From Planctomycetota bacterium (GTDB taxonomy: Bacteria; Planctomycetota; Phycisphaerae; WQYP01): a stretch of 64,000 nucleotides of DNA. The stretch is from the NCBI GenBank assembly GCA_021800165.1, contig JAJYZF010000008.1:1-64000 (forward strand), in the 5' to 3' direction. This document shows, one piece after another, positions 1-64,000 of the stretch. The notes below the pieces were generated by a model. It did not search any database and had not been told where the DNA came from. It was given only the letters and a program-made list of their open reading frames with translations. Positions within the stretch are counted from its first letter, which is position 1; every line of letters starts with the position of its first letter. A program made the translations under genes and the position numbers.

Positions 1-205
1 CGGAAACTCTTCCGGGCCAAGCAGGTCAGCAGGGCATGACGCAGGAGGCGGGAAACCCATCGGTATTCGCATAACAATGGCCGCCGCTACGATCTTGAAT
101 CTTATTTTTACAGTTCACTGAAAAAAAGGTCATGGCACACCTGTAGCCCGCAACGGAAAATAATGAAAATCTTTTCCCGTGCCCTAAAATGATTACTCGG
201 ACAGG

Positions 206-395
206 CTCCTAGTACTACAACGCTAGATTGGTTGTAAGTGGCTTTAAAATATAGACTTACAAGCGTGTAGCATGTCGCTTACATTATAGATTTTTGTACA
301 CTCGGCTAAATCTTTGAAAGCCGCGTTCTATCGCATTTTTGCTGCGGTTTTGCTGGATGTACTGCCGGAGAAAACTAGCGTTGTAGTACTAGGAG
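206..395. mobile_element. Small non-autonomous element (MITE-like), about 190 bp with perfect 21-bp terminal inverted repeats
   Basis: CTCCTAGTACTACAACGCTAG at 206-226 is the exact reverse complement of CTAGCGTTGTAGTACTAGGAG at 375-395; interior is AT-richer and has no convincing CDS. Confidence 0.65.
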
Positions 396-409
396 TTGGG
401 AGATCCCGA

Positions 410-735
410 TACGCTGGTCCTCCAGCATCGGGATTTCGGCATCCATGCCGCAACGGCGATGACGATTTTTACCGCTGGGGACGCTGGGAAGCGGTCAGCT
501 TTCAGCGATCAGCGATTAGCGGTGACGACGATGATTTTTACCACAATGGGCACGAAGGTTCACGAAGCACGGACAGGGGGATCCACAGATTAGCGGATTT
601 TCACAGATAAAATGATGGCGCGGGCTGCGGCCCGCGAGACGGGAGTTCTTGATTGGTGACTCCTGTCACATCGGGATTTCGGCATCCATGCCTCAACGGC
701 GATGGCGGTAAGCGATCAGCGGTCAGGGCCGAGGA
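410..735. repeat. Dispersed composite intergenic repeat, copy 1
   Basis: Shares long near-identical blocks with 3895-4200 (gatttttaccgctggggacgctgggaagcggtcag; ccacaatgggcacgaaggttcacgaagcacggacagggggatccacagattagcggattttcacaga; gcgcgggctgcggcccgcgagac; cacatcgggatttcggcatccatgcctcaacggcgatgg). Confidence 0.8.
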
Positions 736-792
736 TACGAGGAACGGATGGGGGCCGGCGATGTTTTCGGGCGTGCGCCCGGTCCAGGAGCA

Positions 793-1518
793 CTACGACG
801 ATCCCGGCAGTTGTTTGGGGGGATTGATTTCGCTTTTCAGCTTGGCCAACTCCGCGTCCACGCCGGATTGAGCCCGCAATGCATCAAGGTCTCTGTCGGT
901 TTTGCTGCGGGTGTCACCAGGTTCGCCAAGCACCCCGGCGTCTTGCAGGCTTTCGTCAGCTTCGGCATGGGCCTGCATCTGGTGGGTTTTGTCCTGGGCT
1001 CGCTGGAGCATCTCGCCGACATCTCCAAGTTTGCTGCCAATGCCCGACATGCTTTCATTGACCTGCACTTCGGCTTTGGCCGCGTCGTACTGGCTTTTCA
1101 TCACCTCTTTCTGGGTGCGGAATTGATCAATACGGTCCTGAAGTTTCTTTTCATAGTCGATGAGCTTCTGGGCCTGGGCGGCAATATGATCGCGGGCGTC
1201 TTGCAGGCTTTGGACTTTCTGCAGGGCCGCCTGCTTTTCAGCCAACGCCGCCCGGGCCAGATCCTCCCGATTGGCCTGAAGGGCCATCCGCGCGTCGTCC
1301 TCGGCCTTGTGGCCGGCGGCGGTGGCGTCGTGAAGCTGCGATTCGAGAAGTTTTTGTTCAGTGACCACATCGGCGATATGACGCTTGGTTTCCTGCAAGG
1401 AAGAGAGCATTTTATCGTAGGATAAATCCAATTCCTCATTGGGGTTTTCCGCGCTATTGAGAAATTTATTGACCTTGGCCTCAATCAGATCGGCAGCTTT
1501 TCGAAAGATGCTGGACAT
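793..1518 (-). CDS. pspA: PspA/IM30 family protein
   Basis: 241 aa coiled-coil ORF beginning MSSIFRKAADLIEAKVNKFLNSAENPNEELDLSYDKM, characteristic of the PspA/Vipp1 family. Confidence 0.85.
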   Translation of the reverse strand: MSSIFRKAADLIEAKVNKFLNSAENPNEELDLSYDKMLSSLQETKRHIADVVTEQKLLESQLHDATAAGHKAEDDARMALQANREDLARAALAEKQAALQKVQSLQDARDHIAAQAQKLIDYEKKLQDRIDQFRTQKEVMKSQYDAAKAEVQVNESMSGIGSKLGDVGEMLQRAQDKTHQMQAHAEADESLQDAGVLGEPGDTRSKTDRDLDALRAQSGVDAELAKLKSEINPPKQLPGSS

Positions 1519-1539
1519 GTTATTCTCCTTAACACCAGG

Positions 1540-2388
1540 CTAATCATTCACCGGAATAACCACTTGGGGCGAAACCGCTTCGGGTATCAATGATTTATCT
1601 TCAATGGGCTTTACCGCCGTGCCCACGGCAAAAAATTCCAGCACGTGTGGTTGCCAATTGTGCGACCCTTCGTGCAGTTGCACGCCCACTACGCCTTCGG
1701 CTTCGGCGGCCATGGCCTCATTTTGCATGCGCTCCATGGCCAGTTCGCGGGCATCATACATGGCCTGCGTGAACGGGGTGATTTCGGTATTTTGGCCGAG
1801 GTTGGAAAGCGATTTGAGCACGCCTTGGTGGGCCACATGATAAACGCAGGAGCCCATGACCATGGCCAGTGGGCGATGGCCGGCCCGCAGCAACATCCAA
1901 AAATCCTGGCCGGAGAGATCGGAGGTAAACGGCATGCCTTTGGGACCTTTGAAACCAGGGTGGCCGCTGCGGTGGGCAATGGCGGTACCGATGGCCAGAA
2001 ACTCCAAAATATCTCGATCCCAAGCCAGACGTTTCACTTCCAGCCGGACGCCCACCACGCCATCGGCCATTAAGGCATGGGCTTCGCGTTCCATCCGTTC
2101 CATGGCCAGTTCGCGGGCATGATACATTGCCTGGGAGAGCACATTGAGTTCCTGATTTTTCGACCAGGAGCCATATTGGATGCCCACATGATAAATGCAG
2201 GAGCCTACCACCATACCCAGCGGCTCAAAACCGGCTTCGCGAACCATCAAAAATTCATTTACGGACAAATCGGAGGTAAATACGCCGCCCTGCTGTCCCG
2301 CCTCACGCAGCCCCTTGAGTCGCTCCAGGGCATGTTTGGGTAGTTGGTCGAGTGCGGGGTTTGCCGCGGGTGTGGTATCGTCAGCCAT
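1540..2388 (-). CDS. YbjQ/UPF0145-like (heavy-metal-binding-domain-like) protein with two internal repeats
   Basis: Two repeats of the type FTSDLSxxxFxxLxxAGxxPLxMVxGSCxYHV...Q.MYxARELAMERMxxEA...GVVGV. Confidence 0.65.
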   Translation of the reverse strand: MADDTTPAANPALDQLPKHALERLKGLREAGQQGGVFTSDLSVNEFLMVREAGFEPLGMVVGSCIYHVGIQYGSWSKNQELNVLSQAMYHARELAMERMEREAHALMADGVVGVRLEVKRLAWDRDILEFLAIGTAIAHRSGHPGFKGPKGMPFTSDLSGQDFWMLLRAGHRPLAMVMGSCVYHVAHQGVLKSLSNLGQNTEITPFTQAMYDARELAMERMQNEAMAAEAEGVVGVQLHEGSHNWQPHVLEFFAVGTAVKPIEDKSLIPEAVSPQVVIPVND

Positions 2389-2389
2389 G

Positions 2390-3370
2390 TCAGATCACCT
2401 CTTGTGTTAAATCCACTTGTGGGGTCATTTTGCCATCTTTTGCGCTAAAGACGGATCGCAATCGCATCGGCACATGATGTCGGGGGTCGTGCAGCACGGC
2501 TGTGCCAAAAGCAATATGCCGCGCCAAATATCGCGGCGGTACGCCTTCGCCCGCTTCTCCCGGCTCAATTTCCGAATATTCCACCCGTGCCAGCACGCCT
2601 GTTCCTATCCGGGCGGCATCGGATTGAAGCTGTCCCACGGCGGTGCGCCGAACATCCGTCAAAAATTCTGAAAGCGAGGTCAGTTCCTGATTCCATCCGC
2701 CCATCATGGCCATCCCGCCGCCCATGCCCATCCCCAGGCCAGACATATTTTGGCCCAGGATGTTCTGGTTCGGATAATACCACTGGTAATGGGCACCAAT
2801 GGCCAAGCCCACCGGCACGATTCCCGCTTCCATCAACCGGGCAAATTCCAAGGCTGAAACCGTGGCCACCACCGGGTCGCGCGATTCACGCAATCCGGCA
2901 ATGGAAACCGCCGTACCTAACACGCCATAATCCATCTGGCCGGAGGTATCGGCCATGCGCTGCACCTTCATCGTAACATCCACCACCGCGTTGGCCCCCA
3001 AGGCTACGGCCTCCCGCCACAGGCGATCAATGGCTTTATGCCAGCCGTCATAATGACCGCGGGTCCAAGAAAAGCCATACTGATACCAGCAGTTGCCGGA
3101 AACCAAGCCGATGGGCTTGATGCCATGCGTTCGCTGGGCGAGCAGTCCGCCGACGGAGGTGGTGGAGACCCATGGCAATTTACCGGATTTGGTGTCTGCA
3201 AGCCGCCGTTGGACGAAACTGGGGATGCGATCATTTTCCAGGCACGATTGCCATTCCTGATCGCGGGAAGCCTGTTCCGCGGCATGGCGAGCGGCATCCG
3301 GGTCACGTGGGGCGGAGCGAAAAACTCTGCTTAAAAATGCCATACCGTTAAAGCTCCACCGAAGGCCCAA
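2390..3370 (-). CDS. YbjQ/UPF0145-like protein, paralogue of the adjacent gene
   Basis: GIKPIGLVSGNCWYQYG...EAVALGANAVVDVTMKVQRM and GIVPVGLAIGAHYQWYYPNQ match the repeat pattern of 1540..2388. Confidence 0.6.
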   Translation of the reverse strand: MGLRWSFNGMAFLSRVFRSAPRDPDAARHAAEQASRDQEWQSCLENDRIPSFVQRRLADTKSGKLPWVSTTSVGGLLAQRTHGIKPIGLVSGNCWYQYGFSWTRGHYDGWHKAIDRLWREAVALGANAVVDVTMKVQRMADTSGQMDYGVLGTAVSIAGLRESRDPVVATVSALEFARLMEAGIVPVGLAIGAHYQWYYPNQNILGQNMSGLGMGMGGGMAMMGGWNQELTSLSEFLTDVRRTAVGQLQSDAARIGTGVLARVEYSEIEPGEAGEGVPPRYLARHIAFGTAVLHDPRHHVPMRLRSVFSAKDGKMTPQVDLTQEVI

Positions 3371-3374
3371 GGCC

Positions 3375-3761
3375 TTAGCTCATCAGAAATTGCCGCAACG
3401 CACCAGCCGCCTGGGCACTGTGGCCCGAAAGATTTTGTAACTCCACGTCCAGATTTTGAATCCAGTCCGAAAGTTCAACTTCGCGGCTGCTGAGCACAAT
3501 CCCCCGCACTTCCTTCACCTGTGATACGACGATCTCGCCCCGGGAGTTCTCTAAAATGTAACAATCCCCACCGGTGCGTACGGTTATTTTTGCCACATGC
3601 ACCTGCCGGGAGAAGAGACTGTCTTTCTTTCGTTCGACCTGCACATGGCCCGGCAGCGATTGTTCCAGACGTACGGCCAGGGCCTCTATAAAGGATTTGT
3701 TATCCTTTTCCGCCCGGCGCAACCAAGCGGCGTGAAGATCAAAACCTGCGGGTTCAGCCAT
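3375..3761 (-). CDS. Hypothetical protein, first gene of the pspA-containing operon
   Basis: 128 aa ORF, same strand, 4-bp gap to next gene. Confidence 0.55.
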   Translation of the reverse strand: MAEPAGFDLHAAWLRRAEKDNKSFIEALAVRLEQSLPGHVQVERKKDSLFSRQVHVAKITVRTGGDCYILENSRGEIVVSQVKEVRGIVLSSREVELSDWIQNLDVELQNLSGHSAQAAGALRQFLMS

Positions 3762-3894
3762 TGCGCAAGCCCTTCGTTACAGAAAACCAAACTGACATAG
3801 AGTATAGGTGCAATCAATTGAGCGCGTCAACCTCGGATGGGATTAACGGGCGAGGGCGAGATTATTGTGGATTTGGCGTTTCTTCAGGGTGAAG

Positions 3895-4260
3895 GGCGAG
3901 GCGCGGGCTGCGGCCCGCGAGACTGGAGGTCCCGATTGGTGACTCCTGTCACATCGGGATTTCGGCATCCATGCCTCAACGGCGATGGCGATTTTTACCG
4001 CTGGGGACGCTGGGAAGCGGTCAGCGATCAGCGGTGGCGACGATGATTTTTACCACAATGGGCACGAAGGTTCACGAAGCACGGACAGGGGGATCCACAG
4101 ATTAGCGGATTTTCACAGATTAAATGATGGCGCGGGCTGCGGCCCGCGAGACAGGAGTCGGGAGTCGGGAGTCGGGAGACGGGAGTATCACGACGACTTT
4201 TTACCGCTGGGGACGCAGAGGTACGCAGAGCGGGGGCGCGGGGGATGACGACGATTTACC
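3895..4260. repeat. Dispersed composite intergenic repeat, copy 2
   Basis: Near-identical blocks shared with 410-735; contains two copies of the gcgcgggctgcggcccgcgagac hairpin (about 3900 and 4131). Confidence 0.8.
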
Positions 4261-4382
4261 ATCCCGGCGCGGCTGGGAGGGCGCGTGGAGGATGAATGAC
4301 TTTTTTTAGGGGGCTGGCCGGGTGGGCAGTTTGGGTTTATCCTTTTGGACTGGGCTTATGAACGGAATGCATCGGAACAGGG

Positions 4383-7300
4383 ATGGCTATAAAACTTGAT
4401 GTTGATTTGACGCCGGAGGACGTTTCGCGGCTTACATCCGTGGACGCGCTGGCGGCGTTTTTCCAGCGTCTGGGGTACGACACCGGCAAACGAACCGTTA
4501 TTCCTGCCCAGGCGGTGGGTCTGGATGGGAACAGCGACATACAACATATCGAAATGATTTCGGAGGATGCCGGGCAGTTTCTGCGGGTGGTTTTTGTACG
4601 GCTGCGGTCGGTAACGGCGAAAGCCCGTCATCTGCTGGTGCGAAGCTTTGGCAAGCAGACACAGGATTACCTGCTGGTGCTGGCCAGTGATTTTGAGGCA
4701 CTGGAATTTGTACTTATAGAAAAGGTGCGGCAACCGCGCAAAGGTGCCATCGGGGATGTTCTTATTGCGCCGCAGGCCAAGGTGTTTGTGGTGCCACGGC
4801 GATGGCCGCAGGCGATGTTGCGCATTATCCGCAGGCTTACGTTCACGGCGTTTGATGAGGCGGGTGCTCCGGATGCAATTCTACAATATGCGAAGCTCAT
4901 GAGCGTGTTTGATGCGGCCCATTACAGCGGGGAATATTTCCAGAACCGGGCGTTGTTTGCGGATCATTTTTTGCGTCATCGCCTGCCGGAGGATCCGGCG
5001 TGGAGAGTTTCTCCGAATGAGAGCTTCACGCAGGTGTCGCAGATCATGCATCGGGCGCGGGAGAGCTTTGGTGGCAAGACCGAGGCCATTATCCGACAGG
5101 AGCTTTTTGAGCATGTTTTTGGGATGCTGGGGTTCACACTTGCGCCGGGTTCACAGCCGGGGGTGGCTGGGGCACAGGTTGGGCTTGATGTTAAGCTTGA
5201 TTCACAGCCGAGGGCGGCTGTGCCACAGGTGCCACAAGTGCCACAGACTGGGGCAAAGGCTGGGTCTCATATTGGGCTTGATACACAGCCGAGGGCGGCT
5301 GTGCCACAAGTGCCACAAGTGCCACAGGTTGGGCCACATACAGGGCCACAGGTTGAGTCACAGGTTGGGCTTGATGTTAAGCTTGATTCACAGCCGAGGG
5401 CGGCTGTGCCACAGGTGCCACAAGTGCCACAGACTGGGGCAAAGGCTGGGGAACAGGTTGGGGAACAGGTTGGGCTTGATGTTAAGCTTGATACACAGCC
5501 GAGGGCGGCTGTGCCACATACAGGGCCACAGGTTGAGTCACAGGTTGGGCTTGATGTTAAGCTTGATTCACAGCCGAGGGCGGCTGTGCCACAAGTGCCA
5601 CAAGTGCCACAGGTTGGGGCACAGGCTGGGTCTGATATTGGGCCATGTGCGGATTACGTGTTACTTTCCGGGGAGGGCCAGCGACGCACGGTGGCATTGA
5701 CGTACTGCTGGGAGCGGTGGTTGGATGGGCCGGATCCATCGGATGTCGACGCGCCCGCTGAAAATCCCGGGGCAGCGGTGGTGAGCCTGCTGGAACGCGG
5801 CGATGCGGACTGGGTGGTGGTGAGCAATGGAAAGCTGTGGCGGCTCTACAGCCGCGTTGCCCGTTCGCGCAGTACCAATTTTTACGAGGTGGACCTGGAA
5901 GATGCGTTGCTGGCCACGGGGCAGACGGACCCGAATGAGGCGTTCAGGTACTGGTGGCTGTTTTTCAGGGAGCCGGCGTTTGCGCCGACGGGCGACGGGA
6001 AAACTTGCTGGCTTGATGAGGTGGTCACGGGCAGCCGCGAGTATGCGCGGGAGGTGGAAACAGAGCTCAAACGGCGGGTGTTTTATGAGGTGGTGCCGCA
6101 ATTGGCGGCGGGATTCCTGGAGGACAGGCGCGGACGGCTAAAAATGACGACGGCGCCGGATGAGATTGAGCTGGAACAGATGCGTGAGGGAACGCTGACG
6201 CTGCTGTATCGGATATTGTTTCTGCTGTATGCGGAGAGCCGCGACCTGCTGCCGGTGCGGGAATCAGCCTATTACCAGATTAGTTTGAAGCGGTTGAAGG
6301 AAGAAATATCCCATATAGCCGGGGTGGCGGAAAGCCAGGCGGATGAGAAGATTGCGGCCCATTACAAGCGCGCGGCTACGACCCTTTATGACCGGTTGGG
6401 GGAATTGTTTGCGGTGATGGATGGCGGCGATTTGGAGCGGAATCGGGCGTGCAATGTGCCGGTATATAACGGGGGTCTGTTTCGCGTGCAGCCACAGGAA
6501 GAGGCGGGGAATGTGCGGGAAGCAGGGATTGCGGAATTTTTACTCAAGCACAAGGTTCCGGATGTATTTCTGGCATCCGCATTGGACCGGCTGGCGCGGG
6601 TGCCGGATAACAAGACGTTTGGTTTGGCATTTGTGGATTACAAGAGCCTGGGGGTGAGGCAACTGGGGTCGATTTATGAGGGATTGCTGGAATTTCGGCT
6701 GAGGATTGCGGACAGCGATTTGCCGCCGATTGCGGAAAAGGGGAGAAAGCGGTCCACGGGATTGACAGCAGCGCGCGGGATCAGGGATCGCACGGGAGTG
6801 AGAAAGGGCGAGCCTTACTTAGCCAATGACAATTCGGAGCGCAAGGCGACGGGCAGCTATTACACGCCGGACCACATTGTGCAATACATTGTGGAGCATA
6901 CGGTAGGCCCGGTGCTGGAACGGAAAACGGAGGAATTACGCGTGGGCTTCCGGGCGGCGGAAAAAACGTATCATCAAAAATTGTCCAATGCCAAGGCCGA
7001 CGCGCGGCTGCTGTGGGATTGGAAGCTGCGGCATCAGAGATCGATAGCCAAATCCAAAGTGCCAACGGAAGAAGAATTTCGCGCATACGCGATGGATATG
7101 ACCTATGAGCAGCACCGGGATCTGGTGGAGAAATTGTTTAATCTGCGGGTGCTGGATCCGGCCATGGGCAGCGGCCACTTTCTGGTGGAGGCGGTGGATT
7201 ACATTACCGATGGCCTGTTAAATTTTCTCAACGCATTTCCGGCGAATCCGGTGACGGCGGCGATGGAGCGGATGCGGAAAGACATTCTGGAAAGCCTGCG

Positions 7301-9644
7301 GGATCAGGGGATTGAGACCGATGGGCTGCTGGAAAGACAGCTTACCGATGTGCATTTGATCAAACGGCATGTGCTGAAGCGGTGTATTTACGGGGTGGAT
7401 TTGAACCCGCTGGCGGCGGAGTTGGCGAAGGTTTCGCTGTGGCTGGATGCGTTTACGATTGGGGCTCCGCTGAGTTTTCTGGATCATCATGTGCGGGTGG
7501 GCAATTCGCTGATTGGGGCCACGGTGCCGGAGGTACAGGAGTGGCTGAAGGAACAGGAAACCATGCTGTTTGGCAGCCGATTTGCGGGGTTGAAACTGGC
7601 CACGGCCGGCATGACGGCGATTGCGGCAATGCCGGATGCCACGGCGAGTCAGGTGAAATCATCGCAGTCGCAATTTCGGCAGGCTTCCGGGGCGTTGGCA
7701 CCGTTTAGGCGGATATTGGATGCGTATTTAATGCAATGGTTTGTGCCGAAAGAGTTGCCGACGGCCAAGGGAAAAAACATCGGCAAGACTCTGCTGGATT
7801 TTGTGATTGCGCCGGAAGCAAAAGAATTTTTTGATGCGGCTACGGACCAACAGTTGCGGGCGGCGCTGGCCAAGCTGATTCCAGAGGACCGGCAACTGGC
7901 GGAGGCGATTTTGGCGGTGGCGGTCCAGCGGCGTTTTTTTCATTGGGAGTTGGAATTTCCGGAGGCATTTTATGCCGCGCGGCAGGGCACAGCGCAAGTT
8001 ATTGAACGGATGGAAAATCCGGGGTTTGACGCGGTGGTGGGAAATCCGCCGTACGTAAGGCAAGAGGCGTTGAAGGCAGACAAGGCGTATCTTGCGGGGG
8101 CGTTCGTGCGCACTTTCGACGCCGCCAATGATTTGTATGTGTATTTCATGGAGCGTGAAATAGAGATTCTGCGGAGCGGGGGATTGATGGGAATGATTGT
8201 GGCCAATAAGTGGCTGCGGGCGGGATATGGTTTGAAGGTACGGAATTTTCTGCGGCGTAAGGCGGTGGTTGAAAGCATTGTGGATTTTGGACACAGCCCG
8301 ATATTTCCGGATGCGGATACATTTCCGTGCGTACCGATATTTTCGCGGCGTGACAAGGTGCTTGCACAGGGGGAGGAACTACCGGGAAATGAGACCTTTG
8401 CGGCGTGCATGTTTCCGCGTGATGGCTATCGGGTAGATATGGCGATTGGCCCGTACGTGATGACTCATCGCAGCGTGATTCCCAGTGGGCTGTTGCGGGA
8501 AGCGGGGTGGAGTTTGGAGGATCCGCGCGTACAGCGGCTGCTGGAACGCATCAGGGATACCGGCGTGCCACTGAAGGAATTCTGCGGCGGCAAGCTTTAC
8601 CGCGGTCCGGTGACGGGCTTGAACGAGGCGTTTTTTATTGACGGTGCCACGCGTCAGCGGCTGATTGCGGAGGACAAGCGTTCGGCGGAAATTATTAAGC
8701 CATTGCTGCGCGGGCGGGATATTGATCGGTGGCGGCCACGGGTATCGGATGGGCATATCATATTTGCCCGGCGGGGTATTGAAATTGAGCGTTACCCGGC
8801 CATCAAGCGACACCTGGCCAGGTTTCGCGAGCAGTTGGAACCGCGACCTGCGGATTGGGATGGGGCAAGGAAGGGAGCATGGCCGGGGCGGGCCCCGGGT
8901 GATTATGCGTGGTATGAGCTGCAGGCAAGTCCGGGGGAGGATTTTGCGCGGGCCATGTTTGGCCGGAAGATTCTCTACCAGGAGATACAATTCCACTGCT
9001 GGTTTAGCCTTGAGACGGAGGGCGCATGCATCAATAACAAGGTCTTCATGCTGCCAACCGATGACCCGGCGCTGCTGGGCGTATTGTGCTCGTCGCTGAT
9101 GTGGTGGTTTTTAACGCGCACGCTGCCGCACATGAAGGATGAAGCGCTTTGCCCGGCCGGGTTTGTGATGGAGAATGTTCGGGTCACCACTGGGACCGGG
9201 GGCAAGAGGGAAGAAATTCGGGCTGCGGTGGAGCCATTGCTGCGGCTGTCCGATGAGTTGCACCGCTGGCAGAACGACTTCACGGTCGAAGCCTGTGCGG
9301 CGGTGGGTGCAAAAGGGCCGGATGGCCGCGTTCTAAACTGGCTGCGTGACCCACCGGCGGTATTTTCGGCCCGCCTTACCGGGCTTGGCGGAGGGAGTGG
9401 GTTGTCCGCGGGGTTGGCGGGGAAGCTGGTGGCGCTGCACCAACGGGGGCGGAAACGGTACATGGATTTGCTTTCCAAGCAACTGGAAATGGAGCGGCGT
9501 TTGGCGGTACTGGTGGAGGATGCCTACGGCTTGACGCCTGAGGAGCGGGAGTTGATGCGGGCAACGCGGCCCGTGCGTGATCCGCTGGATGTGCTGGAGG
9601 CGAAGATTGGGGGGAAGATGGACGCCGTTGGGGAAGAGGCCTGA
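4383..9644 (+). CDS. Large Eco57I-type adenine-specific DNA methyltransferase / restriction-modification protein
   Basis: 1753 aa; LDPAMGSGHFLVEAV (SAM-binding motif I), DAVVGNPPYVRQ (motif IV NPPY), C-terminal target-recognition-like region. Confidence 0.85.
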   Translation: MAIKLDVDLTPEDVSRLTSVDALAAFFQRLGYDTGKRTVIPAQAVGLDGNSDIQHIEMISEDAGQFLRVVFVRLRSVTAKARHLLVRSFGKQTQDYLLVLASDFEALEFVLIEKVRQPRKGAIGDVLIAPQAKVFVVPRRWPQAMLRIIRRLTFTAFDEAGAPDAILQYAKLMSVFDAAHYSGEYFQNRALFADHFLRHRLPEDPAWRVSPNESFTQVSQIMHRARESFGGKTEAIIRQELFEHVFGMLGFTLAPGSQPGVAGAQVGLDVKLDSQPRAAVPQVPQVPQTGAKAGSHIGLDTQPRAAVPQVPQVPQVGPHTGPQVESQVGLDVKLDSQPRAAVPQVPQVPQTGAKAGEQVGEQVGLDVKLDTQPRAAVPHTGPQVESQVGLDVKLDSQPRAAVPQVPQVPQVGAQAGSDIGPCADYVLLSGEGQRRTVALTYCWERWLDGPDPSDVDAPAENPGAAVVSLLERGDADWVVVSNGKLWRLYSRVARSRSTNFYEVDLEDALLATGQTDPNEAFRYWWLFFREPAFAPTGDGKTCWLDEVVTGSREYAREVETELKRRVFYEVVPQLAAGFLEDRRGRLKMTTAPDEIELEQMREGTLTLLYRILFLLYAESRDLLPVRESAYYQISLKRLKEEISHIAGVAESQADEKIAAHYKRAATTLYDRLGELFAVMDGGDLERNRACNVPVYNGGLFRVQPQEEAGNVREAGIAEFLLKHKVPDVFLASALDRLARVPDNKTFGLAFVDYKSLGVRQLGSIYEGLLEFRLRIADSDLPPIAEKGRKRSTGLTAARGIRDRTGVRKGEPYLANDNSERKATGSYYTPDHIVQYIVEHTVGPVLERKTEELRVGFRAAEKTYHQKLSNAKADARLLWDWKLRHQRSIAKSKVPTEEEFRAYAMDMTYEQHRDLVEKLFNLRVLDPAMGSGHFLVEAVDYITDGLLNFLNAFPANPVTAAMERMRKDILESLRDQGIETDGLLERQLTDVHLIKRHVLKRCIYGVDLNPLAAELAKVSLWLDAFTIGAPLSFLDHHVRVGNSLIGATVPEVQEWLKEQETMLFGSRFAGLKLATAGMTAIAAMPDATASQVKSSQSQFRQASGALAPFRRILDAYLMQWFVPKELPTAKGKNIGKTLLDFVIAPEAKEFFDAATDQQLRAALAKLIPEDRQLAEAILAVAVQRRFFHWELEFPEAFYAARQGTAQVIERMENPGFDAVVGNPPYVRQEALKADKAYLAGAFVRTFDAANDLYVYFMEREIEILRSGGLMGMIVANKWLRAGYGLKVRNFLRRKAVVESIVDFGHSPIFPDADTFPCVPIFSRRDKVLAQGEELPGNETFAACMFPRDGYRVDMAIGPYVMTHRSVIPSGLLREAGWSLEDPRVQRLLERIRDTGVPLKEFCGGKLYRGPVTGLNEAFFIDGATRQRLIAEDKRSAEIIKPLLRGRDIDRWRPRVSDGHIIFARRGIEIERYPAIKRHLARFREQLEPRPADWDGARKGAWPGRAPGDYAWYELQASPGEDFARAMFGRKILYQEIQFHCWFSLETEGACINNKVFMLPTDDPALLGVLCSSLMWWFLTRTLPHMKDEALCPAGFVMENVRVTTGTGGKREEIRAAVEPLLRLSDELHRWQNDFTVEACAAVGAKGPDGRVLNWLRDPPAVFSARLTGLGGGSGLSAGLAGKLVALHQRGRKRYMDLLSKQLEMERRLAVLVEDAYGLTPEERELMRATRPVRDPLDVLEAKIGGKMDAVGEEA
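5152..5592 (-). repeat. In-frame array of REP-like palindromes (5 perfect, 1 degenerate)
   Basis: CACAGCCGAGGGCGGCTGTGCCAC at 5203-5226, 5284-5307, 5389-5412, 5494-5517, 5569-5592; degenerate copy near 5152; spacers include tandem CCACAAGTG units. Confidence 0.9.
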
Positions 9645-9771
9645 CGCGCCGTCAACGGGGTAGTTTCGGTTTGCGGCCAGCGAGCGGCCCACGTGAAAGC
9701 TGGGGCAGGCTGCTCGGAATTTGCGGATTGTACCAGGCTGACGGGCAGCATTAGAAACTCACATTAAGAGA

Positions 9772-10221
9772 ATGGATGTCCTGAGCGATAACAGCTTCAG
9801 ATGGCGAAATTGGGTGGGGAAGGGTTCCGACGGCGGAATCACCGCATACGCGGCGCGTACCGACACGGTGGGTGTCCCGGCTGACATTGCAGTGCGGCTG
9901 GCGCGATGGGAATCCGCACTGTACGAAAAGCTCCGTGGCAAAGGTTATGATTGTATGGAAACGCATTGTCTGCGGGACGAGGTAAAGGCAAAATATAACC
10001 AACCCTATTTTCCAGGGAAAGAAAATGACCAGCAAAGCGCGCGGAACGCCATTCGGGTTCGGGCCGGAGTCGCCGGCAAGCCGGTTGAGATCTCGACGAT
10101 TTTGGATAGATTGCGCCCGGTGGCGGAACGGCCCGCGCTTGCTCAGGTGCGGTATTATGTTCCCTGTGATTCGCGAGTTGAGATTCAAGACCTGAAGAAT
10201 GGATGGGTTCCACAACTTTAA
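9772..10221 (+). CDS. Hypothetical protein
   Basis: 149 aa ORF between the methyltransferase and the duplicated segment; no family recognised. Confidence 0.35.
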   Translation: MDVLSDNSFRWRNWVGKGSDGGITAYAARTDTVGVPADIAVRLARWESALYEKLRGKGYDCMETHCLRDEVKAKYNQPYFPGKENDQQSARNAIRVRAGVAGKPVEISTILDRLRPVAERPALAQVRYYVPCDSRVEIQDLKNGWVPQL

Positions 10222-10305
10222 GGCGGCGGGGCCGCATCGGTCGAGTTAAGATACTGGGGGAGTTGGGAGAAGGAAATCTATGAACCGATTTGAAGGCAGC
10301 CATGG

Positions 10306-10629
10306 TGGACAAGCAGCGCGAGGCACACCGGCGAAGTGAAGAAGCCGCCATGCACCACCTCGTGGATTAGATTGTATGTGAACTTGGCGTGGCGTATAGG
10401 CCCACCCACCGCTACAATGTGCCTTAGACTTTATGGCACTGCCGTTTACGATTGATAACCAAACTACCTGTGCCGCGGATGCTCTGCGCGAATTGCTGGA
10501 CCATGGCCGGGGTTGCCCGGTGGATATTGCATCGGCCTATTTTTCGATCAGCGGCTGGGAACTTTTAAGTGAGGGTCTGCGGGGAGTTGGGGCGCTGCGG
10601 CTGCTTTTGGGCAGCGAGCCGGGCAGTGG
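10306..10629 (+). repeat. Left copy of a 324-bp direct repeat
   Basis: Aligns to 12457-12780 at constant offset 2151 with about 3 mismatches by eye. Confidence 0.9.
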
Positions 10630-10795
10630 AGGCTATTTTGGCCTTACGGACAGCGCGAGAAAGTCGGGATGCTCGCTGGGAACGCCTGTGGGCCAACCGT
10701 CCAGCTTACATTCTCGCCAAGACCGGAAAAAAGGCAACATAAACTGTCACAGGACCGGACGGAAACTTGGTGGCGTTCCGGATTGGTTGTGGTAG
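10433..10795 (+). pseudogene. Truncated duplicate of the 5' end of the PLD/helicase gene
   Basis: MALPFTIDNQTTCAADALRELLDHGRGCPVDIASAYFSISGWELLSEGLRGVGALRLLLGSEPGSG matches the start of 12584..16630, then diverges. Confidence 0.8.
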
Positions 10796-10818
10796 AGTGT
10801 TATCTTTAATGTGGCGCG

Positions 10819-12330
10819 GTGCCGAACGTGGTGCCATTAAAAACAGGGGCACGCGCCGGCAAACCAACGGAGACATGCCCCGTGATTGCACAAGAAAATG
10901 GTTTGCTCCCGATTGTAACGCTGGGGGGCGTTGATCCTTGGAATGGGGTCGCACAAGCCGCTTCGCCGCACCTTGACCAACGGGGGTTGAATAAAATCCA
11001 AGGCGCTCTGGGGAACCGCGCTAAGAGCGTGGTTGTTGAGCGACATTACATCGACAAGGACTATCGCGATACGTTCACGAATTTTCACGCTAAGAAATTC
11101 AGCACGCCGGATTCCCGGTGCATTCGGCTTCATTTTTTTGGTGCTCCAGTTAACCACGAGCTCATCCGCGACAACACGGCTGTGCAGCCGCATTTTCTTG
11201 GCTACGTAGTGGTGCGCCCCACCCGGCCAAATTGTATTGGCCGGACCCTTTTGGCTCCGATGGCCTGCGGCGTTACCGATTGCTACCTCAGCCTCTGCAA
11301 GGAGGAGGTGTCGATCCAGGGCACGGTTTTAACGGTGGAGGGATTTCCTTTTATCAGCCAGGATGCCGACGTCACGGCGTGCGCCCAATCCGCATTGTGG
11401 ATGCTGGCTCGGTATTTCAGCAACCGTTATCATGTGTACCCTGAGATTTACCCCTTCCGGTTGACTGCGCTGACGAAAGATTATTCGATCGGGCGCTTAG
11501 TGCCCACGGCCGGACTGTACGTCTGGCAAATGGCAGAGGCCCTCCGCCAGATCGGTTTTTCGCCCGTTATCTACAATCGTCACGAGCATGGCGATACTTT
11601 CGAACATCTTATGTACACGTACGTTGAGTCCGGTATTCCAATCTTGGCCGCCTTCGATAACCATGTTGTGACGCTTTTTGGGCATCGGTCGGCCTTCTCG
11701 GGGCAGCCAGCGCCCCAGACCATGTGTGGCCAGTTCACCTTCTCCTCAGAGTTCAACTGTGCGTTTTTTGGAAATGACGACAACGCCGTTCCCTACCAAA
11801 CGCTTAGCTGCCACGGAAGCATGGCGCGTAATATCGATAAAGTCGAGCGGTTTATTGCAGCCCTGCCGGACCGAGTGTTTTTGCGGGCGGAGGGCTTCCA
11901 AGCCCTCCTGATGCAGGTTCTGCTTGGGCCCGATGTGGGCTTCCAGGCGCTCTCCCCGATCATTTCGCGGCAAAAACCGGTCCTTCGCCTGTTTCTGACC
12001 ACGGGGCGGTCGTTCAAAAAGCGGATCGCGGTTCGCCGCATGGGGAACTCCTTGGTCGCCGATGTGTACCGGAACTTGCCCCTTCCTCATTTTATATGGG
12101 TTTGCGAAATTTCACACGCCGGGCTTTACCCGGCTAAAATAATGGGGGAGGTGATCTGGGATGCCACGCGTAATGCCCACGAGCGCGACGGTTGGATTGC
12201 GGTGCATTACCCCGAGGTGCTCGTTGTCGACGAGGGCGCAGCCTTGAATGAGCCGCAGAACCTTGTAAAATTTTCTCTCGCTTCGGCGTTCGGCTACCCG
12301 ATATTCGAGAATAACCTGAGGAACTTATGA
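10819..12330 (+). CDS. Hypothetical protein with possible papain/C39-like cysteine protease fold
   Basis: 503 aa; QDADVTACAQSALWMLARYF (candidate catalytic Cys), GIPILAAFDNHVVTLFGH (candidate His), FGNDDNAVPY (candidate Asp/Asn). Confidence 0.45.
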   Translation: MPNVVPLKTGARAGKPTETCPVIAQENGLLPIVTLGGVDPWNGVAQAASPHLDQRGLNKIQGALGNRAKSVVVERHYIDKDYRDTFTNFHAKKFSTPDSRCIRLHFFGAPVNHELIRDNTAVQPHFLGYVVVRPTRPNCIGRTLLAPMACGVTDCYLSLCKEEVSIQGTVLTVEGFPFISQDADVTACAQSALWMLARYFSNRYHVYPEIYPFRLTALTKDYSIGRLVPTAGLYVWQMAEALRQIGFSPVIYNRHEHGDTFEHLMYTYVESGIPILAAFDNHVVTLFGHRSAFSGQPAPQTMCGQFTFSSEFNCAFFGNDDNAVPYQTLSCHGSMARNIDKVERFIAALPDRVFLRAEGFQALLMQVLLGPDVGFQALSPIISRQKPVLRLFLTTGRSFKKRIAVRRMGNSLVADVYRNLPLPHFIWVCEISHAGLYPAKIMGEVIWDATRNAHERDGWIAVHYPEVLVVDEGAALNEPQNLVKFSLASAFGYPIFENNLRNL

Positions 12331-12521
12331 ACACGCAGGAACCCCGAAGGCTCGAACTCGTCCCCGGTCAAAACCAGAAGGCCGAGCCTCTCTTCAAGAC
12401 CAAGGAGGCCTACGAAAAATTTTGGGCTGACTTTTACGCGCAGGTAATGCCCATCTTGGACAAGCAGCGCGAGGCACACCGGCGAAGTGAAGAAGCCGCC
12501 ATGCACCACCTCGTGGATTAG
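12327..12521 (+). CDS. Small hypothetical protein, overlaps the preceding stop (ATGA)
   Basis: 64 aa ORF starting in the ATGA overlap with 10819..12330. Confidence 0.5.
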   Translation: MNTQEPRRLELVPGQNQKAEPLFKTKEAYEKFWADFYAQVMPILDKQREAHRRSEEAAMHHLVD

Positions 12522-12780
12522 ATTGTATGTGAACTTGGCGTGGCGTATAGGCCCACCCACCGCTACAATGTGCCTTAGACTTTATGGCACTGCCGTTTAC
12601 GATTGATAACCAAACTACCTGTGCCGCGGATGCTCTGCGCGAATTGCTGGGCCATGGCCAGGGTTGCCCGGTGGATATTGCATCGGCCTATTTTTCGATC
12701 AGCGGCTGGGAACTTTTAAGTGAGGGTCTGCGGGGAGTTGGGGCGCTGCGGCTGCTCTTGGGCAGCGAGCCGGGCAGTGG
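12457..12780 (+). repeat. Right copy of the 324-bp direct repeat
   Basis: See 10306-10629. Confidence 0.9.
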
Positions 12781-15700
12781 GACGGATTTGGGGTTACACG
12801 CCAGCCAACGGCTGCTGGCGGAAATCAATGGCTTGGCCTTCACGGACCGGACGGTGCGGCTGGTGGAAGACCTGATAGCGTTTCTGCGGGTGGAGAAAGT
12901 ACAGGTGCGGCTGTTTCAGGCAGGCTTCCTGCATGCCAAGGCTTATATATTTCATCAGGATCGGGTGGGGCCGGGGAATTATGCGGACCGATTGCGGCCT
13001 TTTGCGGCGATGGTAGGGTCAAGCAATTTTACGGGGCCTGGACTGACGACCAATAAGGAATTGAATCTGGTGCATCGGGTGTTTACCGATGCGGACGAGG
13101 TGGTGGACGCAGAGGCCGCCCGGCGTGTGGAATACCTTTTGCCTGTGTCTGTGGCACAGCCGCCCCCGGCTGTGAGTGAAACCGCAAACATGGCTCCGGC
13201 CAACCTCTGGAAACCGAATTATCGCCGGGATCTGCCGCACCTCCAAGCCACTGGGAGGCCCATTTTTGTGACCTTTCGCACGTCCAAAGGTTTCGTATTG
13301 CCCGAATCGGTGCGGGCACGGGTGCTGGCGCATTGTCGGCATGATGATGGGCAAAAAATTATTTTGCATGCCGCCGTGGTGATGCCCGATCATGTTCATC
13401 TTATTTTCACAGCGCTTCGTGATGCGCATGGTAATACGTATGGTCTGGCCGAAATAATGAACGGAATTAAAGGGGCCTCCGCGCATGGAGTGAACAAGGC
13501 GCTGGGACGACATGGCCAGGTCTGGCAGGATGAATCGTTCGACCATATATTGCGCAGCCATGAGAGCCTTGGGGATACCATCCATTACATCCGGGAGAAT
13601 CCTGTCCGCAAGGGGCTAGTGGCACCAGGCCAGGATTACCCGTGGTTGTGGGTGCAAGGCAGGGTGGAGACAGGTGGGGAAACAGGTGAGGGCATGGGTA
13701 CGGACACAGCCGAGGGTACAGCTAAAAGCACAGCTAAGGACACAGGGAAGGACACAGCCGAGGGTACAGCTAAAGGCACAGTTAAGGACACAGCCGAGGG
13801 CGGCTGTGCCACAAATGCCACAGGTGCCACAGGGGACACAAATGCCACAGGTGGCACGGTGGCTTGGTCGGCTCGCCGGGCCATTAAAAGCGAGGTGGGT
13901 GCCCGTGCGGTGATGGAATTGGAACAGTGGTTTGACCGCAACTGGCAAATATCCAGTGATTTTAAGCAACAGTTGATTGACCTGCTCAATAAGAGCAAAT
14001 TCGGGCAACATGAATATACACCGTACCAAGTGTATTTGAAGGCGCTTTTTGAATATTTGAAGGACCAGGTGGGCGGCGGAGACCCGCTGCTTTGGGGGCG
14101 ATCGGCTATTGACCTGGCGGAATTTCAGGAGGATTCGGTTAAACGGGCGCGGCGGATTTTGCAGCGGTATGACGGGGTGTTGATAGCGGATAGTGTGGGA
14201 CTGGGGAAAACGTGGATCGGGAAAAAGCTGCTGGAGGGTTATGCGTATCATCAGCGGATGAAGGCGCTGGTGGTCTGCCCGGCGAGCTTGCGGCCCATGT
14301 GGCAACGGGAGTTGGCGGAATCCACCATTGCCGCGGGGGTTTTGGGAATGGAGGAAATGGGGCGGGATGATTTCGATGCGGCCCGGTATGCGGACGCGGA
14401 CGTTATTCTGGTGGATGAATCGCATAATTTTCGCAGCAGCACGGCCAACCGCTATCTGGCATTGGATGATTTAATTCAGAGGCGCGGCGGACGCGGACGG
14501 GAGGGGGCGAGGAAGAAAATTATTTTGATTTCCGCGACGCCGATCAACAATGATTTGTATGATTTGTTGAATCAGATACGGCTTTTTACGCAAAATGAGC
14601 CGGATTATTTTCAGGAGGCGGGCATCAGCGATATTGACGCCTATTTTCGGCAGGCGCGGCGGAAGGCACGGGACGGAGGGGCGGCGGCGGGGGAATTGCT
14701 GTTTAATCTGCTCGACGAAATTGTGGTGCGGAATACACGGCCTTATATTCGGGCGGCCTATCCGAATGCGACCATCGGAGGGGAGCCGGTGCGGTTTCCG
14801 AATCGGCAGCTCAATACTGTTGAGTACAGCCTGGAGGCGGTTTACGGCGGAGTTTATAAACAGATTGTGGAGCAGGTGGAGGGGCTGTCTTTTGCGCCGT
14901 ATCAATTGGAATCTTATAAACAGCCGCAGGCGACGGTGGATAAATTTGAAATGGGCCGGGAAGAGGGATTGGTGGGGATATCCAAGGTGCGGTTTTTGAA
15001 ACGGCTGGAAAGCAGTATTGCGGCCTTTCGACTAAGCGTGCAGCGGGCGTTGGTGTTTGAGCAGGCGTATCTGGATTTTCTGTTGACCCGACGGGTGATA
15101 GGGAGCGGCGATTTCTGGAAGATGTTGCGCGTGGCCGGACTGGATGGCGAGGATGAGCTGGGGGCAAGCGCCTTGGCGGAGAAACTGGAAAGCACGGAGG
15201 CGGTGAAGGAATATCTGGCGGGTGTGAAGCCGGTGGACTTAAACCTGTATGATCTTCGCCGTTTGGTGCATGACCTGGAGCGGGATATAGCGGCCTTGAA
15301 AAAGCTGCACGTCGAAACGGAGCCGCTGGCGACGCATGACGCGAAGCTGGCAAAACTAAAGGAATTGCTGGCCGGGCCATTGCGGGGGCGGAAAGTGCTT
15401 ATTTTCACCGGCTACAAGGATACATCCCGGTATTTGTTTGCGGCGCTGGCGCAGAGGGATGCGGAGTGGCTGGAAATGATGGGCAGGCCGCACATCAGGC
15501 GGATAGACAGCGGCAACAGTCCGGACGAACGCACGGGGATTGTGGCGGCGTTTGCACCGAAGGCGATGGGTGGTCTGCCGAAGGGAATTGCCCCGATTGA
15601 CATACTTATTTCCACAGATGTGCTAAGCGAGGGGCAGAACCTGCAGGATTGCGGAATCCTGATTAACTATGACCTGACCTGGAACCCTGTGCGGTTGGTG

Positions 15701-16630
15701 CAACGCAGCGGGCGCATTGACCGGCTGCGTAGCGGGCATGAGCAGATTCAGGTTTGGAATGTATTTCCAGAAAAGGAACTGGAAGAGCTGCTGCACATTC
15801 TGGAGCGGTTGCAGGACCGCATCGGACAGATTGATGGGTTGGGAATGTTGGATGCGAGCGTCTTGGGCGAAGTGGTGCATCCGCGGACGTTTAACACCAT
15901 TCGGCGGATTGCCAATGGGGATGTCACGGTTCTGGATGAAGAAGAGGGGCGAGCGGAATTGGCGGGGCCGGAGGTGTTGCTCAAGCAACTTAAGGAGATG
16001 CTGGGCAAGGAAGGCTCACGGGAGGTGGTTCAACTGCCGGATGGGATACATTCGGGTCTGCGGCGGCAGCGGGTGCATGGAATGTTCTTTTATTTCAGGG
16101 CCAAGCGGCCGCAGGGTGAGGGGGTTCGGCATTTTTGGCGTTACATTGATGCGAAAAGCCATGTGGTGACGGACAACCGTTTTGAAATTGCCCAGCTTAT
16201 TTCGTGCCGCCTGGACGAGCGGCGGTACATCGGCGATCAGGATGTTTTCGATTTGCAGGAGCGGGTAATCCAGAGCATTTTAGGGGAAGAAGGCACGGCG
16301 ACGGTAAGGTCAAAAATAGGCGCGGTGCCGGACCAGGTGCAAATTGGATTGGCGGAGGACTTGAAGGCAGCGTTGCGACGCGGGACGGTGGAGCGGGGAG
16401 GGGCCAAACAGGCGATTCAATTTTTGGGGCAACCGGCGGGTAAGGCGATTTTAGAGCAACTGCGGAAGGTGCGGGCGGACTATGCGGAACATCAAGACGA
16501 CCAGCGATTGGCGGCGGAATTGGTGGGGATGGCGCAGGAATATTTGAAAACGGATGAGGATAAAACCGGACTGGAACAGGCAAGGCGAGAGGATTTGCAA
16601 CTGGTTTGTTTTGAATATGTTTCGAGTTAG
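12584..16630 (+). CDS. PLD-like nuclease / SNF2-type (HepA-like) helicase with an in-frame RAYT insertion
   Basis: N-terminal PLD-like motif HAKAYIF...GSSNFT; Walker A DSVGLGKTWIGKK, DESH box VDESHNFRS, SATPINN, STDVLSEGQNLQ...QRSGRIDRLRS. Confidence 0.88.
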   Translation: MALPFTIDNQTTCAADALRELLGHGQGCPVDIASAYFSISGWELLSEGLRGVGALRLLLGSEPGSGTDLGLHASQRLLAEINGLAFTDRTVRLVEDLIAFLRVEKVQVRLFQAGFLHAKAYIFHQDRVGPGNYADRLRPFAAMVGSSNFTGPGLTTNKELNLVHRVFTDADEVVDAEAARRVEYLLPVSVAQPPPAVSETANMAPANLWKPNYRRDLPHLQATGRPIFVTFRTSKGFVLPESVRARVLAHCRHDDGQKIILHAAVVMPDHVHLIFTALRDAHGNTYGLAEIMNGIKGASAHGVNKALGRHGQVWQDESFDHILRSHESLGDTIHYIRENPVRKGLVAPGQDYPWLWVQGRVETGGETGEGMGTDTAEGTAKSTAKDTGKDTAEGTAKGTVKDTAEGGCATNATGATGDTNATGGTVAWSARRAIKSEVGARAVMELEQWFDRNWQISSDFKQQLIDLLNKSKFGQHEYTPYQVYLKALFEYLKDQVGGGDPLLWGRSAIDLAEFQEDSVKRARRILQRYDGVLIADSVGLGKTWIGKKLLEGYAYHQRMKALVVCPASLRPMWQRELAESTIAAGVLGMEEMGRDDFDAARYADADVILVDESHNFRSSTANRYLALDDLIQRRGGRGREGARKKIILISATPINNDLYDLLNQIRLFTQNEPDYFQEAGISDIDAYFRQARRKARDGGAAAGELLFNLLDEIVVRNTRPYIRAAYPNATIGGEPVRFPNRQLNTVEYSLEAVYGGVYKQIVEQVEGLSFAPYQLESYKQPQATVDKFEMGREEGLVGISKVRFLKRLESSIAAFRLSVQRALVFEQAYLDFLLTRRVIGSGDFWKMLRVAGLDGEDELGASALAEKLESTEAVKEYLAGVKPVDLNLYDLRRLVHDLERDIAALKKLHVETEPLATHDAKLAKLKELLAGPLRGRKVLIFTGYKDTSRYLFAALAQRDAEWLEMMGRPHIRRIDSGNSPDERTGIVAAFAPKAMGGLPKGIAPIDILISTDVLSEGQNLQDCGILINYDLTWNPVRLVQRSGRIDRLRSGHEQIQVWNVFPEKELEELLHILERLQDRIGQIDGLGMLDASVLGEVVHPRTFNTIRRIANGDVTVLDEEEGRAELAGPEVLLKQLKEMLGKEGSREVVQLPDGIHSGLRRQRVHGMFFYFRAKRPQGEGVRHFWRYIDAKSHVVTDNRFEIAQLISCRLDERRYIGDQDVFDLQERVIQSILGEEGTATVRSKIGAVPDQVQIGLAEDLKAALRRGTVERGGAKQAIQFLGQPAGKAILEQLRKVRADYAEHQDDQRLAAELVGMAQEYLKTDEDKTGLEQARREDLQLVCFEYVSS
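13151..13174 (+). repeat. REP palindrome, left flank of RAYT
   Basis: GTGG-CACAGCCG-CCCC-CGGCTGTG, perfect 8-bp stem. Confidence 0.85.
13190..13690 (+). mobile_element. REP-associated tyrosine transposase (RAYT, Y1/TnpA_REP) domain embedded in the helicase ORF
   Basis: GRPIFVTFRT, VMPDHVHLIF (HUH), HGQVWQDESFDHILRS, IHYIRENPVRKGLV (catalytic Tyr region); own in-frame ATG at 13190; end coordinate approximate. Confidence 0.88.
13789..13812 (-). repeat. REP palindrome, right flank of RAYT, inverted relative to the left one
   Basis: CACAGCCG-AGGG-CGGCTGTG-CCAC on + strand; degenerate half-copies precede it at 13700-13788. Confidence 0.85.
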
Positions 16631-16808
16631 TGCCAGGGGGATGAGAAGGAAAAATAAATGGTAATGGGAGGCACCGATGGGCGCGGGGCGATGGGGGCAG
16701 TGCCTGGAATCTGGTGCGATTTTGGGCATGGCGCGGGCGGAGTACGCCGGGGCGAAATCCCGAAAGTCTGCGGGACCGGGCTGACGAGGAGGGGGCGTGG
16801 AACTCGCA

Positions 16809-18434
16809 TCAGGCGGGGGGAACCAGGCGCGGTCGGCAGATGGAGCCGGTCGGAGTATCTTTCACCTCCACCCCCAATGCGGACAACTCCCGGCGCAGGG
16901 TGTCGCTGGCGGCGAAATCCTTATTGCGGCGGGCTTGCAGGCGCTGCTGCATCAGGGCATCGACCTTTTCCTGTACGGCGACGGGTAACGACCGCAGGGG
17001 CGGAAAAATAACGCCCAATACGTGATCCACGCGGCGCAGCGCGGCCAGGCCGGAGCGCGCCGCGGGATAGTCCAATCGTCCCTTTTTAGCCAGCGGATTG
17101 GCCCATGTGAATAGCGCCGCCAGGGCCGCGGAGATGTTCAGGTCGTCATCCAAGGCCCGGGAAAATTCATCGATCATGCCGGCTTCGCCCGGGTCCAATG
17201 AGACCTGATGAACGGCCAACCGGTCCGCATCGCCGGGCAGCGGCGCGGAGGTATCGCCATCACCGGCGGCTTCATCCACGGCGGCAACGTTTTGCGTGAG
17301 CTTATCGGCCAGATCGCGCAAAAACGCAATGGAGGCGGCGGCTTCATGCAGGCTTTGCAGGGTAAAGTTCGTGGATTCGCGATAGCGTGTGCAGATCAGG
17401 GCGTAGCGGATCACCAGTGGGTCGTACCCCTTTTTAGTCAGATCGCCGATGGTGAAAAAGTTGCCCCGTGATTTGGACATTTTTTCCCCATTCACCATGA
17501 GATGGCGGGTGTGCATCCAAAATCGGGCAAGCTCCTTGCCGGTGGCACCTTGGGACTGGGCGATCTCACATTCGTGATGCGGGAAGATATTGTCCTCTCC
17601 GCCGGTGTGAATATCTAAAGATTCGCCGAGAAAGTGCATGGCCATGGCGCTACATTCAATGTGCCAGCCGGGGTATCCCTGGCCCCACGGCGAATCCCAG
17701 CGCATGAGATGGGTGTGGTCCGGCTTCCAGAGGAAAAAATCGGCCGGGTGGCGTTTGGCGGCCTGGGCGTTGGTACGTCCGCCGGCACCGTGGGCCAAGC
17801 GCTCTAGATCGTTGCCGGACAATTTTCCATAGGCTGAAAAACTGCCTACATCATAATAGACCACCCCATCGGCGGCCACGTACGCGTGGCCGTTGGTCAG
17901 CAGGCGCTGGATGAGTTGGATGAAATCGGCGATATGTCGGGTGGGCCGCGGCATCACGGCTTCGCGCGCAGCGGCATCGGCGGCGCGGTCGTAATCAGCG
18001 ACCACCGCCAAGCCCAAGGACCGGGCGTCGGCGAGGAAGACCTTGGCAAAAAAATCCGCCACTTGAAAAGGATCGTTGGGGTCCGCCACGAGAGCCTGGC
18101 CGGCCTTTTTAGTGGCCTTCATTTTTTCCACGGCCAGTTGCAGTTTATCCTGGCCGGCACCGTCGGCGACGGCATCATCGGTCATGTGGCCGACATCGGT
18201 CATGTTCATCACCTGATGGACGCGGGCCTGGCGGAATTCCAGATAGCGGCGTAAGACATCGGCGAACAGAAACGCGCGGAAGTTCCCGATGTGGGCGTAA
18301 TCGTAGACGGTGGGGCCACAGGAATACATACGAACCAATGCCCCCCGCAGCGGATCCACCGGGTCCGGCCCCGGAGCCAGCGGAATAAATTCCGTCAAGC
18401 TGTGGCTTAGCGTGTTATAAAACATGGTGGGCAT
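16809..18434 (-). CDS. cysS: Cysteinyl-tRNA synthetase
   Basis: MYSCGPTVYDYAHIGNFRAFLFADVLRRYL, GWHIECSAMA, NGEKMSKSRGNF (KMSKS); start chosen at MPTMFYNTL inside the longer ORF. Confidence 0.95.
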   Translation of the reverse strand: MPTMFYNTLSHSLTEFIPLAPGPDPVDPLRGALVRMYSCGPTVYDYAHIGNFRAFLFADVLRRYLEFRQARVHQVMNMTDVGHMTDDAVADGAGQDKLQLAVEKMKATKKAGQALVADPNDPFQVADFFAKVFLADARSLGLAVVADYDRAADAAAREAVMPRPTRHIADFIQLIQRLLTNGHAYVAADGVVYYDVGSFSAYGKLSGNDLERLAHGAGGRTNAQAAKRHPADFFLWKPDHTHLMRWDSPWGQGYPGWHIECSAMAMHFLGESLDIHTGGEDNIFPHHECEIAQSQGATGKELARFWMHTRHLMVNGEKMSKSRGNFFTIGDLTKKGYDPLVIRYALICTRYRESTNFTLQSLHEAAASIAFLRDLADKLTQNVAAVDEAAGDGDTSAPLPGDADRLAVHQVSLDPGEAGMIDEFSRALDDDLNISAALAALFTWANPLAKKGRLDYPAARSGLAALRRVDHVLGVIFPPLRSLPVAVQEKVDALMQQRLQARRNKDFAASDTLRRELSALGVEVKDTPTGSICRPRLVPPA

Positions 18435-18492
18435 GGAGGGCCTGACTCCGGCTGGTAACGTCGGCTGGTGATGGCGGGACAAAAGCCCAAGC

Positions 18493-19605
18493 CTATTGCG
18501 CGGCGGGAGTTTGCGGCTTGGTTTTGGAACCGCCGGCAGCCTTCTTTTGAGCTGCTTTATTACGGGCCGCCTGAGCCAGGGCGGCGGCGCGCATGGCCGC
18601 ATATTGCTGTTGCAGAACGGGATTGTTAATTTTAATCTTGGCCGTCTGCCAGAGGCGGCCAATTTCACGCTGGCCCCATTGATTTTCAAGCAGGAGGCTG
18701 AGTTTTTTCACGATGATGGGACGCACTTTATTCATGGATACCTTTTGGGCGGGAATTTTTTCCAGCAGCCAAAGCAGGTGAAATTCGCCGTTGATCGGGA
18801 TGGACGGTGAGAGTACACCGGGGGTCAGGCGAGCGGCGGTATGCAGCAGAACTTCAGGCAAGGTGGGATTGTCCAACGGTATAAGCACCACCCCGCCGTT
18901 TTGCGCTGTTTGTTGATTCAAGCTCATGGCTCGGGCTACTTGTTCCGGATTTTTGTGGTCTTTCATAATCAGGTGGCGCACGGTTACCGCGTCGCTCAGG
19001 CTGCCAACCACAATATCCACCGCTTTAACCTTCGGGCCAAAGTTGACGTTGTAGGCTTCCTGAATCTGTTTTTTGGTGACATGGATATGCCCTTTGGCCA
19101 AGGCCTTGATATAGGCACTGCGCCACAGCTCCAGACGGAATTGCGCCACCGTTGTTCCCCGGGCCGCCAGCACCCGGGCCAAGGCGGCATGGCGCTGGCC
19201 TTGCGGAACATGCTCGGCGGAAAATTGTTGCAGGATTTTTTCTTCCTGAGCATCCACCACGCTTTTTCCGACGTGAACGCCTTCCCGGGCGCAAGCCTGC
19301 CGCAGCAAAGTAACTTGCACCCACTCGTTAAAGAGCCCCATACCATAAAGCTCGGTGAGCGTTTTCGTAAAGGACCGGGCGCTTAGCCTTTGGCCATTGA
19401 TCCGGGCCAGCGCCGGCTCGTGGGGAAGCGCAAGCTTCGGCAGGAGCGAAATGTGCGTGGCCGCAGCCGCATCGGACACGGCCGCGCCGACAGCAGGGCC
19501 AGTGCTCAGGCAGGCCATGCCCAAGACCACAAGGGCCGCGGCGATTACAGATCGTGTGGTTAAAGCGCTACCCTTTACCCGTAAAGAGACAAGTTTGGTT
19601 TTCAA
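18493..19605 (-). CDS. Parvulin/SurA-type peptidyl-prolyl isomerase-like exported protein
   Basis: Signal-peptide-like N-terminus, SurA-like N-domain (ARINGQRLSARSFTKTL...), PpiC-like C-terminal half. Confidence 0.65.
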   Translation of the reverse strand: MKTKLVSLRVKGSALTTRSVIAAALVVLGMACLSTGPAVGAAVSDAAAATHISLLPKLALPHEPALARINGQRLSARSFTKTLTELYGMGLFNEWVQVTLLRQACAREGVHVGKSVVDAQEEKILQQFSAEHVPQGQRHAALARVLAARGTTVAQFRLELWRSAYIKALAKGHIHVTKKQIQEAYNVNFGPKVKAVDIVVGSLSDAVTVRHLIMKDHKNPEQVARAMSLNQQTAQNGGVVLIPLDNPTLPEVLLHTAARLTPGVLSPSIPINGEFHLLWLLEKIPAQKVSMNKVRPIIVKKLSLLLENQWGQREIGRLWQTAKIKINNPVLQQQYAAMRAAALAQAARNKAAQKKAAGGSKTKPQTPAAQ

Positions 19606-19863
19606 GCAAAACTCCTGTTAAAATCTGTCCAGCGCCACCCATCGGCTTTCATGACTGACCATCGACTGTTGCCTGCTTGCGCAAGGTGCCAAACGGTCCA
19701 ATGTGTAATATCCTAGTATCAGCAAGCGGGTTTGGCCAGCCATGGACACCTGCCGATCCGGGCCAGCGCTGGGCAAAATCTGGGCAGCCATGGCCAATTG
19801 ACGAGCCGAGTTTGCGCCTGCTGCCTGGTCAGCGCTACAACGAAAGGCCCAAACCCGCGGCGC

Positions 19864-20502
19864 TTAGGCCTTGCCCAGAGTTACTCCACCCCGCGGAAAC
19901 GAGCGTACAACCCCAATCAACACACCTTGAATTCGTACATCCTGGCGGACATAGATTGGCTGCATGGTACCATTGGCCGGCTGAAGGCGCACGCGATTCT
20001 TCTCGCGAAAATAGCGCTTGAGTGTAGCGGAGCCATCTTCCAGCAGGGCTACCACAATTTCACCGTCGCGGGCGGTGTGGCGGCGCTCGATAATGACGTA
20101 ATCGCCGTCGGCAATATGGTCTTCAATCATGGAATCTCCGCGGACGCGCAGGGCAAAGGTTCCGGCACGCGACACAAACAAGTCGGAGACATTGAGGGTG
20201 TCGGGGGTTTCCGTGGATTCAATGGGCTGGCCAGCGGCAATGGCCCCGCAAAGGGGCAGATCCGAAGTTGATCCTTCGCCCGGCAAGCGTGTGGTGGGGT
20301 CAACATTCAAAGAGCGAGCCTTGTGCGGTTCCCGCAGCAACAGTCTTTTTCGTTCGAGCGCTTCCACGTGCTCGAACACGGTAACCTTTGAAAGATGGAG
20401 CAGGTCGGCGAGTTCCTGCATGGTCGGCGAATAGCCATGCGCTTTGCGAAAATTCCGCAACGCCTGCAGAACCGCGAGTTGTTTGGGGGTTGCATTGGTC
20501 AA
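19864..20502 (-). CDS. lexA: LexA repressor
   Basis: N-terminal wHTH (LAVLQALRNFRKAHGYSPTMQELADLL), cleavage Ala-Gly region CGAIAAGQPIES, catalytic VRGDSMIEDHIADGDYVIIE; TTG start at 20502 preceded by GGAGGTGT. Confidence 0.93.
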   Translation of the reverse strand: MTNATPKQLAVLQALRNFRKAHGYSPTMQELADLLHLSKVTVFEHVEALERKRLLLREPHKARSLNVDPTTRLPGEGSTSDLPLCGAIAAGQPIESTETPDTLNVSDLFVSRAGTFALRVRGDSMIEDHIADGDYVIIERRHTARDGEIVVALLEDGSATLKRYFREKNRVRLQPANGTMQPIYVRQDVRIQGVLIGVVRSFPRGGVTLGKA

Positions 20503-21061
20503 CAGACACCTCCGATAAATGGGGAATCCATGTGGGAATGGCCGAGGCAGCCGGATCGGCCGGTACCAGCGAATGATGCGGGCGGTGCCCGACCAGGGCG
20601 GCGGGCCTGTTCCACCCGCGCTGCCGGGGGCCTGAGATTTTTTGCCGCCAAGGTTGCCATGTGTCCACGGTTCCACAGTGGCGACAGGGGATAAAACATT
20701 CCGGATGCGTTTCAACACGGCGAACCCGGCCCGGATGAATTCCGCGAAACCAGTCTCGTATTTCCGCCCCCAGCAGGGCCAAGGGAGTTAAGGCGGGACC
20801 GGTCTGATCGTGGCTGGCATTCGTCGCCGCGTCGTCTTCCTGGGAGCTTTCGGGACGGTAGCGATGCGGATACCAATCGACCAGGTAACTGCCGCCGGGA
20901 CCGAAGCTGCACAACGGCAAATCTTGCTGCCGCAAATTCGGCAGACCCAGCAAACGAGCGGCAGGCACAGCACGGGTTGACAATCGGTAAAGGCCCAGGC
21001 GATAAGGGGATCTTGCGGCAGCACATCGTTGAACCACCGGGGCAGCGGAACAGTCAAGCAT
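20300..21061 (-). CDS. Possible hypothetical protein upstream of lexA (frame uncertain)
   Basis: Long ORF, but alternative frames 20788..21057 and 20712..21026 compete and its 3' end overlaps lexA. Confidence 0.25.
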   Translation of the reverse strand: MLDCSAAPVVQRCAAARSPYRLGLYRLSTRAVPAARLLGLPNLRQQDLPLCSFGPGGSYLVDWYPHRYRPESSQEDDAATNASHDQTGPALTPLALLGAEIRDWFRGIHPGRVRRVETHPECFIPCRHCGTVDTWQPWRQKISGPRQRGWNRPAALVGHRPHHSLVPADPAASAIPTWIPHLSEVSVDQCNPQTTRGSAGVAEFSQSAWLFADHAGTRRPAPSFKGYRVRARGSARTKKTVAAGTAQGSLFEC

Positions 21062-21191
21062 GGTCAGGACTCCTTTCCTTTTGCGCCATCAGCCCTTGCC
21101 GAGCTGAAGACCAAGCCATTCTTACGGTGCATCTTCATCACCTTTTTTCTCTTTCGGACGGTCCGGTTGAAAACCTTTAGACAATCCGTAA

Positions 21192-21225
21192 GGTATCTGT
21201 TTGGATAATATACAAAACAGGTACC
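21192..21225. promoter_or_regulatory. Candidate operator palindrome upstream of the lexA-side genes
   Basis: GGTATCTGTTT-N12-AAACAGGTACC, 10 of 11 arm positions symmetric. Confidence 0.4.
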
Positions 21226-21436
21226 AAACGTCAAGTGATCGCAGAGCTATTTACTGGATTCCGGGAGGTTGGGGACCGGGCAAAAACAACTTCACACTTT
21301 CCGGCTGGTCCTTTTGCCCGCCGGCTTCGTTGCTGGCTCGTTCCAGACCCACTGCCGGGGTATGCGCCTCGCTCACGCCTCGCCAGCGGCCAAAATTTCT
21401 GCGCCGTAAAACATGAATTTATTTTTGCGCGGTCCC

Positions 21437-22321
21437 TTACATGGCCCTTGCGGCCTTTTTGGCTTTATGGAGGGCCGCACGCAGAAATTCAATGCCGGTT
21501 TGCACATCACCACGGCGATTTTCGCCCGCTTCGCGTTCGATGGCCAGCGCGCCGGAATAATGGCATTTCGATAACGCCGCGATCAGATGGTCTAATCGCG
21601 CATCACCCTGCCCCAGAGGGACTTCAACCCCGGCCCAAGCATCGACGTTTGGTGGGGTGATTTTTCGCGCGTCTTTGGCATGAACATGGCGCACATAAGG
21701 CATGAGTAAATTTACCGCGTCCACGGGATCTCCCTTGCCGTAAAGGATCATATTGGCAGGGTCAAAATTCACCCCCACATTGGGCCGCCCAATGGCTTGC
21801 AGGAACGCGTGGAGATCGGCGGCGGTTTCCTGGCCGGTTTCAAAGCAAAGCGTAACCCCGGTGGGTGCCATAAGGTCCAGCAGACGCTGCAAACGATCGA
21901 CCAATTTATCAAATGCGGCTCGATCCTTCCTGGAAGGAACAAAACCAATATGCGTGGTTAAAAGCGTTACCCGCAGCGATTGACAGATGGAGGCGGCACG
22001 CAAAATCAGAGCGGCACGGTCGGCGGCGGTAGCATCCGGCACCAAACCGCCGGTGCGGCGAATGTGCGCGAGCGAACCGTAATCTTCCCCTTGAAAGCCC
22101 ACCATGCCGGCCGAAATAACCAACGGGCTTTGGTGAAATGTGTCGATGGCGGTGGCCCGCTGCTGATCATTCATAGCCAGCAGATATCCCAGAGCCAGAT
22201 GCACCGCGCGCAGGCCCAACTCGTTCATCACGGCCCGCAAAGCGGGTTCTTCCTCATGATGAACGGACCAACTGCACATGCCAATTTCAAGTGGTTTAAT
22301 TTTCTTGACCATGGATCGCAT
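21437..22321 (-). CDS. Sugar phosphate isomerase/epimerase (xylose-isomerase-like TIM barrel)
   Basis: GVNFDPANMILYGKGDPVDAVNLLMPYVRHVHAKDA, PLGQGDARLDHLIAAL. Confidence 0.85.
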   Translation of the reverse strand: MRSMVKKIKPLEIGMCSWSVHHEEEPALRAVMNELGLRAVHLALGYLLAMNDQQRATAIDTFHQSPLVISAGMVGFQGEDYGSLAHIRRTGGLVPDATAADRAALILRAASICQSLRVTLLTTHIGFVPSRKDRAAFDKLVDRLQRLLDLMAPTGVTLCFETGQETAADLHAFLQAIGRPNVGVNFDPANMILYGKGDPVDAVNLLMPYVRHVHAKDARKITPPNVDAWAGVEVPLGQGDARLDHLIAALSKCHYSGALAIEREAGENRRGDVQTGIEFLRAALHKAKKAARAM

Positions 22322-22468
22322 TTCTCCTTATTGGCCGCCAACGAATCCGGATTGATCGTTCAATAATAGGCTGGCCGGGAAAAATCGCAATGGATGACGC
22401 GGTTGGCGAGCCAAAGACTTCTTCGTTGCGGCGATGGGGGCAACGCCGGCTAAGGGAAAGGCAGAGGG

Positions 22469-23476
22469 TCAGGCACTGCGGTCATAAATCCAACTGAAGC
22501 GCGCGGGTGGGCGGGCGGCCTGATATTCGCGGATTCTGTCGGCAAAGGTGGCGTAGCGTTCCGCTTGCCGACATAAATAGTCCTGCGCCTTGGCCGCCGG
22601 GCCGCTGACGGATCGCTCCCCAATGCGCCAAGTTTTTACGAGATGATCAATGATCCGTGCGTAATCATGAACGGTATAAACCTCCAGGCGCTGGGCGACA
22701 GCGGCAAATTGATCAAAAAGATCCGGGATCTTGCCATCGTACATCAACCGCCCCGGCATGGAGATCAGGCCACGCATCATATCACGAAACGCCAGCACGC
22801 CGCCGGAGGCATCCAGGTCCAGCACTTTATCGAACATGCGGGTGTAAAAGGTTTCGTGACGGGATTCGTCGCCGGAAATTCGCTGGCAGATTTTGGCCAG
22901 ATTGGCGTCTCCCTGCGCACCGGCGAGCTTGGCCACATTGCCATGGGAAATTCGCGTGGCCCGTTCTTGAAATGATGTGTAGACCAGACCGCCATAGGGT
23001 TCCTCATTTGTTTTGGGGTTAAATCCCCGGGCGATCAGGTGATGCACCGTCAGCTCTACGCTGCGCATGTTCACACGGCCGGTCAGGCGCAGGTAGGCAT
23101 TGAGGAGATCGCCATGACGATTTTCCTCCGCGGTCCAACCACGCAGCCACTGGGCCCACGGTCGCGCGGCATCTCCTTGTTCGTCTCGGGCAATGACATT
23201 CAGGGAAACAGAATAGTTGGGCAGGGCTTCCTCGGTGACCATATCCCCTACCAACACCACCAGCAGTTCATCGGAAATCTGGCGGGCCTGGTCGCGAAAG
23301 TCCGCCAACTGGTCTTTCCAATTTTCCGTCGCCAAGTCGGGCAGGAAATCTGTCGGCTGCCAGGCGCGGTCGATCGGGGCTAAGAAACCCAGATTTTCTC
23401 CTACGGTGCCTTCCAAGTTGGCTAGAAGTTCATGGTGGCTTTGAAGATAGGAGGTATTGCTTTCGGGCATCATCAT
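22469..23476 (-). CDS. Acyl-[ACP] desaturase (FAB2-like ferritin fold)
   Basis: Di-iron motifs TAEENRHGDLLNAYL and GDESRHETFYTRMFD. Confidence 0.9.
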   Translation of the reverse strand: MMMPESNTSYLQSHHELLANLEGTVGENLGFLAPIDRAWQPTDFLPDLATENWKDQLADFRDQARQISDELLVVLVGDMVTEEALPNYSVSLNVIARDEQGDAARPWAQWLRGWTAEENRHGDLLNAYLRLTGRVNMRSVELTVHHLIARGFNPKTNEEPYGGLVYTSFQERATRISHGNVAKLAGAQGDANLAKICQRISGDESRHETFYTRMFDKVLDLDASGGVLAFRDMMRGLISMPGRLMYDGKIPDLFDQFAAVAQRLEVYTVHDYARIIDHLVKTWRIGERSVSGPAAKAQDYLCRQAERYATFADRIREYQAARPPARFSWIYDRSA

Positions 23477-23816
23477 TCTCGGGCTGGATTATGGCCCCCG
23501 ATTCGCGGGGTAACGTGGTCTCCATGACTTTATGGGCGTCCAACCGACAAGCGACAACATTGTCCAAGCACGCGAACGACCGAAACTTGACTTCTATAAT
23601 ACCACAACGCACGCGAGTATGGAACCCCCCCCCGCCGCAACTATGGCGCTCGAAGCGGCCGCTTTTATTCCGGGTGACAGCCAGAGAGTCTGGGCGGGTG
23701 CGGGCATAAATTTTGGAAAGAGTTGGACCGGTGTGTTTGGCGGAAAACGCCATCCGCGGCGCGTGGGAGCGCCGCCGACGGCAAAAAGGTGGAATTGGTT
23801 CCGGCATTGATTTTGG

Positions 23817-26800
23817 ATGGAGTCGGGCAGTTGCCGCAAAATTTGGCAGCACCACGATCTGATTGCACCCGCCAAAAAAGACTTGCAGGATAACCCCCGG
23901 CGGCTATGCTTTTCTACGGTTGTTGCGCATTTGGGGCCGCGCGGTGGCGAGCCGCAGCTTTCGCTGGTTATAAAGGACTGGCCGACTGGCGGCGGCGTAG
24001 ATGGAGGTTTTTCATTGGCTCTTCGTCGATGCCTTCGAGTTTTTTTTTATGCCGCGGCGGTTTTTCCAATCGGATTATGTGCGGCGGCGCAGGTGCCGCC
24101 GTCAACGGACGCGTTGGTGGTCAGCCGGGCTAAGTTCACACACATTGCGGATGCTGCGATAGCTTGGGCCAAGCACCACCCCACAGCTCCGCAAAGCCCC
24201 CGCCTGCTGGCTCGCGTCATCATGGCGGCCAGCGTGAGGGCTGATGACGGATCCCAGTTGATGGTCGCAGCACGCCGCTTGCTGACCGATTTTCCCCAAA
24301 GCATTGAAGCGCGATATTCCCTGGCCGCGACGCCCACTGCCAAGGCATATCGCCTGCTGGTTTCCAAGATGCTTTATTGGTATGGGTCCAGACCGGATCT
24401 TCGCCGGGCAACCGCAGTGGATCATCTGCTTCGCGTAGGCCTGAGGCGTTTTGCGCTCCCGGGTATATATAAGGGCCAGTTCGTAGATGCCATGCTTTGC
24501 TTTCTGGCCGCTCGGCAAGCCGACGATGCGGCGGTCGCCGACGAAATGCTGGGATGCACCGAGCCGTCTCCGGCGGACAAAAAAAACATGTCCGTCACCG
24601 CGGCAGACGAAATTCGCGAGCTGGTGACCAGCAGGAACATGACGGCATCACAGAAGCTTGCAGACCTGAGCGTACTGGGGCGAAGGTCCGCCTCGGTCGT
24701 CCTGCTGGAACATTACTACCTGCACCGGATGTCCCCCGCCTTGAGACGTTCTCCCCGGTGCTTGCGAATCAGGGCACAAGTGCTGGTGTCTCGGGACAAT
24801 TTCCGTCGCGCTCTGGTAGTTTTGGCGCACGCCCAAGCTAAGAGCCACAACGCCAAGGCTGAATTGATGCAAGTCTATTGCAACGCGGTGCTGGACAGGG
24901 CCGGGCCCGCCGCAGCCGCCGCTATGCAACTGCGCCGCGACTTTCCACAGAGCCGCTGGCTTACCGAGGCTTGCGAATTAGCAAAGCTCGCCGCCGCAGA
25001 GCCTGTCGCGGACCGCCAACTCACCCGTTTCTTGTTGGCCCGCCTACAGTGGGCAGGCAGGAAGCTTACCGGCATGCAAATTCATGCCACGCTTAAGCCG
25101 ACTTCCGGCACACCGTGGAAAGGTTATTGGGGCGTTAGCGATGGGCACCTTGCCGTGCAAGTCTGGCACAAGGGTAGCGTGGATGCGGCGCTGGCCTCCA
25201 ACCATGGAACGTCGCGGATTTTTGACCCGCGGCGAAAGAAAACATTTGTCCTTCCGCCAGCGACTACAGGCGAAATGCCAGCAGCATCGCCCAATCCCGT
25301 AGCCTCGCCGCCAGCCGAAGTTTCAGACCTCTTGGCGACCTTGGGAAGCCGGGAACTTAGCGCCCGCGGGCTTGTGAATGAATATGTGCCTGCCAGGCTT
25401 AAAACCTATCTGGGGGTGCAGGAGCTTTTCAAGCTCCTGCACTACAAGGGCGGCTTTGTCGTTCCGCCGGCACGCAACGGCACCGCGATTACCTACGCCA
25501 TTGTATTTGCCGGGATTGATAAACCGGGATTGTGGCGGATCACCGCAAAGGTTCGGCGAGGCGGGTCGACTATCAGCATTCGATGCGCACATTGGGCCGC
25601 GCTGCGGGTGACCACCAGTTCCTCCTCGCATTTCCACATTTCACCACCCCCGTGGCCCGCCGGGCCGGTGGTACGTGTTAAAAATCCAGCGGATGAGAAC
25701 ATGGAAGTTCTGAAGGTTCTCCTGCAGGGTTGGTTGCCCGCAGGCATGAAGGCCCTGGAGTCTCTGGCGTCGAGGCGGCTGCCCGGCTTGGCGGTACAAA
25801 TTCCGGCACTGACGCCCCATTGCTACGTGCGGGACAAGCAATGGAATGCGCCACCGTTTACGGGGAGCCCGCGTCATGCGCTGCCGGCAAAATTCCGCAC
25901 CGCCGCCCGTCGACGCGCGGCGGCCGCGCTGGCTTGGGCAAAAGACCACCGGAATTCCGGTACCGTGCCGGCTAAGTTATTTCACGCCATTATGCTCGCC
26001 AAGCTGGCTCACCACCCCAAGCTTCGCGGAAGAATTGAACGGTGGCTGATATTGCATGATGGTGCCAGCTTGCAGGGGCGCTATGATTTACAACGATTTT
26101 CCACACCAAAGGAGTTTGGCCGCCTCGTCCAGGCGATGCTGGATGCCAACGCGGTGCGTATGACCCGCCGCCGGGCGGTCGGGGTTATGCGTGTCTTGTA
26201 CTACGGCGTGGAGCGTTTCAACCACGACAAGACGTTCATTGACCTGTTTGGGACCGGCAATCACGTGGCTGCGGCGTTTTGTGCGGGCGTGGCCAGCCAA
26301 GCCGGCTGGACCAAGGTGGCCGCGGAGTTAAACGCTTTGGTGGCGGAGCTGGCCCACTCGGATAAGACGCTGGCCACGGTCCGCCACGCCCTGTCGCAAC
26401 CCGACCTGACCAATGGGCAAAGAATCCAGGCGCTTGCCGAGGTGGATAAGTCCCGGCAAGCTCCGTTTCTGGCGGCGTATTTACTGGCGCAGATGGGGCA
26501 CCTGGCCCGCGAGAATCCGGGCACAGAGCGTGCCGCGGCGCTGATTTACCTGCAAACCAACCACCTGCGGCGTGCCTTAGCCTGCACGCAAGAGTTGCAG
26601 GAAAAAGGAGCCACCGCGCAGGCGGAATTCATCCGGGCGGATTGCCAGATGCGATTGGGCCATACGCGGGCCGCCAGGAAAACCACGCTGCACGCGCTGA
26701 AGTCGTTTCCCCACAGCCGATGGCGGAAAGAGTTGCAGCTGCTGGCGGAGGTCTGCATGTCCAATCAAGAAAATAGGCGGCTTTACGCCGCGACACTCCT

Positions 26801-27599
26801 GCGGGTCGATCAGTGGTTGATCCACCGCGCCTGGGGAGTTGAGCTTACCGGCAAGCTCGACTTGCCCGGTATGCGGCCGTGGGCTATCACCGTGGCCGCC
26901 CAGTCAGGTTTTTGGCAACTGTACGCCGACCATGGTGGCCAGCCCGCCGTGGCGGCCCGAATAACCCGGCATGCCGTTTATGTGCTGGCGCAAGCACGTC
27001 CGCTGATCCGAGTTTTCCGTGTTTCAAATGCGTGTGCCGGCTTGGCTCTAAGTTTCCTCCAGCGGGCAGAGGGTGGATGGGCCTTTTCAGTGGAAGCCCC
27101 GCTGAATTGCGGAAATCCCGGAGGCCATTACATTTTCATGCCGCCTCAACAGCAGCTCCGTAATCGCTATTTTCACACCGCCGCGGGTATCCGGCAATTC
27201 CTAGCCGCCAGCACCACAGTCGATTTATTTTTAGCGCCCATCGCCGGTCATAATTGCGAAACATTGACGGTTGCGGCGATTTCGCCGATGCAGCCGCAAG
27301 AACACACCTACGTTTTTCGGTTAGGTAACGACGGCCAACCGCGGTCCATCCACCTCGGAACACATATTGGGGTTCGTTTCCATTTCCTGACCCGCAGGGG
27401 GCAGCATTTCCACAAACCTCCGTGGCCGTCCTACAGGGCGGTGGTGGTCAAGGGCGGCAACGCGGCGGTCTTGAACGCGTGGATGGCCCAAATCAGCCAC
27501 ATCATCCTCGCATTGGAAAGATCCACGGTGGCCGAATCCAAAACCGACGGGGCTAAAGCTGCCAAGCCGAAACCGGCGCGACCATCCCAGCGCCGATAG
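23817..27599 (+). CDS. Large exported hypothetical protein with internally duplicated architecture
   Basis: 1260 aa open frame; true start likely near 24015 (TTG) before LALRRCLRVFFYAAAVFPIGLCAAAQ signal-like segment. Confidence 0.6.
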   Translation: MESGSCRKIWQHHDLIAPAKKDLQDNPRRLCFSTVVAHLGPRGGEPQLSLVIKDWPTGGGVDGGFSLALRRCLRVFFYAAAVFPIGLCAAAQVPPSTDALVVSRAKFTHIADAAIAWAKHHPTAPQSPRLLARVIMAASVRADDGSQLMVAARRLLTDFPQSIEARYSLAATPTAKAYRLLVSKMLYWYGSRPDLRRATAVDHLLRVGLRRFALPGIYKGQFVDAMLCFLAARQADDAAVADEMLGCTEPSPADKKNMSVTAADEIRELVTSRNMTASQKLADLSVLGRRSASVVLLEHYYLHRMSPALRRSPRCLRIRAQVLVSRDNFRRALVVLAHAQAKSHNAKAELMQVYCNAVLDRAGPAAAAAMQLRRDFPQSRWLTEACELAKLAAAEPVADRQLTRFLLARLQWAGRKLTGMQIHATLKPTSGTPWKGYWGVSDGHLAVQVWHKGSVDAALASNHGTSRIFDPRRKKTFVLPPATTGEMPAASPNPVASPPAEVSDLLATLGSRELSARGLVNEYVPARLKTYLGVQELFKLLHYKGGFVVPPARNGTAITYAIVFAGIDKPGLWRITAKVRRGGSTISIRCAHWAALRVTTSSSSHFHISPPPWPAGPVVRVKNPADENMEVLKVLLQGWLPAGMKALESLASRRLPGLAVQIPALTPHCYVRDKQWNAPPFTGSPRHALPAKFRTAARRRAAAALAWAKDHRNSGTVPAKLFHAIMLAKLAHHPKLRGRIERWLILHDGASLQGRYDLQRFSTPKEFGRLVQAMLDANAVRMTRRRAVGVMRVLYYGVERFNHDKTFIDLFGTGNHVAAAFCAGVASQAGWTKVAAELNALVAELAHSDKTLATVRHALSQPDLTNGQRIQALAEVDKSRQAPFLAAYLLAQMGHLARENPGTERAAALIYLQTNHLRRALACTQELQEKGATAQAEFIRADCQMRLGHTRAARKTTLHALKSFPHSRWRKELQLLAEVCMSNQENRRLYAATLLRVDQWLIHRAWGVELTGKLDLPGMRPWAITVAAQSGFWQLYADHGGQPAVAARITRHAVYVLAQARPLIRVFRVSNACAGLALSFLQRAEGGWAFSVEAPLNCGNPGGHYIFMPPQQQLRNRYFHTAAGIRQFLAASTTVDLFLAPIAGHNCETLTVAAISPMQPQEHTYVFRLGNDGQPRSIHLGTHIGVRFHFLTRRGQHFHKPPWPSYRAVVVKGGNAAVLNAWMAQISHIILALERSTVAESKTDGAKAAKPKPARPSQRR

Positions 27600-27705
27600 A
27601 GCCAGGCGGCGCCCATGGTCGCGGCCGATTGGGATTCGTGGTGATCGGTGGCCTGCACCCAACATCCTGCGATCAGTTGACAAGCCATGGACAATCTGGT
27701 CAAAT

Positions 27706-28491
27706 TTGTTCATGTTTGTTCACGATCGCCATCAGGTCATCCTGCAACATTTGCTGAAAAAACCGCGCTGGTCGATTGACGCGCTGCTGCGTGAATTGCC
27801 GGTGTCGCGTTCCACCTTGCGTCGCGATCTGGTTGATCTGGAACGCCGACGATCGGTCATCCGCGTCCATGGCGGCGTGATGCGACCGGATTTTGTACAT
27901 GGCGAACTTACTTTTGACCGTCGGCAGCGCCAGCACGAGGATGAAAAGCAGAGCATCGCCCGCATGGCCGCGGCAATCGTGCCCGAGCAGGCCAGCGTTT
28001 ATCTGGATGCGGGTACCACGACCTTGCGGGTGGCGGAGTTGCTCTTGCCGCGGCGGCGGCTTCGACTTTTCACACATTCGCTGCGGGTGATGAATCTGGC
28101 AACCACGGGTCATGCCGCCATCACCTGTCTGGGCGGCGAACATCGGCCCGGCAGCGACGCTCTGGTGGGAAATCTGACCTTGAAATGGCTGGAAAATCTC
28201 CGCTTTGATGTGGCGATCATCGGAGCGTCGGCGGTTGGCGGGGAGGGAGCCTTTACCACGGAACTCTCCGAATGCAGCGTTAAACAGCGCATCTTGCAAC
28301 GCACCGGAAAAAGTATTTTGGTTTGTGATTCGTCCAAGTGGAATGGCTCGGCGGCGGTGCACTTCGCCGATTGGAAGGACTTTCACACATGGGTTTGCGA
28401 TGCTGGCCTGCCGACGTCGGCGCGGCAAGAGGCCCGTCGGCATGGCATTCCCCTGGAACTGGCCCAGCAACAAAAAGGAGCCGCGGCATGA
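27706..28491 (+). CDS. DeoR family transcriptional regulator
   Basis: RHQVILQHLLKKPRWSIDALLRELPVSRSTLRRDLVDLERR...IRVHGGV plus DeoR sensor domain. Confidence 0.9.
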   Translation: MFMFVHDRHQVILQHLLKKPRWSIDALLRELPVSRSTLRRDLVDLERRRSVIRVHGGVMRPDFVHGELTFDRRQRQHEDEKQSIARMAAAIVPEQASVYLDAGTTTLRVAELLLPRRRLRLFTHSLRVMNLATTGHAAITCLGGEHRPGSDALVGNLTLKWLENLRFDVAIIGASAVGGEGAFTTELSECSVKQRILQRTGKSILVCDSSKWNGSAAVHFADWKDFHTWVCDAGLPTSARQEARRHGIPLELAQQQKGAAA

Positions 28492-29159
28492 AGCGATCCG
28501 AGGTCAACTGCTATTTGCGTCAGGCGATGGAGTTTTTTCAAGCGCAGCAATTCCGTTTGCCCCCCTTCGCCGACTGGACCCCCGACGAGTGGCAACGGCG
28601 GCACCAGGAGGCCGTGTACCTTAGTGCCCGCAAACTGGGTTGGGATGTCACCGATTTTGGCTCAGGCAACTTTGGGCAATGCGGCCTGCTGCTGTTTACG
28701 CTGCGGAACGGCTGCCCCGGCGACCCGGAAAAGATATTTGCTGAAAAGATCATGATTGTTCGCGAAAACCAGCGTACTCCTTTCCATTTTCACTTTCAAA
28801 AAACGGAAGACATCATCAATCGGGGTGGCGGTACGCTGGTGGTGGAACTTTATAATTCCGACAGCGCGGGCAACTTTATTTCCGGCCAGGTCAAGGTACG
28901 GTGCGACGGTTTGATCCGCAGCGTGGCCGGCGGCGGCAAGATATTGCTTGCGCCGGGTGAAAGTATCACACTGGTGCCCGGCGTATACCACAGCTTTTAT
29001 GCCCAAGGGGGCGACGCTCTTATCGGTGAGGTATCGAGTGTAAATGACGACACCATTGATAATCGCTTTCATCAGGCGCTGCCCCGCTTTTCGGACATTG
29101 AGGAAGATGAACCACCGCTGCGGCTGCTTTGCAGCGATTATGCCCGTTTGGAGGACTAG
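28488..29159 (+). CDS. D-lyxose isomerase-like cupin protein
   Basis: ENQRTPFHFHFQKTEDIINRGGGTLVVELYN, PGESITLVPGVYHSFYAQGGDALIGEVSSVNDD; ATGA overlap with deoR stop. Confidence 0.75.
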   Translation: MKRSEVNCYLRQAMEFFQAQQFRLPPFADWTPDEWQRRHQEAVYLSARKLGWDVTDFGSGNFGQCGLLLFTLRNGCPGDPEKIFAEKIMIVRENQRTPFHFHFQKTEDIINRGGGTLVVELYNSDSAGNFISGQVKVRCDGLIRSVAGGGKILLAPGESITLVPGVYHSFYAQGGDALIGEVSSVNDDTIDNRFHQALPRFSDIEEDEPPLRLLCSDYARLED

Positions 29160-29162
29160 CAC

Positions 29163-30260
29163 GTGACCAAAACCCTGGATACCAAATTGGCGGCACTGGC
29201 CCATGACCGCTTTGGCAAAGCGTTTATTCTGGCGGATGCCAAGGACGCCGACATGGCCTTGGGCATCGGTGCGGCCGGCCCTAATCCGCGGGCGGCCACC
29301 GATGGCTTTCCCAGCCGGACGATGGTCGAATATCGGGCGAACATTCGGGAAATTGTGGCCCAGGGACTGGTGGATATCATGCTGATGAGCTGTTCCACCA
29401 GCGACGAATTAACGATTCGCCAGCGAATTTTCGATCATTGCGCGATCACCCCGGCGGTCCGCGCCAACGATACGACCGATATTCATCTGTGCCGGGGCGG
29501 CGGTTATGCCGGCAGTCCGGCATTGCCATTTTCCTCGGCCACGATTGATTTAATACAAACCGGCCAGGTGGATGGCATGGCCGCAGACCGCGACCTGGGG
29601 GCCAATCTGGGTCTCTATTCGGTGACCTTCAACAATCTGCCCGACCACGACCTGCAAACGATGCAAGCCTACAAGATGTTTCGCTTGGAAGCTCAGGCCA
29701 AGGGCTTCCGACATTTTCTGGAAGTGTTTGATCCCAATGTGCCCCCGGCGATACATCGCATTGCGCCGGAACTCATTGGTGGATTTATCAATGACCATAT
29801 TTGTCGGCTGCTGGCGGGCGTGCCACGCGCGGGCCGGCCGATATTTCTGAAAATTGTCTATCATGGCCCCCGCTACATGGAAGAATTGTGCCGCTATGAT
29901 GAATCGGTGATTGTCGGAGTTCTGGGCGGCAGCGCGGGCACCACGTATGACGCGTTCAAGCTGCTCTTTGACGCAAAAAAATATGGTGCCCGCGCCGCCC
30001 TCTTCGGCCGCAAGATCAATCATGCCGAGCATCAACCATCTTTCGTCGAAATGTTGCGTACCGTGGCGGATGGGGACATCACGCCGGAGGAAGCGGTTCG
30101 CGCCTACCATGGCAAATTACAGGGCCTGAACATCGCCCCGCATCGCCGACTGCATCAGGATTTACAGGCCACCAACGGCATTTCCCGTTATGGCGCAGCC
30201 GCCGGCAGTCCAACAGGGCCGGTGCGGCGCCTTGCGCATACGGTTGACGATTCGGATTAA
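29163..30260 (+). CDS. Class I aldolase-like protein
   Basis: 365 aa ORF in operon; VDGMAADRDLGANLGLYSVTFNN, PIFLKIVYHGP, VIVGVLGGSAGTTYDAFKLL resembles a TIM-barrel aldolase. Confidence 0.55.
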   Translation: MTKTLDTKLAALAHDRFGKAFILADAKDADMALGIGAAGPNPRAATDGFPSRTMVEYRANIREIVAQGLVDIMLMSCSTSDELTIRQRIFDHCAITPAVRANDTTDIHLCRGGGYAGSPALPFSSATIDLIQTGQVDGMAADRDLGANLGLYSVTFNNLPDHDLQTMQAYKMFRLEAQAKGFRHFLEVFDPNVPPAIHRIAPELIGGFINDHICRLLAGVPRAGRPIFLKIVYHGPRYMEELCRYDESVIVGVLGGSAGTTYDAFKLLFDAKKYGARAALFGRKINHAEHQPSFVEMLRTVADGDITPEEAVRAYHGKLQGLNIAPHRRLHQDLQATNGISRYGAAAGSPTGPVRRLAHTVDDSD

Positions 30261-30291
30261 CCCCCAGGACCACGCCGGAGCAAACTCGTCC

Positions 30292-31290
30292 ATGATCCAG
30301 CAATCATCGCAACATTATGATGTTATCGGTATTGGTGTGAGCGCCGTGGATGATACGCTCACCATCGAGAAATACCCACGGCCCAACGTCAAGGTGCCGG
30401 TACTGGAGTCGACGCGTCACGGGGGCGGACTGGCCTGCACCGCCACCGCCGCAGCCGCCATGCTGAGCGGCCGCGCCGCCTTTATCGCCCGTTTCGGCGA
30501 CGATGAGCTATCGCGCTATATGCGTGAAATACTTGCCCGACGCGGTGTGGATGTGTCGCACATCGTGGCTGATGCGGCAGGCCAGCCGTATCATAGCCGC
30601 ATTCTCATTGATGCTTCCACGGGTGAACGAACAGTGTTTTACGATCAGCGACGGTTCAGGCCGGTGCAGCCGGACGATTTGCCCGATGCACTTCTGGCTT
30701 CCACAGCGGTATTGCTGGTGGATTTTCTCAATCCGCCCAGCCCGATAGATCTGGTCCTGAAGGCCCGTCGATTACGAGTCCCGGTGGTGGTGGATCTGGA
30801 AGCGCAGTTGCCTGAGTCTGGATTATTGGCAAAACAGGTAGATCATCTGGTGGTACCGGAGGAATTTGCCCGGTGGGTTACCGGCGAGCCACACCTCCAG
30901 GAAGCGTGTGCGAGCCTGGCGGGTACTCCCCGCGCTGCCACGGTGGTGACGGCTGGGGCGGATGGTTGCTGGTGGACCGATTCGGCCGCCCGACCACCTG
31001 TTCATCTACCCGCGTTTGCCGTCAAAGCCGTCAGCACCAATGGCTGCGGCGACACGTTCCACGGGGCCTACGCTCTGGCCATCGCCCGACAATTGACCAT
31101 CGCGGAGGCGGTGCTATTTGCCTCGGCCTGCGCTGCCATCAAGGCGGCGGGCGCCAGCGGAGGTTGGGACGCCTTGCCGACGGCCGAGCAGGTGGCGGCG
31201 TTTTTGCGCGAAAGGCTGGGGGCCGATCATCCCCACCGCCACATCATTGCGGCGGTGGAGGCGTTGGCTGCCAAGCCCGGTAGACCCTAA
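30292..31290 (+). CDS. PfkB family carbohydrate kinase
   Basis: GGGLACTATAAAAMLSGRAAFIARFGDDELSRYM; C-terminal NGCGDTFHGAYALAIA. Confidence 0.9.
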   Translation: MIQQSSQHYDVIGIGVSAVDDTLTIEKYPRPNVKVPVLESTRHGGGLACTATAAAAMLSGRAAFIARFGDDELSRYMREILARRGVDVSHIVADAAGQPYHSRILIDASTGERTVFYDQRRFRPVQPDDLPDALLASTAVLLVDFLNPPSPIDLVLKARRLRVPVVVDLEAQLPESGLLAKQVDHLVVPEEFARWVTGEPHLQEACASLAGTPRAATVVTAGADGCWWTDSAARPPVHLPAFAVKAVSTNGCGDTFHGAYALAIARQLTIAEAVLFASACAAIKAAGASGGWDALPTAEQVAAFLRERLGADHPHRHIIAAVEALAAKPGRP

Positions 31291-31327
31291 AATAGGACAG
31301 CACCTTCTATTATCAGGAGAATATCCC

Positions 31328-32806
31328 ATGGCCGAAGTATTACCACAGGTTAAAAAGTTTCTCGCCGATGGACCTCTGCCTTTTTACATTGGCGGTGAAT
31401 TTATACCGGCGGTGGCCGGCGGCGCTTTTGAAACGCGCGACCCAGGTAGTGGTGAGGTGCTGGCGCGCGTGGCGGCCGGCGAAGCTGCCGACATAGACGC
31501 CGCGGTTGGTGCGGCGCAACAGGCCTTTGACCAATCCGGCTGGGCCAATCTGCCCGCCAATGATCGGGCGGTGATTCTCCACCGCCTGGCAGACAAGGTG
31601 GATGAGCAAGCCGAGGTGCTGGCCCAGATTGAATCGCTGGATGTGGGCAAACCGCTGGGTCAGGCAAAGGGTTTTGATGTTCCATCGTTAAGTCAGGCTC
31701 TGCGCTACTTTGCCGATCTGGCCGTACAGACCCGCCTGCGCGAACCCATTGCCCTGCGGGGTCTGGAAGCGTATACCTATCGGAGTCCGTATGGTGTGTG
31801 CGGCTTTATAGTTCCGTGGAATTTTCCGCTGTTGCTGTTGGGGTGGAACATCGCCCCCGCTTTGGCGGCGGGCAACACCGTGCTGGTTAAACCCGCGGAG
31901 GACACCCCTTTATCCACCCTTTATTTTTGTCGTCTAGCCGAGATGGCGGGCGTGCCGGCCGGCGTTATCAACGTGGTCACGGGCTTTGGAGCCACGGCGG
32001 GAGCGGCGCTGGCAAGCCATCCTGGCCTGGCCCGGGTAGCGTTTACCGGCTCGCCGGAAGTGGGCCGCGCGGTGGCTGTGGCGGCGGCTAAAAACCTTAT
32101 TCCCTGCAAGCTTGAACTCGGCGGCAAGGGGGCCGCGATTGTTTTTGACGATGTGGATATTGCCCAGACAGCCGAAAAATTGGCCCAGGCCGTGACGCTT
32201 AACTGCGGCCAAGTCTGCTGCACGGCTACCCGCTGGATCATTCACCAGCGTATTTATCCGCAGTTTGTGGATGCGGTGAAAGCGAAACTGCAGGCCGTTC
32301 GCCTGGGTTACGGCCTGGACTCGGCCACGGACATGGGCCCTGTAGTTTCGGAAAAGCAGCGTCGTCGCGTGCTGGGCTATCTGGAAAAGGGCCAGGCACA
32401 AGGGGCAACGGCCGTTCTACAAGGTGGTGCGGAGGCCTCGCTTCCGGGTTATTTCGTTAAACCGGCACTGCTGGCCGGTAGCCCCGACAATATTTGTGCC
32501 CGCGAGGAGATCTTTGGTCCAGTGGCCTTTTTGATGAAGTTCTCCACGCCGGAGCAGGCTATTGAGCTGGTTCATCGCAGCCGTTACGGCCTGGCGAATT
32601 CGGTGTGGTCCGCCGATGTGCCGCGGGCCCGCAAAATGGCCGAGGCACTGGTGGCGGGTAATTCCTGGATCAATGCCCACAATGTCTTTGCCTATGGCTT
32701 GCCCTACGGTGGGGCCAACCTGAGCGGCTTTGGCGGCGGTGTGAACAGTCCCGAAACGCTGCGCGATTACCTGCGCCCGCAGTCGATCGTGCGGCCATAC
32801 GATTGA
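31328..32806 (+). CDS. NAD(P)-dependent aldehyde dehydrogenase
   Basis: VCGFIVPWNFPLLLLGWNIAPALAAGNTVLVKPAEDTPL, VAFTGSPEVGRAV, LELGGKGAAIVFDDVD, NCGQVCC. Confidence 0.93.
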   Translation: MAEVLPQVKKFLADGPLPFYIGGEFIPAVAGGAFETRDPGSGEVLARVAAGEAADIDAAVGAAQQAFDQSGWANLPANDRAVILHRLADKVDEQAEVLAQIESLDVGKPLGQAKGFDVPSLSQALRYFADLAVQTRLREPIALRGLEAYTYRSPYGVCGFIVPWNFPLLLLGWNIAPALAAGNTVLVKPAEDTPLSTLYFCRLAEMAGVPAGVINVVTGFGATAGAALASHPGLARVAFTGSPEVGRAVAVAAAKNLIPCKLELGGKGAAIVFDDVDIAQTAEKLAQAVTLNCGQVCCTATRWIIHQRIYPQFVDAVKAKLQAVRLGYGLDSATDMGPVVSEKQRRRVLGYLEKGQAQGATAVLQGGAEASLPGYFVKPALLAGSPDNICAREEIFGPVAFLMKFSTPEQAIELVHRSRYGLANSVWSADVPRARKMAEALVAGNSWINAHNVFAYGLPYGGANLSGFGGGVNSPETLRDYLRPQSIVRPYD

Positions 32807-32834
32807 TCTGGCGGCGGGGTCGTGCCGGCCAGCT

Positions 32835-35800
32835 TCAGTGGAAGAGGCCCTTGAGCAAACCACCGGCGTGCTTGAGTGTATTGCCGATGTCCTTGCCGAT
32901 ATTTTTAAGCGGTTTTCCCGTTAATTTCAGATGCGGATGGGCGGTGGTACCGGTGATTTTCAGCGGCAGCGGCACGGCCAACCCACCGCCGGTGGCGCTC
33001 ACGTCGACATCCAGCGTATTGTTCAGGGCCACCCAACCGGAAAAATCCACCCCCATGGAGACCAACACCACTTTCATGTGCTGGTAATAGACTTTGCCGC
33101 CCTGAAGGTGAAAGTCGGTCGGTCGAATACCGCTGTCGCTTAACCTGGCCTGTCCGCCGCCGGATACGTTAAAAAAATGCTGCGGATTCAGCCCGGCAAT
33201 TAATGAATAGAGCGGACTGTCGGATGAAACATGGGTGGCACTGACCGTGCCCGCCAACGTACCCACTTCTTTGAGCCGCGCCGATGAAAGTGGAATATCC
33301 GCCTGGTTAAGCGACAAATTCAGCAAGCCGCTGACCTTGGCCACTCCCCCTACCGGCTTAAATGACATACCCCAGGAGATCGGCAAAAATTTAAGTACGG
33401 AGGAACCCAGGGCCGTGTTAAGTTCCATGTTGTTTACCAGATGCAGGGGTTTATTGAGCACATAAGCCGGGGTTTTACGATTCAGATCAACAATTCCCGC
33501 GAGATTGATGGTACCGTGATTGGCCGGAATGCTGCTGGGGATCAGATGAATGACGCCTTGGCCGGCCTTGACCGCGATTTGGCCCGGGCCAAGATTGATA
33601 CCGTCGATAGAAATCCGCTGAAAAGCAAAAGCCGTGGTGGCTACGGTAAGCTGGCGGAATTGCCGCAGGCCCGTTCCGCCGGCCCACGGGCCCGAAATGG
33701 CCAGCGGCATCACTTCCTGGCCCCGCATCACCAGTCCCGCCGGCAGCCAGGGCGAGAGCAAGGTTTGCAACCGCTGGAGATCATAGTGCACCGCGCCGGT
33801 CACGGACTCGTTGCCGCCCGGCCCCCAGGCCAGCGTGCTGCCCTTGTTAATCACCACACTGTTGCCGGCCCCACCGGCGGGGGGTTGTTCAGAAAGACCA
33901 CAGTTGCTCAGACACGCAAACGTATGCGTCTGAAGGTTTCCTTGCCCCACCACATCCAGAGAAATGTTGGTTGGAGCCAGTTGCACCTTGCTGCCGGGCA
34001 CGATCAACTGGTAATTGCTAATGGTAGCGTGGGTGTTGACGGCAAACGCCTGGCCTTTGCCGCTGGCCTGGACGATAAGCGTGGCCAGACCGTTTAACTG
34101 ATCCGTCGGCGGCAAGGTCTTGAGCACGGCCAACAGGGGCGTGAGCAGATGCAGGTTTACTTTGGTGGTCAAACCTTCACAAGAAAACTCCAAGCCGGTG
34201 GGAGCCTGAATCAGGCGCAGCGATTTCGAGCACTGGAGCGTTATCAGATTATCGGCGGTGGCAATCTTGACCGGCTTAAGATCAACACTTTGGTGGGCAC
34301 CCAAGCCCACAGATCCGGCCGTATCCACGGTTAAACCAGATTCCTTAAAGATGACACCGTTGGGCTTTTGCCGCGCGGCCAGCGTCAAGTTCCGCAACAC
34401 CAGATGCAACGCGGACAAATTGACTTGGGCGGTGGTTAAACCGCCGATCACGCTCGAATTCACCACGGTGCCATCCACGCGGTACGGCCCGGCATTGATG
34501 GCCAAGGTTTTTATAATGGACTCAATTTTAGTCAACGACAGGCGTTGAATGGGTAAATCGAAGGATGGAATGGAAATGGCACCGGCGGCATCCTTGCGGA
34601 TTTCCGCGGTAGCCGGGCCGATGTCCGCAAATTGGGTATGCAATTCAAAAAGTGTACAGTGCAGGGCTTGCCAGGCACCGTTGGTCATGGACGCGCTCAC
34701 ATTCGTGGCAATGCGGATGTCCGGATCGGTATAGGCGGGCTTACCCGGCATCAGCACCAGCGACGCATTTTTGATTTCGGTTTTCATCCGGCACGAGAGC
34801 CTGGGCGTGCCCACACCCTCCACCTGCGCCGCAAGGGTCCATTGGCCGCTGTCGGCGTAACTTTGGGCTGAACTGAATTGCGCTAGCTCATTGGTCAAGG
34901 GTTGGAGGTCCGCACTCATGGAAACCATGTAAGCAGCCACGACGGCTGGATCGGCCTTGACCTGCACCGTCAACAGCGGGGCCGCAGCCGGATCGCCGGT
35001 GGCCGTGGCCGCTTGCTGTATCTGGGCCAGCGTCAGGTGCCACTGGGAATTGAGACGCCGGGCGTTTAGCCCAATCAGCACCGGATTGGTCGAAAAAGAT
35101 CGCCCATTCAATTGGCCTTTTACGTTGGCAATGGAAATGGCAGCCGCGGCCGTGGCGCTCTTGGCCTGGGCATGGAGTTGCGCCGTCACCTGCACCATCC
35201 CACTTTCGATTTTGGCGTGCCGTTGCCGCAGGTGCAGCGTGTTTGGAAAATCCGCTCCCAGCAGGTGCATATCCGCCTGCACGCTGGCTGCCAGATGAGC
35301 ATTGCCCCAGAGCGGCTTATTGGCGGCGATGGCCTGAAGCGTGTTTAACGAGGCGCGGCCGTGCAACTTCAAACTCACCGCCTGACACAACACGCCCAAT
35401 TCATGCACCAGAATATTCCGCTGTTGCCACGCCACGTTCACTGGAATACGCACCAGACCCAGGTCGGGGTTATCTTGCTTGATAAACGACCCCTGAAAGC
35501 CACAATCGGCAATCGCCAATTGACCAGTCAATGTGCCATTCCCGGCCGCAGGTGCCGCTAATTGCAGATTGGCCGAGAGCACCCCATGGGTCTGCAGCGG
35601 GGCATGAAAACGGTTCAAGATGGGGTTGAGATAATCCAGATAGAACGCACTGATTTTCAGATCCATGGATCCGGTGATGGCCGTCAACGGCAAAACCGTT
35701 TGTGGCCCGAAAACGCCCAAGGCTCCGTTGAGGCTTACCATTGAGGGAGCCTGCGTGCCATGGAGCACGCTGATGTGCAGGACGGTATGCACCGGTCGGC

Positions 35801-37349
35801 CCCTGGTATTAAAGGTAATTTGTCCATCCGCATTGGCGGTGCGGGCGTGCGGGTAAAGCGGACTTTTCCAGGAAACGTTGTTGACCGCAAACATCACCCG
35901 ACCGGCGACCGGCGGCAGCGGGGGTAGAGCATTGCTCCGCGCCGCCACTGCCATCGACTTGGAACCCAGGGTCAGATCCAGGCCCCAGTTGGCCAGGCCA
36001 TGGGTAAAATGCGTATCGGCCGGGACACCCAAGAGATGTGGAAATTCCTCAGCCAGCGCGGCAATATCCGCCTTGCCCGTCAGGTGAATGGTAGCCGTCC
36101 CGCCATCCGCCGGCGTGTGGTGCAGGATAGCCATGACCGCGGGCAGGGATCCAGATGCCTGCATCGCCAGCGAGGCGATGCCATTCTCGATTTGCGCACT
36201 TTTCAGATTAAAGTGCCGGGTGTTCCACTGCGCCGCCACGGGAATCGTCACCAATCCGAGCTTGGGGGAATCGCCCTTGAGCATTTTGCCCCCCAGCCGC
36301 AGCGCGGCAAATGTCAGTTGCGCACTGGCCTGCCCTTGCCCCGGAGCCGGGAGCGCCGCGGCCAGATGGCCATTGAGTGTGCCGGCCATGGTCAATTGCA
36401 CGCCCATCGCCGCCAGCAGAGGATTGAGTGATTGCAAATTCAAGGATTGGATATCCGCATTCACCGTGCCCGTGATCTTGTTGACCGCGACGATCCGGTT
36501 GGCCGCAAACACATTCAGCTTGCCCGACAAGGCTATGTGCGCCGGTGTTTGGCGCGGGGCGGTGCTGGTAGCCTTGGACGCCGGCGGGCGAAGGCTTTCC
36601 TCGGGCCGGCTTGGTCGTGCCGTGGTCGCGACCGAGGTGGAAAAGGTGAAATCCAGCGGCTTACCGCTGGTATTGACCATGACGTCAAAAGTGGTGGCCG
36701 TCGCATTGACCGTGGGGGTGGAGGGGCTGGTCCATTGAAGTTTGCCTATGGTCATTTGCACTTGTCCGTTGAGAGCCGGCAGGGCCGCGGGCGCCGGCGA
36801 GATCGGTGCCACCTTGGTTGATGCCGACGCCGACACCGCGGGTGTTGTCGGCGGCGCGCGCGAAGCCAAGGCCCGGACGATATTCAGGCCGTTGGCCTGC
36901 GTGACTAATTTCACCTCACCAATGTGGATGTTGACCTTGCCGAAATCCTGCCAATTGGAAATGGCATGGATCAGGCTCAGGCTGGTTTTGACGGTGAGGT
37001 TCCGCGCAATCATGGCCCCATGCGAATCTTGCAGCGTCACATCCTTGATTTGCGCCGGCGAAAACCACCCCAGCGACAGGCTGCCGATGGTCAGATGTCC
37101 TTTAATTTTGCTGTTGATCTGCTGCTCGATCAGGCGCACTCCCGGCCCTGTGCACATCAGGCTGGGCAACGCCAGCACCAAAATCACCAGAAACAGACAA
37201 ATCCCCAGAAGCACCCATGGCCAGCGGCGGCGACGACGGTGTGGTTTAGGCATTTCTCCGGTCTTGTGAACGGGTGTCTCCGGCGGAGGAGGCGGTGTAA
37301 TGGTGGCAGCGGAATGGTTCGAGGAAGAATTCTGATTTTCAGTCATCAT
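32835..37349 (-). CDS. AsmA/TamB-like inner-membrane-anchored protein
   Basis: 1504 aa, N-terminal TM helix then AsmA-like 'INSKIKGHLTIGSLSLGWFSPAQIKDVTLQD' and repetitive beta-rich body. Confidence 0.75.
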   Translation of the reverse strand: MMTENQNSSSNHSAATITPPPPPETPVHKTGEMPKPHRRRRRWPWVLLGICLFLVILVLALPSLMCTGPGVRLIEQQINSKIKGHLTIGSLSLGWFSPAQIKDVTLQDSHGAMIARNLTVKTSLSLIHAISNWQDFGKVNIHIGEVKLVTQANGLNIVRALASRAPPTTPAVSASASTKVAPISPAPAALPALNGQVQMTIGKLQWTSPSTPTVNATATTFDVMVNTSGKPLDFTFSTSVATTARPSRPEESLRPPASKATSTAPRQTPAHIALSGKLNVFAANRIVAVNKITGTVNADIQSLNLQSLNPLLAAMGVQLTMAGTLNGHLAAALPAPGQGQASAQLTFAALRLGGKMLKGDSPKLGLVTIPVAAQWNTRHFNLKSAQIENGIASLAMQASGSLPAVMAILHHTPADGGTATIHLTGKADIAALAEEFPHLLGVPADTHFTHGLANWGLDLTLGSKSMAVAARSNALPPLPPVAGRVMFAVNNVSWKSPLYPHARTANADGQITFNTRGRPVHTVLHISVLHGTQAPSMVSLNGALGVFGPQTVLPLTAITGSMDLKISAFYLDYLNPILNRFHAPLQTHGVLSANLQLAAPAAGNGTLTGQLAIADCGFQGSFIKQDNPDLGLVRIPVNVAWQQRNILVHELGVLCQAVSLKLHGRASLNTLQAIAANKPLWGNAHLAASVQADMHLLGADFPNTLHLRQRHAKIESGMVQVTAQLHAQAKSATAAAAISIANVKGQLNGRSFSTNPVLIGLNARRLNSQWHLTLAQIQQAATATGDPAAAPLLTVQVKADPAVVAAYMVSMSADLQPLTNELAQFSSAQSYADSGQWTLAAQVEGVGTPRLSCRMKTEIKNASLVLMPGKPAYTDPDIRIATNVSASMTNGAWQALHCTLFELHTQFADIGPATAEIRKDAAGAISIPSFDLPIQRLSLTKIESIIKTLAINAGPYRVDGTVVNSSVIGGLTTAQVNLSALHLVLRNLTLAARQKPNGVIFKESGLTVDTAGSVGLGAHQSVDLKPVKIATADNLITLQCSKSLRLIQAPTGLEFSCEGLTTKVNLHLLTPLLAVLKTLPPTDQLNGLATLIVQASGKGQAFAVNTHATISNYQLIVPGSKVQLAPTNISLDVVGQGNLQTHTFACLSNCGLSEQPPAGGAGNSVVINKGSTLAWGPGGNESVTGAVHYDLQRLQTLLSPWLPAGLVMRGQEVMPLAISGPWAGGTGLRQFRQLTVATTAFAFQRISIDGINLGPGQIAVKAGQGVIHLIPSSIPANHGTINLAGIVDLNRKTPAYVLNKPLHLVNNMELNTALGSSVLKFLPISWGMSFKPVGGVAKVSGLLNLSLNQADIPLSSARLKEVGTLAGTVSATHVSSDSPLYSLIAGLNPQHFFNVSGGGQARLSDSGIRPTDFHLQGGKVYYQHMKVVLVSMGVDFSGWVALNNTLDVDVSATGGGLAVPLPLKITGTTAHPHLKLTGKPLKNIGKDIGNTLKHAGGLLKGLFH

Positions 37350-37662
37350 GATGGTTCGACCTTATCATTGAACTGCATTGTTGCGTAATAACCTTGCCTG
37401 TGCATCAATCCAGCATATTATCCATCATACCGCAGCCTTACCGGGAATGAAAAGTCCCTCGTGCTACGCCAACGCGGCACCGGGGCAAGTCATTACCTGC
37501 CCCAGCGTTTCCCGTATTGGTGCCAGCCGCCAGAGCGTTCGACGGTCATGGCGAACGTCGGCCAAGTTGGCCGAGGCGTACAATTCTGTTATGATGCCCT
37601 TGGAATCGCCAATGAAATCAAGCCTGCAGCGTCTGATTTTGTTGGAAATCCTGATACTGCCC

Positions 37663-37734
37663 GCCGATGTAGCTCAACGGCAGAGCAACGGTTTTGTAAA
37701 CCGTAGGTTGCAGGTTCGAATCCCGCCATCGGCT
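37663..37734 (+). tRNA. tRNA-Thr (TGT)
   Basis: Acceptor GCCGATG/CATCGGC, D-arm AGCTCAACGGCAGAGC, anticodon stem-loop ACGGT-TTTGTAA-ACCGT, T-arm GGTTCGAATCC. Confidence 0.95.
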
Positions 37735-37999
37735 ATGGATAAATCGCCCGTGTTTATGCTGGTTTCCGGCATAGCTATTCACTTTTCCGCACTTTGTTTT
37801 GCTACCGGCTGGCGTGCGCCAGAGTTTGCTGAAGTACGCGGTTTTCCGTCTGAAAGCGCCAAGCAAAACGCCGTGCGCTCTTGTGCGGTCTTAAAGCAAA
37901 CGCCCAGAGCGGCCATGGGCAGAACATCGCACCGTATATTTTTTGTATTGAAACCTGCCTACAATCTATCTGAGAGGTACGGCTTTAGGATAAACACTG

Positions 38000-38680
38000 A
38001 TGACTCGGAGATTAACCGTCATGGTCATTTCTGCCCTGTTCGTAGCTTTGGCGGGATGCACTTCCACCGCATTCCACCCCGGCGGTGCCGTAGCCCCAGT
38101 GGTTTATCAGAGCGACTCCACCCCGACACCATCTTGGGTTTTCGGTCCGTCGGCACCGCTGCCCGAAGGGTTCCCCAAACCCGGACCCGTCGGACAAATC
38201 TTGATCAAAGAATATCCCGTCTGCCGCATCGCCGTGGCGCAGCGCAATGCCCAACATCAAAATTCCGGGGCCTTGTTTATGCCGCTGTTTCACCACATTG
38301 AGTCCGCCCATATCGCCATGAGTTCGCCCGTGGTCATGGCCTATCAGGAGACGGCGAAAAACCGGGTGGTGATGTCTTCCATGGCCTTTGTTTATCCCAC
38401 CCCTGCTACAGGCCAACTGGAGAACAATGGATTGGTCCACGTGATAAGCGTACCGGCCATGATGGTTGTAAGCATCGGTGCACGTGGCAGTTACACCCGC
38501 AGCCGATTTCTGAAAGCCACCGGCAAACTCGATCTCTGGCTGGCGGAACACAAATCTCAGTTCACCGTCGTGGGCCAACCCCGGTATCTGGCGTACAACA
38601 GTCCCTTTGTCCCTCCACCATTTCGTTACGGTGAGGTGCAAATTCCGATCCATCCTGTCGCCGCCACGCCGGCTCCGTGA
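38000..38680 (+). CDS. SOUL/heme-binding-like lipoprotein
   Basis: Lipobox LFVALAGC; SAHIAMSSPVVMAY and YLAYNSPFVPPPFRYGEVQIPI typical of SOUL proteins. Confidence 0.75.
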   Translation: MTRRLTVMVISALFVALAGCTSTAFHPGGAVAPVVYQSDSTPTPSWVFGPSAPLPEGFPKPGPVGQILIKEYPVCRIAVAQRNAQHQNSGALFMPLFHHIESAHIAMSSPVVMAYQETAKNRVVMSSMAFVYPTPATGQLENNGLVHVISVPAMMVVSIGARGSYTRSRFLKATGKLDLWLAEHKSQFTVVGQPRYLAYNSPFVPPPFRYGEVQIPIHPVAATPAP

Positions 38681-38898
38681 ATGAGTCAACCCGCTGGGGG
38701 TTTGCGCAGACCAGGCGCTCCTGGCGTTTTGGCGATTGGCCGCGGGTTTGATTTTTGCGGTGGTCATCGCAGTTCCGCACCCAAGACCAGATCCACCAGC
38801 ATCCGCCGGCCGCACACCCGGTTGCGCCCTAAACGCTCAACTGCAATTCCAACGCCCTCGAACGCTGATATGACCCCACGGATATATGGCCTAGTGCC

Positions 38899-39690
38899 TC
38901 ATTCCATTTGAATTACCGGGTATAAGCGGCGGAGTTTGATTCGGGCGTCCGCCGTGCGGAATTGCCAATTAACTTTTTTACTGCGATTATTCCGGTCGGC
39001 ATTCCAGATGGAGATTCTCGCACGTAAGGTCGTTTCATCGGGGATGCGATCGGCTAGGCATTGCTTCTGCATGACGCTGAGTTCGCACTCGGCCATGTTG
39101 AGCCAACGGCCATGTTTGGGCGTATGAACCACTTCGATTTTCTGCATGATCCTTCGCGCTTCTTCCGGCTCAAACGCCTCGTACAAACTGCTCATACGGT
39201 GGGTGTTCAGGTTGTCCATCACCAGCGTAAGGGTAGGAACCCGCGGGTAAAGCTCATCGACCAGCATTTTCATCTGGCCGGCGAAGTCGAGCTTGGTCCT
39301 ACGCGGCGTGACCGTCACGAACCGCTGCCCAGCCAGCGGTTCGTTCAACATAAACAAATTCGCCGTACCATGGCGTACGTACTCGTAGTCGCAACGCTCC
39401 GGCGGACCGGGGGCGGCGGGGATCGGCGTGGTGATTTCCCCCACCAATTGCTTGCTCTGCTCATCGAAACATACCACGGGATGCTGCGGATCATACGGAC
39501 GCTTGTAGACCTCCAGCACATTTTCCATGGCGCAGACAAATTCCGCGTTTTGCAGCGGAGGAATGCACCACATCTTCTGTTGCCAAGGCTTTATTGCGTT
39601 TTTTTTAGAACCCGCATGATGGTCTGTGGCGAACAAGACTCCACAACATTCAAGGCCACCACCCGATCGGCCAGCAACTCCAAGGTCCAT
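38899..39690 (-). CDS. IS630-type transposase, DDE domain (ORF B)
   Basis: PVVCFDEQSKQLVGE, LVMDNLNTHRMSSLYEAF, VVHTPKHGRWLNMAECELSV. Confidence 0.9.
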   Translation of the reverse strand: MDLGVAGRSGGGLECCGVLFATDHHAGSKKNAIKPWQQKMWCIPPLQNAEFVCAMENVLEVYKRPYDPQHPVVCFDEQSKQLVGEITTPIPAAPGPPERCDYEYVRHGTANLFMLNEPLAGQRFVTVTPRRTKLDFAGQMKMLVDELYPRVPTLTLVMDNLNTHRMSSLYEAFEPEEARRIMQKIEVVHTPKHGRWLNMAECELSVMQKQCLADRIPDETTLRARISIWNADRNNRSKKVNWQFRTADARIKLRRLYPVIQME

Positions 39691-39995
39691 CGCACACGGC
39701 CTTCAGGTTTGGGGCCACAGGCCAAGGCTATGAGCTTGGCCTCCTTCTCCCCATCGAACATCGGCTCAATACCAGGCCGGACTTGTTTTTTCCGCTCCAA
39801 CGCCGCATCCAGGCCTTCCTCCACCAAACGCTCACGCAGCAACTCAACGGTGCGTACACTCACGCCAAACGCCTGCGCGGCGGCGGCATCCTTCATCTTC
39901 GCACCACCAGGAGATTCATCCACCGCCAGTCCCGAGAATTGAATAATTCTCGGGATTGGCATGGCGAATTCGATAGGCCGCCGCCCTGCCCACAC
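39591..39995 (-). CDS. IS630-type transposase, HTH domain (ORF A)
   Basis: KDAAAAQAFGVSVRTVELLRERLVEEGLDAALERKKQVRPG; ends in an A8 tract overlapping ORF B. Confidence 0.85.
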   Translation of the reverse strand: MWAGRRPIEFAMPIPRIIQFSGLAVDESPGGAKMKDAAAAQAFGVSVRTVELLRERLVEEGLDAALERKKQVRPGIEPMFDGEKEAKLIALACGPKPEGRVRWTLELLADRVVALNVVESCSPQTIMRVLKKTQ

Positions 39996-40283
39996 GCACC
40001 ACCTGTTCCAGCCGTTGACGCTCTTCCGAACCCAGATTCACCACATATTTCTTCACGGCGATCCTCCTTGATCGTATCGCAATTCATCCACGGACCACAC
40101 CAGCAAGTCCCATCCTTCCGACCATTATCGGCACCGCAACACCGTTACTCGTAGTTTTTGATGGAATGAGGCACTACCCTGCCCCAGCGCAGTGCGCCGC
40201 AGGCCGCGGCGGAAGAAACCTCCGGCGATGTCGAAGCCCTGGCCGCCCTGGCACCCTAACCCCGCTCCGAATTCTCCGGCAGC

Positions 40284-40500
40284 CTCTGTTTTGTGGTGCC
40301 GGTGGCCCCGCCTGCTATAGCCGCGGCGAACCCCAACCGCACGCCCGCACCAGCCCAGGGATTGTTGCCGTGGGCGTCAGTACCCCGTCCATCCTCAGCG
40401 TTTCTCTGCGTCCGGAGTTTATCCCGACGTTTATCGGGACGGTAAAAAATGGTCGTCATGCTTCCGACTCCCGTCTCCCGGGCCACAACCCGCGCCATTA
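40284..40500 (-). repeat. Diverged copy of the dispersed composite repeats
   Basis: 40284-40367 (minus) resembles 61702-61783; 40455-40500 (minus) GGCGCGGGTTGTGGCCCGGGAGACGGGAGTCGG resembles 4131-4180. Confidence 0.55.
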
Positions 40501-40621
40501 GCCCTTGCCATCACACCAACCATCCCGCGTTTATCGAATAACTCGGCGCGCGGTCTAATTTAGACATGCAATTCCATCGCCACAGGACAGTTGCGTGTGG
40601 CGGCTGAAATATGGATGATGA

Positions 40622-41488
40622 TTGCTGATGGTAACGCTTGCCGAAAGAATCTCGGAATCCAAACTTCGCCGATCCCGGCGATTGCGGGGATCCCCCTGCA
40701 CATTGGCGGCTCAGCATACCACCGCCGTAAAATCTGTTGATGGCGACAATTTTACGAGGTTCTACCCCCAAGGTAGCACAGGCATTCCTGCCTGTGAGAT
40801 TAAATATCCCGGCGCTGCGGCGCAGCCTCGCCCGTCGGCCTCGGCGGGATTTCGCCTAGTCAATGGTGCCGGTCGTCGGCTCAACATCAACGGTGCCAAC
40901 ACGTATCAGTTTGTGATGAGCAATCCGGTGGGGAACATGGACCCGTCAGGGTTTTACTTTGGCGCCGGCTCTGACCCGATCATCGTCGGGCGTGGCACCT
41001 GGATGAAGGCGAACCCGCCGGACGTGAGGCTCGCTCCCGGCCACACAGAGTGGTATCTCGCGGTACCCTTCAGGCAATACCGGAGCGTGGTGGCAACGAG
41101 GGGACTCAAGCCGGGTGGCAATTTTGCAGTAAGGATATTGAAACGTGTGCTCCGTAAGGTGCCATTCGTCGCAGAGACACGGGCTTGGGCCAAGGCGATT
41201 GAGACGGACCTGACCATCACCCACCTGCAGTGGCTTTTCCGCCTGAAGGCGACCTTTACGGTCCGATATTATTGGGACGTGTGCCGATCAAGGCCTGGCC
41301 TTGGAAACAAGGTGCCGCTCAACGGCGGGAGAATCGAACTGCAGGACCTGGGCGGGCAGTGGCAGGACAGTTGGCCGGGGCCAGGTAGCGTTGAGGGATT
41401 CCACCCAGTGGCACCGGGCTTAGGTGAATCCCAAGAGGAGGTCGCAAAATCCCTCCTAGACATCACGCAGGAGTTCCTCAAGAAGTGA
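40622..41488 (+). CDS. Orphan Rhs-type C-terminal fragment (Rhs core end plus variable putative toxin domain)
   Basis: INGANTYQFVMSNPVGNMDPSG is the conserved Rhs core terminus; following about 170 aa are unfamiliar; upstream Rhs core absent. Confidence 0.6.
   Translation: MLMVTLAERISESKLRRSRRLRGSPCTLAAQHTTAVKSVDGDNFTRFYPQGSTGIPACEIKYPGAAAQPRPSASAGFRLVNGAGRRLNINGANTYQFVMSNPVGNMDPSGFYFGAGSDPIIVGRGTWMKANPPDVRLAPGHTEWYLAVPFRQYRSVVATRGLKPGGNFAVRILKRVLRKVPFVAETRAWAKAIETDLTITHLQWLFRLKATFTVRYYWDVCRSRPGLGNKVPLNGGRIELQDLGGQWQDSWPGPGSVEGFHPVAPGLGESQEEVAKSLLDITQEFLKK
40773..40796 (+). repeat. REP-like palindrome with GTAG foot
   Basis: GTAG-CACAGGCA-TTCC-TGCCTGTG, perfect 8-bp stem. Confidence 0.75.
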
Positions 41489-42975
41489 AAGTGCGGCATC
41501 CAAGTGGAGTGGCCGTCGGCCAACAGCCGTCGCGCTTAAGGTCCCCAGCCCGGCTTGGCCGGAGGGGATCCGCATTCAGGCGGTCGCGGCTGGCTTTGGC
41601 TGCCTTTGCGGCCACAGTGATGGTGCAGCACGCCCAGGGTGAAAAGCAGCAATGGCGCGGCATGTGGCCTTGGGGCAGGCCGATCGCTTCCATCCGTGTG
41701 GTTGGCTTCGGCCGGCGGGCTGAGCTTACCGACCCTCATTCGCTCGCCTATATCGCTAGGGATATTCGGGCAGCACCGCAAAACTTTCACTTCGATAACG
41801 GGCCGCCGTGGACGGAATCGCGCGGTGACTACGAGGCTATTATTCACTTTGCGGGCGGCCCAACGATCCAGCGTGAGGTATACGCCAGGCGCTTTCCCCG
41901 GGCGATCTGTTTCGACTACCAGCCGCCCCCATGGTCGCCAGCCCCATTGGTACCATTGTACTCCCCAATGCCAAGAGATCTTCGGCGATTCTGGCATTTT
42001 CTTGTCACGCCCGGGGACCGCGGAACCCGTCGATTCGGCCCGCGGGTGGGGCCGGAACCAAGCCCCCGGCCCCCGCGGCCATTCAATGCGGGCTGGTGGC
42101 GAGGCACCGCGCCTCCGTCCTTTATTCTTGGCCTGCCCGGATCAGCCTTTACGTGGGCGCGCCCAGTTGGCTCGGTCCGGCTGGCTGATCCGGCAAGCAT
42201 TGCCTATATCCAAGGCTCGGCAGGCTTTTTGCCCAGCAAATGCGCGCTGCCGGTTAACACGCGGTGGCACCACCTGGCCTTTGATGCCGCCAGAAAAAAG
42301 CTGTCCTATTCGCTCCCGGCTGGGGTGTGCCGCTTTCCGCGGATGCTCGTCATCGCTTGGGGAAATAGCCACCGTTTCGTCTGCCCTCTCTACGGGCCGC
42401 TGCCTAGCCCATTGCATTCCCTGTACGAGAAACTCTTAGCCAAGAAGGGTGGAAGAACCTCCGAGCCAATGGGCGCTGGCCGCCCTAAAGGCTTCGACCC
42501 GCACCGTCTCGGTGGGACATACCGCAACATCGTTCGGATCGGCTTTGTTAGTCGCGGCAGCCGCACCGTGATGCTCTCCGACCCTGCCTCTTTGGCCTAT
42601 CTGCAGGCGGTGCAGAGATATTTTCCGTGGGGATATGACCGGAGGAATTCCGCGCGTATTTGGGCGGCGGTGATGATGCTGACCGATGCTAAGGGCAAGC
42701 TTCCGCAACTGCAGTGGGTGGTAGCGCAACGCTACCCGCGAGAACTTATTTTCACGGTGGACCGTGGCGGTTACCGGGCGGATTTTACCGAGGGTCCCCA
42801 GATACGTTGCCCGCTCTACAGCCCCCTGCCGCCGCCCCTCTACAGGGTCTACCATAGGCTGTTGCAATCGGGTGGGCGAAAGGCGGCATCCACTCGTTCC
42901 ACTCGCGGGGCTGGAAATGGCCGATTTTCGCGGGCGTCGCACAACCAATACATGTGTCACCAATTGTCACATTGA
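41485..42975 (+). CDS. Putative exported protein with three internal repeats, coupled to the Rhs fragment
   Basis: GTG start overlaps the upstream TGA (GTGA); three repeats of the (V/I)R(V/L)...L(T/A/S)DP.S(L/I)AY(I/L)...P(L/V)YSP(L/M)P type. Confidence 0.55.
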   Translation: MKVRHPSGVAVGQQPSRLRSPARLGRRGSAFRRSRLALAAFAATVMVQHAQGEKQQWRGMWPWGRPIASIRVVGFGRRAELTDPHSLAYIARDIRAAPQNFHFDNGPPWTESRGDYEAIIHFAGGPTIQREVYARRFPRAICFDYQPPPWSPAPLVPLYSPMPRDLRRFWHFLVTPGDRGTRRFGPRVGPEPSPRPPRPFNAGWWRGTAPPSFILGLPGSAFTWARPVGSVRLADPASIAYIQGSAGFLPSKCALPVNTRWHHLAFDAARKKLSYSLPAGVCRFPRMLVIAWGNSHRFVCPLYGPLPSPLHSLYEKLLAKKGGRTSEPMGAGRPKGFDPHRLGGTYRNIVRIGFVSRGSRTVMLSDPASLAYLQAVQRYFPWGYDRRNSARIWAAVMMLTDAKGKLPQLQWVVAQRYPRELIFTVDRGGYRADFTEGPQIRCPLYSPLPPPLYRVYHRLLQSGGRKAASTRSTRGAGNGRFSRASHNQYMCHQLSH

Positions 42976-43379
42976 GCACATCTTCCAGTATGCTTTATAT
43001 AGTACGGACAGCCCACCTAGGGAAACACCCATAAATACTCCAACAAACCCCGCCCGCGCATCGTTGCCTCCATAGCCGACTGGTCGTGGCAGAGCGCAAA
43101 TGATACCAAGAAAACGCAAAACGATTCACCCAGCCGCAGATGTTCTCCGCGGCACCGATTTTAACCACCCGCGTCAATCTGTCGTCGGGCCCGCGGCATC
43201 GCGCCCCATTCCACTATCGCACCGCCTGCGCCGCGGAGCCTGCCACCCGCGCATGTCGAGTACATTTTATGCCCCGCAAAACCGCGCGGACAGAGGCCTG
43301 AGGTCCGTTTGGCAGCGCGGGGTTTGTGCTTTTTTTTCCAAACCAGCAGCAAGCCGTGGGGCAGGGCCGGTAGAATGGC

Positions 43380-43856
43380 TCAGAGTCTACGTTGGAGTCG
43401 GTGCAAGAGCCTTAGCAGCCGGGCCCGATTGTAGCGCTGGGCCAAAATGCACGGCACATTGGCGGACAAAGCATAAACGATAACAAGCAGATTTCCCCAC
43501 CAGGGATTCCAGAGAAAAAAAACAGGTGTGGCCAGAATCGCGCACACATGGCATATTTCGCCGCGGCGTGTCTCCGCGATAAATCGGCAAAGATATGCCG
43601 GAGTTTCCGTGACGAGAGTTTGTTTTCCGAACCCACCGGCAAACCAGCTCGCCCCATCGGGCAATAACCCTTTCCATCGCTTGACCCCGAGAAATCGCTG
43701 GTAGAAGCGCCCACTCTCTTCCCAGGTGTGCAGAGGCGCAGACCTGAACCAACGCAGCGGCAACCGCAGGAAGACCCAGGCCAGTGCGAGTTGCACAATC
43801 AGCCAGCCGCCAACATTGAGCATGATGATCCAGAGCGGGGGGAGTTCAATCGGCAT
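43380..43856 (-). CDS. crtO: CrtO-like glycosyl-4,4'-diaponeurosporenoate acyltransferase
   Basis: MPIELPPLWIIMLNVGGWLIVQL...GFAGGFGKQ-type segment, AETRRGEICHVCAI, NLLVIVYALSANVPCILAQRYNRARLLRLL; adjacent to crtQ. Confidence 0.75.
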   Translation of the reverse strand: MPIELPPLWIIMLNVGGWLIVQLALAWVFLRLPLRWFRSAPLHTWEESGRFYQRFLGVKRWKGLLPDGASWFAGGFGKQTLVTETPAYLCRFIAETRRGEICHVCAILATPVFFLWNPWWGNLLVIVYALSANVPCILAQRYNRARLLRLLHRLQRRL

Positions 43857-44931
43857 GAATTTTCCGCCCTTTCCACGAAACCGTTTTACCGGACCGCAGC
43901 ACCGCCCATGCGAACACCAGGAAATAGAAGACCAGCGGTATTGGAAAGAGGAGCGCGGTGTACCAGTAAAAAGCGCCGATGCGGTGCCATAGCACGTATA
44001 GCTGCGCGGCAAACAGGAGGTAGATTGCACAGCCAAGCCATCCTGTGGCCAACAAGAACGGACCCAGCAGCAGCCCGCCCATCCATACGACAATGAGCAC
44101 CATGATCAACCACGGCGTTTGGGCCGCTCCCGAAGCGAAGCCCTTGGTCCACCCGGCAATCATGCCCTGTGGCCCGTCCGGGTACATTTGCAAGGCGCAC
44201 AGGCCCTGGCCAACGACGCACTGCATGGGTATGCCCGCCTGACGAAATCGTTCCGCCAGGTAAAAGTTCTCCAGTATCCTGCCCTTGACGGACTCATGTC
44301 CGTGGACTTTCTCATAATCTTCCCGCCGCACCAGCAGCACCTGGCCGAAAAGGCCGCGTGGCTGGCCACCCCACAACACAAACGCTCCGGTCCCGCCAGC
44401 CATGACCAAGTTGAAGAATGCCGAAAGTTGTTCGTAGGGTCTTTGTACGGCGTGGTAAGGACCGACGGACAAGACCCCTTCGACATAGCTGGCCAGCAAC
44501 AGTTGAAGTCCCTGGGGTTCAAACCAGGTGTCCGCATCCAGGAAAAGGAACATATCTCCGGCAGCCAATCCCGCGCCTTGCCGACAGGCCCAGGTTTTGC
44601 CGCGCCAGCCTTCGGGCAGAGGCTGCGATGCCAGCACCTTGGCTCCCCACTCTTGGGCTACTTCGGCCGTGCGGTCGGTGGAATGATCATCGACCACGAT
44701 GATTTCGCGGGGCCGGACGCTTTGCCCAGCCAGCGAGCCAAGCAACCGGGGCAGTGTCTTCTCTTCGTTGCGTGCTGGAATAATCAGCGAAAGCGCCGTG
44801 GTGTCAACACGTTGTTGCGCTTGGTCGGGCATCGGCGCAGCGGCGTGGCGCAACAGGATTCGGCCCAGCACAGCGAAGCCCGCCAGCCAGCCCGCCAAAG
44901 CCATAGACAAAAGGATCAGGGTTGGTCCCAT
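43846..44931 (-). CDS. crtQ: Family 2 glycosyltransferase, CrtQ-like
   Basis: LSLIIPARNEEKTLPRLLGSLAGQSVRPREIIVVDDHSTDRTAEVA, FLDADTWFEPQGL; in carotenoid cluster. Confidence 0.8.
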   Translation of the reverse strand: MGPTLILLSMALAGWLAGFAVLGRILLRHAAAPMPDQAQQRVDTTALSLIIPARNEEKTLPRLLGSLAGQSVRPREIIVVDDHSTDRTAEVAQEWGAKVLASQPLPEGWRGKTWACRQGAGLAAGDMFLFLDADTWFEPQGLQLLLASYVEGVLSVGPYHAVQRPYEQLSAFFNLVMAGGTGAFVLWGGQPRGLFGQVLLVRREDYEKVHGHESVKGRILENFYLAERFRQAGIPMQCVVGQGLCALQMYPDGPQGMIAGWTKGFASGAAQTPWLIMVLIVVWMGGLLLGPFLLATGWLGCAIYLLFAAQLYVLWHRIGAFYWYTALLFPIPLVFYFLVFAWAVLRSGKTVSWKGRKIHAD

Positions 44932-46439
44932 GCCACCACCTTCCGCGCAACATTGATGCCGCAGAGCACCACCATGGGCATACCGCCGCCCGGGTTCACC
45001 GATCCACCCACAAAAAAAAGATTCGGATAGCGGGTGCTCTGTTTGGGGGCTTTGAAGGCCAGATTCTTGAAGCGGTCAGCCACAACGCCGTAGATCGAGC
45101 CTTTATTGGAGTAATACATTTGGCGGATATCCGGCGGCGTCAAGCAATGCTCAACGACAACGTGTTTTCTCAGATCCCGCAGCCCCATACGTTCCAGTTT
45201 CACCAGCACGCATTCCTTGAATGCCATATAATCATCATGAGTCAACGGATGAGCATCATCAATGTAAGGAATGTGTGGCAGGATCTTCAGGCAATCGCAC
45301 CCCGGCGGAGCCACGGTAGGATCGGTTCTGGATGCGGCAACGAGGTAGATTGTGGGGTCCGGCGGCAACCGGTGCTGGCGAAACACCGCGTCAAAATGTT
45401 CCCGCTGGTTGTTGGAGAAAAAGAAATTGTGGTGCGCTAACTGCGGATATTGAATATCCAGCCCCAAGTCCAACACCAGACCGGAGCAGGAAGGCTCAAA
45501 CCGCGACAGATCCTGCAGGAACTTCTCATCTTCAGCCAGCAGGTTTTCGTAGGCCGGGATGACCTCCATATTCGATACAACGATGTCGGCAGCGTGAAAC
45601 CGCCCTCCAACCGTGATCCCCGTCACGCGACTGGCCTCTTTGGAAATTGCCGTCACTTCGCTGTTCAGGAACACCTGTACACCCAACTCCTCAAGCAATG
45701 CCTGGAGCGCACCGGCAATCTTGTATAGACCACCATCGACATACCACAGATCGTAGCGGAATTGGATGGTGGCCAGAGAGTTCATGAACGCCGGCGCCCG
45801 GTAAGCTGAAGAACCCACGTATTTGATGAAGTAGTCAAAGGCATCGCGCATATAACGGGTCCGCAAATACCGCTTCACGCCTCCGTGCATGGTCCGAAAC
45901 AGGTCAAACTGCGGGAACTTCCACAGTCCGTAAAACTTCCCAAACTCTCCGGAGGTGTCCAGGCCCTGCTCGAAGTAACCCGCATTGATCAGGTCAAAAA
46001 GCCGCGCCGAGTAGGCCAGGAACTGCTGCACACGGCGGGGATCTTCGCCGACCTTGCGTGCTTCCTCGGCCATACGTTCGGGTTCAGGATAAAGGTCCAG
46101 AACGGTGCCGTCCTCAAAAAAGTTGCGCCAGTGCGGCCGCAACGCACGGAGGGCAATGAAGTCCTCGAGCTTCTTTCCTGAGCGCTCGAACAACCGGGCG
46201 AACACGTACGGCAAGGTGAGAATGGAGGGGCCTAGATCAAAAGTGTACCCACCTTCCCGGTGCAGGTTGAGCTTACCCCCAAGGTGGGCATTTTTTTCAA
46301 AAATCGTGACGGCATAACCTTCCTGGGCCAGGGAAATGGCCGCAGCCAGACCGCCCAGACCAGCGCCGATGACCAGAACCTTTCTTCGCATCGCTGCGGC
46401 TCCTGCCTTACCCCGCGCCGGCACGTTTGTTGCCGCCAT
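44916..46439 (-). CDS. Phytoene-desaturase-family protein (CrtP/CrtN-like)
   Basis: KVLVIGAGLGGLAAAISLAQEGYAVTIFEKNAHLGGKLNLHREGGYTFDLGPSILTLP; C-term NLFFVGGSVNPGGGMPMVVLCGINVARKV. Confidence 0.88.
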   Translation of the reverse strand: MAATNVPARGKAGAAAMRRKVLVIGAGLGGLAAAISLAQEGYAVTIFEKNAHLGGKLNLHREGGYTFDLGPSILTLPYVFARLFERSGKKLEDFIALRALRPHWRNFFEDGTVLDLYPEPERMAEEARKVGEDPRRVQQFLAYSARLFDLINAGYFEQGLDTSGEFGKFYGLWKFPQFDLFRTMHGGVKRYLRTRYMRDAFDYFIKYVGSSAYRAPAFMNSLATIQFRYDLWYVDGGLYKIAGALQALLEELGVQVFLNSEVTAISKEASRVTGITVGGRFHAADIVVSNMEVIPAYENLLAEDEKFLQDLSRFEPSCSGLVLDLGLDIQYPQLAHHNFFFSNNQREHFDAVFRQHRLPPDPTIYLVAASRTDPTVAPPGCDCLKILPHIPYIDDAHPLTHDDYMAFKECVLVKLERMGLRDLRKHVVVEHCLTPPDIRQMYYSNKGSIYGVVADRFKNLAFKAPKQSTRYPNLFFVGGSVNPGGGMPMVVLCGINVARKVVAWDQP

Positions 46440-46485
46440 TGAACGCCCCCTGGTGAGCTGCCTTGAGCCTTTTACAGGCCAACAC

Positions 46486-46514
46486 TTGACACACCCCTGC
46501 GGGCCCAGTGATAC
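46486..46514 (+). promoter_or_regulatory. Candidate sigma70-type promoter for the AldH gene
   Basis: TTGACA (46486-46491), 17-bp spacer, TGATAC (46509-46514); ATG at 46530. Confidence 0.45.
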
Positions 46515-46529
46515 TTTAACGCAAGGATC

Positions 46530-47912
46530 ATGGATTTCAAAACGGTCATCTCTGGCCAGCGTACGTATTTTCAAACCGGCGTCACCCGTCCGGTAGAATT
46601 CCGTCGGGCGCAACTGCGCAAGTTGCTCCTGGCCCTGGAATCCTTTGAGCCTGCTCTGCTTGGCGCTTTGCACCAGGACCTGGGCAAGTCAGCATGCGAA
46701 GCCTACGCCAGCGAATTAGGCTTGGTGCAGGGCGAGATCCGCCACGCGATCCGCCACCTGCGTGCGTGGGCCAAACCGCAAGCCCGCCGCACCCCACTGT
46801 TGCTATGGCCGGCACGCAGTTTTATCCGTCCCGATCCTTATGGAGTCGCGTTGATCATGGGACCGTGGAACTACCCGGTGCAGTTGTTGCTGTTACCCCT
46901 CGTCGGGGCCATGGCTGCGGGCAACTGCGCTGTGCTCAAGGCGTCCGAGTCAGCGCCGCACACCTCGGCGGTGCTGGCACGGCTCTGCGACGCGACCTTC
47001 GCCAAGGAATATATCACCGTGGTCGAAGGCCGGCGCGACGTTGCCGAAGCCCTCCTGCGGCTGAACTTCGATACCATCTTCTTCACCGGCAGTACCAACG
47101 TGGGCCGCATCGTGCTGGCCAAAGCCGCAGAAGAACTCATTCCGGTCACACTTGAGCTTGGCGGCAAGTGCCCATGCCTGGTTTGTGCCGACGCTCCCCT
47201 GGCTACCGCCGCCCGCCGCATCGCATGGGGGAAGTTCCTCAATGCCGGCCAGACCTGCGTGGCACCGGACTATGTTTTGGTAGATCGTCGCGTTGCGGCA
47301 GACTTCACGGCCTCACTTATCGAGGCGATCCGTAGCTTCTATGGCGACGAGCCGCGGCCCAGTCTAGACTACAGTCGCATCATCAACCGGCAGCATCTGG
47401 ACCGCCTGCGAGGATATCTCGGCAGCGGGCGGATTGCTTGTGGCGGCCAATACGATGTTGATAGCTTGTTCATGGCCCCGACGGTACTAACCGATGTACC
47501 GGTCGACGCACCAGTGATGCAGGACGAAATTTTCGGCCCCATTCTCCCTGTGCTGGAGGTTGCCAGCATCGAGGAGGCCCTGACCTTTCTTCGTCATCGA
47601 CCAGCGCCCTTGGCCCTGTATTTATTTACCCGTGATCGCGCCACCGAGCACCGCGTGCTCATGGAAACGCGTTCCGGCGGTGTGGCGATCAATGACACCG
47701 TTTCTCATATCATCGGCCCCCATCTGCCGTTTGGCGGTCTGGGCAAAAGTGGCATGGGCGCTTATCATGGCCAAGCGACGTTCGACTGTTTTTCACACCA
47801 ACGTTCGGTGTTACGCCGTTCGTTGGCCTTGGATCCGAAGATGCGCTATCCACCCCAGCGGCTCACAATTACGGCGTTGAAACGCATCTATCGCGTTCTG
47901 CTGGGGCGTTGA
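46530..47912 (+). CDS. Aldehyde dehydrogenase, likely carotenoid-aldehyde (AldH/CrtNc-like)
   Basis: GPWNYPVQLLLLPLVGAMAAGNCAVLKASE, FFTGSTNVGRIVL, LELGGKCPCLV, NAGQTCVAPDYVL; located inside carotenoid cluster. Confidence 0.85.
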   Translation: MDFKTVISGQRTYFQTGVTRPVEFRRAQLRKLLLALESFEPALLGALHQDLGKSACEAYASELGLVQGEIRHAIRHLRAWAKPQARRTPLLLWPARSFIRPDPYGVALIMGPWNYPVQLLLLPLVGAMAAGNCAVLKASESAPHTSAVLARLCDATFAKEYITVVEGRRDVAEALLRLNFDTIFFTGSTNVGRIVLAKAAEELIPVTLELGGKCPCLVCADAPLATAARRIAWGKFLNAGQTCVAPDYVLVDRRVAADFTASLIEAIRSFYGDEPRPSLDYSRIINRQHLDRLRGYLGSGRIACGGQYDVDSLFMAPTVLTDVPVDAPVMQDEIFGPILPVLEVASIEEALTFLRHRPAPLALYLFTRDRATEHRVLMETRSGGVAINDTVSHIIGPHLPFGGLGKSGMGAYHGQATFDCFSHQRSVLRRSLALDPKMRYPPQRLTITALKRIYRVLLGR

Positions 47913-47948
47913 CCAGCGATTCCCGGCAGTTTACCCACGAGGAGTTTC

Positions 47949-49436
47949 ATGCCACCACGCATCATCATCATCGGTGCCGGACCCGGAGGGCTGGCCGCTG
48001 CAATGTTGCTGGCTCATGCCGGCCTTGACGTCCAGATTATCGAGCGCCAAGCGTGCGTCGGCGGGCGCACGTCCTGCGTTCAGGCAAATGGATACCGGTT
48101 TGACCTTGGACCCACGTTTTTTCTCTATCCGCAGGTGCTGGAGGAGATATTCTCCGCCGTCGGCCGGGATCTCCACCGTGAAGTCCCCATGCGGCGACTC
48201 GATCCGCAATATCGCCTGACCTTCGGAGCTGGGGGCGAGTTGCTCTGCCGACCCAACATCGAGCAGATGACCGCTGAGATCGCCAAGCTCGCGCCCCTGG
48301 ATGCCCCGCAATTCGCCCGTTTCATGGCCGACAATCGCGTGAAACTCGCGAAGTTCGCCCCCTGCCTGCAAAGCCCCTTCCTGGGCTGGACGAGCCTCTT
48401 ACAGTCCCGATTGCTGGGGGTGCTGCCGTATCTTAAGCCGTGGAAATCCCTTCATGCCGAGTTGGCCGGGTATTTCCGCGATCCGCGGCTGCAGTTGGCA
48501 TTCACATTTCAGTCCAAGTACCTGGGCATGTCACCGTTCCAGTGCCCCAGTCTTTTTTCGATTCTCTCGTTTCTGGAATATGAACACGGCATCTGGCACC
48601 CTATCGGTGGGTGCAATGCCCTCACCAGCACCATGGCTCGGATTGCCGGGGAACTCGGCGCAACCATTCAGCTCAACGAACCGGTGCAGGAAATCCTGTT
48701 TCGAGGACGACGCGCCGTCGGCGTGCGTACCCGCTCTGGTGAGATTGCCTCTGACGCCGTGGTTGTCAACGCCGACTTCGCTCATGCCATGACGACGCTG
48801 GTACCGGAGCGTTTCCGCCGGAAGTGGACCAACACCCGCATCGCCGGCAAAAAATTCTCCTGTTCTACTTTTATGCTGTACCTGGGCATTGAGGGCCGGT
48901 ACGACCACCTCGCACATCACAACATCCACATCGCCGCCGATTACCGCAAGAACCTTGACGAGATCGAGCGGCTGCATGTGCTCTCGCAAGCCCCGTCGTT
49001 CTACGTCGCCAATCCCAGCCGCACTGACCACACGATGGCACCGTCCGGTCACAGTGTGCTCTACGTGCTGGTACCCGTGAGTCATCAGCATCCCAACATT
49101 GACTGGACGCGTCAGCGGGAGGAGTATCGCCAGATTGTCTTTCGCCAACTTAGACAACTGGGCCTGGAGGACGTGGAGCGCCGGATCCGCTTTGAACGTA
49201 TTATCACGCCCGCCGATTGGGAGCACACCGCCGGCATCTACCGGGGCGCAACTTTTAATCTCGCCCATAACCTTGGGCAGATGCTCCACCTTCGTCCGCG
49301 CAACCGCTTTGAGGAATTTGACGGAATGTACCTGGTTGGTGGCGGCACCCACCCGGGCAGTGGCTTACCGGTTATCTTCGAGTCGGCGCGGATCACGTCG
49401 CGCCTGCTCCTGCAAGATCTTCACGCCCGTAGCTGA
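47949..49436 (+). CDS. crtN: Phytoene-desaturase-family protein (CrtN-like diapophytoene desaturase)
   Basis: IIIIGAGPGGLAAAMLLAHAGLDVQIIERQACVGGRTSCVQANGYRFDLGPTFFLYP; GMYLVGGGTHPGSGLPVIFESARI. Confidence 0.88.
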   Translation: MPPRIIIIGAGPGGLAAAMLLAHAGLDVQIIERQACVGGRTSCVQANGYRFDLGPTFFLYPQVLEEIFSAVGRDLHREVPMRRLDPQYRLTFGAGGELLCRPNIEQMTAEIAKLAPLDAPQFARFMADNRVKLAKFAPCLQSPFLGWTSLLQSRLLGVLPYLKPWKSLHAELAGYFRDPRLQLAFTFQSKYLGMSPFQCPSLFSILSFLEYEHGIWHPIGGCNALTSTMARIAGELGATIQLNEPVQEILFRGRRAVGVRTRSGEIASDAVVVNADFAHAMTTLVPERFRRKWTNTRIAGKKFSCSTFMLYLGIEGRYDHLAHHNIHIAADYRKNLDEIERLHVLSQAPSFYVANPSRTDHTMAPSGHSVLYVLVPVSHQHPNIDWTRQREEYRQIVFRQLRQLGLEDVERRIRFERIITPADWEHTAGIYRGATFNLAHNLGQMLHLRPRNRFEEFDGMYLVGGGTHPGSGLPVIFESARITSRLLLQDLHARS

Positions 49437-49653
49437 GATGACGCGCAAGGCAGTCTCGCCCGCATCCGTGTCACATTCGCTGGTCGAAAAATGGACACAG
49501 ATATCGATTTTTTGGGATGCGGTCCTGACCCAGCCGCGGCATCACGGCTGCGTCGACGACCATTGATTTGGTCGCATCGGGCCGACCGCTGTCGGGTGGG
49601 AGCACTATGAGCAAAGATGCTATGAAGCATGGGCTTGTCGGCCGGTAACTTTT

Positions 49654-50208
49654 TCATCGATCGCGGCCCGGGGTTACGATCGAGGGATGCAGCACGGCGA
49701 TTTCCGGCAGGTTGCGGTAAAAGTGGTTGTAGTCCATACCGTAACCGACCACAAATTCGTCGGGAATGTCAAAACCGATAAAATCCGCGCGCATTCCCAA
49801 ACGCAGCGCGGTGTGCTTGCGCAAGAGCACACAAGCCCGCACCGAGGCCGCCCGCTGCCGCTGTAAAATAGCCCGCACCGCCGCCAGGGTTTGGCCGCTG
49901 TCTAAGATATCATCCACAATCAGCACGTGTTTGCCTGTAACATGCAGCTTTTCCGGATACAAAATTCGCGGCTGCCGGTTGCGGGTGAGCTTACCCGCAT
50001 AGCTGGATACGGCCAGAACGTCCACCCGCATTTTTAGCGGCAGGCAGCGCATTAAATCCGCCAGAAAAATAATTGATCCGGTCAGCAGCGGCACAATCAC
50101 CAATTCCCGCCCCCGATAACCGGCGGCAATTTCACCCGCCAAGGCCTGCACGCGCCGGGCGATCCGTCGACGGGAAACCAGCACACGTTGTATTTCACTT
50201 GGAGCCAT
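49654..50208 (-). CDS. hpt: Hypoxanthine phosphoribosyltransferase
   Basis: HVLIVDDILDSGQTLAAVRAIL PRPP motif; DFIGFDIPDEFVVGYGMDYNHFYRNLPEIAVL. Confidence 0.95.
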   Translation of the reverse strand: MAPSEIQRVLVSRRRIARRVQALAGEIAAGYRGRELVIVPLLTGSIIFLADLMRCLPLKMRVDVLAVSSYAGKLTRNRQPRILYPEKLHVTGKHVLIVDDILDSGQTLAAVRAILQRQRAASVRACVLLRKHTALRLGMRADFIGFDIPDEFVVGYGMDYNHFYRNLPEIAVLHPSIVTPGRDR

Positions 50209-50382
50209 AATCCCCAGAATACCCGCTGCGGCGCTGCATGGAAAATGTTCCAGCCGGCGTTGGCACCGGTGAAGGCCCTTTTATAAGGGCCCGCCGCGTT
50301 GCCCGCCGCCAACGGCCATTTTCCCAAAGGCAATGATCGCAGTATAATTTTTCTGTTGACAGAGTTACTATCGAGGTGAGCC

Positions 50383-51507
50383 ATGGCTACCATACGCGAC
50401 GATCTACAGACGATGCCAGCGCCTCGGATACGCCAAGGCAAAGGTAGCCGGGCAGATGGCAAAACAGTCGGCGTGTCACGATGGCTTGGCCCTTCCAGCG
50501 GGTCGCACCGCGGTTTCACCCGTACAGACTTGGTGGTGCTCATTGTCGTTGGCGCAGTTGGGGTTCTGTTGGCATGGGCGTTCCTCATGCCCAGTCTTAT
50601 AGTCACCCGTGAGATTCCCACCCGGGCAATCTGTTCCGTCAACGTGCGCAGCCTCATTCAATCCATGATCATCTACGCGCAGGACAACAATAACGAATTC
50701 CCGGCGGCATCCGCGTCGTCCAGCGACACCGCAAACCGGAACGCCGCCAATCAAATGTTCCCCGCCGCATCCGGTCCCGCCGGCGATACGTATGTGAATG
50801 ATTCGCACATCACCACTTCTGATACCGCCGCCACCCCCAAGGCCGCAGCAACTGCGGCCTATGGCACCGGCGTGATGGTGGCTTCTCCGCTGGCCTCCAT
50901 GTGGCTGCTGGTTTTGAACGGCCAGATGACGGTGAAAAGTTTTCTTTGTCCATCGGATCCTTACGCCACCCAGCCCTCCGAGATGTACAACGCCAGCAGC
51001 CAATACTTTTACAACTTTGGCGTGGTCAACGGTGCCACTTCCGCCACCGGTATCGGCGAAAGCTACTCCATTGATTTTCCATGGTGTTATAGAACCGGCA
51101 AGATCGGCGGGTGGTGGATGAACAATACCAGTTCCAGTCTGCCGTTGGCGGCGGACATGGCCCCGGCTTATGACCCCAAGGGCGGAAGACTGGCCCGCGA
51201 TCCACTTTTACCGCTCAACAACTTCGCCGGCAATTACATTTTCAACTCGGGTAACCATGCCGGCCAAGGACAGAATGTCGGCTTTGGCGACGACCATGTC
51301 GTATGGGAAAACAACCCGTATGTCGGCCAAAGTTCTGATTCCATCTACAGCTACGGTAACATCTCCAGCGATTTCCCTACCGACGGAGCCATGTACTGCG
51401 GCAGCACCGGCGATTCCGCCGTATACCACCATTGGAACCCCGGCAAGGCTAAATCATGGGATGTCTGGATGGCTCCGGTACGCGATGTACGTAACGGCCA
51501 TTGGTAG
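50383..51507 (+). CDS. Type II/IV prepilin-like N-terminal cleavage protein (DUF1559-like)
   Basis: RGFTRTDLVVLIVVGAVGVLLAWAF N-terminal pilin-like helix; C-terminal NSGNHAGQGQNVGFGDDHVVW resembles the H-X9-DG segment. Confidence 0.65.
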   Translation: MATIRDDLQTMPAPRIRQGKGSRADGKTVGVSRWLGPSSGSHRGFTRTDLVVLIVVGAVGVLLAWAFLMPSLIVTREIPTRAICSVNVRSLIQSMIIYAQDNNNEFPAASASSSDTANRNAANQMFPAASGPAGDTYVNDSHITTSDTAATPKAAATAAYGTGVMVASPLASMWLLVLNGQMTVKSFLCPSDPYATQPSEMYNASSQYFYNFGVVNGATSATGIGESYSIDFPWCYRTGKIGGWWMNNTSSSLPLAADMAPAYDPKGGRLARDPLLPLNNFAGNYIFNSGNHAGQGQNVGFGDDHVVWENNPYVGQSSDSIYSYGNISSDFPTDGAMYCGSTGDSAVYHHWNPGKAKSWDVWMAPVRDVRNGHW

Positions 51508-51688
51508 ACCGTAGCGTAGCCTTGCTTTTGGCCCAGCCGTGATGGCGGCGTTATTTCGGCTTGATTTCACGCACCGCCGTTGGCTGCGGCTTACCCAATC
51601 ATTCTGCCGCCACCGCCGCATTTTGCTTGTCAGGCTGCGTTGCCTTACACTATTGCACTGGTGTGCTCAACCGATGAGGTTTCCCCGC

Positions 51689-52549
51689 ATGAGTAAATTG
51701 GTTTGGATTGATGGCCAGCGTGTGCCGCTGGCCCAGGCAAAAATCAGCGTTTTCGACCATGGCCTGCTGTACGGCGATGGCGTTTTTGAGGGCCTGCGGC
51801 AATACAATGGAGGCATTTTTCGCCCGCAGGAACATCTGGATCGGCTCTTTGATTCCGCCCGCGCCATTCGCCTGGAAATTCCCTATTCCGCATCGGAACT
51901 GCTGCGGGCCATGGAAGAAACCCTCGCCGCCAACGCTCTGCAGGAAAGCTACATCCGGCTGGTGGTAACGCGGGGAGTGGGCCTGCTGGGAATTTCCCCG
52001 GCTAATTGTCAGCGTCCTTCCGTATTTATCATCACCGATACCATTCAGATGTACCCGGCGGAACTTTATCGCACCGGCATGGCCATCATCACCGCCAGCA
52101 CCGTGCGCACCGCCCCCAATGCTCTGTCCCCCAAAATCAAAAGTCTCAATTATCTCAACAACATTCTGGCCAAGTGGGAAGCCATTGATGCCGGAGTGCC
52201 CGAAGCCGTCATGCTTAATCACCTAGGCTACGTTTGCGAATGTACCGGCGATAACATCTTCATCGTTCGCCGGGGCGAGCTTTTAACCCCCCCACCGGAA
52301 AGCGGTCTGCTGATGGGCATAACGCGTGGCGTCGTGCTGGAATTGGCCGGCAAAGCGGGCATTCCTACCCGCCAAACCAATCTGCTGCGATCCGATCTGT
52401 ACACCGCGGATGAATGTTTTCTCACCGGCAGCGGGGCGGAAGTCATCGCCGTGACCAGCATCGATAAACGCCCCATCGGCCCCGGCAAGGTGGGACCGAT
52501 TACGCAGCAACTTAGCGCCGCGTTTCACCACTACGCCCGCCATGGCTGA
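51689..52549 (+). CDS. ilvE: Branched-chain-amino-acid aminotransferase
   Basis: VFDHGLLYGDGVFEGLRQYNGGIFRPQEHLDRL; KIKSLNYLNNILAKWEA; CTGDNIFIV; ECFLTGSGAEVIAV. Confidence 0.93.
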   Translation: MSKLVWIDGQRVPLAQAKISVFDHGLLYGDGVFEGLRQYNGGIFRPQEHLDRLFDSARAIRLEIPYSASELLRAMEETLAANALQESYIRLVVTRGVGLLGISPANCQRPSVFIITDTIQMYPAELYRTGMAIITASTVRTAPNALSPKIKSLNYLNNILAKWEAIDAGVPEAVMLNHLGYVCECTGDNIFIVRRGELLTPPPESGLLMGITRGVVLELAGKAGIPTRQTNLLRSDLYTADECFLTGSGAEVIAVTSIDKRPIGPGKVGPITQQLSAAFHHYARHG

Positions 52550-52681
52550 CCCACGCGGCCCCGCAGCCTCTGGCGGGCGGTCCATGTCCGAACGCTGTGA
52601 TCGCGGCCAAGCACGCATACCATTGCCCACCCGGCGCGCCGGCCATTGATGGCTTAGACCGCCGGAGACACTCGGTAACTT

Positions 52682-53527
52682 TTAACGACCCACCGCCACG
52701 AACCCCGGATAATGCAGATCGCTGATCAATCGGGGATTGATCACGCGGCCGGTGATGCTGTACTGGCCGATGGTTCCTCCACGGTATTCCCCCACCACAA
52801 ATAAATCCTGCCGCCACAGAGCAATACCAAAGGGATCCCGCAATCCGCCAACCAGCGTAGCCCTGATCACCTGTCCTGTGGTGGAATACTGGCCAATTGT
52901 GCCGGCACCGTCATTGGTGACAAAAAACTCGTGGCCGCGCACGGCTATGCCATTGGGACCGGCGAGGCCGGAGACCAATACCGCCTCGAGCACACGTCCG
53001 GTAACGGTATATTTACCGATGGTGCCGGAACCAAAGTTGACCACCAATAAATCATTTCCGACTACCGCAATACCGTCCGGACCATGCAGGTTGGAAATGA
53101 GTCTGGCGTTGATGGTGCGGCCGGAAGTGGTGTATTCACCAACGGTTCCAGCACGATAATTCGCCACGAACAAATGATGCCCGGATACCGCGATGCCCGC
53201 CGGGCCTTTAAGGCCGGAAATCAATCGGGTGTTTATCACCCGACCCGCGGTGGTATATTCGCCGATCGTACCGTTGTTTTCGTTGGCCACAAAAAGCCGG
53301 TCGCCCGCCACGGCGATGCCGAAGGCCATGTGCAAACCCCGTATCAGCGTTGGGCTTATCGTGCGTCCCGTGGTGGTATATTGGCCGATGGAATGTTGAT
53401 TCCCCACAAAAATAGCGGCCGCCATGCTGGGGCTGGTTCCCGCAACTGCTGCTCCCAAAATTCCGAGCAGAAACCAGATGAACTTGGCTGGGCAGGTCAC
53501 GGGTGAATCCTTTCTTAACGCGCACAT
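52682..53527 (-). CDS. Exported NHL/YVTN-like beta-propeller repeat protein
   Basis: About six repeats of (G)TIG(Q/E/K)YT.TGR.I...LI.GL..P.GIAV.G..LFV.N. Confidence 0.8.
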   Translation of the reverse strand: MCALRKDSPVTCPAKFIWFLLGILGAAVAGTSPSMAAAIFVGNQHSIGQYTTTGRTISPTLIRGLHMAFGIAVAGDRLFVANENNGTIGEYTTAGRVINTRLISGLKGPAGIAVSGHHLFVANYRAGTVGEYTTSGRTINARLISNLHGPDGIAVVGNDLLVVNFGSGTIGKYTVTGRVLEAVLVSGLAGPNGIAVRGHEFFVTNDGAGTIGQYSTTGQVIRATLVGGLRDPFGIALWRQDLFVVGEYRGGTIGQYSITGRVINPRLISDLHYPGFVAVGR

Positions 53528-53602
53528 GTTGATGCCAGTGGCGCGACCTTCGATAGTATAGCGTATGCTCCGGCGTGGGGAATTGCCACACCGGCATCGC
53601 GA

Positions 53603-54742
53603 TTACGGCCGGGGGCCAAGGTAGCGATCCTTGAGCCGACGCCAATGGGCGGAATTAATCTCCTCGAGTAAAGCGTCGGAAATGGCCCGGCGCAAAGGGC
53701 TGCCATCGGGCAGGGCAATGGCGTAATATTGCCGCTGCACCAATTCCGGCAATATGCGAATGTTCGCGGCCAACCGCCCGCGGATAAAATAGCGCAGGAT
53801 CGGCGCGTCATAAACCAGGGCTTGAATTTTTCGATCCTGCAACGCCACCAGGGCCGACCTTACATGCGTAAAGAGCACCGGCTTGATGCCTATGGTCCGA
53901 AGATAATCCGCGCTGGTGGAAGGAGCCACCGTTCCCACACGCATGGTCCTTAGACGGCGCATGCTGGGCAGGGGCGCAGCCAACCGATTGAGCGTGAGGG
54001 TGGCGGCAACGGATGCGGTAAAGCTGGATACGGCCATCACACCGATAATCATCCAGGCAATTCCAAAGACCCGGCCCCAGGGGGTGCGCGGAACGATATC
54101 GCCGTAGCCCACACCGGTCATGGTTTGTGCGGACCACCACATCCCCGATCCTATGCCCTTGAAGACCCCGCCGCCGAATTGCACCCGATTGCGCCTGCCC
54201 TCCAAAAGCCAGATCGCCGTTCCCGTTCCCACCAGCAGGGCCAGCAGACTCAAGACCAAAGCCAGAAATTTAAGCGACAACAGTTGGCCCAAGACCAGGT
54301 GCCAGGCGCTTTTGCGGCTCGCACGTACCGCAATGGCCAAACCGGTGAAATAAAACGGCTGGCTGAAATCCATGCGCTGCTGGCGCCCCACCGTTACCGT
54401 GATAGCGCCAATTCCCGCATCCAAAGAATGATCCTGCACCCGCTGCAGCAGTTGCCCAAAGGGCAGCCCCACAATACGGTAGTGCCAGCCCAGTCGCCGG
54501 GCCACAGCCCGCCACAAATCAATACTTAAGCCGGTCCATTTTCCATCGGGTTGACGCATGGCAAAGGGCGGCGCGAATGTGGTTCCAATTTGCAAGGTTT
54601 TGGTGGAGGCGGCGGCGGATTGTACGGCTGGTGCGTCAGCCAGCGCATGACCACCCAGCAGCAGCGACAACCACACCACCACACCGGTACCAAAATAAAC
54701 CAACGCACAGCGCCGCATCAGCGGAAATTGTGCTGGCAGCAA
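53603..54742 (-). CDS. Periplasmic-binding-domain ion channel (GluR0-like prokaryotic glutamate-receptor-type K+ channel)
   Basis: Solute-binding N-terminus split around TM region with selectivity-filter-like TMTGVGYGDIVPRTPWGR. Confidence 0.8.
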   Translation of the reverse strand: MLPAQFPLMRRCALVYFGTGVVVWLSLLLGGHALADAPAVQSAAASTKTLQIGTTFAPPFAMRQPDGKWTGLSIDLWRAVARRLGWHYRIVGLPFGQLLQRVQDHSLDAGIGAITVTVGRQQRMDFSQPFYFTGLAIAVRASRKSAWHLVLGQLLSLKFLALVLSLLALLVGTGTAIWLLEGRRNRVQFGGGVFKGIGSGMWWSAQTMTGVGYGDIVPRTPWGRVFGIAWMIIGVMAVSSFTASVAATLTLNRLAAPLPSMRRLRTMRVGTVAPSTSADYLRTIGIKPVLFTHVRSALVALQDRKIQALVYDAPILRYFIRGRLAANIRILPELVQRQYYAIALPDGSPLRRAISDALLEEINSAHWRRLKDRYLGPRP

Positions 54743-54780
54743 GCCGTAGAGTCAAGCGAAATGGGCAGCCTGCGGGCGCA

Positions 54781-56151
54781 TCAACCCACCCGCGGCTGGC
54801 CGGAAGGATCACTGCGTCTGAACCGCCACATCCATAACATCCCCACGGCCCACAGGATAACATCGGCGTACATCACCAAACCCAAATCGCGCAAATACGC
54901 AAAAGGTCTCGGCAATACCGTAAGAATATGCGACACCGCAAACAAAATCAGCACCCAACCCAACCCCCAACCAATGGGTAATTTATGGTCATGCTCCCAT
55001 TTGGAAGCCAGCAGGGCCATGGGCAGCGGCAAAACCATGCAAAAATAATGGGGATGGCAGATGGGAATAATGGGCAGCATGATGGCAATAAGCGTACCCA
55101 AAAATACGTTGCGGGCGATGGGGTCGTCGGTTTTCATTCGCCAGCCCACAAAAATCGTCAGCGCCACCAGCACCGCGGAAAGCGACCAATGAGCAATTTT
55201 AACCGCCTCATCCGGAGCCGGCGTCAGGTGGCCGAAATGAATGGTGTGATCGATCACCGCTTCAAACGAATTCGAATCGGTATCGTTGACGTCAAAAAGC
55301 TCGCGATCGCGGCTGGTGTTGTGGTTAAGTCCCAGTGCCGGCTCAACAATCACGCGATTAAGCGTCCGGTACGCGGTGATGGTTCGGCTTGGCCCCATGA
55401 CGGCCAAGGGAATAAGGCCCATCCCGATAACAATGGCCATGGCCATGCCGATCAACCATTTCAGCCCGCCCCGGCGCACCGCGTAGACCACCAGAAAAAT
55501 CGGGAATAATTTGAGCGCGGCCGCAAAACCGGCGCACACCCCGCCCCAAAGCTCGCGCCGATAGGCCAACATGGCCCCCGCACCCGAAAAACAAACCATC
55601 AGCAACGGATTCACCTGGCCGCGGGCCAACGCCCGGCCCAGTGCCGGCAGCACCACCAGCAGCGGAACAATGCGCAAGGCCCACCATCGGCGGCAGTATT
55701 TGGGCTGCTTTCTTACGGCCGGGTCGGTGCTGGTGCGTTCCAAAGCGCGGGCCAACCATTCCACGGCAATCCAGGTGAAAATCAGGCTTATGACGTACCA
55801 CACGCCCACCGAAACGGCATACGGAATGAAGTTGGTCGGCAGCCGGCCCGGTGGGGCATCACCAAACGGATACAGCAGAATCGCCAGCAGCGGCGGATAG
55901 TTGTAATGCCAGCCGTTGGTATCGACCACATGATACGGATTAACGCCCGCGCGAATGGCCCAGGCAGCGCGGAAATACGTGTCCACGTCCGTCTGCCGAC
56001 GAATAAGAAACGCCGAATGAATTTCCGTGGCCACGCCCAGCCCAATGGCCGCAATGACAATAGCCACAATGCCCCAAGCCTCCCAGGAGTTTAAGCGGTC
56101 AAACGGCCCCCTGCCCGGGGGCAACTTGGTGGAAGATTCGGGTTTCATCAT
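54781..56151 (-). CDS. Glycosyltransferase family 87 (DUF2029)-like membrane protein
   Basis: TDVDTYFRAAWAIRAGVNPYHVVDTNGWHYNYPPLLAILLYPF, multiple TM helices. Confidence 0.8.
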   Translation of the reverse strand: MMKPESSTKLPPGRGPFDRLNSWEAWGIVAIVIAAIGLGVATEIHSAFLIRRQTDVDTYFRAAWAIRAGVNPYHVVDTNGWHYNYPPLLAILLYPFGDAPPGRLPTNFIPYAVSVGVWYVISLIFTWIAVEWLARALERTSTDPAVRKQPKYCRRWWALRIVPLLVVLPALGRALARGQVNPLLMVCFSGAGAMLAYRRELWGGVCAGFAAALKLFPIFLVVYAVRRGGLKWLIGMAMAIVIGMGLIPLAVMGPSRTITAYRTLNRVIVEPALGLNHNTSRDRELFDVNDTDSNSFEAVIDHTIHFGHLTPAPDEAVKIAHWSLSAVLVALTIFVGWRMKTDDPIARNVFLGTLIAIMLPIIPICHPHYFCMVLPLPMALLASKWEHDHKLPIGWGLGWVLILFAVSHILTVLPRPFAYLRDLGLVMYADVILWAVGMLWMWRFRRSDPSGQPRVG

Positions 56152-56589
56152 GACGCATCCCTGGTTGAACCATCATCGAAGCCGGCGCGGGCCTTGTTCG
56201 GCCGGTTAGTGATGACGCTGGGTTGGCCGAAAAAAATTGCCACCAACCCTGGCCTCGCCGGCAAGGCCGCCGACGTGCATCTTACGGATAGCGCCCCGAA
56301 AAGTCTCGCCGCGGCTGAAGCTGCCGGTCATTTTTGTACCTTACCCGCCGCACTGCACATCTGTTGGGCAAACCCGCCTTGGGAAGTCTTTCTTTTGTTG
56401 CGCTTTGTGCAATGGCCACGATGGAGGCAGGGTGACTTTGCCGCAACCAGCCAGACATCTGGACCTTTTTTAGACTCGCGGCCACAGATCTTATCGCCCC
56501 TTTTTGCAGGCCACCGCTGCGAGCGGGCATTTTTAGGCGGCATTTTTTGCCGCGAACCCGCTTTGGCACGCCAGTTGCATTAGTAACAG

Positions 56590-56928
56590 CAGATACGTCA
56601 ACCCGCGAGGTTGACACCAGTGCAGCACCTGCCCGGCAAACGTATCGCCGTCAGGGGCGCTGGGGATCCAGAGAGAAAGCATACTCCCCTGCGGTCGGAC
56701 CGGAAAACTGCGGCCCACCTGCGGAGAGTTGCAATCCGCGGATCGCAGCCTTTACTGCGGCAACCCGCAGTTGGAAAAAGTGAATAGTCGGTGCATGGTG
56801 CAGACCGGTTCGTTTGAAGTGCAGCCCGGAGGTCTGTTGCGGAATAAGTCTGCTCCATGCACAAACCCAAACTCGTTTCCTCCTCCGCCAGGCCGTGTGG
56901 ATTTACCCTCCTCCACACGGCTTTTTTT
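56590..56928 (+). ncRNA. Candidate structured non-coding RNA or long structured leader
   Basis: GTCAACC-CGCGA-GGTTGAC hairpin at 56597-56615, several further stems (CGCAG/CTGCG; CTGCGG-CAAC-CCGCAG), strong terminator at 56892; family not recognised. Confidence 0.4.
56892..56928 (+). terminator. Rho-independent terminator
   Basis: GCCGTGTGGA-TTTACCCTCC-TCCACACGGC followed by T7. Confidence 0.85.
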
Positions 56929-57072
56929 ATTGCAGCGCCACCCCGCGGCCGAGGCGTACCAGCCGCGATCAGGGCCAGACGCCAATACTCCGCGGGCCAA
57001 AGTTGCCAACCCCAAAACCATCGCTTGACACGCCGGCAGGAACTGCCAAAATGCGGTGGTCGGCCAAGTCCG

Positions 57073-58104
57073 ATGGGCCTTGCAACGAGCAAGTCTGCGT
57101 CGGCCAACGGTTGGGTTTGCACGAAAGTCAAGAGGTGCGGCGTGAGTTGGAAAGTTGGATTCGGCATTGCGTTTGCGATTGTCGCTGTTTTCGCGGCCGC
57201 CCTGATCTACAGCATGATGCCCACAGGCGTTGGACAAGCCAGCAGCGCAACGACGGCTCGCGGCTTCATGGATCCGATAAAAGTGGGCGCAAAACCCGCT
57301 GGCCTCTTACCACCCGTCGCGGGCTTTGGGGCCGGGGCTTTGTACAAGCAGGCATACCAGAGGCTGCAAGCCCTGGCACCTGGCCGACACGCCTTGCGCC
57401 GCATCAACCACAATGCCGATCCCACGGGCGACCCCACGCTTGTTGCTATTTTAACCCTGCTTGAAAAAGCCGCGGGCAAAGGCCTTACCCGTCCGCATCT
57501 GCTGTTTTATGTGCATCCGCCGCTGCCTAAAGTTAATGACGAGGTCCAAAGCCGTCTGGAAACGCTCTCGACCCTTACCTCCCAGGCGGGTGCCGCGTAT
57601 GAATTTGCTCATCATCCTAAAAGGGCCAGGGCGGCCTTCTCCGCAGGCTTGTCATTCGGATATCGGCTCTGGAAAAAGGGCCTTTATGTGCCGGAACGGA
57701 TGGTCGGCCTCGATGCCATGGAAAACGCACTGGCCGGTTTGCGATTCCTTTACCAGAAAGGCCCCCTGGAAAATATGTACCTTGACCATTCCGTTTTGAA
57801 ACTCAACCGGCATGTGAAAGCCGCTCTGGCCAAGTGGGATGCCAAATATCAGATTGTTCACAATGTAAGTCCGTTTGCTCCCGATCTGATCAACATCATC
57901 CGCCACGACCACGATATTTCATGGCGTATTGCCGCGATCACCAGCCTCGGGGTGGCGCGTTGGGCGACCTCCAACGCCGGCAAAGCCCGCGCCATACTGG
58001 AGTTCCTCCAGAAAGAAAGCCGTTCCAATAACGGCTGGATCAGCGCTGCGGCGAAACAAGCGGCAGCCTTCACGCGAACCACCATTAATTCGCTAAGTGA
58101 TTGA
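57073..58104 (+). CDS. Membrane-anchored hypothetical protein
   Basis: N-terminal TM (VGFGIAFAIVAVFAAALIYSM) then soluble domain; the longer ORF start (56857) would cross the terminator. Confidence 0.55.
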   Translation: MGLATSKSASANGWVCTKVKRCGVSWKVGFGIAFAIVAVFAAALIYSMMPTGVGQASSATTARGFMDPIKVGAKPAGLLPPVAGFGAGALYKQAYQRLQALAPGRHALRRINHNADPTGDPTLVAILTLLEKAAGKGLTRPHLLFYVHPPLPKVNDEVQSRLETLSTLTSQAGAAYEFAHHPKRARAAFSAGLSFGYRLWKKGLYVPERMVGLDAMENALAGLRFLYQKGPLENMYLDHSVLKLNRHVKAALAKWDAKYQIVHNVSPFAPDLINIIRHDHDISWRIAAITSLGVARWATSNAGKARAILEFLQKESRSNNGWISAAAKQAAAFTRTTINSLSD

Positions 58105-58367
58105 CCCGTGCCACAATCCCGCAAATTCTTTGCACAGCGCAAAGATTTGTGGGTACACCCCGCCATTTCCCCAAGCCATGCACCCGCGTAGCGTTGGGTA
58201 CTGCGTGTTGGAGTTTATCCCGAAAGCCATCGGGATGGTTAAAATCGTCGTCGTACCCCGGGACAAGGTGCTCGCCTTGGTTGCGGCGCAGCATCGCTGG
58301 GAACTATCGGCCACCGCCCCTGAGCACCAGGTTATGGTTTGCCCGTGCCGGTGCGTCCGCCACCCTG

Positions 58368-58892
58368 TTATAAATGGGGGCCACCAGTCGAAAGAGCGAT
58401 GGGCGGTGGGTGAATTCTTCTTTCGGCCGGTTTCGGGGGCGTGAGCGGTAAGAAGACATTCGAGGTGATGTGAAAACTGTTAATTTCCCATGTCTTGCCG
58501 GTTCTCAGAAGCTGGATTTCAACTGTGGCCGCCCCTTTTGCAAACTTTGCCGGAACAGTAAAAGTGGCGGTGGTGACGTTGTTCTTGGTGAAAATCTTGT
58601 AGTCGGTGGGGCTGCCGAGGTGTTTCAGACGGCCAAGCTCACGAAACATCATAAACAAGCGGTTGACTTTCCCGCGGTGGCGCAAGACTCTTTGTTGCAA
58701 GGCGGGGGTGGCTCGATTCAGCAACTGCTGCACATCCCAGTGCGCTACTATCGCGGGTACGGCGCGTTCGATATAGGCGCTGGCACCCGGCTCCAGATAG
58801 GCCGCTTGGGCGATGAAGAAGGCAAGGATAACGATGATGATAATAATGCTCAGGCAGCCAACGCCGCCGACAATTGCCAAACACGTTTTCAT
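58368..58892 (-). CDS. Membrane-anchored hypothetical protein (small exported domain)
   Basis: TM helix GCLSIIIIIVILAFFIAQAAYL then about 120 aa globular region. Confidence 0.5.
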   Translation of the reverse strand: MKTCLAIVGGVGCLSIIIIIVILAFFIAQAAYLEPGASAYIERAVPAIVAHWDVQQLLNRATPALQQRVLRHRGKVNRLFMMFRELGRLKHLGSPTDYKIFTKNNVTTATFTVPAKFAKGAATVEIQLLRTGKTWEINSFHITSNVFLPLTPPKPAERRIHPPPIALSTGGPHL

Positions 58893-59129
58893 GTCGCTTC
58901 TCCGAAGGTGCGTGAACCATTGGCAGCGCTGCAGCGGTGCCAGCCGCAGTGGGAGTCTGGAATGGGCGCGACTTTATCCGGCTCCGGCGGTCAAGGCAAG
59001 CGACGAAGCCCGCTTCCGCTGACAAATAGAGGTAAACAGGCCCTGCGGCCAACGCGGAGCGTAGCATCGATCCAATCTATCAACTCTCACGTGGCGACCA
59101 CCGCATGGCATGGTAAAATGTGATGGTGG

Positions 59130-59211
59130 GCTCGGGTGGCGGAATTGGCAGACGCGCCGGATTTAGGTTCCGGTTCCGTAAGGAGTGCAGGTTCGATTCC
59201 TGTCCCGAGCA
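59130..59211 (+). tRNA. tRNA-Leu (TAG)
   Basis: Acceptor GCTCGGG/CCCGAGC, anticodon arm CCGGA-TTTAGGT-TCCGG, long variable arm, T-arm GGTTCGATTCC. Confidence 0.93.
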
Positions 59212-59285
59212 ATTGGCCTCATGTCCAGCGATCCAAGGAATGATACCCTTTGAAGTCGCCGACGGTTTGGTATAGATAAGGGACC

Positions 59286-59528
59286 GTGCTGAAAAAGACT
59301 ATTGCCATGCCTTTGGCTACCATAGACGCAATATACGACAACGGCGTATTTGTTCCGGCGCAGCGTTCAATCTTAACCGACCATGAGCGAGTTCGGCTGA
59401 CGCTTCAGACGCTTATCAGATTTGCCGCAACATTTCGAGGCCATCGCCCGCGGTTTGGACAGTCGGTTCCGGTCCCACCGAAGCGATGTGGAAGAATCTC
59501 TCGCTCCGCCTCAAACGACCGGGCATGA
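59286..59528 (+). pseudogene. AF2212/DUF104-like antitoxin remnant
   Basis: LATIDAIYDNGVFVPAQ matches the DUF104 N-terminus, then sequence degenerates. Confidence 0.4.
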
Positions 59529-59750
59529 AACGGGCCACCGACCGCGTCGAGGGAATGATGAACTTGGTCGGCGTTTATAAAAGCGGACCAAAAACATCTA
59601 CGGGAAATAGAGAAAAGCCGCATGCTGCCGAAATTAATGGCCGCACCTGGTAAAATTAAGGAACCAGTGCCGCGCAGTCATGCCAATGTGCGTATCGCAT
59701 GGGATGGATTTTGCCAACCGCTGCCGATGGGTGATTAGGTCGCCCCCGGA

Positions 59751-60986
59751 TTAGATCGTCGTGATGGTCTGGCCGAGGGTAGTTGTCATTTTCTTGGTAC
59801 AGTCCGCCTGGTCGGCGAAGGCGGGCCAACCGGCGATGGCGGCGTTAACCTGTTCGATAATGGGACTGGTCTGGCGAGGCTTGAGGTCGAATCGGGCAGC
59901 GAGTTTCAGGCAGTGCTCGCGCGTTGGCTGACGGCCCTCCCCAAGGATCGTGGCCGTATGTTCACCGCCAGGGCCAGGGCAGTAAGTCAGGTCGTAGGCG
60001 GGGGCCAGCGACCATTCGCCGGTCTGGTCATCGAGAACAAAGGCGAAGTTCTTGGCATGATCGTCGCGGTTGTGGGCGGCAACATTGAACACCATCAGCC
60101 GAAACAGCCGCAGCACGTCGGCGTGGCTGCGCGTCAGGGTCTGTGTGATCTTGAATAGGTCGGCATAATCGGTTGCGGGGATGCGGAAGTTGGTGTGAAT
60201 CATGTTGGCAAAGCTGTGCATGTGGACGCGACGATTCGCACTCGCCCGGTCGAAACGCCGCACCGCGAAATATCGCTGGACTTTACGGCCATGCTTGAGC
60301 GCAAATAGCCGTGTAGGCGGCATGTCGATCCCGGCGGCGCGGGCCATCAGGCTGTATGCATATTCAATTGGCCCGGCATCTCGGGCCTCGGTTCGCGCGG
60401 CGAATTTGACTATCCATGCTTCGTAACCCGCCGGTAGATCAGCCGCACCTGAGATAATATTTTTGCCTTGAATACCGACCAGGACCTTGGGGCGAGCGCC
60501 GGCGGGCGAGCCACCGGCTCGCATCAACTCAGGCAACACCGCGGCAGCGTCACCTTCAAGCACATCCTCGGCGTTGCGGCCCAGTTCGTAAAGATCAAGA
60601 AATTTCTCATCGCGATCAGATCGCTTTTCCGAAGGTGGGTGATAGGTCAATGCGCCCATCGTGCGGGCACCGAGGTATGCCAAGCGGTCAAGGGGGGATA
60701 GCGTTGTGGGGTCGACGCCGCGGCGGCGGAAGTGACGATCCATCAACAGCAAACCCCAGCCATCGGGCAGGGAGTCATCGAAGACGCCGGGCAGCGGGCC
60801 GAATGTGCGGTCGGTGTGTTCGATGAGTCCGGGCCGGGCGGGCAACTTAAAGGGAGACAGTTCGAGGCCGGTCTGGAGGAACGCGGCATCGTACTCAAAG
60901 TAGATTCGCCGCTCCTGCTCGGCGAGCGTGCCGACAAGCAATGCGTCGCCAGGCCGACGCTGTAGTTTGACGTTTAATTGCCTCAT
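59751..60986 (-). CDS. hipA: HipA-like serine/threonine kinase toxin
   Basis: GSPAGARPKVLVG, HMHSFANMIHTNFR, VFNVAAHNRDDHAKNFAFV, WSLAPAYDLTYCP. Confidence 0.92.
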   Translation of the reverse strand: MRQLNVKLQRRPGDALLVGTLAEQERRIYFEYDAAFLQTGLELSPFKLPARPGLIEHTDRTFGPLPGVFDDSLPDGWGLLLMDRHFRRRGVDPTTLSPLDRLAYLGARTMGALTYHPPSEKRSDRDEKFLDLYELGRNAEDVLEGDAAAVLPELMRAGGSPAGARPKVLVGIQGKNIISGAADLPAGYEAWIVKFAARTEARDAGPIEYAYSLMARAAGIDMPPTRLFALKHGRKVQRYFAVRRFDRASANRRVHMHSFANMIHTNFRIPATDYADLFKITQTLTRSHADVLRLFRLMVFNVAAHNRDDHAKNFAFVLDDQTGEWSLAPAYDLTYCPGPGGEHTATILGEGRQPTREHCLKLAARFDLKPRQTSPIIEQVNAAIAGWPAFADQADCTKKMTTTLGQTITTI

Positions 60987-61324
60987 CGTATGCCTCGCTT
61001 GCGCCTCGGGGAACTGGTGACGCGGGATTCAAGTTCGGCCATGGACGATACGGACGGCGGCTGGAGTAAATCGGTGAATTCGGTGAGCCGGCCCAACGCG
61101 TGGCAAAGTCGCAGCAGGTTCTCGATCGAGGTGCGGCCCGTTCGCTCGTATCGTCGAACGGTGGGCAGTGACACTCCAGACCGTCTGGCCAGCGTCTCCT
61201 GCTTCCATCCCCGCAACAGGCGTTCGGCACGGACGCGCTGGGCCAGTTGGCCGGCGACCTCGCCGGGAGTGTACAATTCGATTGGGATTTTGGCCATGTC
61301 GTCTAACCTTAACTTAAAGATCAT
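60983..61324 (-). CDS. hipB: HipB-like XRE-family antitoxin/regulator
   Basis: RAERLLRGWKQETLARRSGVSLPTVRRYERTGRTSIENLLRLCHALGRL; ATGA overlap with hipA. Confidence 0.85.
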   Translation of the reverse strand: MIFKLRLDDMAKIPIELYTPGEVAGQLAQRVRAERLLRGWKQETLARRSGVSLPTVRRYERTGRTSIENLLRLCHALGRLTEFTDLLQPPSVSSMAELESRVTSSPRRKRGIR

Positions 61325-61500
61325 ATTTTAACGTCTGGGCGTAGAAAACACCAGCAACATATCAAATATGATCTCTGGATTGACTATTCAGCCGTGCGGC
61401 TGGGGGCTGGAGCGAGCGGGCAGGATTGTCAAGATCGACAAGATCGGCAAGTTTTTTTACGAGGAGTCGGGAGGTCCCGATTGGCGACTCCTGTCGCATC

Positions 61501-61618
61501 GGGATTTCGGCATCCATGCCTTCCCGATGCTTGGCTCCTGCCACACCGGGATTTCGGCATCCATGCCTTCCCGATGCTTGGCTCCTGCCACACCGGGATT
61601 TCGGCATCCATGCCTCAA
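61501..61618 (+). repeat. 47-bp tandem repeat (two full units plus a partial) of the cgggatttcggcatccatgcc family
   Basis: gggatttcggcatccatgcc at 61501, 61548 and 61595; spacer ttcccgatgcttggctcctgccacacc twice. Confidence 0.85.
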
Positions 61619-61701
61619 CAGGAGAGCTCAAGGAAGACGGAGTGCGCGGCCAGCAGGCTGGCCGGCGTAGAAATTTTTCGCGGGTTCTGCGCGCCCAGGA
61701 A

Positions 61702-61783
61702 AACAATCCCTGGGCTGGCGCGGGCGTGCCGGTGGGATGCGCCGCGGTTACGGCGGGCGGGGACGCCTGCACCACAAAGCAGG
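61702..61783 (+). repeat. Dispersed intergenic repeat, homologous to minus strand of 40284-40367
   Basis: aacaatccctgggctggcgcgggcgtgccggtgggatgcgccgcgg...ggcgggg...caccacaaagcagg. Confidence 0.6.
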
Positions 61784-61860
61784 CCCAGCCGGCTGCGGAC
61801 CACGCGGCCGCACGCTTGGGCGTGTATAGTGCCCATGGGTTATCGGCTATGATTGAGGCC

Positions 61861-63222
61861 ATGAATTCAGATTCGTCGCAAGTTGCTTCCGCGCCGCCGC
61901 AGGTTTCGGCCAAGCCGCTGGACCTGCTGATTTTGGGGGCAGGTGCGGCCGGGATGATGGCGGCCATTGCCTGCGGTGAAGCAGCTTTGGAAACCGGCCA
62001 ACCGATGCCGCGGGTTGCCATCCTTGAAAAAAATGTCCGCCCGGGCATTAAGGTGCTGGTTTGCGGCGGTGGGCGGTGCAATTTGACCAATGCCGGGGCT
62101 ATTGATGATCTTATAGCTCAGTTTGGCCGAAATGGCCGGTTTTTATCGCCGGCGCTGCGGCATTTTGACAACACGGCATTACGGGCCTGGTTTGCCAAGC
62201 AGGGGGAACCGACACACGAAGAACACGACGGAAAAATTTATCCGGATTCCAATCAGGCGCGTACCGTGGTGGAGGCCATGATCCGCCGGATGGAGCAACT
62301 CGGCGTGGTTTGCCGCGCCGGGCCGGGCAGTGCGGCCAACGATGTCGCATGGAATGGGGCGTCCGGGCTGTTTTCGGTTGACACCGCGGATGGCCAGGTT
62401 GTGCCCAGCCGATATTTGCTCATTTGCGTGGGCGGGCAAAGTTACACCCGCATGGGCACCACCGGCGATGGCTACCGCTTTGCCCAGGCGCTGGGCCACC
62501 AGATCATCAAACCGCGCCCGGCCATCGTTCCGCTGTTATGCAGCGAATCTTGGGTATCCAAGCTGCAAGGGGTGGCGGTACGTGATGTGGAAGTGCGGAT
62601 CGAAATTTCCGGTCCGCTGCCCCGTTTGGCCACGGGTAAACCCACACCGAGCATTCAGGATCTGCTGTTCACTCATTTTGGCCTTTCCGGCCCGGCGGTG
62701 TTGAACCTTTCGGAAATTGTGGCCGAGCTGTTGGAAAAATTTTCCCCGGTGCCGTTGCGGGTGGATTTTGTCCGGCAACACAGCCGCCAGGAACTCGCCG
62801 CGATGTTGCGGGCGTGGCATGGTGAATCCGGACGTAAGTTGGTGAAAACGATGGTGGGCCAACTGGTGCCACAGAAACTCGCGGAAATGCTCTCGCACCT
62901 TGCCGACATACCACCCGAACATCCGTGCGCGGCTTTGACCGGCCGACAAATGCACGCGCTGATCGAACATCTGAAGGCATGTCGGTTTCAGGTGCATCAA
63001 ACGCGCGGATTTAAAGAAGCCATGGTGACTGCGGGTGGCGTGCGACTTGCGGAGGTAAACCCGCAGACCATGCAATCGCGTCTGAACGCACATTTATTTT
63101 TAGCGGGGGAAATACTGGATCTCACCGGCCCCAGCGGCGGCTACAACCTGCAACTGGCGTTTTCCACCGGTCGTCTGGCAGGCTCGGCGATCGCCCAGCG
63201 CCTGGCGGAGGAGCATCAATAG
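61861..63222 (+). CDS. HI0933/BaiN-family NAD(P)/FAD-dependent oxidoreductase
   Basis: LDLLILGAGAAGMMAAIACGE, GIKVLVCGGGRCNLTNA, FTHFGLSGPAVLNLS, LDLTGPSGGYNLQLAFSTGRLAG. Confidence 0.9.
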   Translation: MNSDSSQVASAPPQVSAKPLDLLILGAGAAGMMAAIACGEAALETGQPMPRVAILEKNVRPGIKVLVCGGGRCNLTNAGAIDDLIAQFGRNGRFLSPALRHFDNTALRAWFAKQGEPTHEEHDGKIYPDSNQARTVVEAMIRRMEQLGVVCRAGPGSAANDVAWNGASGLFSVDTADGQVVPSRYLLICVGGQSYTRMGTTGDGYRFAQALGHQIIKPRPAIVPLLCSESWVSKLQGVAVRDVEVRIEISGPLPRLATGKPTPSIQDLLFTHFGLSGPAVLNLSEIVAELLEKFSPVPLRVDFVRQHSRQELAAMLRAWHGESGRKLVKTMVGQLVPQKLAEMLSHLADIPPEHPCAALTGRQMHALIEHLKACRFQVHQTRGFKEAMVTAGGVRLAEVNPQTMQSRLNAHLFLAGEILDLTGPSGGYNLQLAFSTGRLAGSAIAQRLAEEHQ

Positions 63223-63311
63223 AGGCGGCCCGAAGGCGTACTGGTCGAGGGTAAAACCGGGAGCGGAGGTGTGGCATCAGCGCCGTCCGGGTCCGGACTA
63301 TGGCGACGGCC

Positions 63312-64000
63312 TTAGAGCGGATCAACGACGGGCATCTTCACCGGCAGATCGGAATTGGGCTGCCAATCCAGGTGGCAGCGCCAGTTGAGATCATCGGTCT
63401 GGGGAAAATCGGTACGGTAATGCACGCCGCGGGTTTCGCAGCGGGCATTGGCACCCAAGGCAATCAGCCGCGCGACCTGAAGCATGTTCTGCAGCTCCCA
63501 TCCGGCGGGGGCGTCAAAAACCTTATCCAGCACGTAACGGGACCAGAAGGCGATGATTTCAGCCGATTCTTCCAAGCGCGGCCCGGACCGCTCAATGCCG
63601 ACATTGCGCCACATCAGTGCCCGCAAACTGGAAAGGATATCCTGGGTATCAAGCTCGGTGCGCTGGCTGGGGGGAATTTCCGCGTTGATGCGGGGGATTT
63701 CCAGTTGCCGCATTTCCCCCGCCAACCGCCGGGCGGCATCATCGCCGGCGCGTTTACCGAAGACCAGAGCTTCGATGAGCGAATTGCTGGCCAGCCGATT
63801 GGCCCCGTGCAAACCGGTATACGAGGCCTCGCCGATGGCGTAGAGGCCGGGGATGCTGGTGCGGCCAAAGAGGTCGGTGGCCACGCCTCCCACCATGTAA
63901 TGGGCGCTGGGATGAACCGGAATGGGCTGGGTGCCGGGATCGATGCCAAAACTGCGGCAGGTCTCAAAAATCCAAGGGAAACGGGTTTGAAAAGCCTGTG
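63312..64000 (-). CDS. nadB: L-aspartate oxidase, 5' end beyond window
   Basis: PIPVHPSAHYMVGGVATDLFGRTSIPGLYAIGEASYTGLHGANRLASNSLIEALVFGKRA; frame stays open to window edge. Confidence 0.92.
   Translation of the reverse strand, partial: QAFQTRFPWIFETCRSFGIDPGTQPIPVHPSAHYMVGGVATDLFGRTSIPGLYAIGEASYTGLHGANRLASNSLIEALVFGKRAGDDAARRLAGEMRQLEIPRINAEIPPSQRTELDTQDILSSLRALMWRNVGIERSGPRLEESAEIIAFWSRYVLDKVFDAPAGWELQNMLQVARLIALGANARCETRGVHYRTDFPQTDDLNWRCHLDWQPNSDLPVKMPVVDPL

Follow-up and report, generated by a model that had tools for sequence, protein, structure and literature searches.

The window analysed here, a stretch of 64,000 nucleotides of DNA from a Planctomycetota bacterium, contains an open reading frame (ORF) of 1348 amino acids (12584..16630, + strand) in which a REP-associated tyrosine transposase (RAYT) lies, complete and in frame, inside a PLD-SNF2 helicase. 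We consider it likely, with a probability of roughly 0.7, that this is a REP-RAYT-REP unit (REPtron) residing as an in-frame guest in a protein-coding gene, and that it represents one case of a widespread lifestyle. The facts of the sequence are strong: the insert has no stop codon in the host frame, the host is continuous on both of its sides, the same site is empty in a relative, and the catalytic residues are kept. As judged from sequence, sister RAYTs occupy other genes in the same manner, including the only copy of essential ones. We infer that the insert would be translated through, that it has the status of a guest, and that such units may home.

The host was identified with Pfam, PADLOC, NCBIfam and an uninserted orthologue. 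Pfam recognizes, in this order, PLDc_2 (aa 101-164; 12884..13075, + strand), Y1_Tnp (aa 256-337), SNF2-rel_dom and Helicase_C, and the host resumes behind the insert, according to Pfam and the orthologue alignment, with a linker helix and the SNF2 and Helicase_C motor (13871..16627, + strand). The PADLOC match of the ORF is HKD+Snf2. Its domain order is common to the PLD-SNF2 defence helicases (HKD+Snf2, DrmD and NF042964) and, as in these, an Eco57I-type methylase is found in the gene neighbourhood; the host missed the NCBIfam equivalog cut-offs of DISARM DrmD (152.7 of 610 bits) and NF042964 (98 of 1100 bits), and the uninserted orthologue likewise fell under both. A 300-nt direct repeat, 99% identical, is located at 10300-10599 and 12451-12750 of the window. 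The copy 2.15 kb upstream repeats the 5′ end of the helicase gene and the sequence that precedes it, and the two repeats bracket a 503-aa ORF (10819-12330) with no match in Pfam or NCBIfam.

Counted from an internal in-frame ATG, the RAYT extends over 13190..13660 (+ strand) and is supported by a profile match at 13241-13645 and by its predicted fold. It scored 77.2 bits against NCBIfam REP_Tyr_transpos (aa 220-354; cut-off 80) when the whole ORF was scanned, and 82.3 bits, which is over the cut-off, in the genome search. The HUH motif, H270-V271-H272 (13391..13399, + strand), and a catalytic-type tyrosine, Y335 in YIRENP (13586..13588, + strand), are both present, and the corresponding residues are kept in all 87 of the in-ORF RAYTs that we aligned, some of which were collected with scan patterns that might select for the HUH motif, though not for the tyrosine. 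In E. coli TnpAREP, the catalytic tyrosine is Y115 (PMC8266576). No stop codon or frameshift occurs across the 1348 codons, and the claim of a preliminary description that a complete RAYT is embedded in frame in the helicase is confirmed. The same description gave the RAYT an in-frame ATG of its own at 13190; the ATG is indeed there, as codon 203, but lacks a Shine-Dalgarno-like motif upstream. The window unit thus shares with RAYT/TnpAREP an HUH motif and catalytic tyrosine in a Y1 fold (H270, H272 and Y335), as well as two flanking REPs in inverted orientation, but differs from such separate genes with their own start and stop in that no stop follows the RAYT in the host frame.

RAYTs have been described as ORFs that are always flanked by two inverted REPs (Nunvar 2010, PMC2817692). 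The left REP in the window (13151-13174, + strand) consists of a GTGG foot and a CACAGCCG-CCCC-CGGCTGTG hairpin and encodes part of VAQPPPAVS, while the right REP (13789-13812, - strand) is inverted relative to it. The two arms, at 13150-13174 and 13789-13813, are 96% complementary, and each REP, folded as single-stranded DNA, is predicted to form an 8-bp stem with a 4-nt loop beside the GTGG foot. The inverted palindromes reported earlier around the RAYT are therefore borne out, as GTGG-footed hairpins on both sides. In total, the window has 8 copies of the REP motif with up to 3 mismatches, compared with 0 expected from shuffles, and 6 of the 7 exact copies in the genome lie within it. An array of six REP copies (one of them degenerate) is located in frame, and with no RAYT, in the Eco57I-type methylase ORF 4383-9644 (5152..5592, - strand), where the REPs encode repeats such as DSQPRAAVPQVPQVPQ. 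Behind the RAYT, 12-nt and 9-nt tandem repeats (13682..13862, + strand), all of them multiples of 3 nt, encode a low-complexity linker (TAEGTAKD.., ATGATGD..) that is predicted to be disordered.

The empty site is seen in an orthologue from a related genome of the same family (L071:1515-4862; G026:C155), which is 84% identical to the window helicase over aligned columns. It reads ...EYL-RTKPAGEVVPAQ-ARRAIKNEVGAR... across the site, and we therefore place the insert at ~aa 186-429 (13139..13870, + strand), where it replaces the 12-residue linker RTKPAGEVVPAQ of the orthologue with ~244 residues. The difference in linker length implies that a REP-RAYT unit entered between the PLD and SNF2 parts without breaking the frame, which supports the preliminary description both on this point and on the short linker that it expected in uninserted homologues; loss of the unit from G026 would be the less likely direction. 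Nor do all homologues carry the domain, an outcome that would have made it ancestral to the helicase, given that G026 has no RAYT. On the two sides of the insert, dN/dS of the window helicase against G026 is 0.13 and 0.07; by this comparison, both flanks are under purifying selection, although this does not date the insertion and much of it may predate it.

The window insertion is known from a single assembly, and one explanation confined to the window is that the helicase is a recent, dying pseudogene carrying a RAYT, or that the join is an assembly error. A 99% identical 300-nt direct repeat of the 5′ end of the gene lies 2.15 kb upstream, and in a second orthologue (L072, G024:C215) the gene breaks off immediately behind aa 187, adjoining the insert point of the window, with the remainder of the gene not found in genome G024. 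We nevertheless regard this as the least probable of the explanations that we weighed, as the 1348 codons are free of stops and frameshifts, both junctions fall in the linker and are in frame, the REPs have their canonical inverted arrangement, the dN/dS values are low even if much of that signal may be older than the insertion, and the same layout is found in other assemblies, some of them single-contig genomes.

Five matches were returned by a RAYT search of the source genome, and our counts for this genome rest on such searches. Besides that of the window, two of these RAYTs are in frame in long ORFs, encoding a PglX-like methylase (1428 aa) and a DUF1156 methylase (1478 aa). In addition, we noted a 355-aa RAYT ORF (L004/L008, G000:C113) that follows the C-terminal part of a DUF1156 methylase without a gap, its start lying in an ATGA overlap. 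The preliminary description had presented the helicase as a singular case concerning a defence protein. This did not hold in either respect, with two more restriction-modification (R-M) genes affected in the same genome and housekeeping genes, some of them essential, affected elsewhere. Our own first idea, based on the three long cases of the source genome, was that the pattern is special to defence genes; it was ruled out by the survey of the class.

For this survey, 298 genomes of the class (by inference, Phycisphaerae) were searched with a profile built from these RAYTs. Among the RAYT-type matches listed, 64 of 109 lay in open frames no shorter than 600 aa (600-1650 aa), whereas nearly all of the best-scoring canonical RAYTs listed were of stand-alone size. 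The matches in shorter frames corresponded to contig edges, to smaller hosts (RdgB, EtfB) or to C-terminal fusions (ThiE). We took 60 loci, grouped their hosts and then checked these with curated profiles. In the class, IleRS (ileS), ValRS (valS), LeuRS (leuS), PurH and GcvP exceeded the curated cut-offs, and YoaA/DinG gave a clear match below its cut-off. ThrRS, AlaRS, RecG, IspG, MetH and PriA were over the cut-offs in a scan of named genomes, mostly Verrucomicrobiota. Further hosts (RarA, RdgB, EtfB and an MmeI-like methylase) were below the NCBIfam cut-offs or assigned by Pfam. Several loci differ in their architecture. In three genomes of one family, a RAYT is fused in frame to the C-terminus of ThiE, thiamine phosphate synthase (L291, L293, L296); in an IleRS (L148:3367-8301), the in-frame RAYT is preceded by a long tandem array of a 14-aa unit (GSIGVPPVSSAQSP-like); and unusually long ValRS frames of 1561-1651 aa in L302 (G094:C4), G232:C102 and G183:C2, which have no RAYT among the matches listed, possibly hold REP arrays only.

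Some of these hosts are the only copy of an essential gene. Six genomes with a RAYT in their ValRS were checked (G263, G119, G124, G287, G228 and G294), of which G263 is a single contig, and in each the sole valS over the cut-off was the RAYT-bearing gene. In a PurH survey of 130 genomes, a long insert splits 8 of 129 genes, and each of the eight insert-bearing genomes has one PurH. All eight inserts are in one frame, which, if frame were irrelevant, would have a chance of ~(1/3)^8, an estimate and not a formal test. Five of the eight are RAYT matches of the class-wide profile search. In the other three (L315, L316 and L317, in G029, G061 and G138), the insert encodes a different, more distantly related Y1 protein, which has an HUH motif, reads YVCEQ/YVCAQ where RAYTs have Y..NP, and scores only weakly against the RAYT profile; it resembles class 3 (Y----Q) of Quentin 2018, which is mainly found in Planctomycetes (PMC6006769). 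Two kinds of Y1 enzyme therefore seem to have entered the same region of PurH.

Structure prediction points to a RAYT that folds on its own within its hosts. In the model of the window protein (mean pLDDT 58.1), the RAYT (~aa 221-360) forms a block with pLDDT 82-98, joined on both sides by segments that are mostly <45, and the best solved Foldseek match of this block is the RAYT 4ER8. Outside the RAYT the model is poor, and we therefore draw nothing from it about the helicase. In a PurH-RAYT model, both parts are well predicted (mean pLDDT 82.4) and are connected by two disordered linkers. The insert of PurH maps between residues 268 and 276 of 3ZZM, and that at one ValRS site between residues 204 and 210 of 1GAX. 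From these two models, one of the window and one of PurH, the RAYT is predicted to fold into a globular unit of its own, held by disordered linkers that the REPs encode.

A flank test of 200 distinct RAYT loci revealed no broken housekeeping host and only two out-of-frame loci, L213 (DUF1156) and L262 (PglX, a contig fragment), both in dispensable defence genes, although the test is partly self-fulfilling and the in-frame rate partly ascertained, because most host queries were drawn from long frames. Within 25 codons of the RAYT, an ATG with a Shine-Dalgarno-like motif was found in 0 of 81 in-ORF RAYTs, and 60 of the 81 have no ATG at all in this interval; ATG is scarcer in in-ORF than in stand-alone RAYTs (Fisher p=0.0016). 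That essential single-copy hosts tolerate inserts of 250-450 aa, at recurrent conserved sites resembling those of inteins, could alternatively mean that the insert is an intron- or intein-like element carrying a RAYT and is removed before or after translation, leaving a normal mature host. We think this very improbable: no Rfam match was obtained up to E=0.5 in 12400-16800, so that known intron RNA structures were not encountered in the gene, and no intein Hint/splicing domain appeared in the Pfam scan of the window ORF. Moreover, RNA splicing would need neither a strict frame nor a stop-free insert, and the tandem units of the linker come in multiples of 3 nt.

In a tree built from 169 RAYTs, those with the same host gene and site tend to group together, and changes of the host label (3 for 12 PurH rows, 2 for 8 LeuRS rows) are far below those of shuffled labels. 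The nearest relative of the window RAYT is one that resides in GcvP (69% over 120 columns). Between two genomes, fourfold sites of PglX are identical at 69/80 positions in the RAYT versus 179/351 in the host flanks (p=1.8e-9), and in one ValRS pair at 59/73 versus 116/258 (p=3.2e-8); in both cases, the stretch of high identity coincides with the RAYT. No such island of identity is seen at most other host sites. Synonymous sites are saturated at most of the host sites, so that the comparison of host and RAYT is informative only for PglX and the one ValRS pair. The islands suggest homing-like horizontal replacement at some sites, although ordinary recombination of the host region could also be their source.

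The PglX-like family also bears on whether hosts have recruited the RAYT as a working domain, with its HUH nuclease adding single-strand DNA cleavage to R-M, defence and other proteins. In this family, five genomes have the RAYT at the same site, dN/dS is 0.16-0.26, the catalytic residues are intact, and the number of repeat peptides beside the RAYT varies. Such a case, together with conserved sites elsewhere, would fit a useful domain, as would the fact that all three long cases of the source genome are R-M or defence genes. We nonetheless consider recruitment unlikely. RAYTs of this type also reside in tRNA synthetases, PurH, GcvP, MetH and IspG, which have no evident role for a DNA nuclease; they are missing from close orthologues of both the helicase and PglX (in the latter, from G016); and the PglX RAYT is, by the sequence comparison above, younger than its host gene. 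As for the window helicase, its RAYT is probably a guest that takes no part in the helicase's own function.

We therefore return to the reading of an in-frame guest, and envisage that the RAYT would be made as part of the host protein, its own start having mostly been lost. As a single-strand HUH/Tyr enzyme, it would act on REP hairpins and disperse REPs into coding sequence close by; movement of the whole unit would be less frequent. At some sites it may pass between orthologous hosts in the fashion of inteins, with nothing spliced out. Residence in a needed gene would provide both expression and protection from loss, because only an in-frame deletion is tolerated there. More tentatively, and a little short of even odds, these cases may form a widespread class of mobile elements that use translation instead of splicing, namely REPtrons that are open in the host frame, insert by homing at recurrent positions in essential genes and are retained there as guest domains, unspliced and catalytically intact.

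Inteins are in-frame guests that occupy recurrent sites in essential genes, show signs of horizontal spread and carry a DNA-cutting enzyme. RAYT units are alike in all of these respects, but the Pfam scan of the window ORF showed no intein domain, and the guest is an HUH/Tyr transposase that seems to remain part of the protein. Inteins home into one site across orthologous genes; the identity islands of PglX and one ValRS pair, which most other sites lack, may be a counterpart of this. With known REPtrons (PMC2817692, PMC6006769), the units share a Y1 HUH transposase, two inverted REPs, a GT[AG]G-type foot and an intact HUH motif and tyrosine; they differ in that known REPtrons have been described as separate genes, whereas here the RAYT is internal to a host ORF that often has a housekeeping role. 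REPs lying in frame within genes, including those of tRNA synthetases, have been reported before (Di Nocera 2013, PMC3733652). These REPs and the Rickettsia palindromic elements (PMC3733652, PMC1950309) resemble our cases in being palindromes translated within functional genes, with hosts that include tRNA synthetases and DNA repair genes and with positions that are probably loops or linkers. They are, however, short (~20-82 aa, PMC3733652) and have no transposase, whereas here a whole RAYT lies inside; instead of the CGTC tag of the Rickettsia elements, the in-frame palindromes here have a GTGG foot. In-frame REP peptides are thus already known. The literature that we searched, mostly outside subscription journals, contained no account of RAYTs resident in frame in essential genes.

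If this reading is true, some lineages have a complete transposase domain within essential bacterial enzymes, tRNA synthetases and PurH among them, and guests can live like inteins without protein splicing. A previous classification left out "unexpectedly long proteins", taking them for fusions or errors of annotation (Quentin 2018, PMC6006769), and long RAYT proteins set aside in this way may be real. RAYTs behave more like housekeeping than transposase genes (PMC8266576), and in-frame residence offers a testable answer to how they persist despite this behaviour. Finally, the recurrent insert sites would map where essential enzymes accept large domains.
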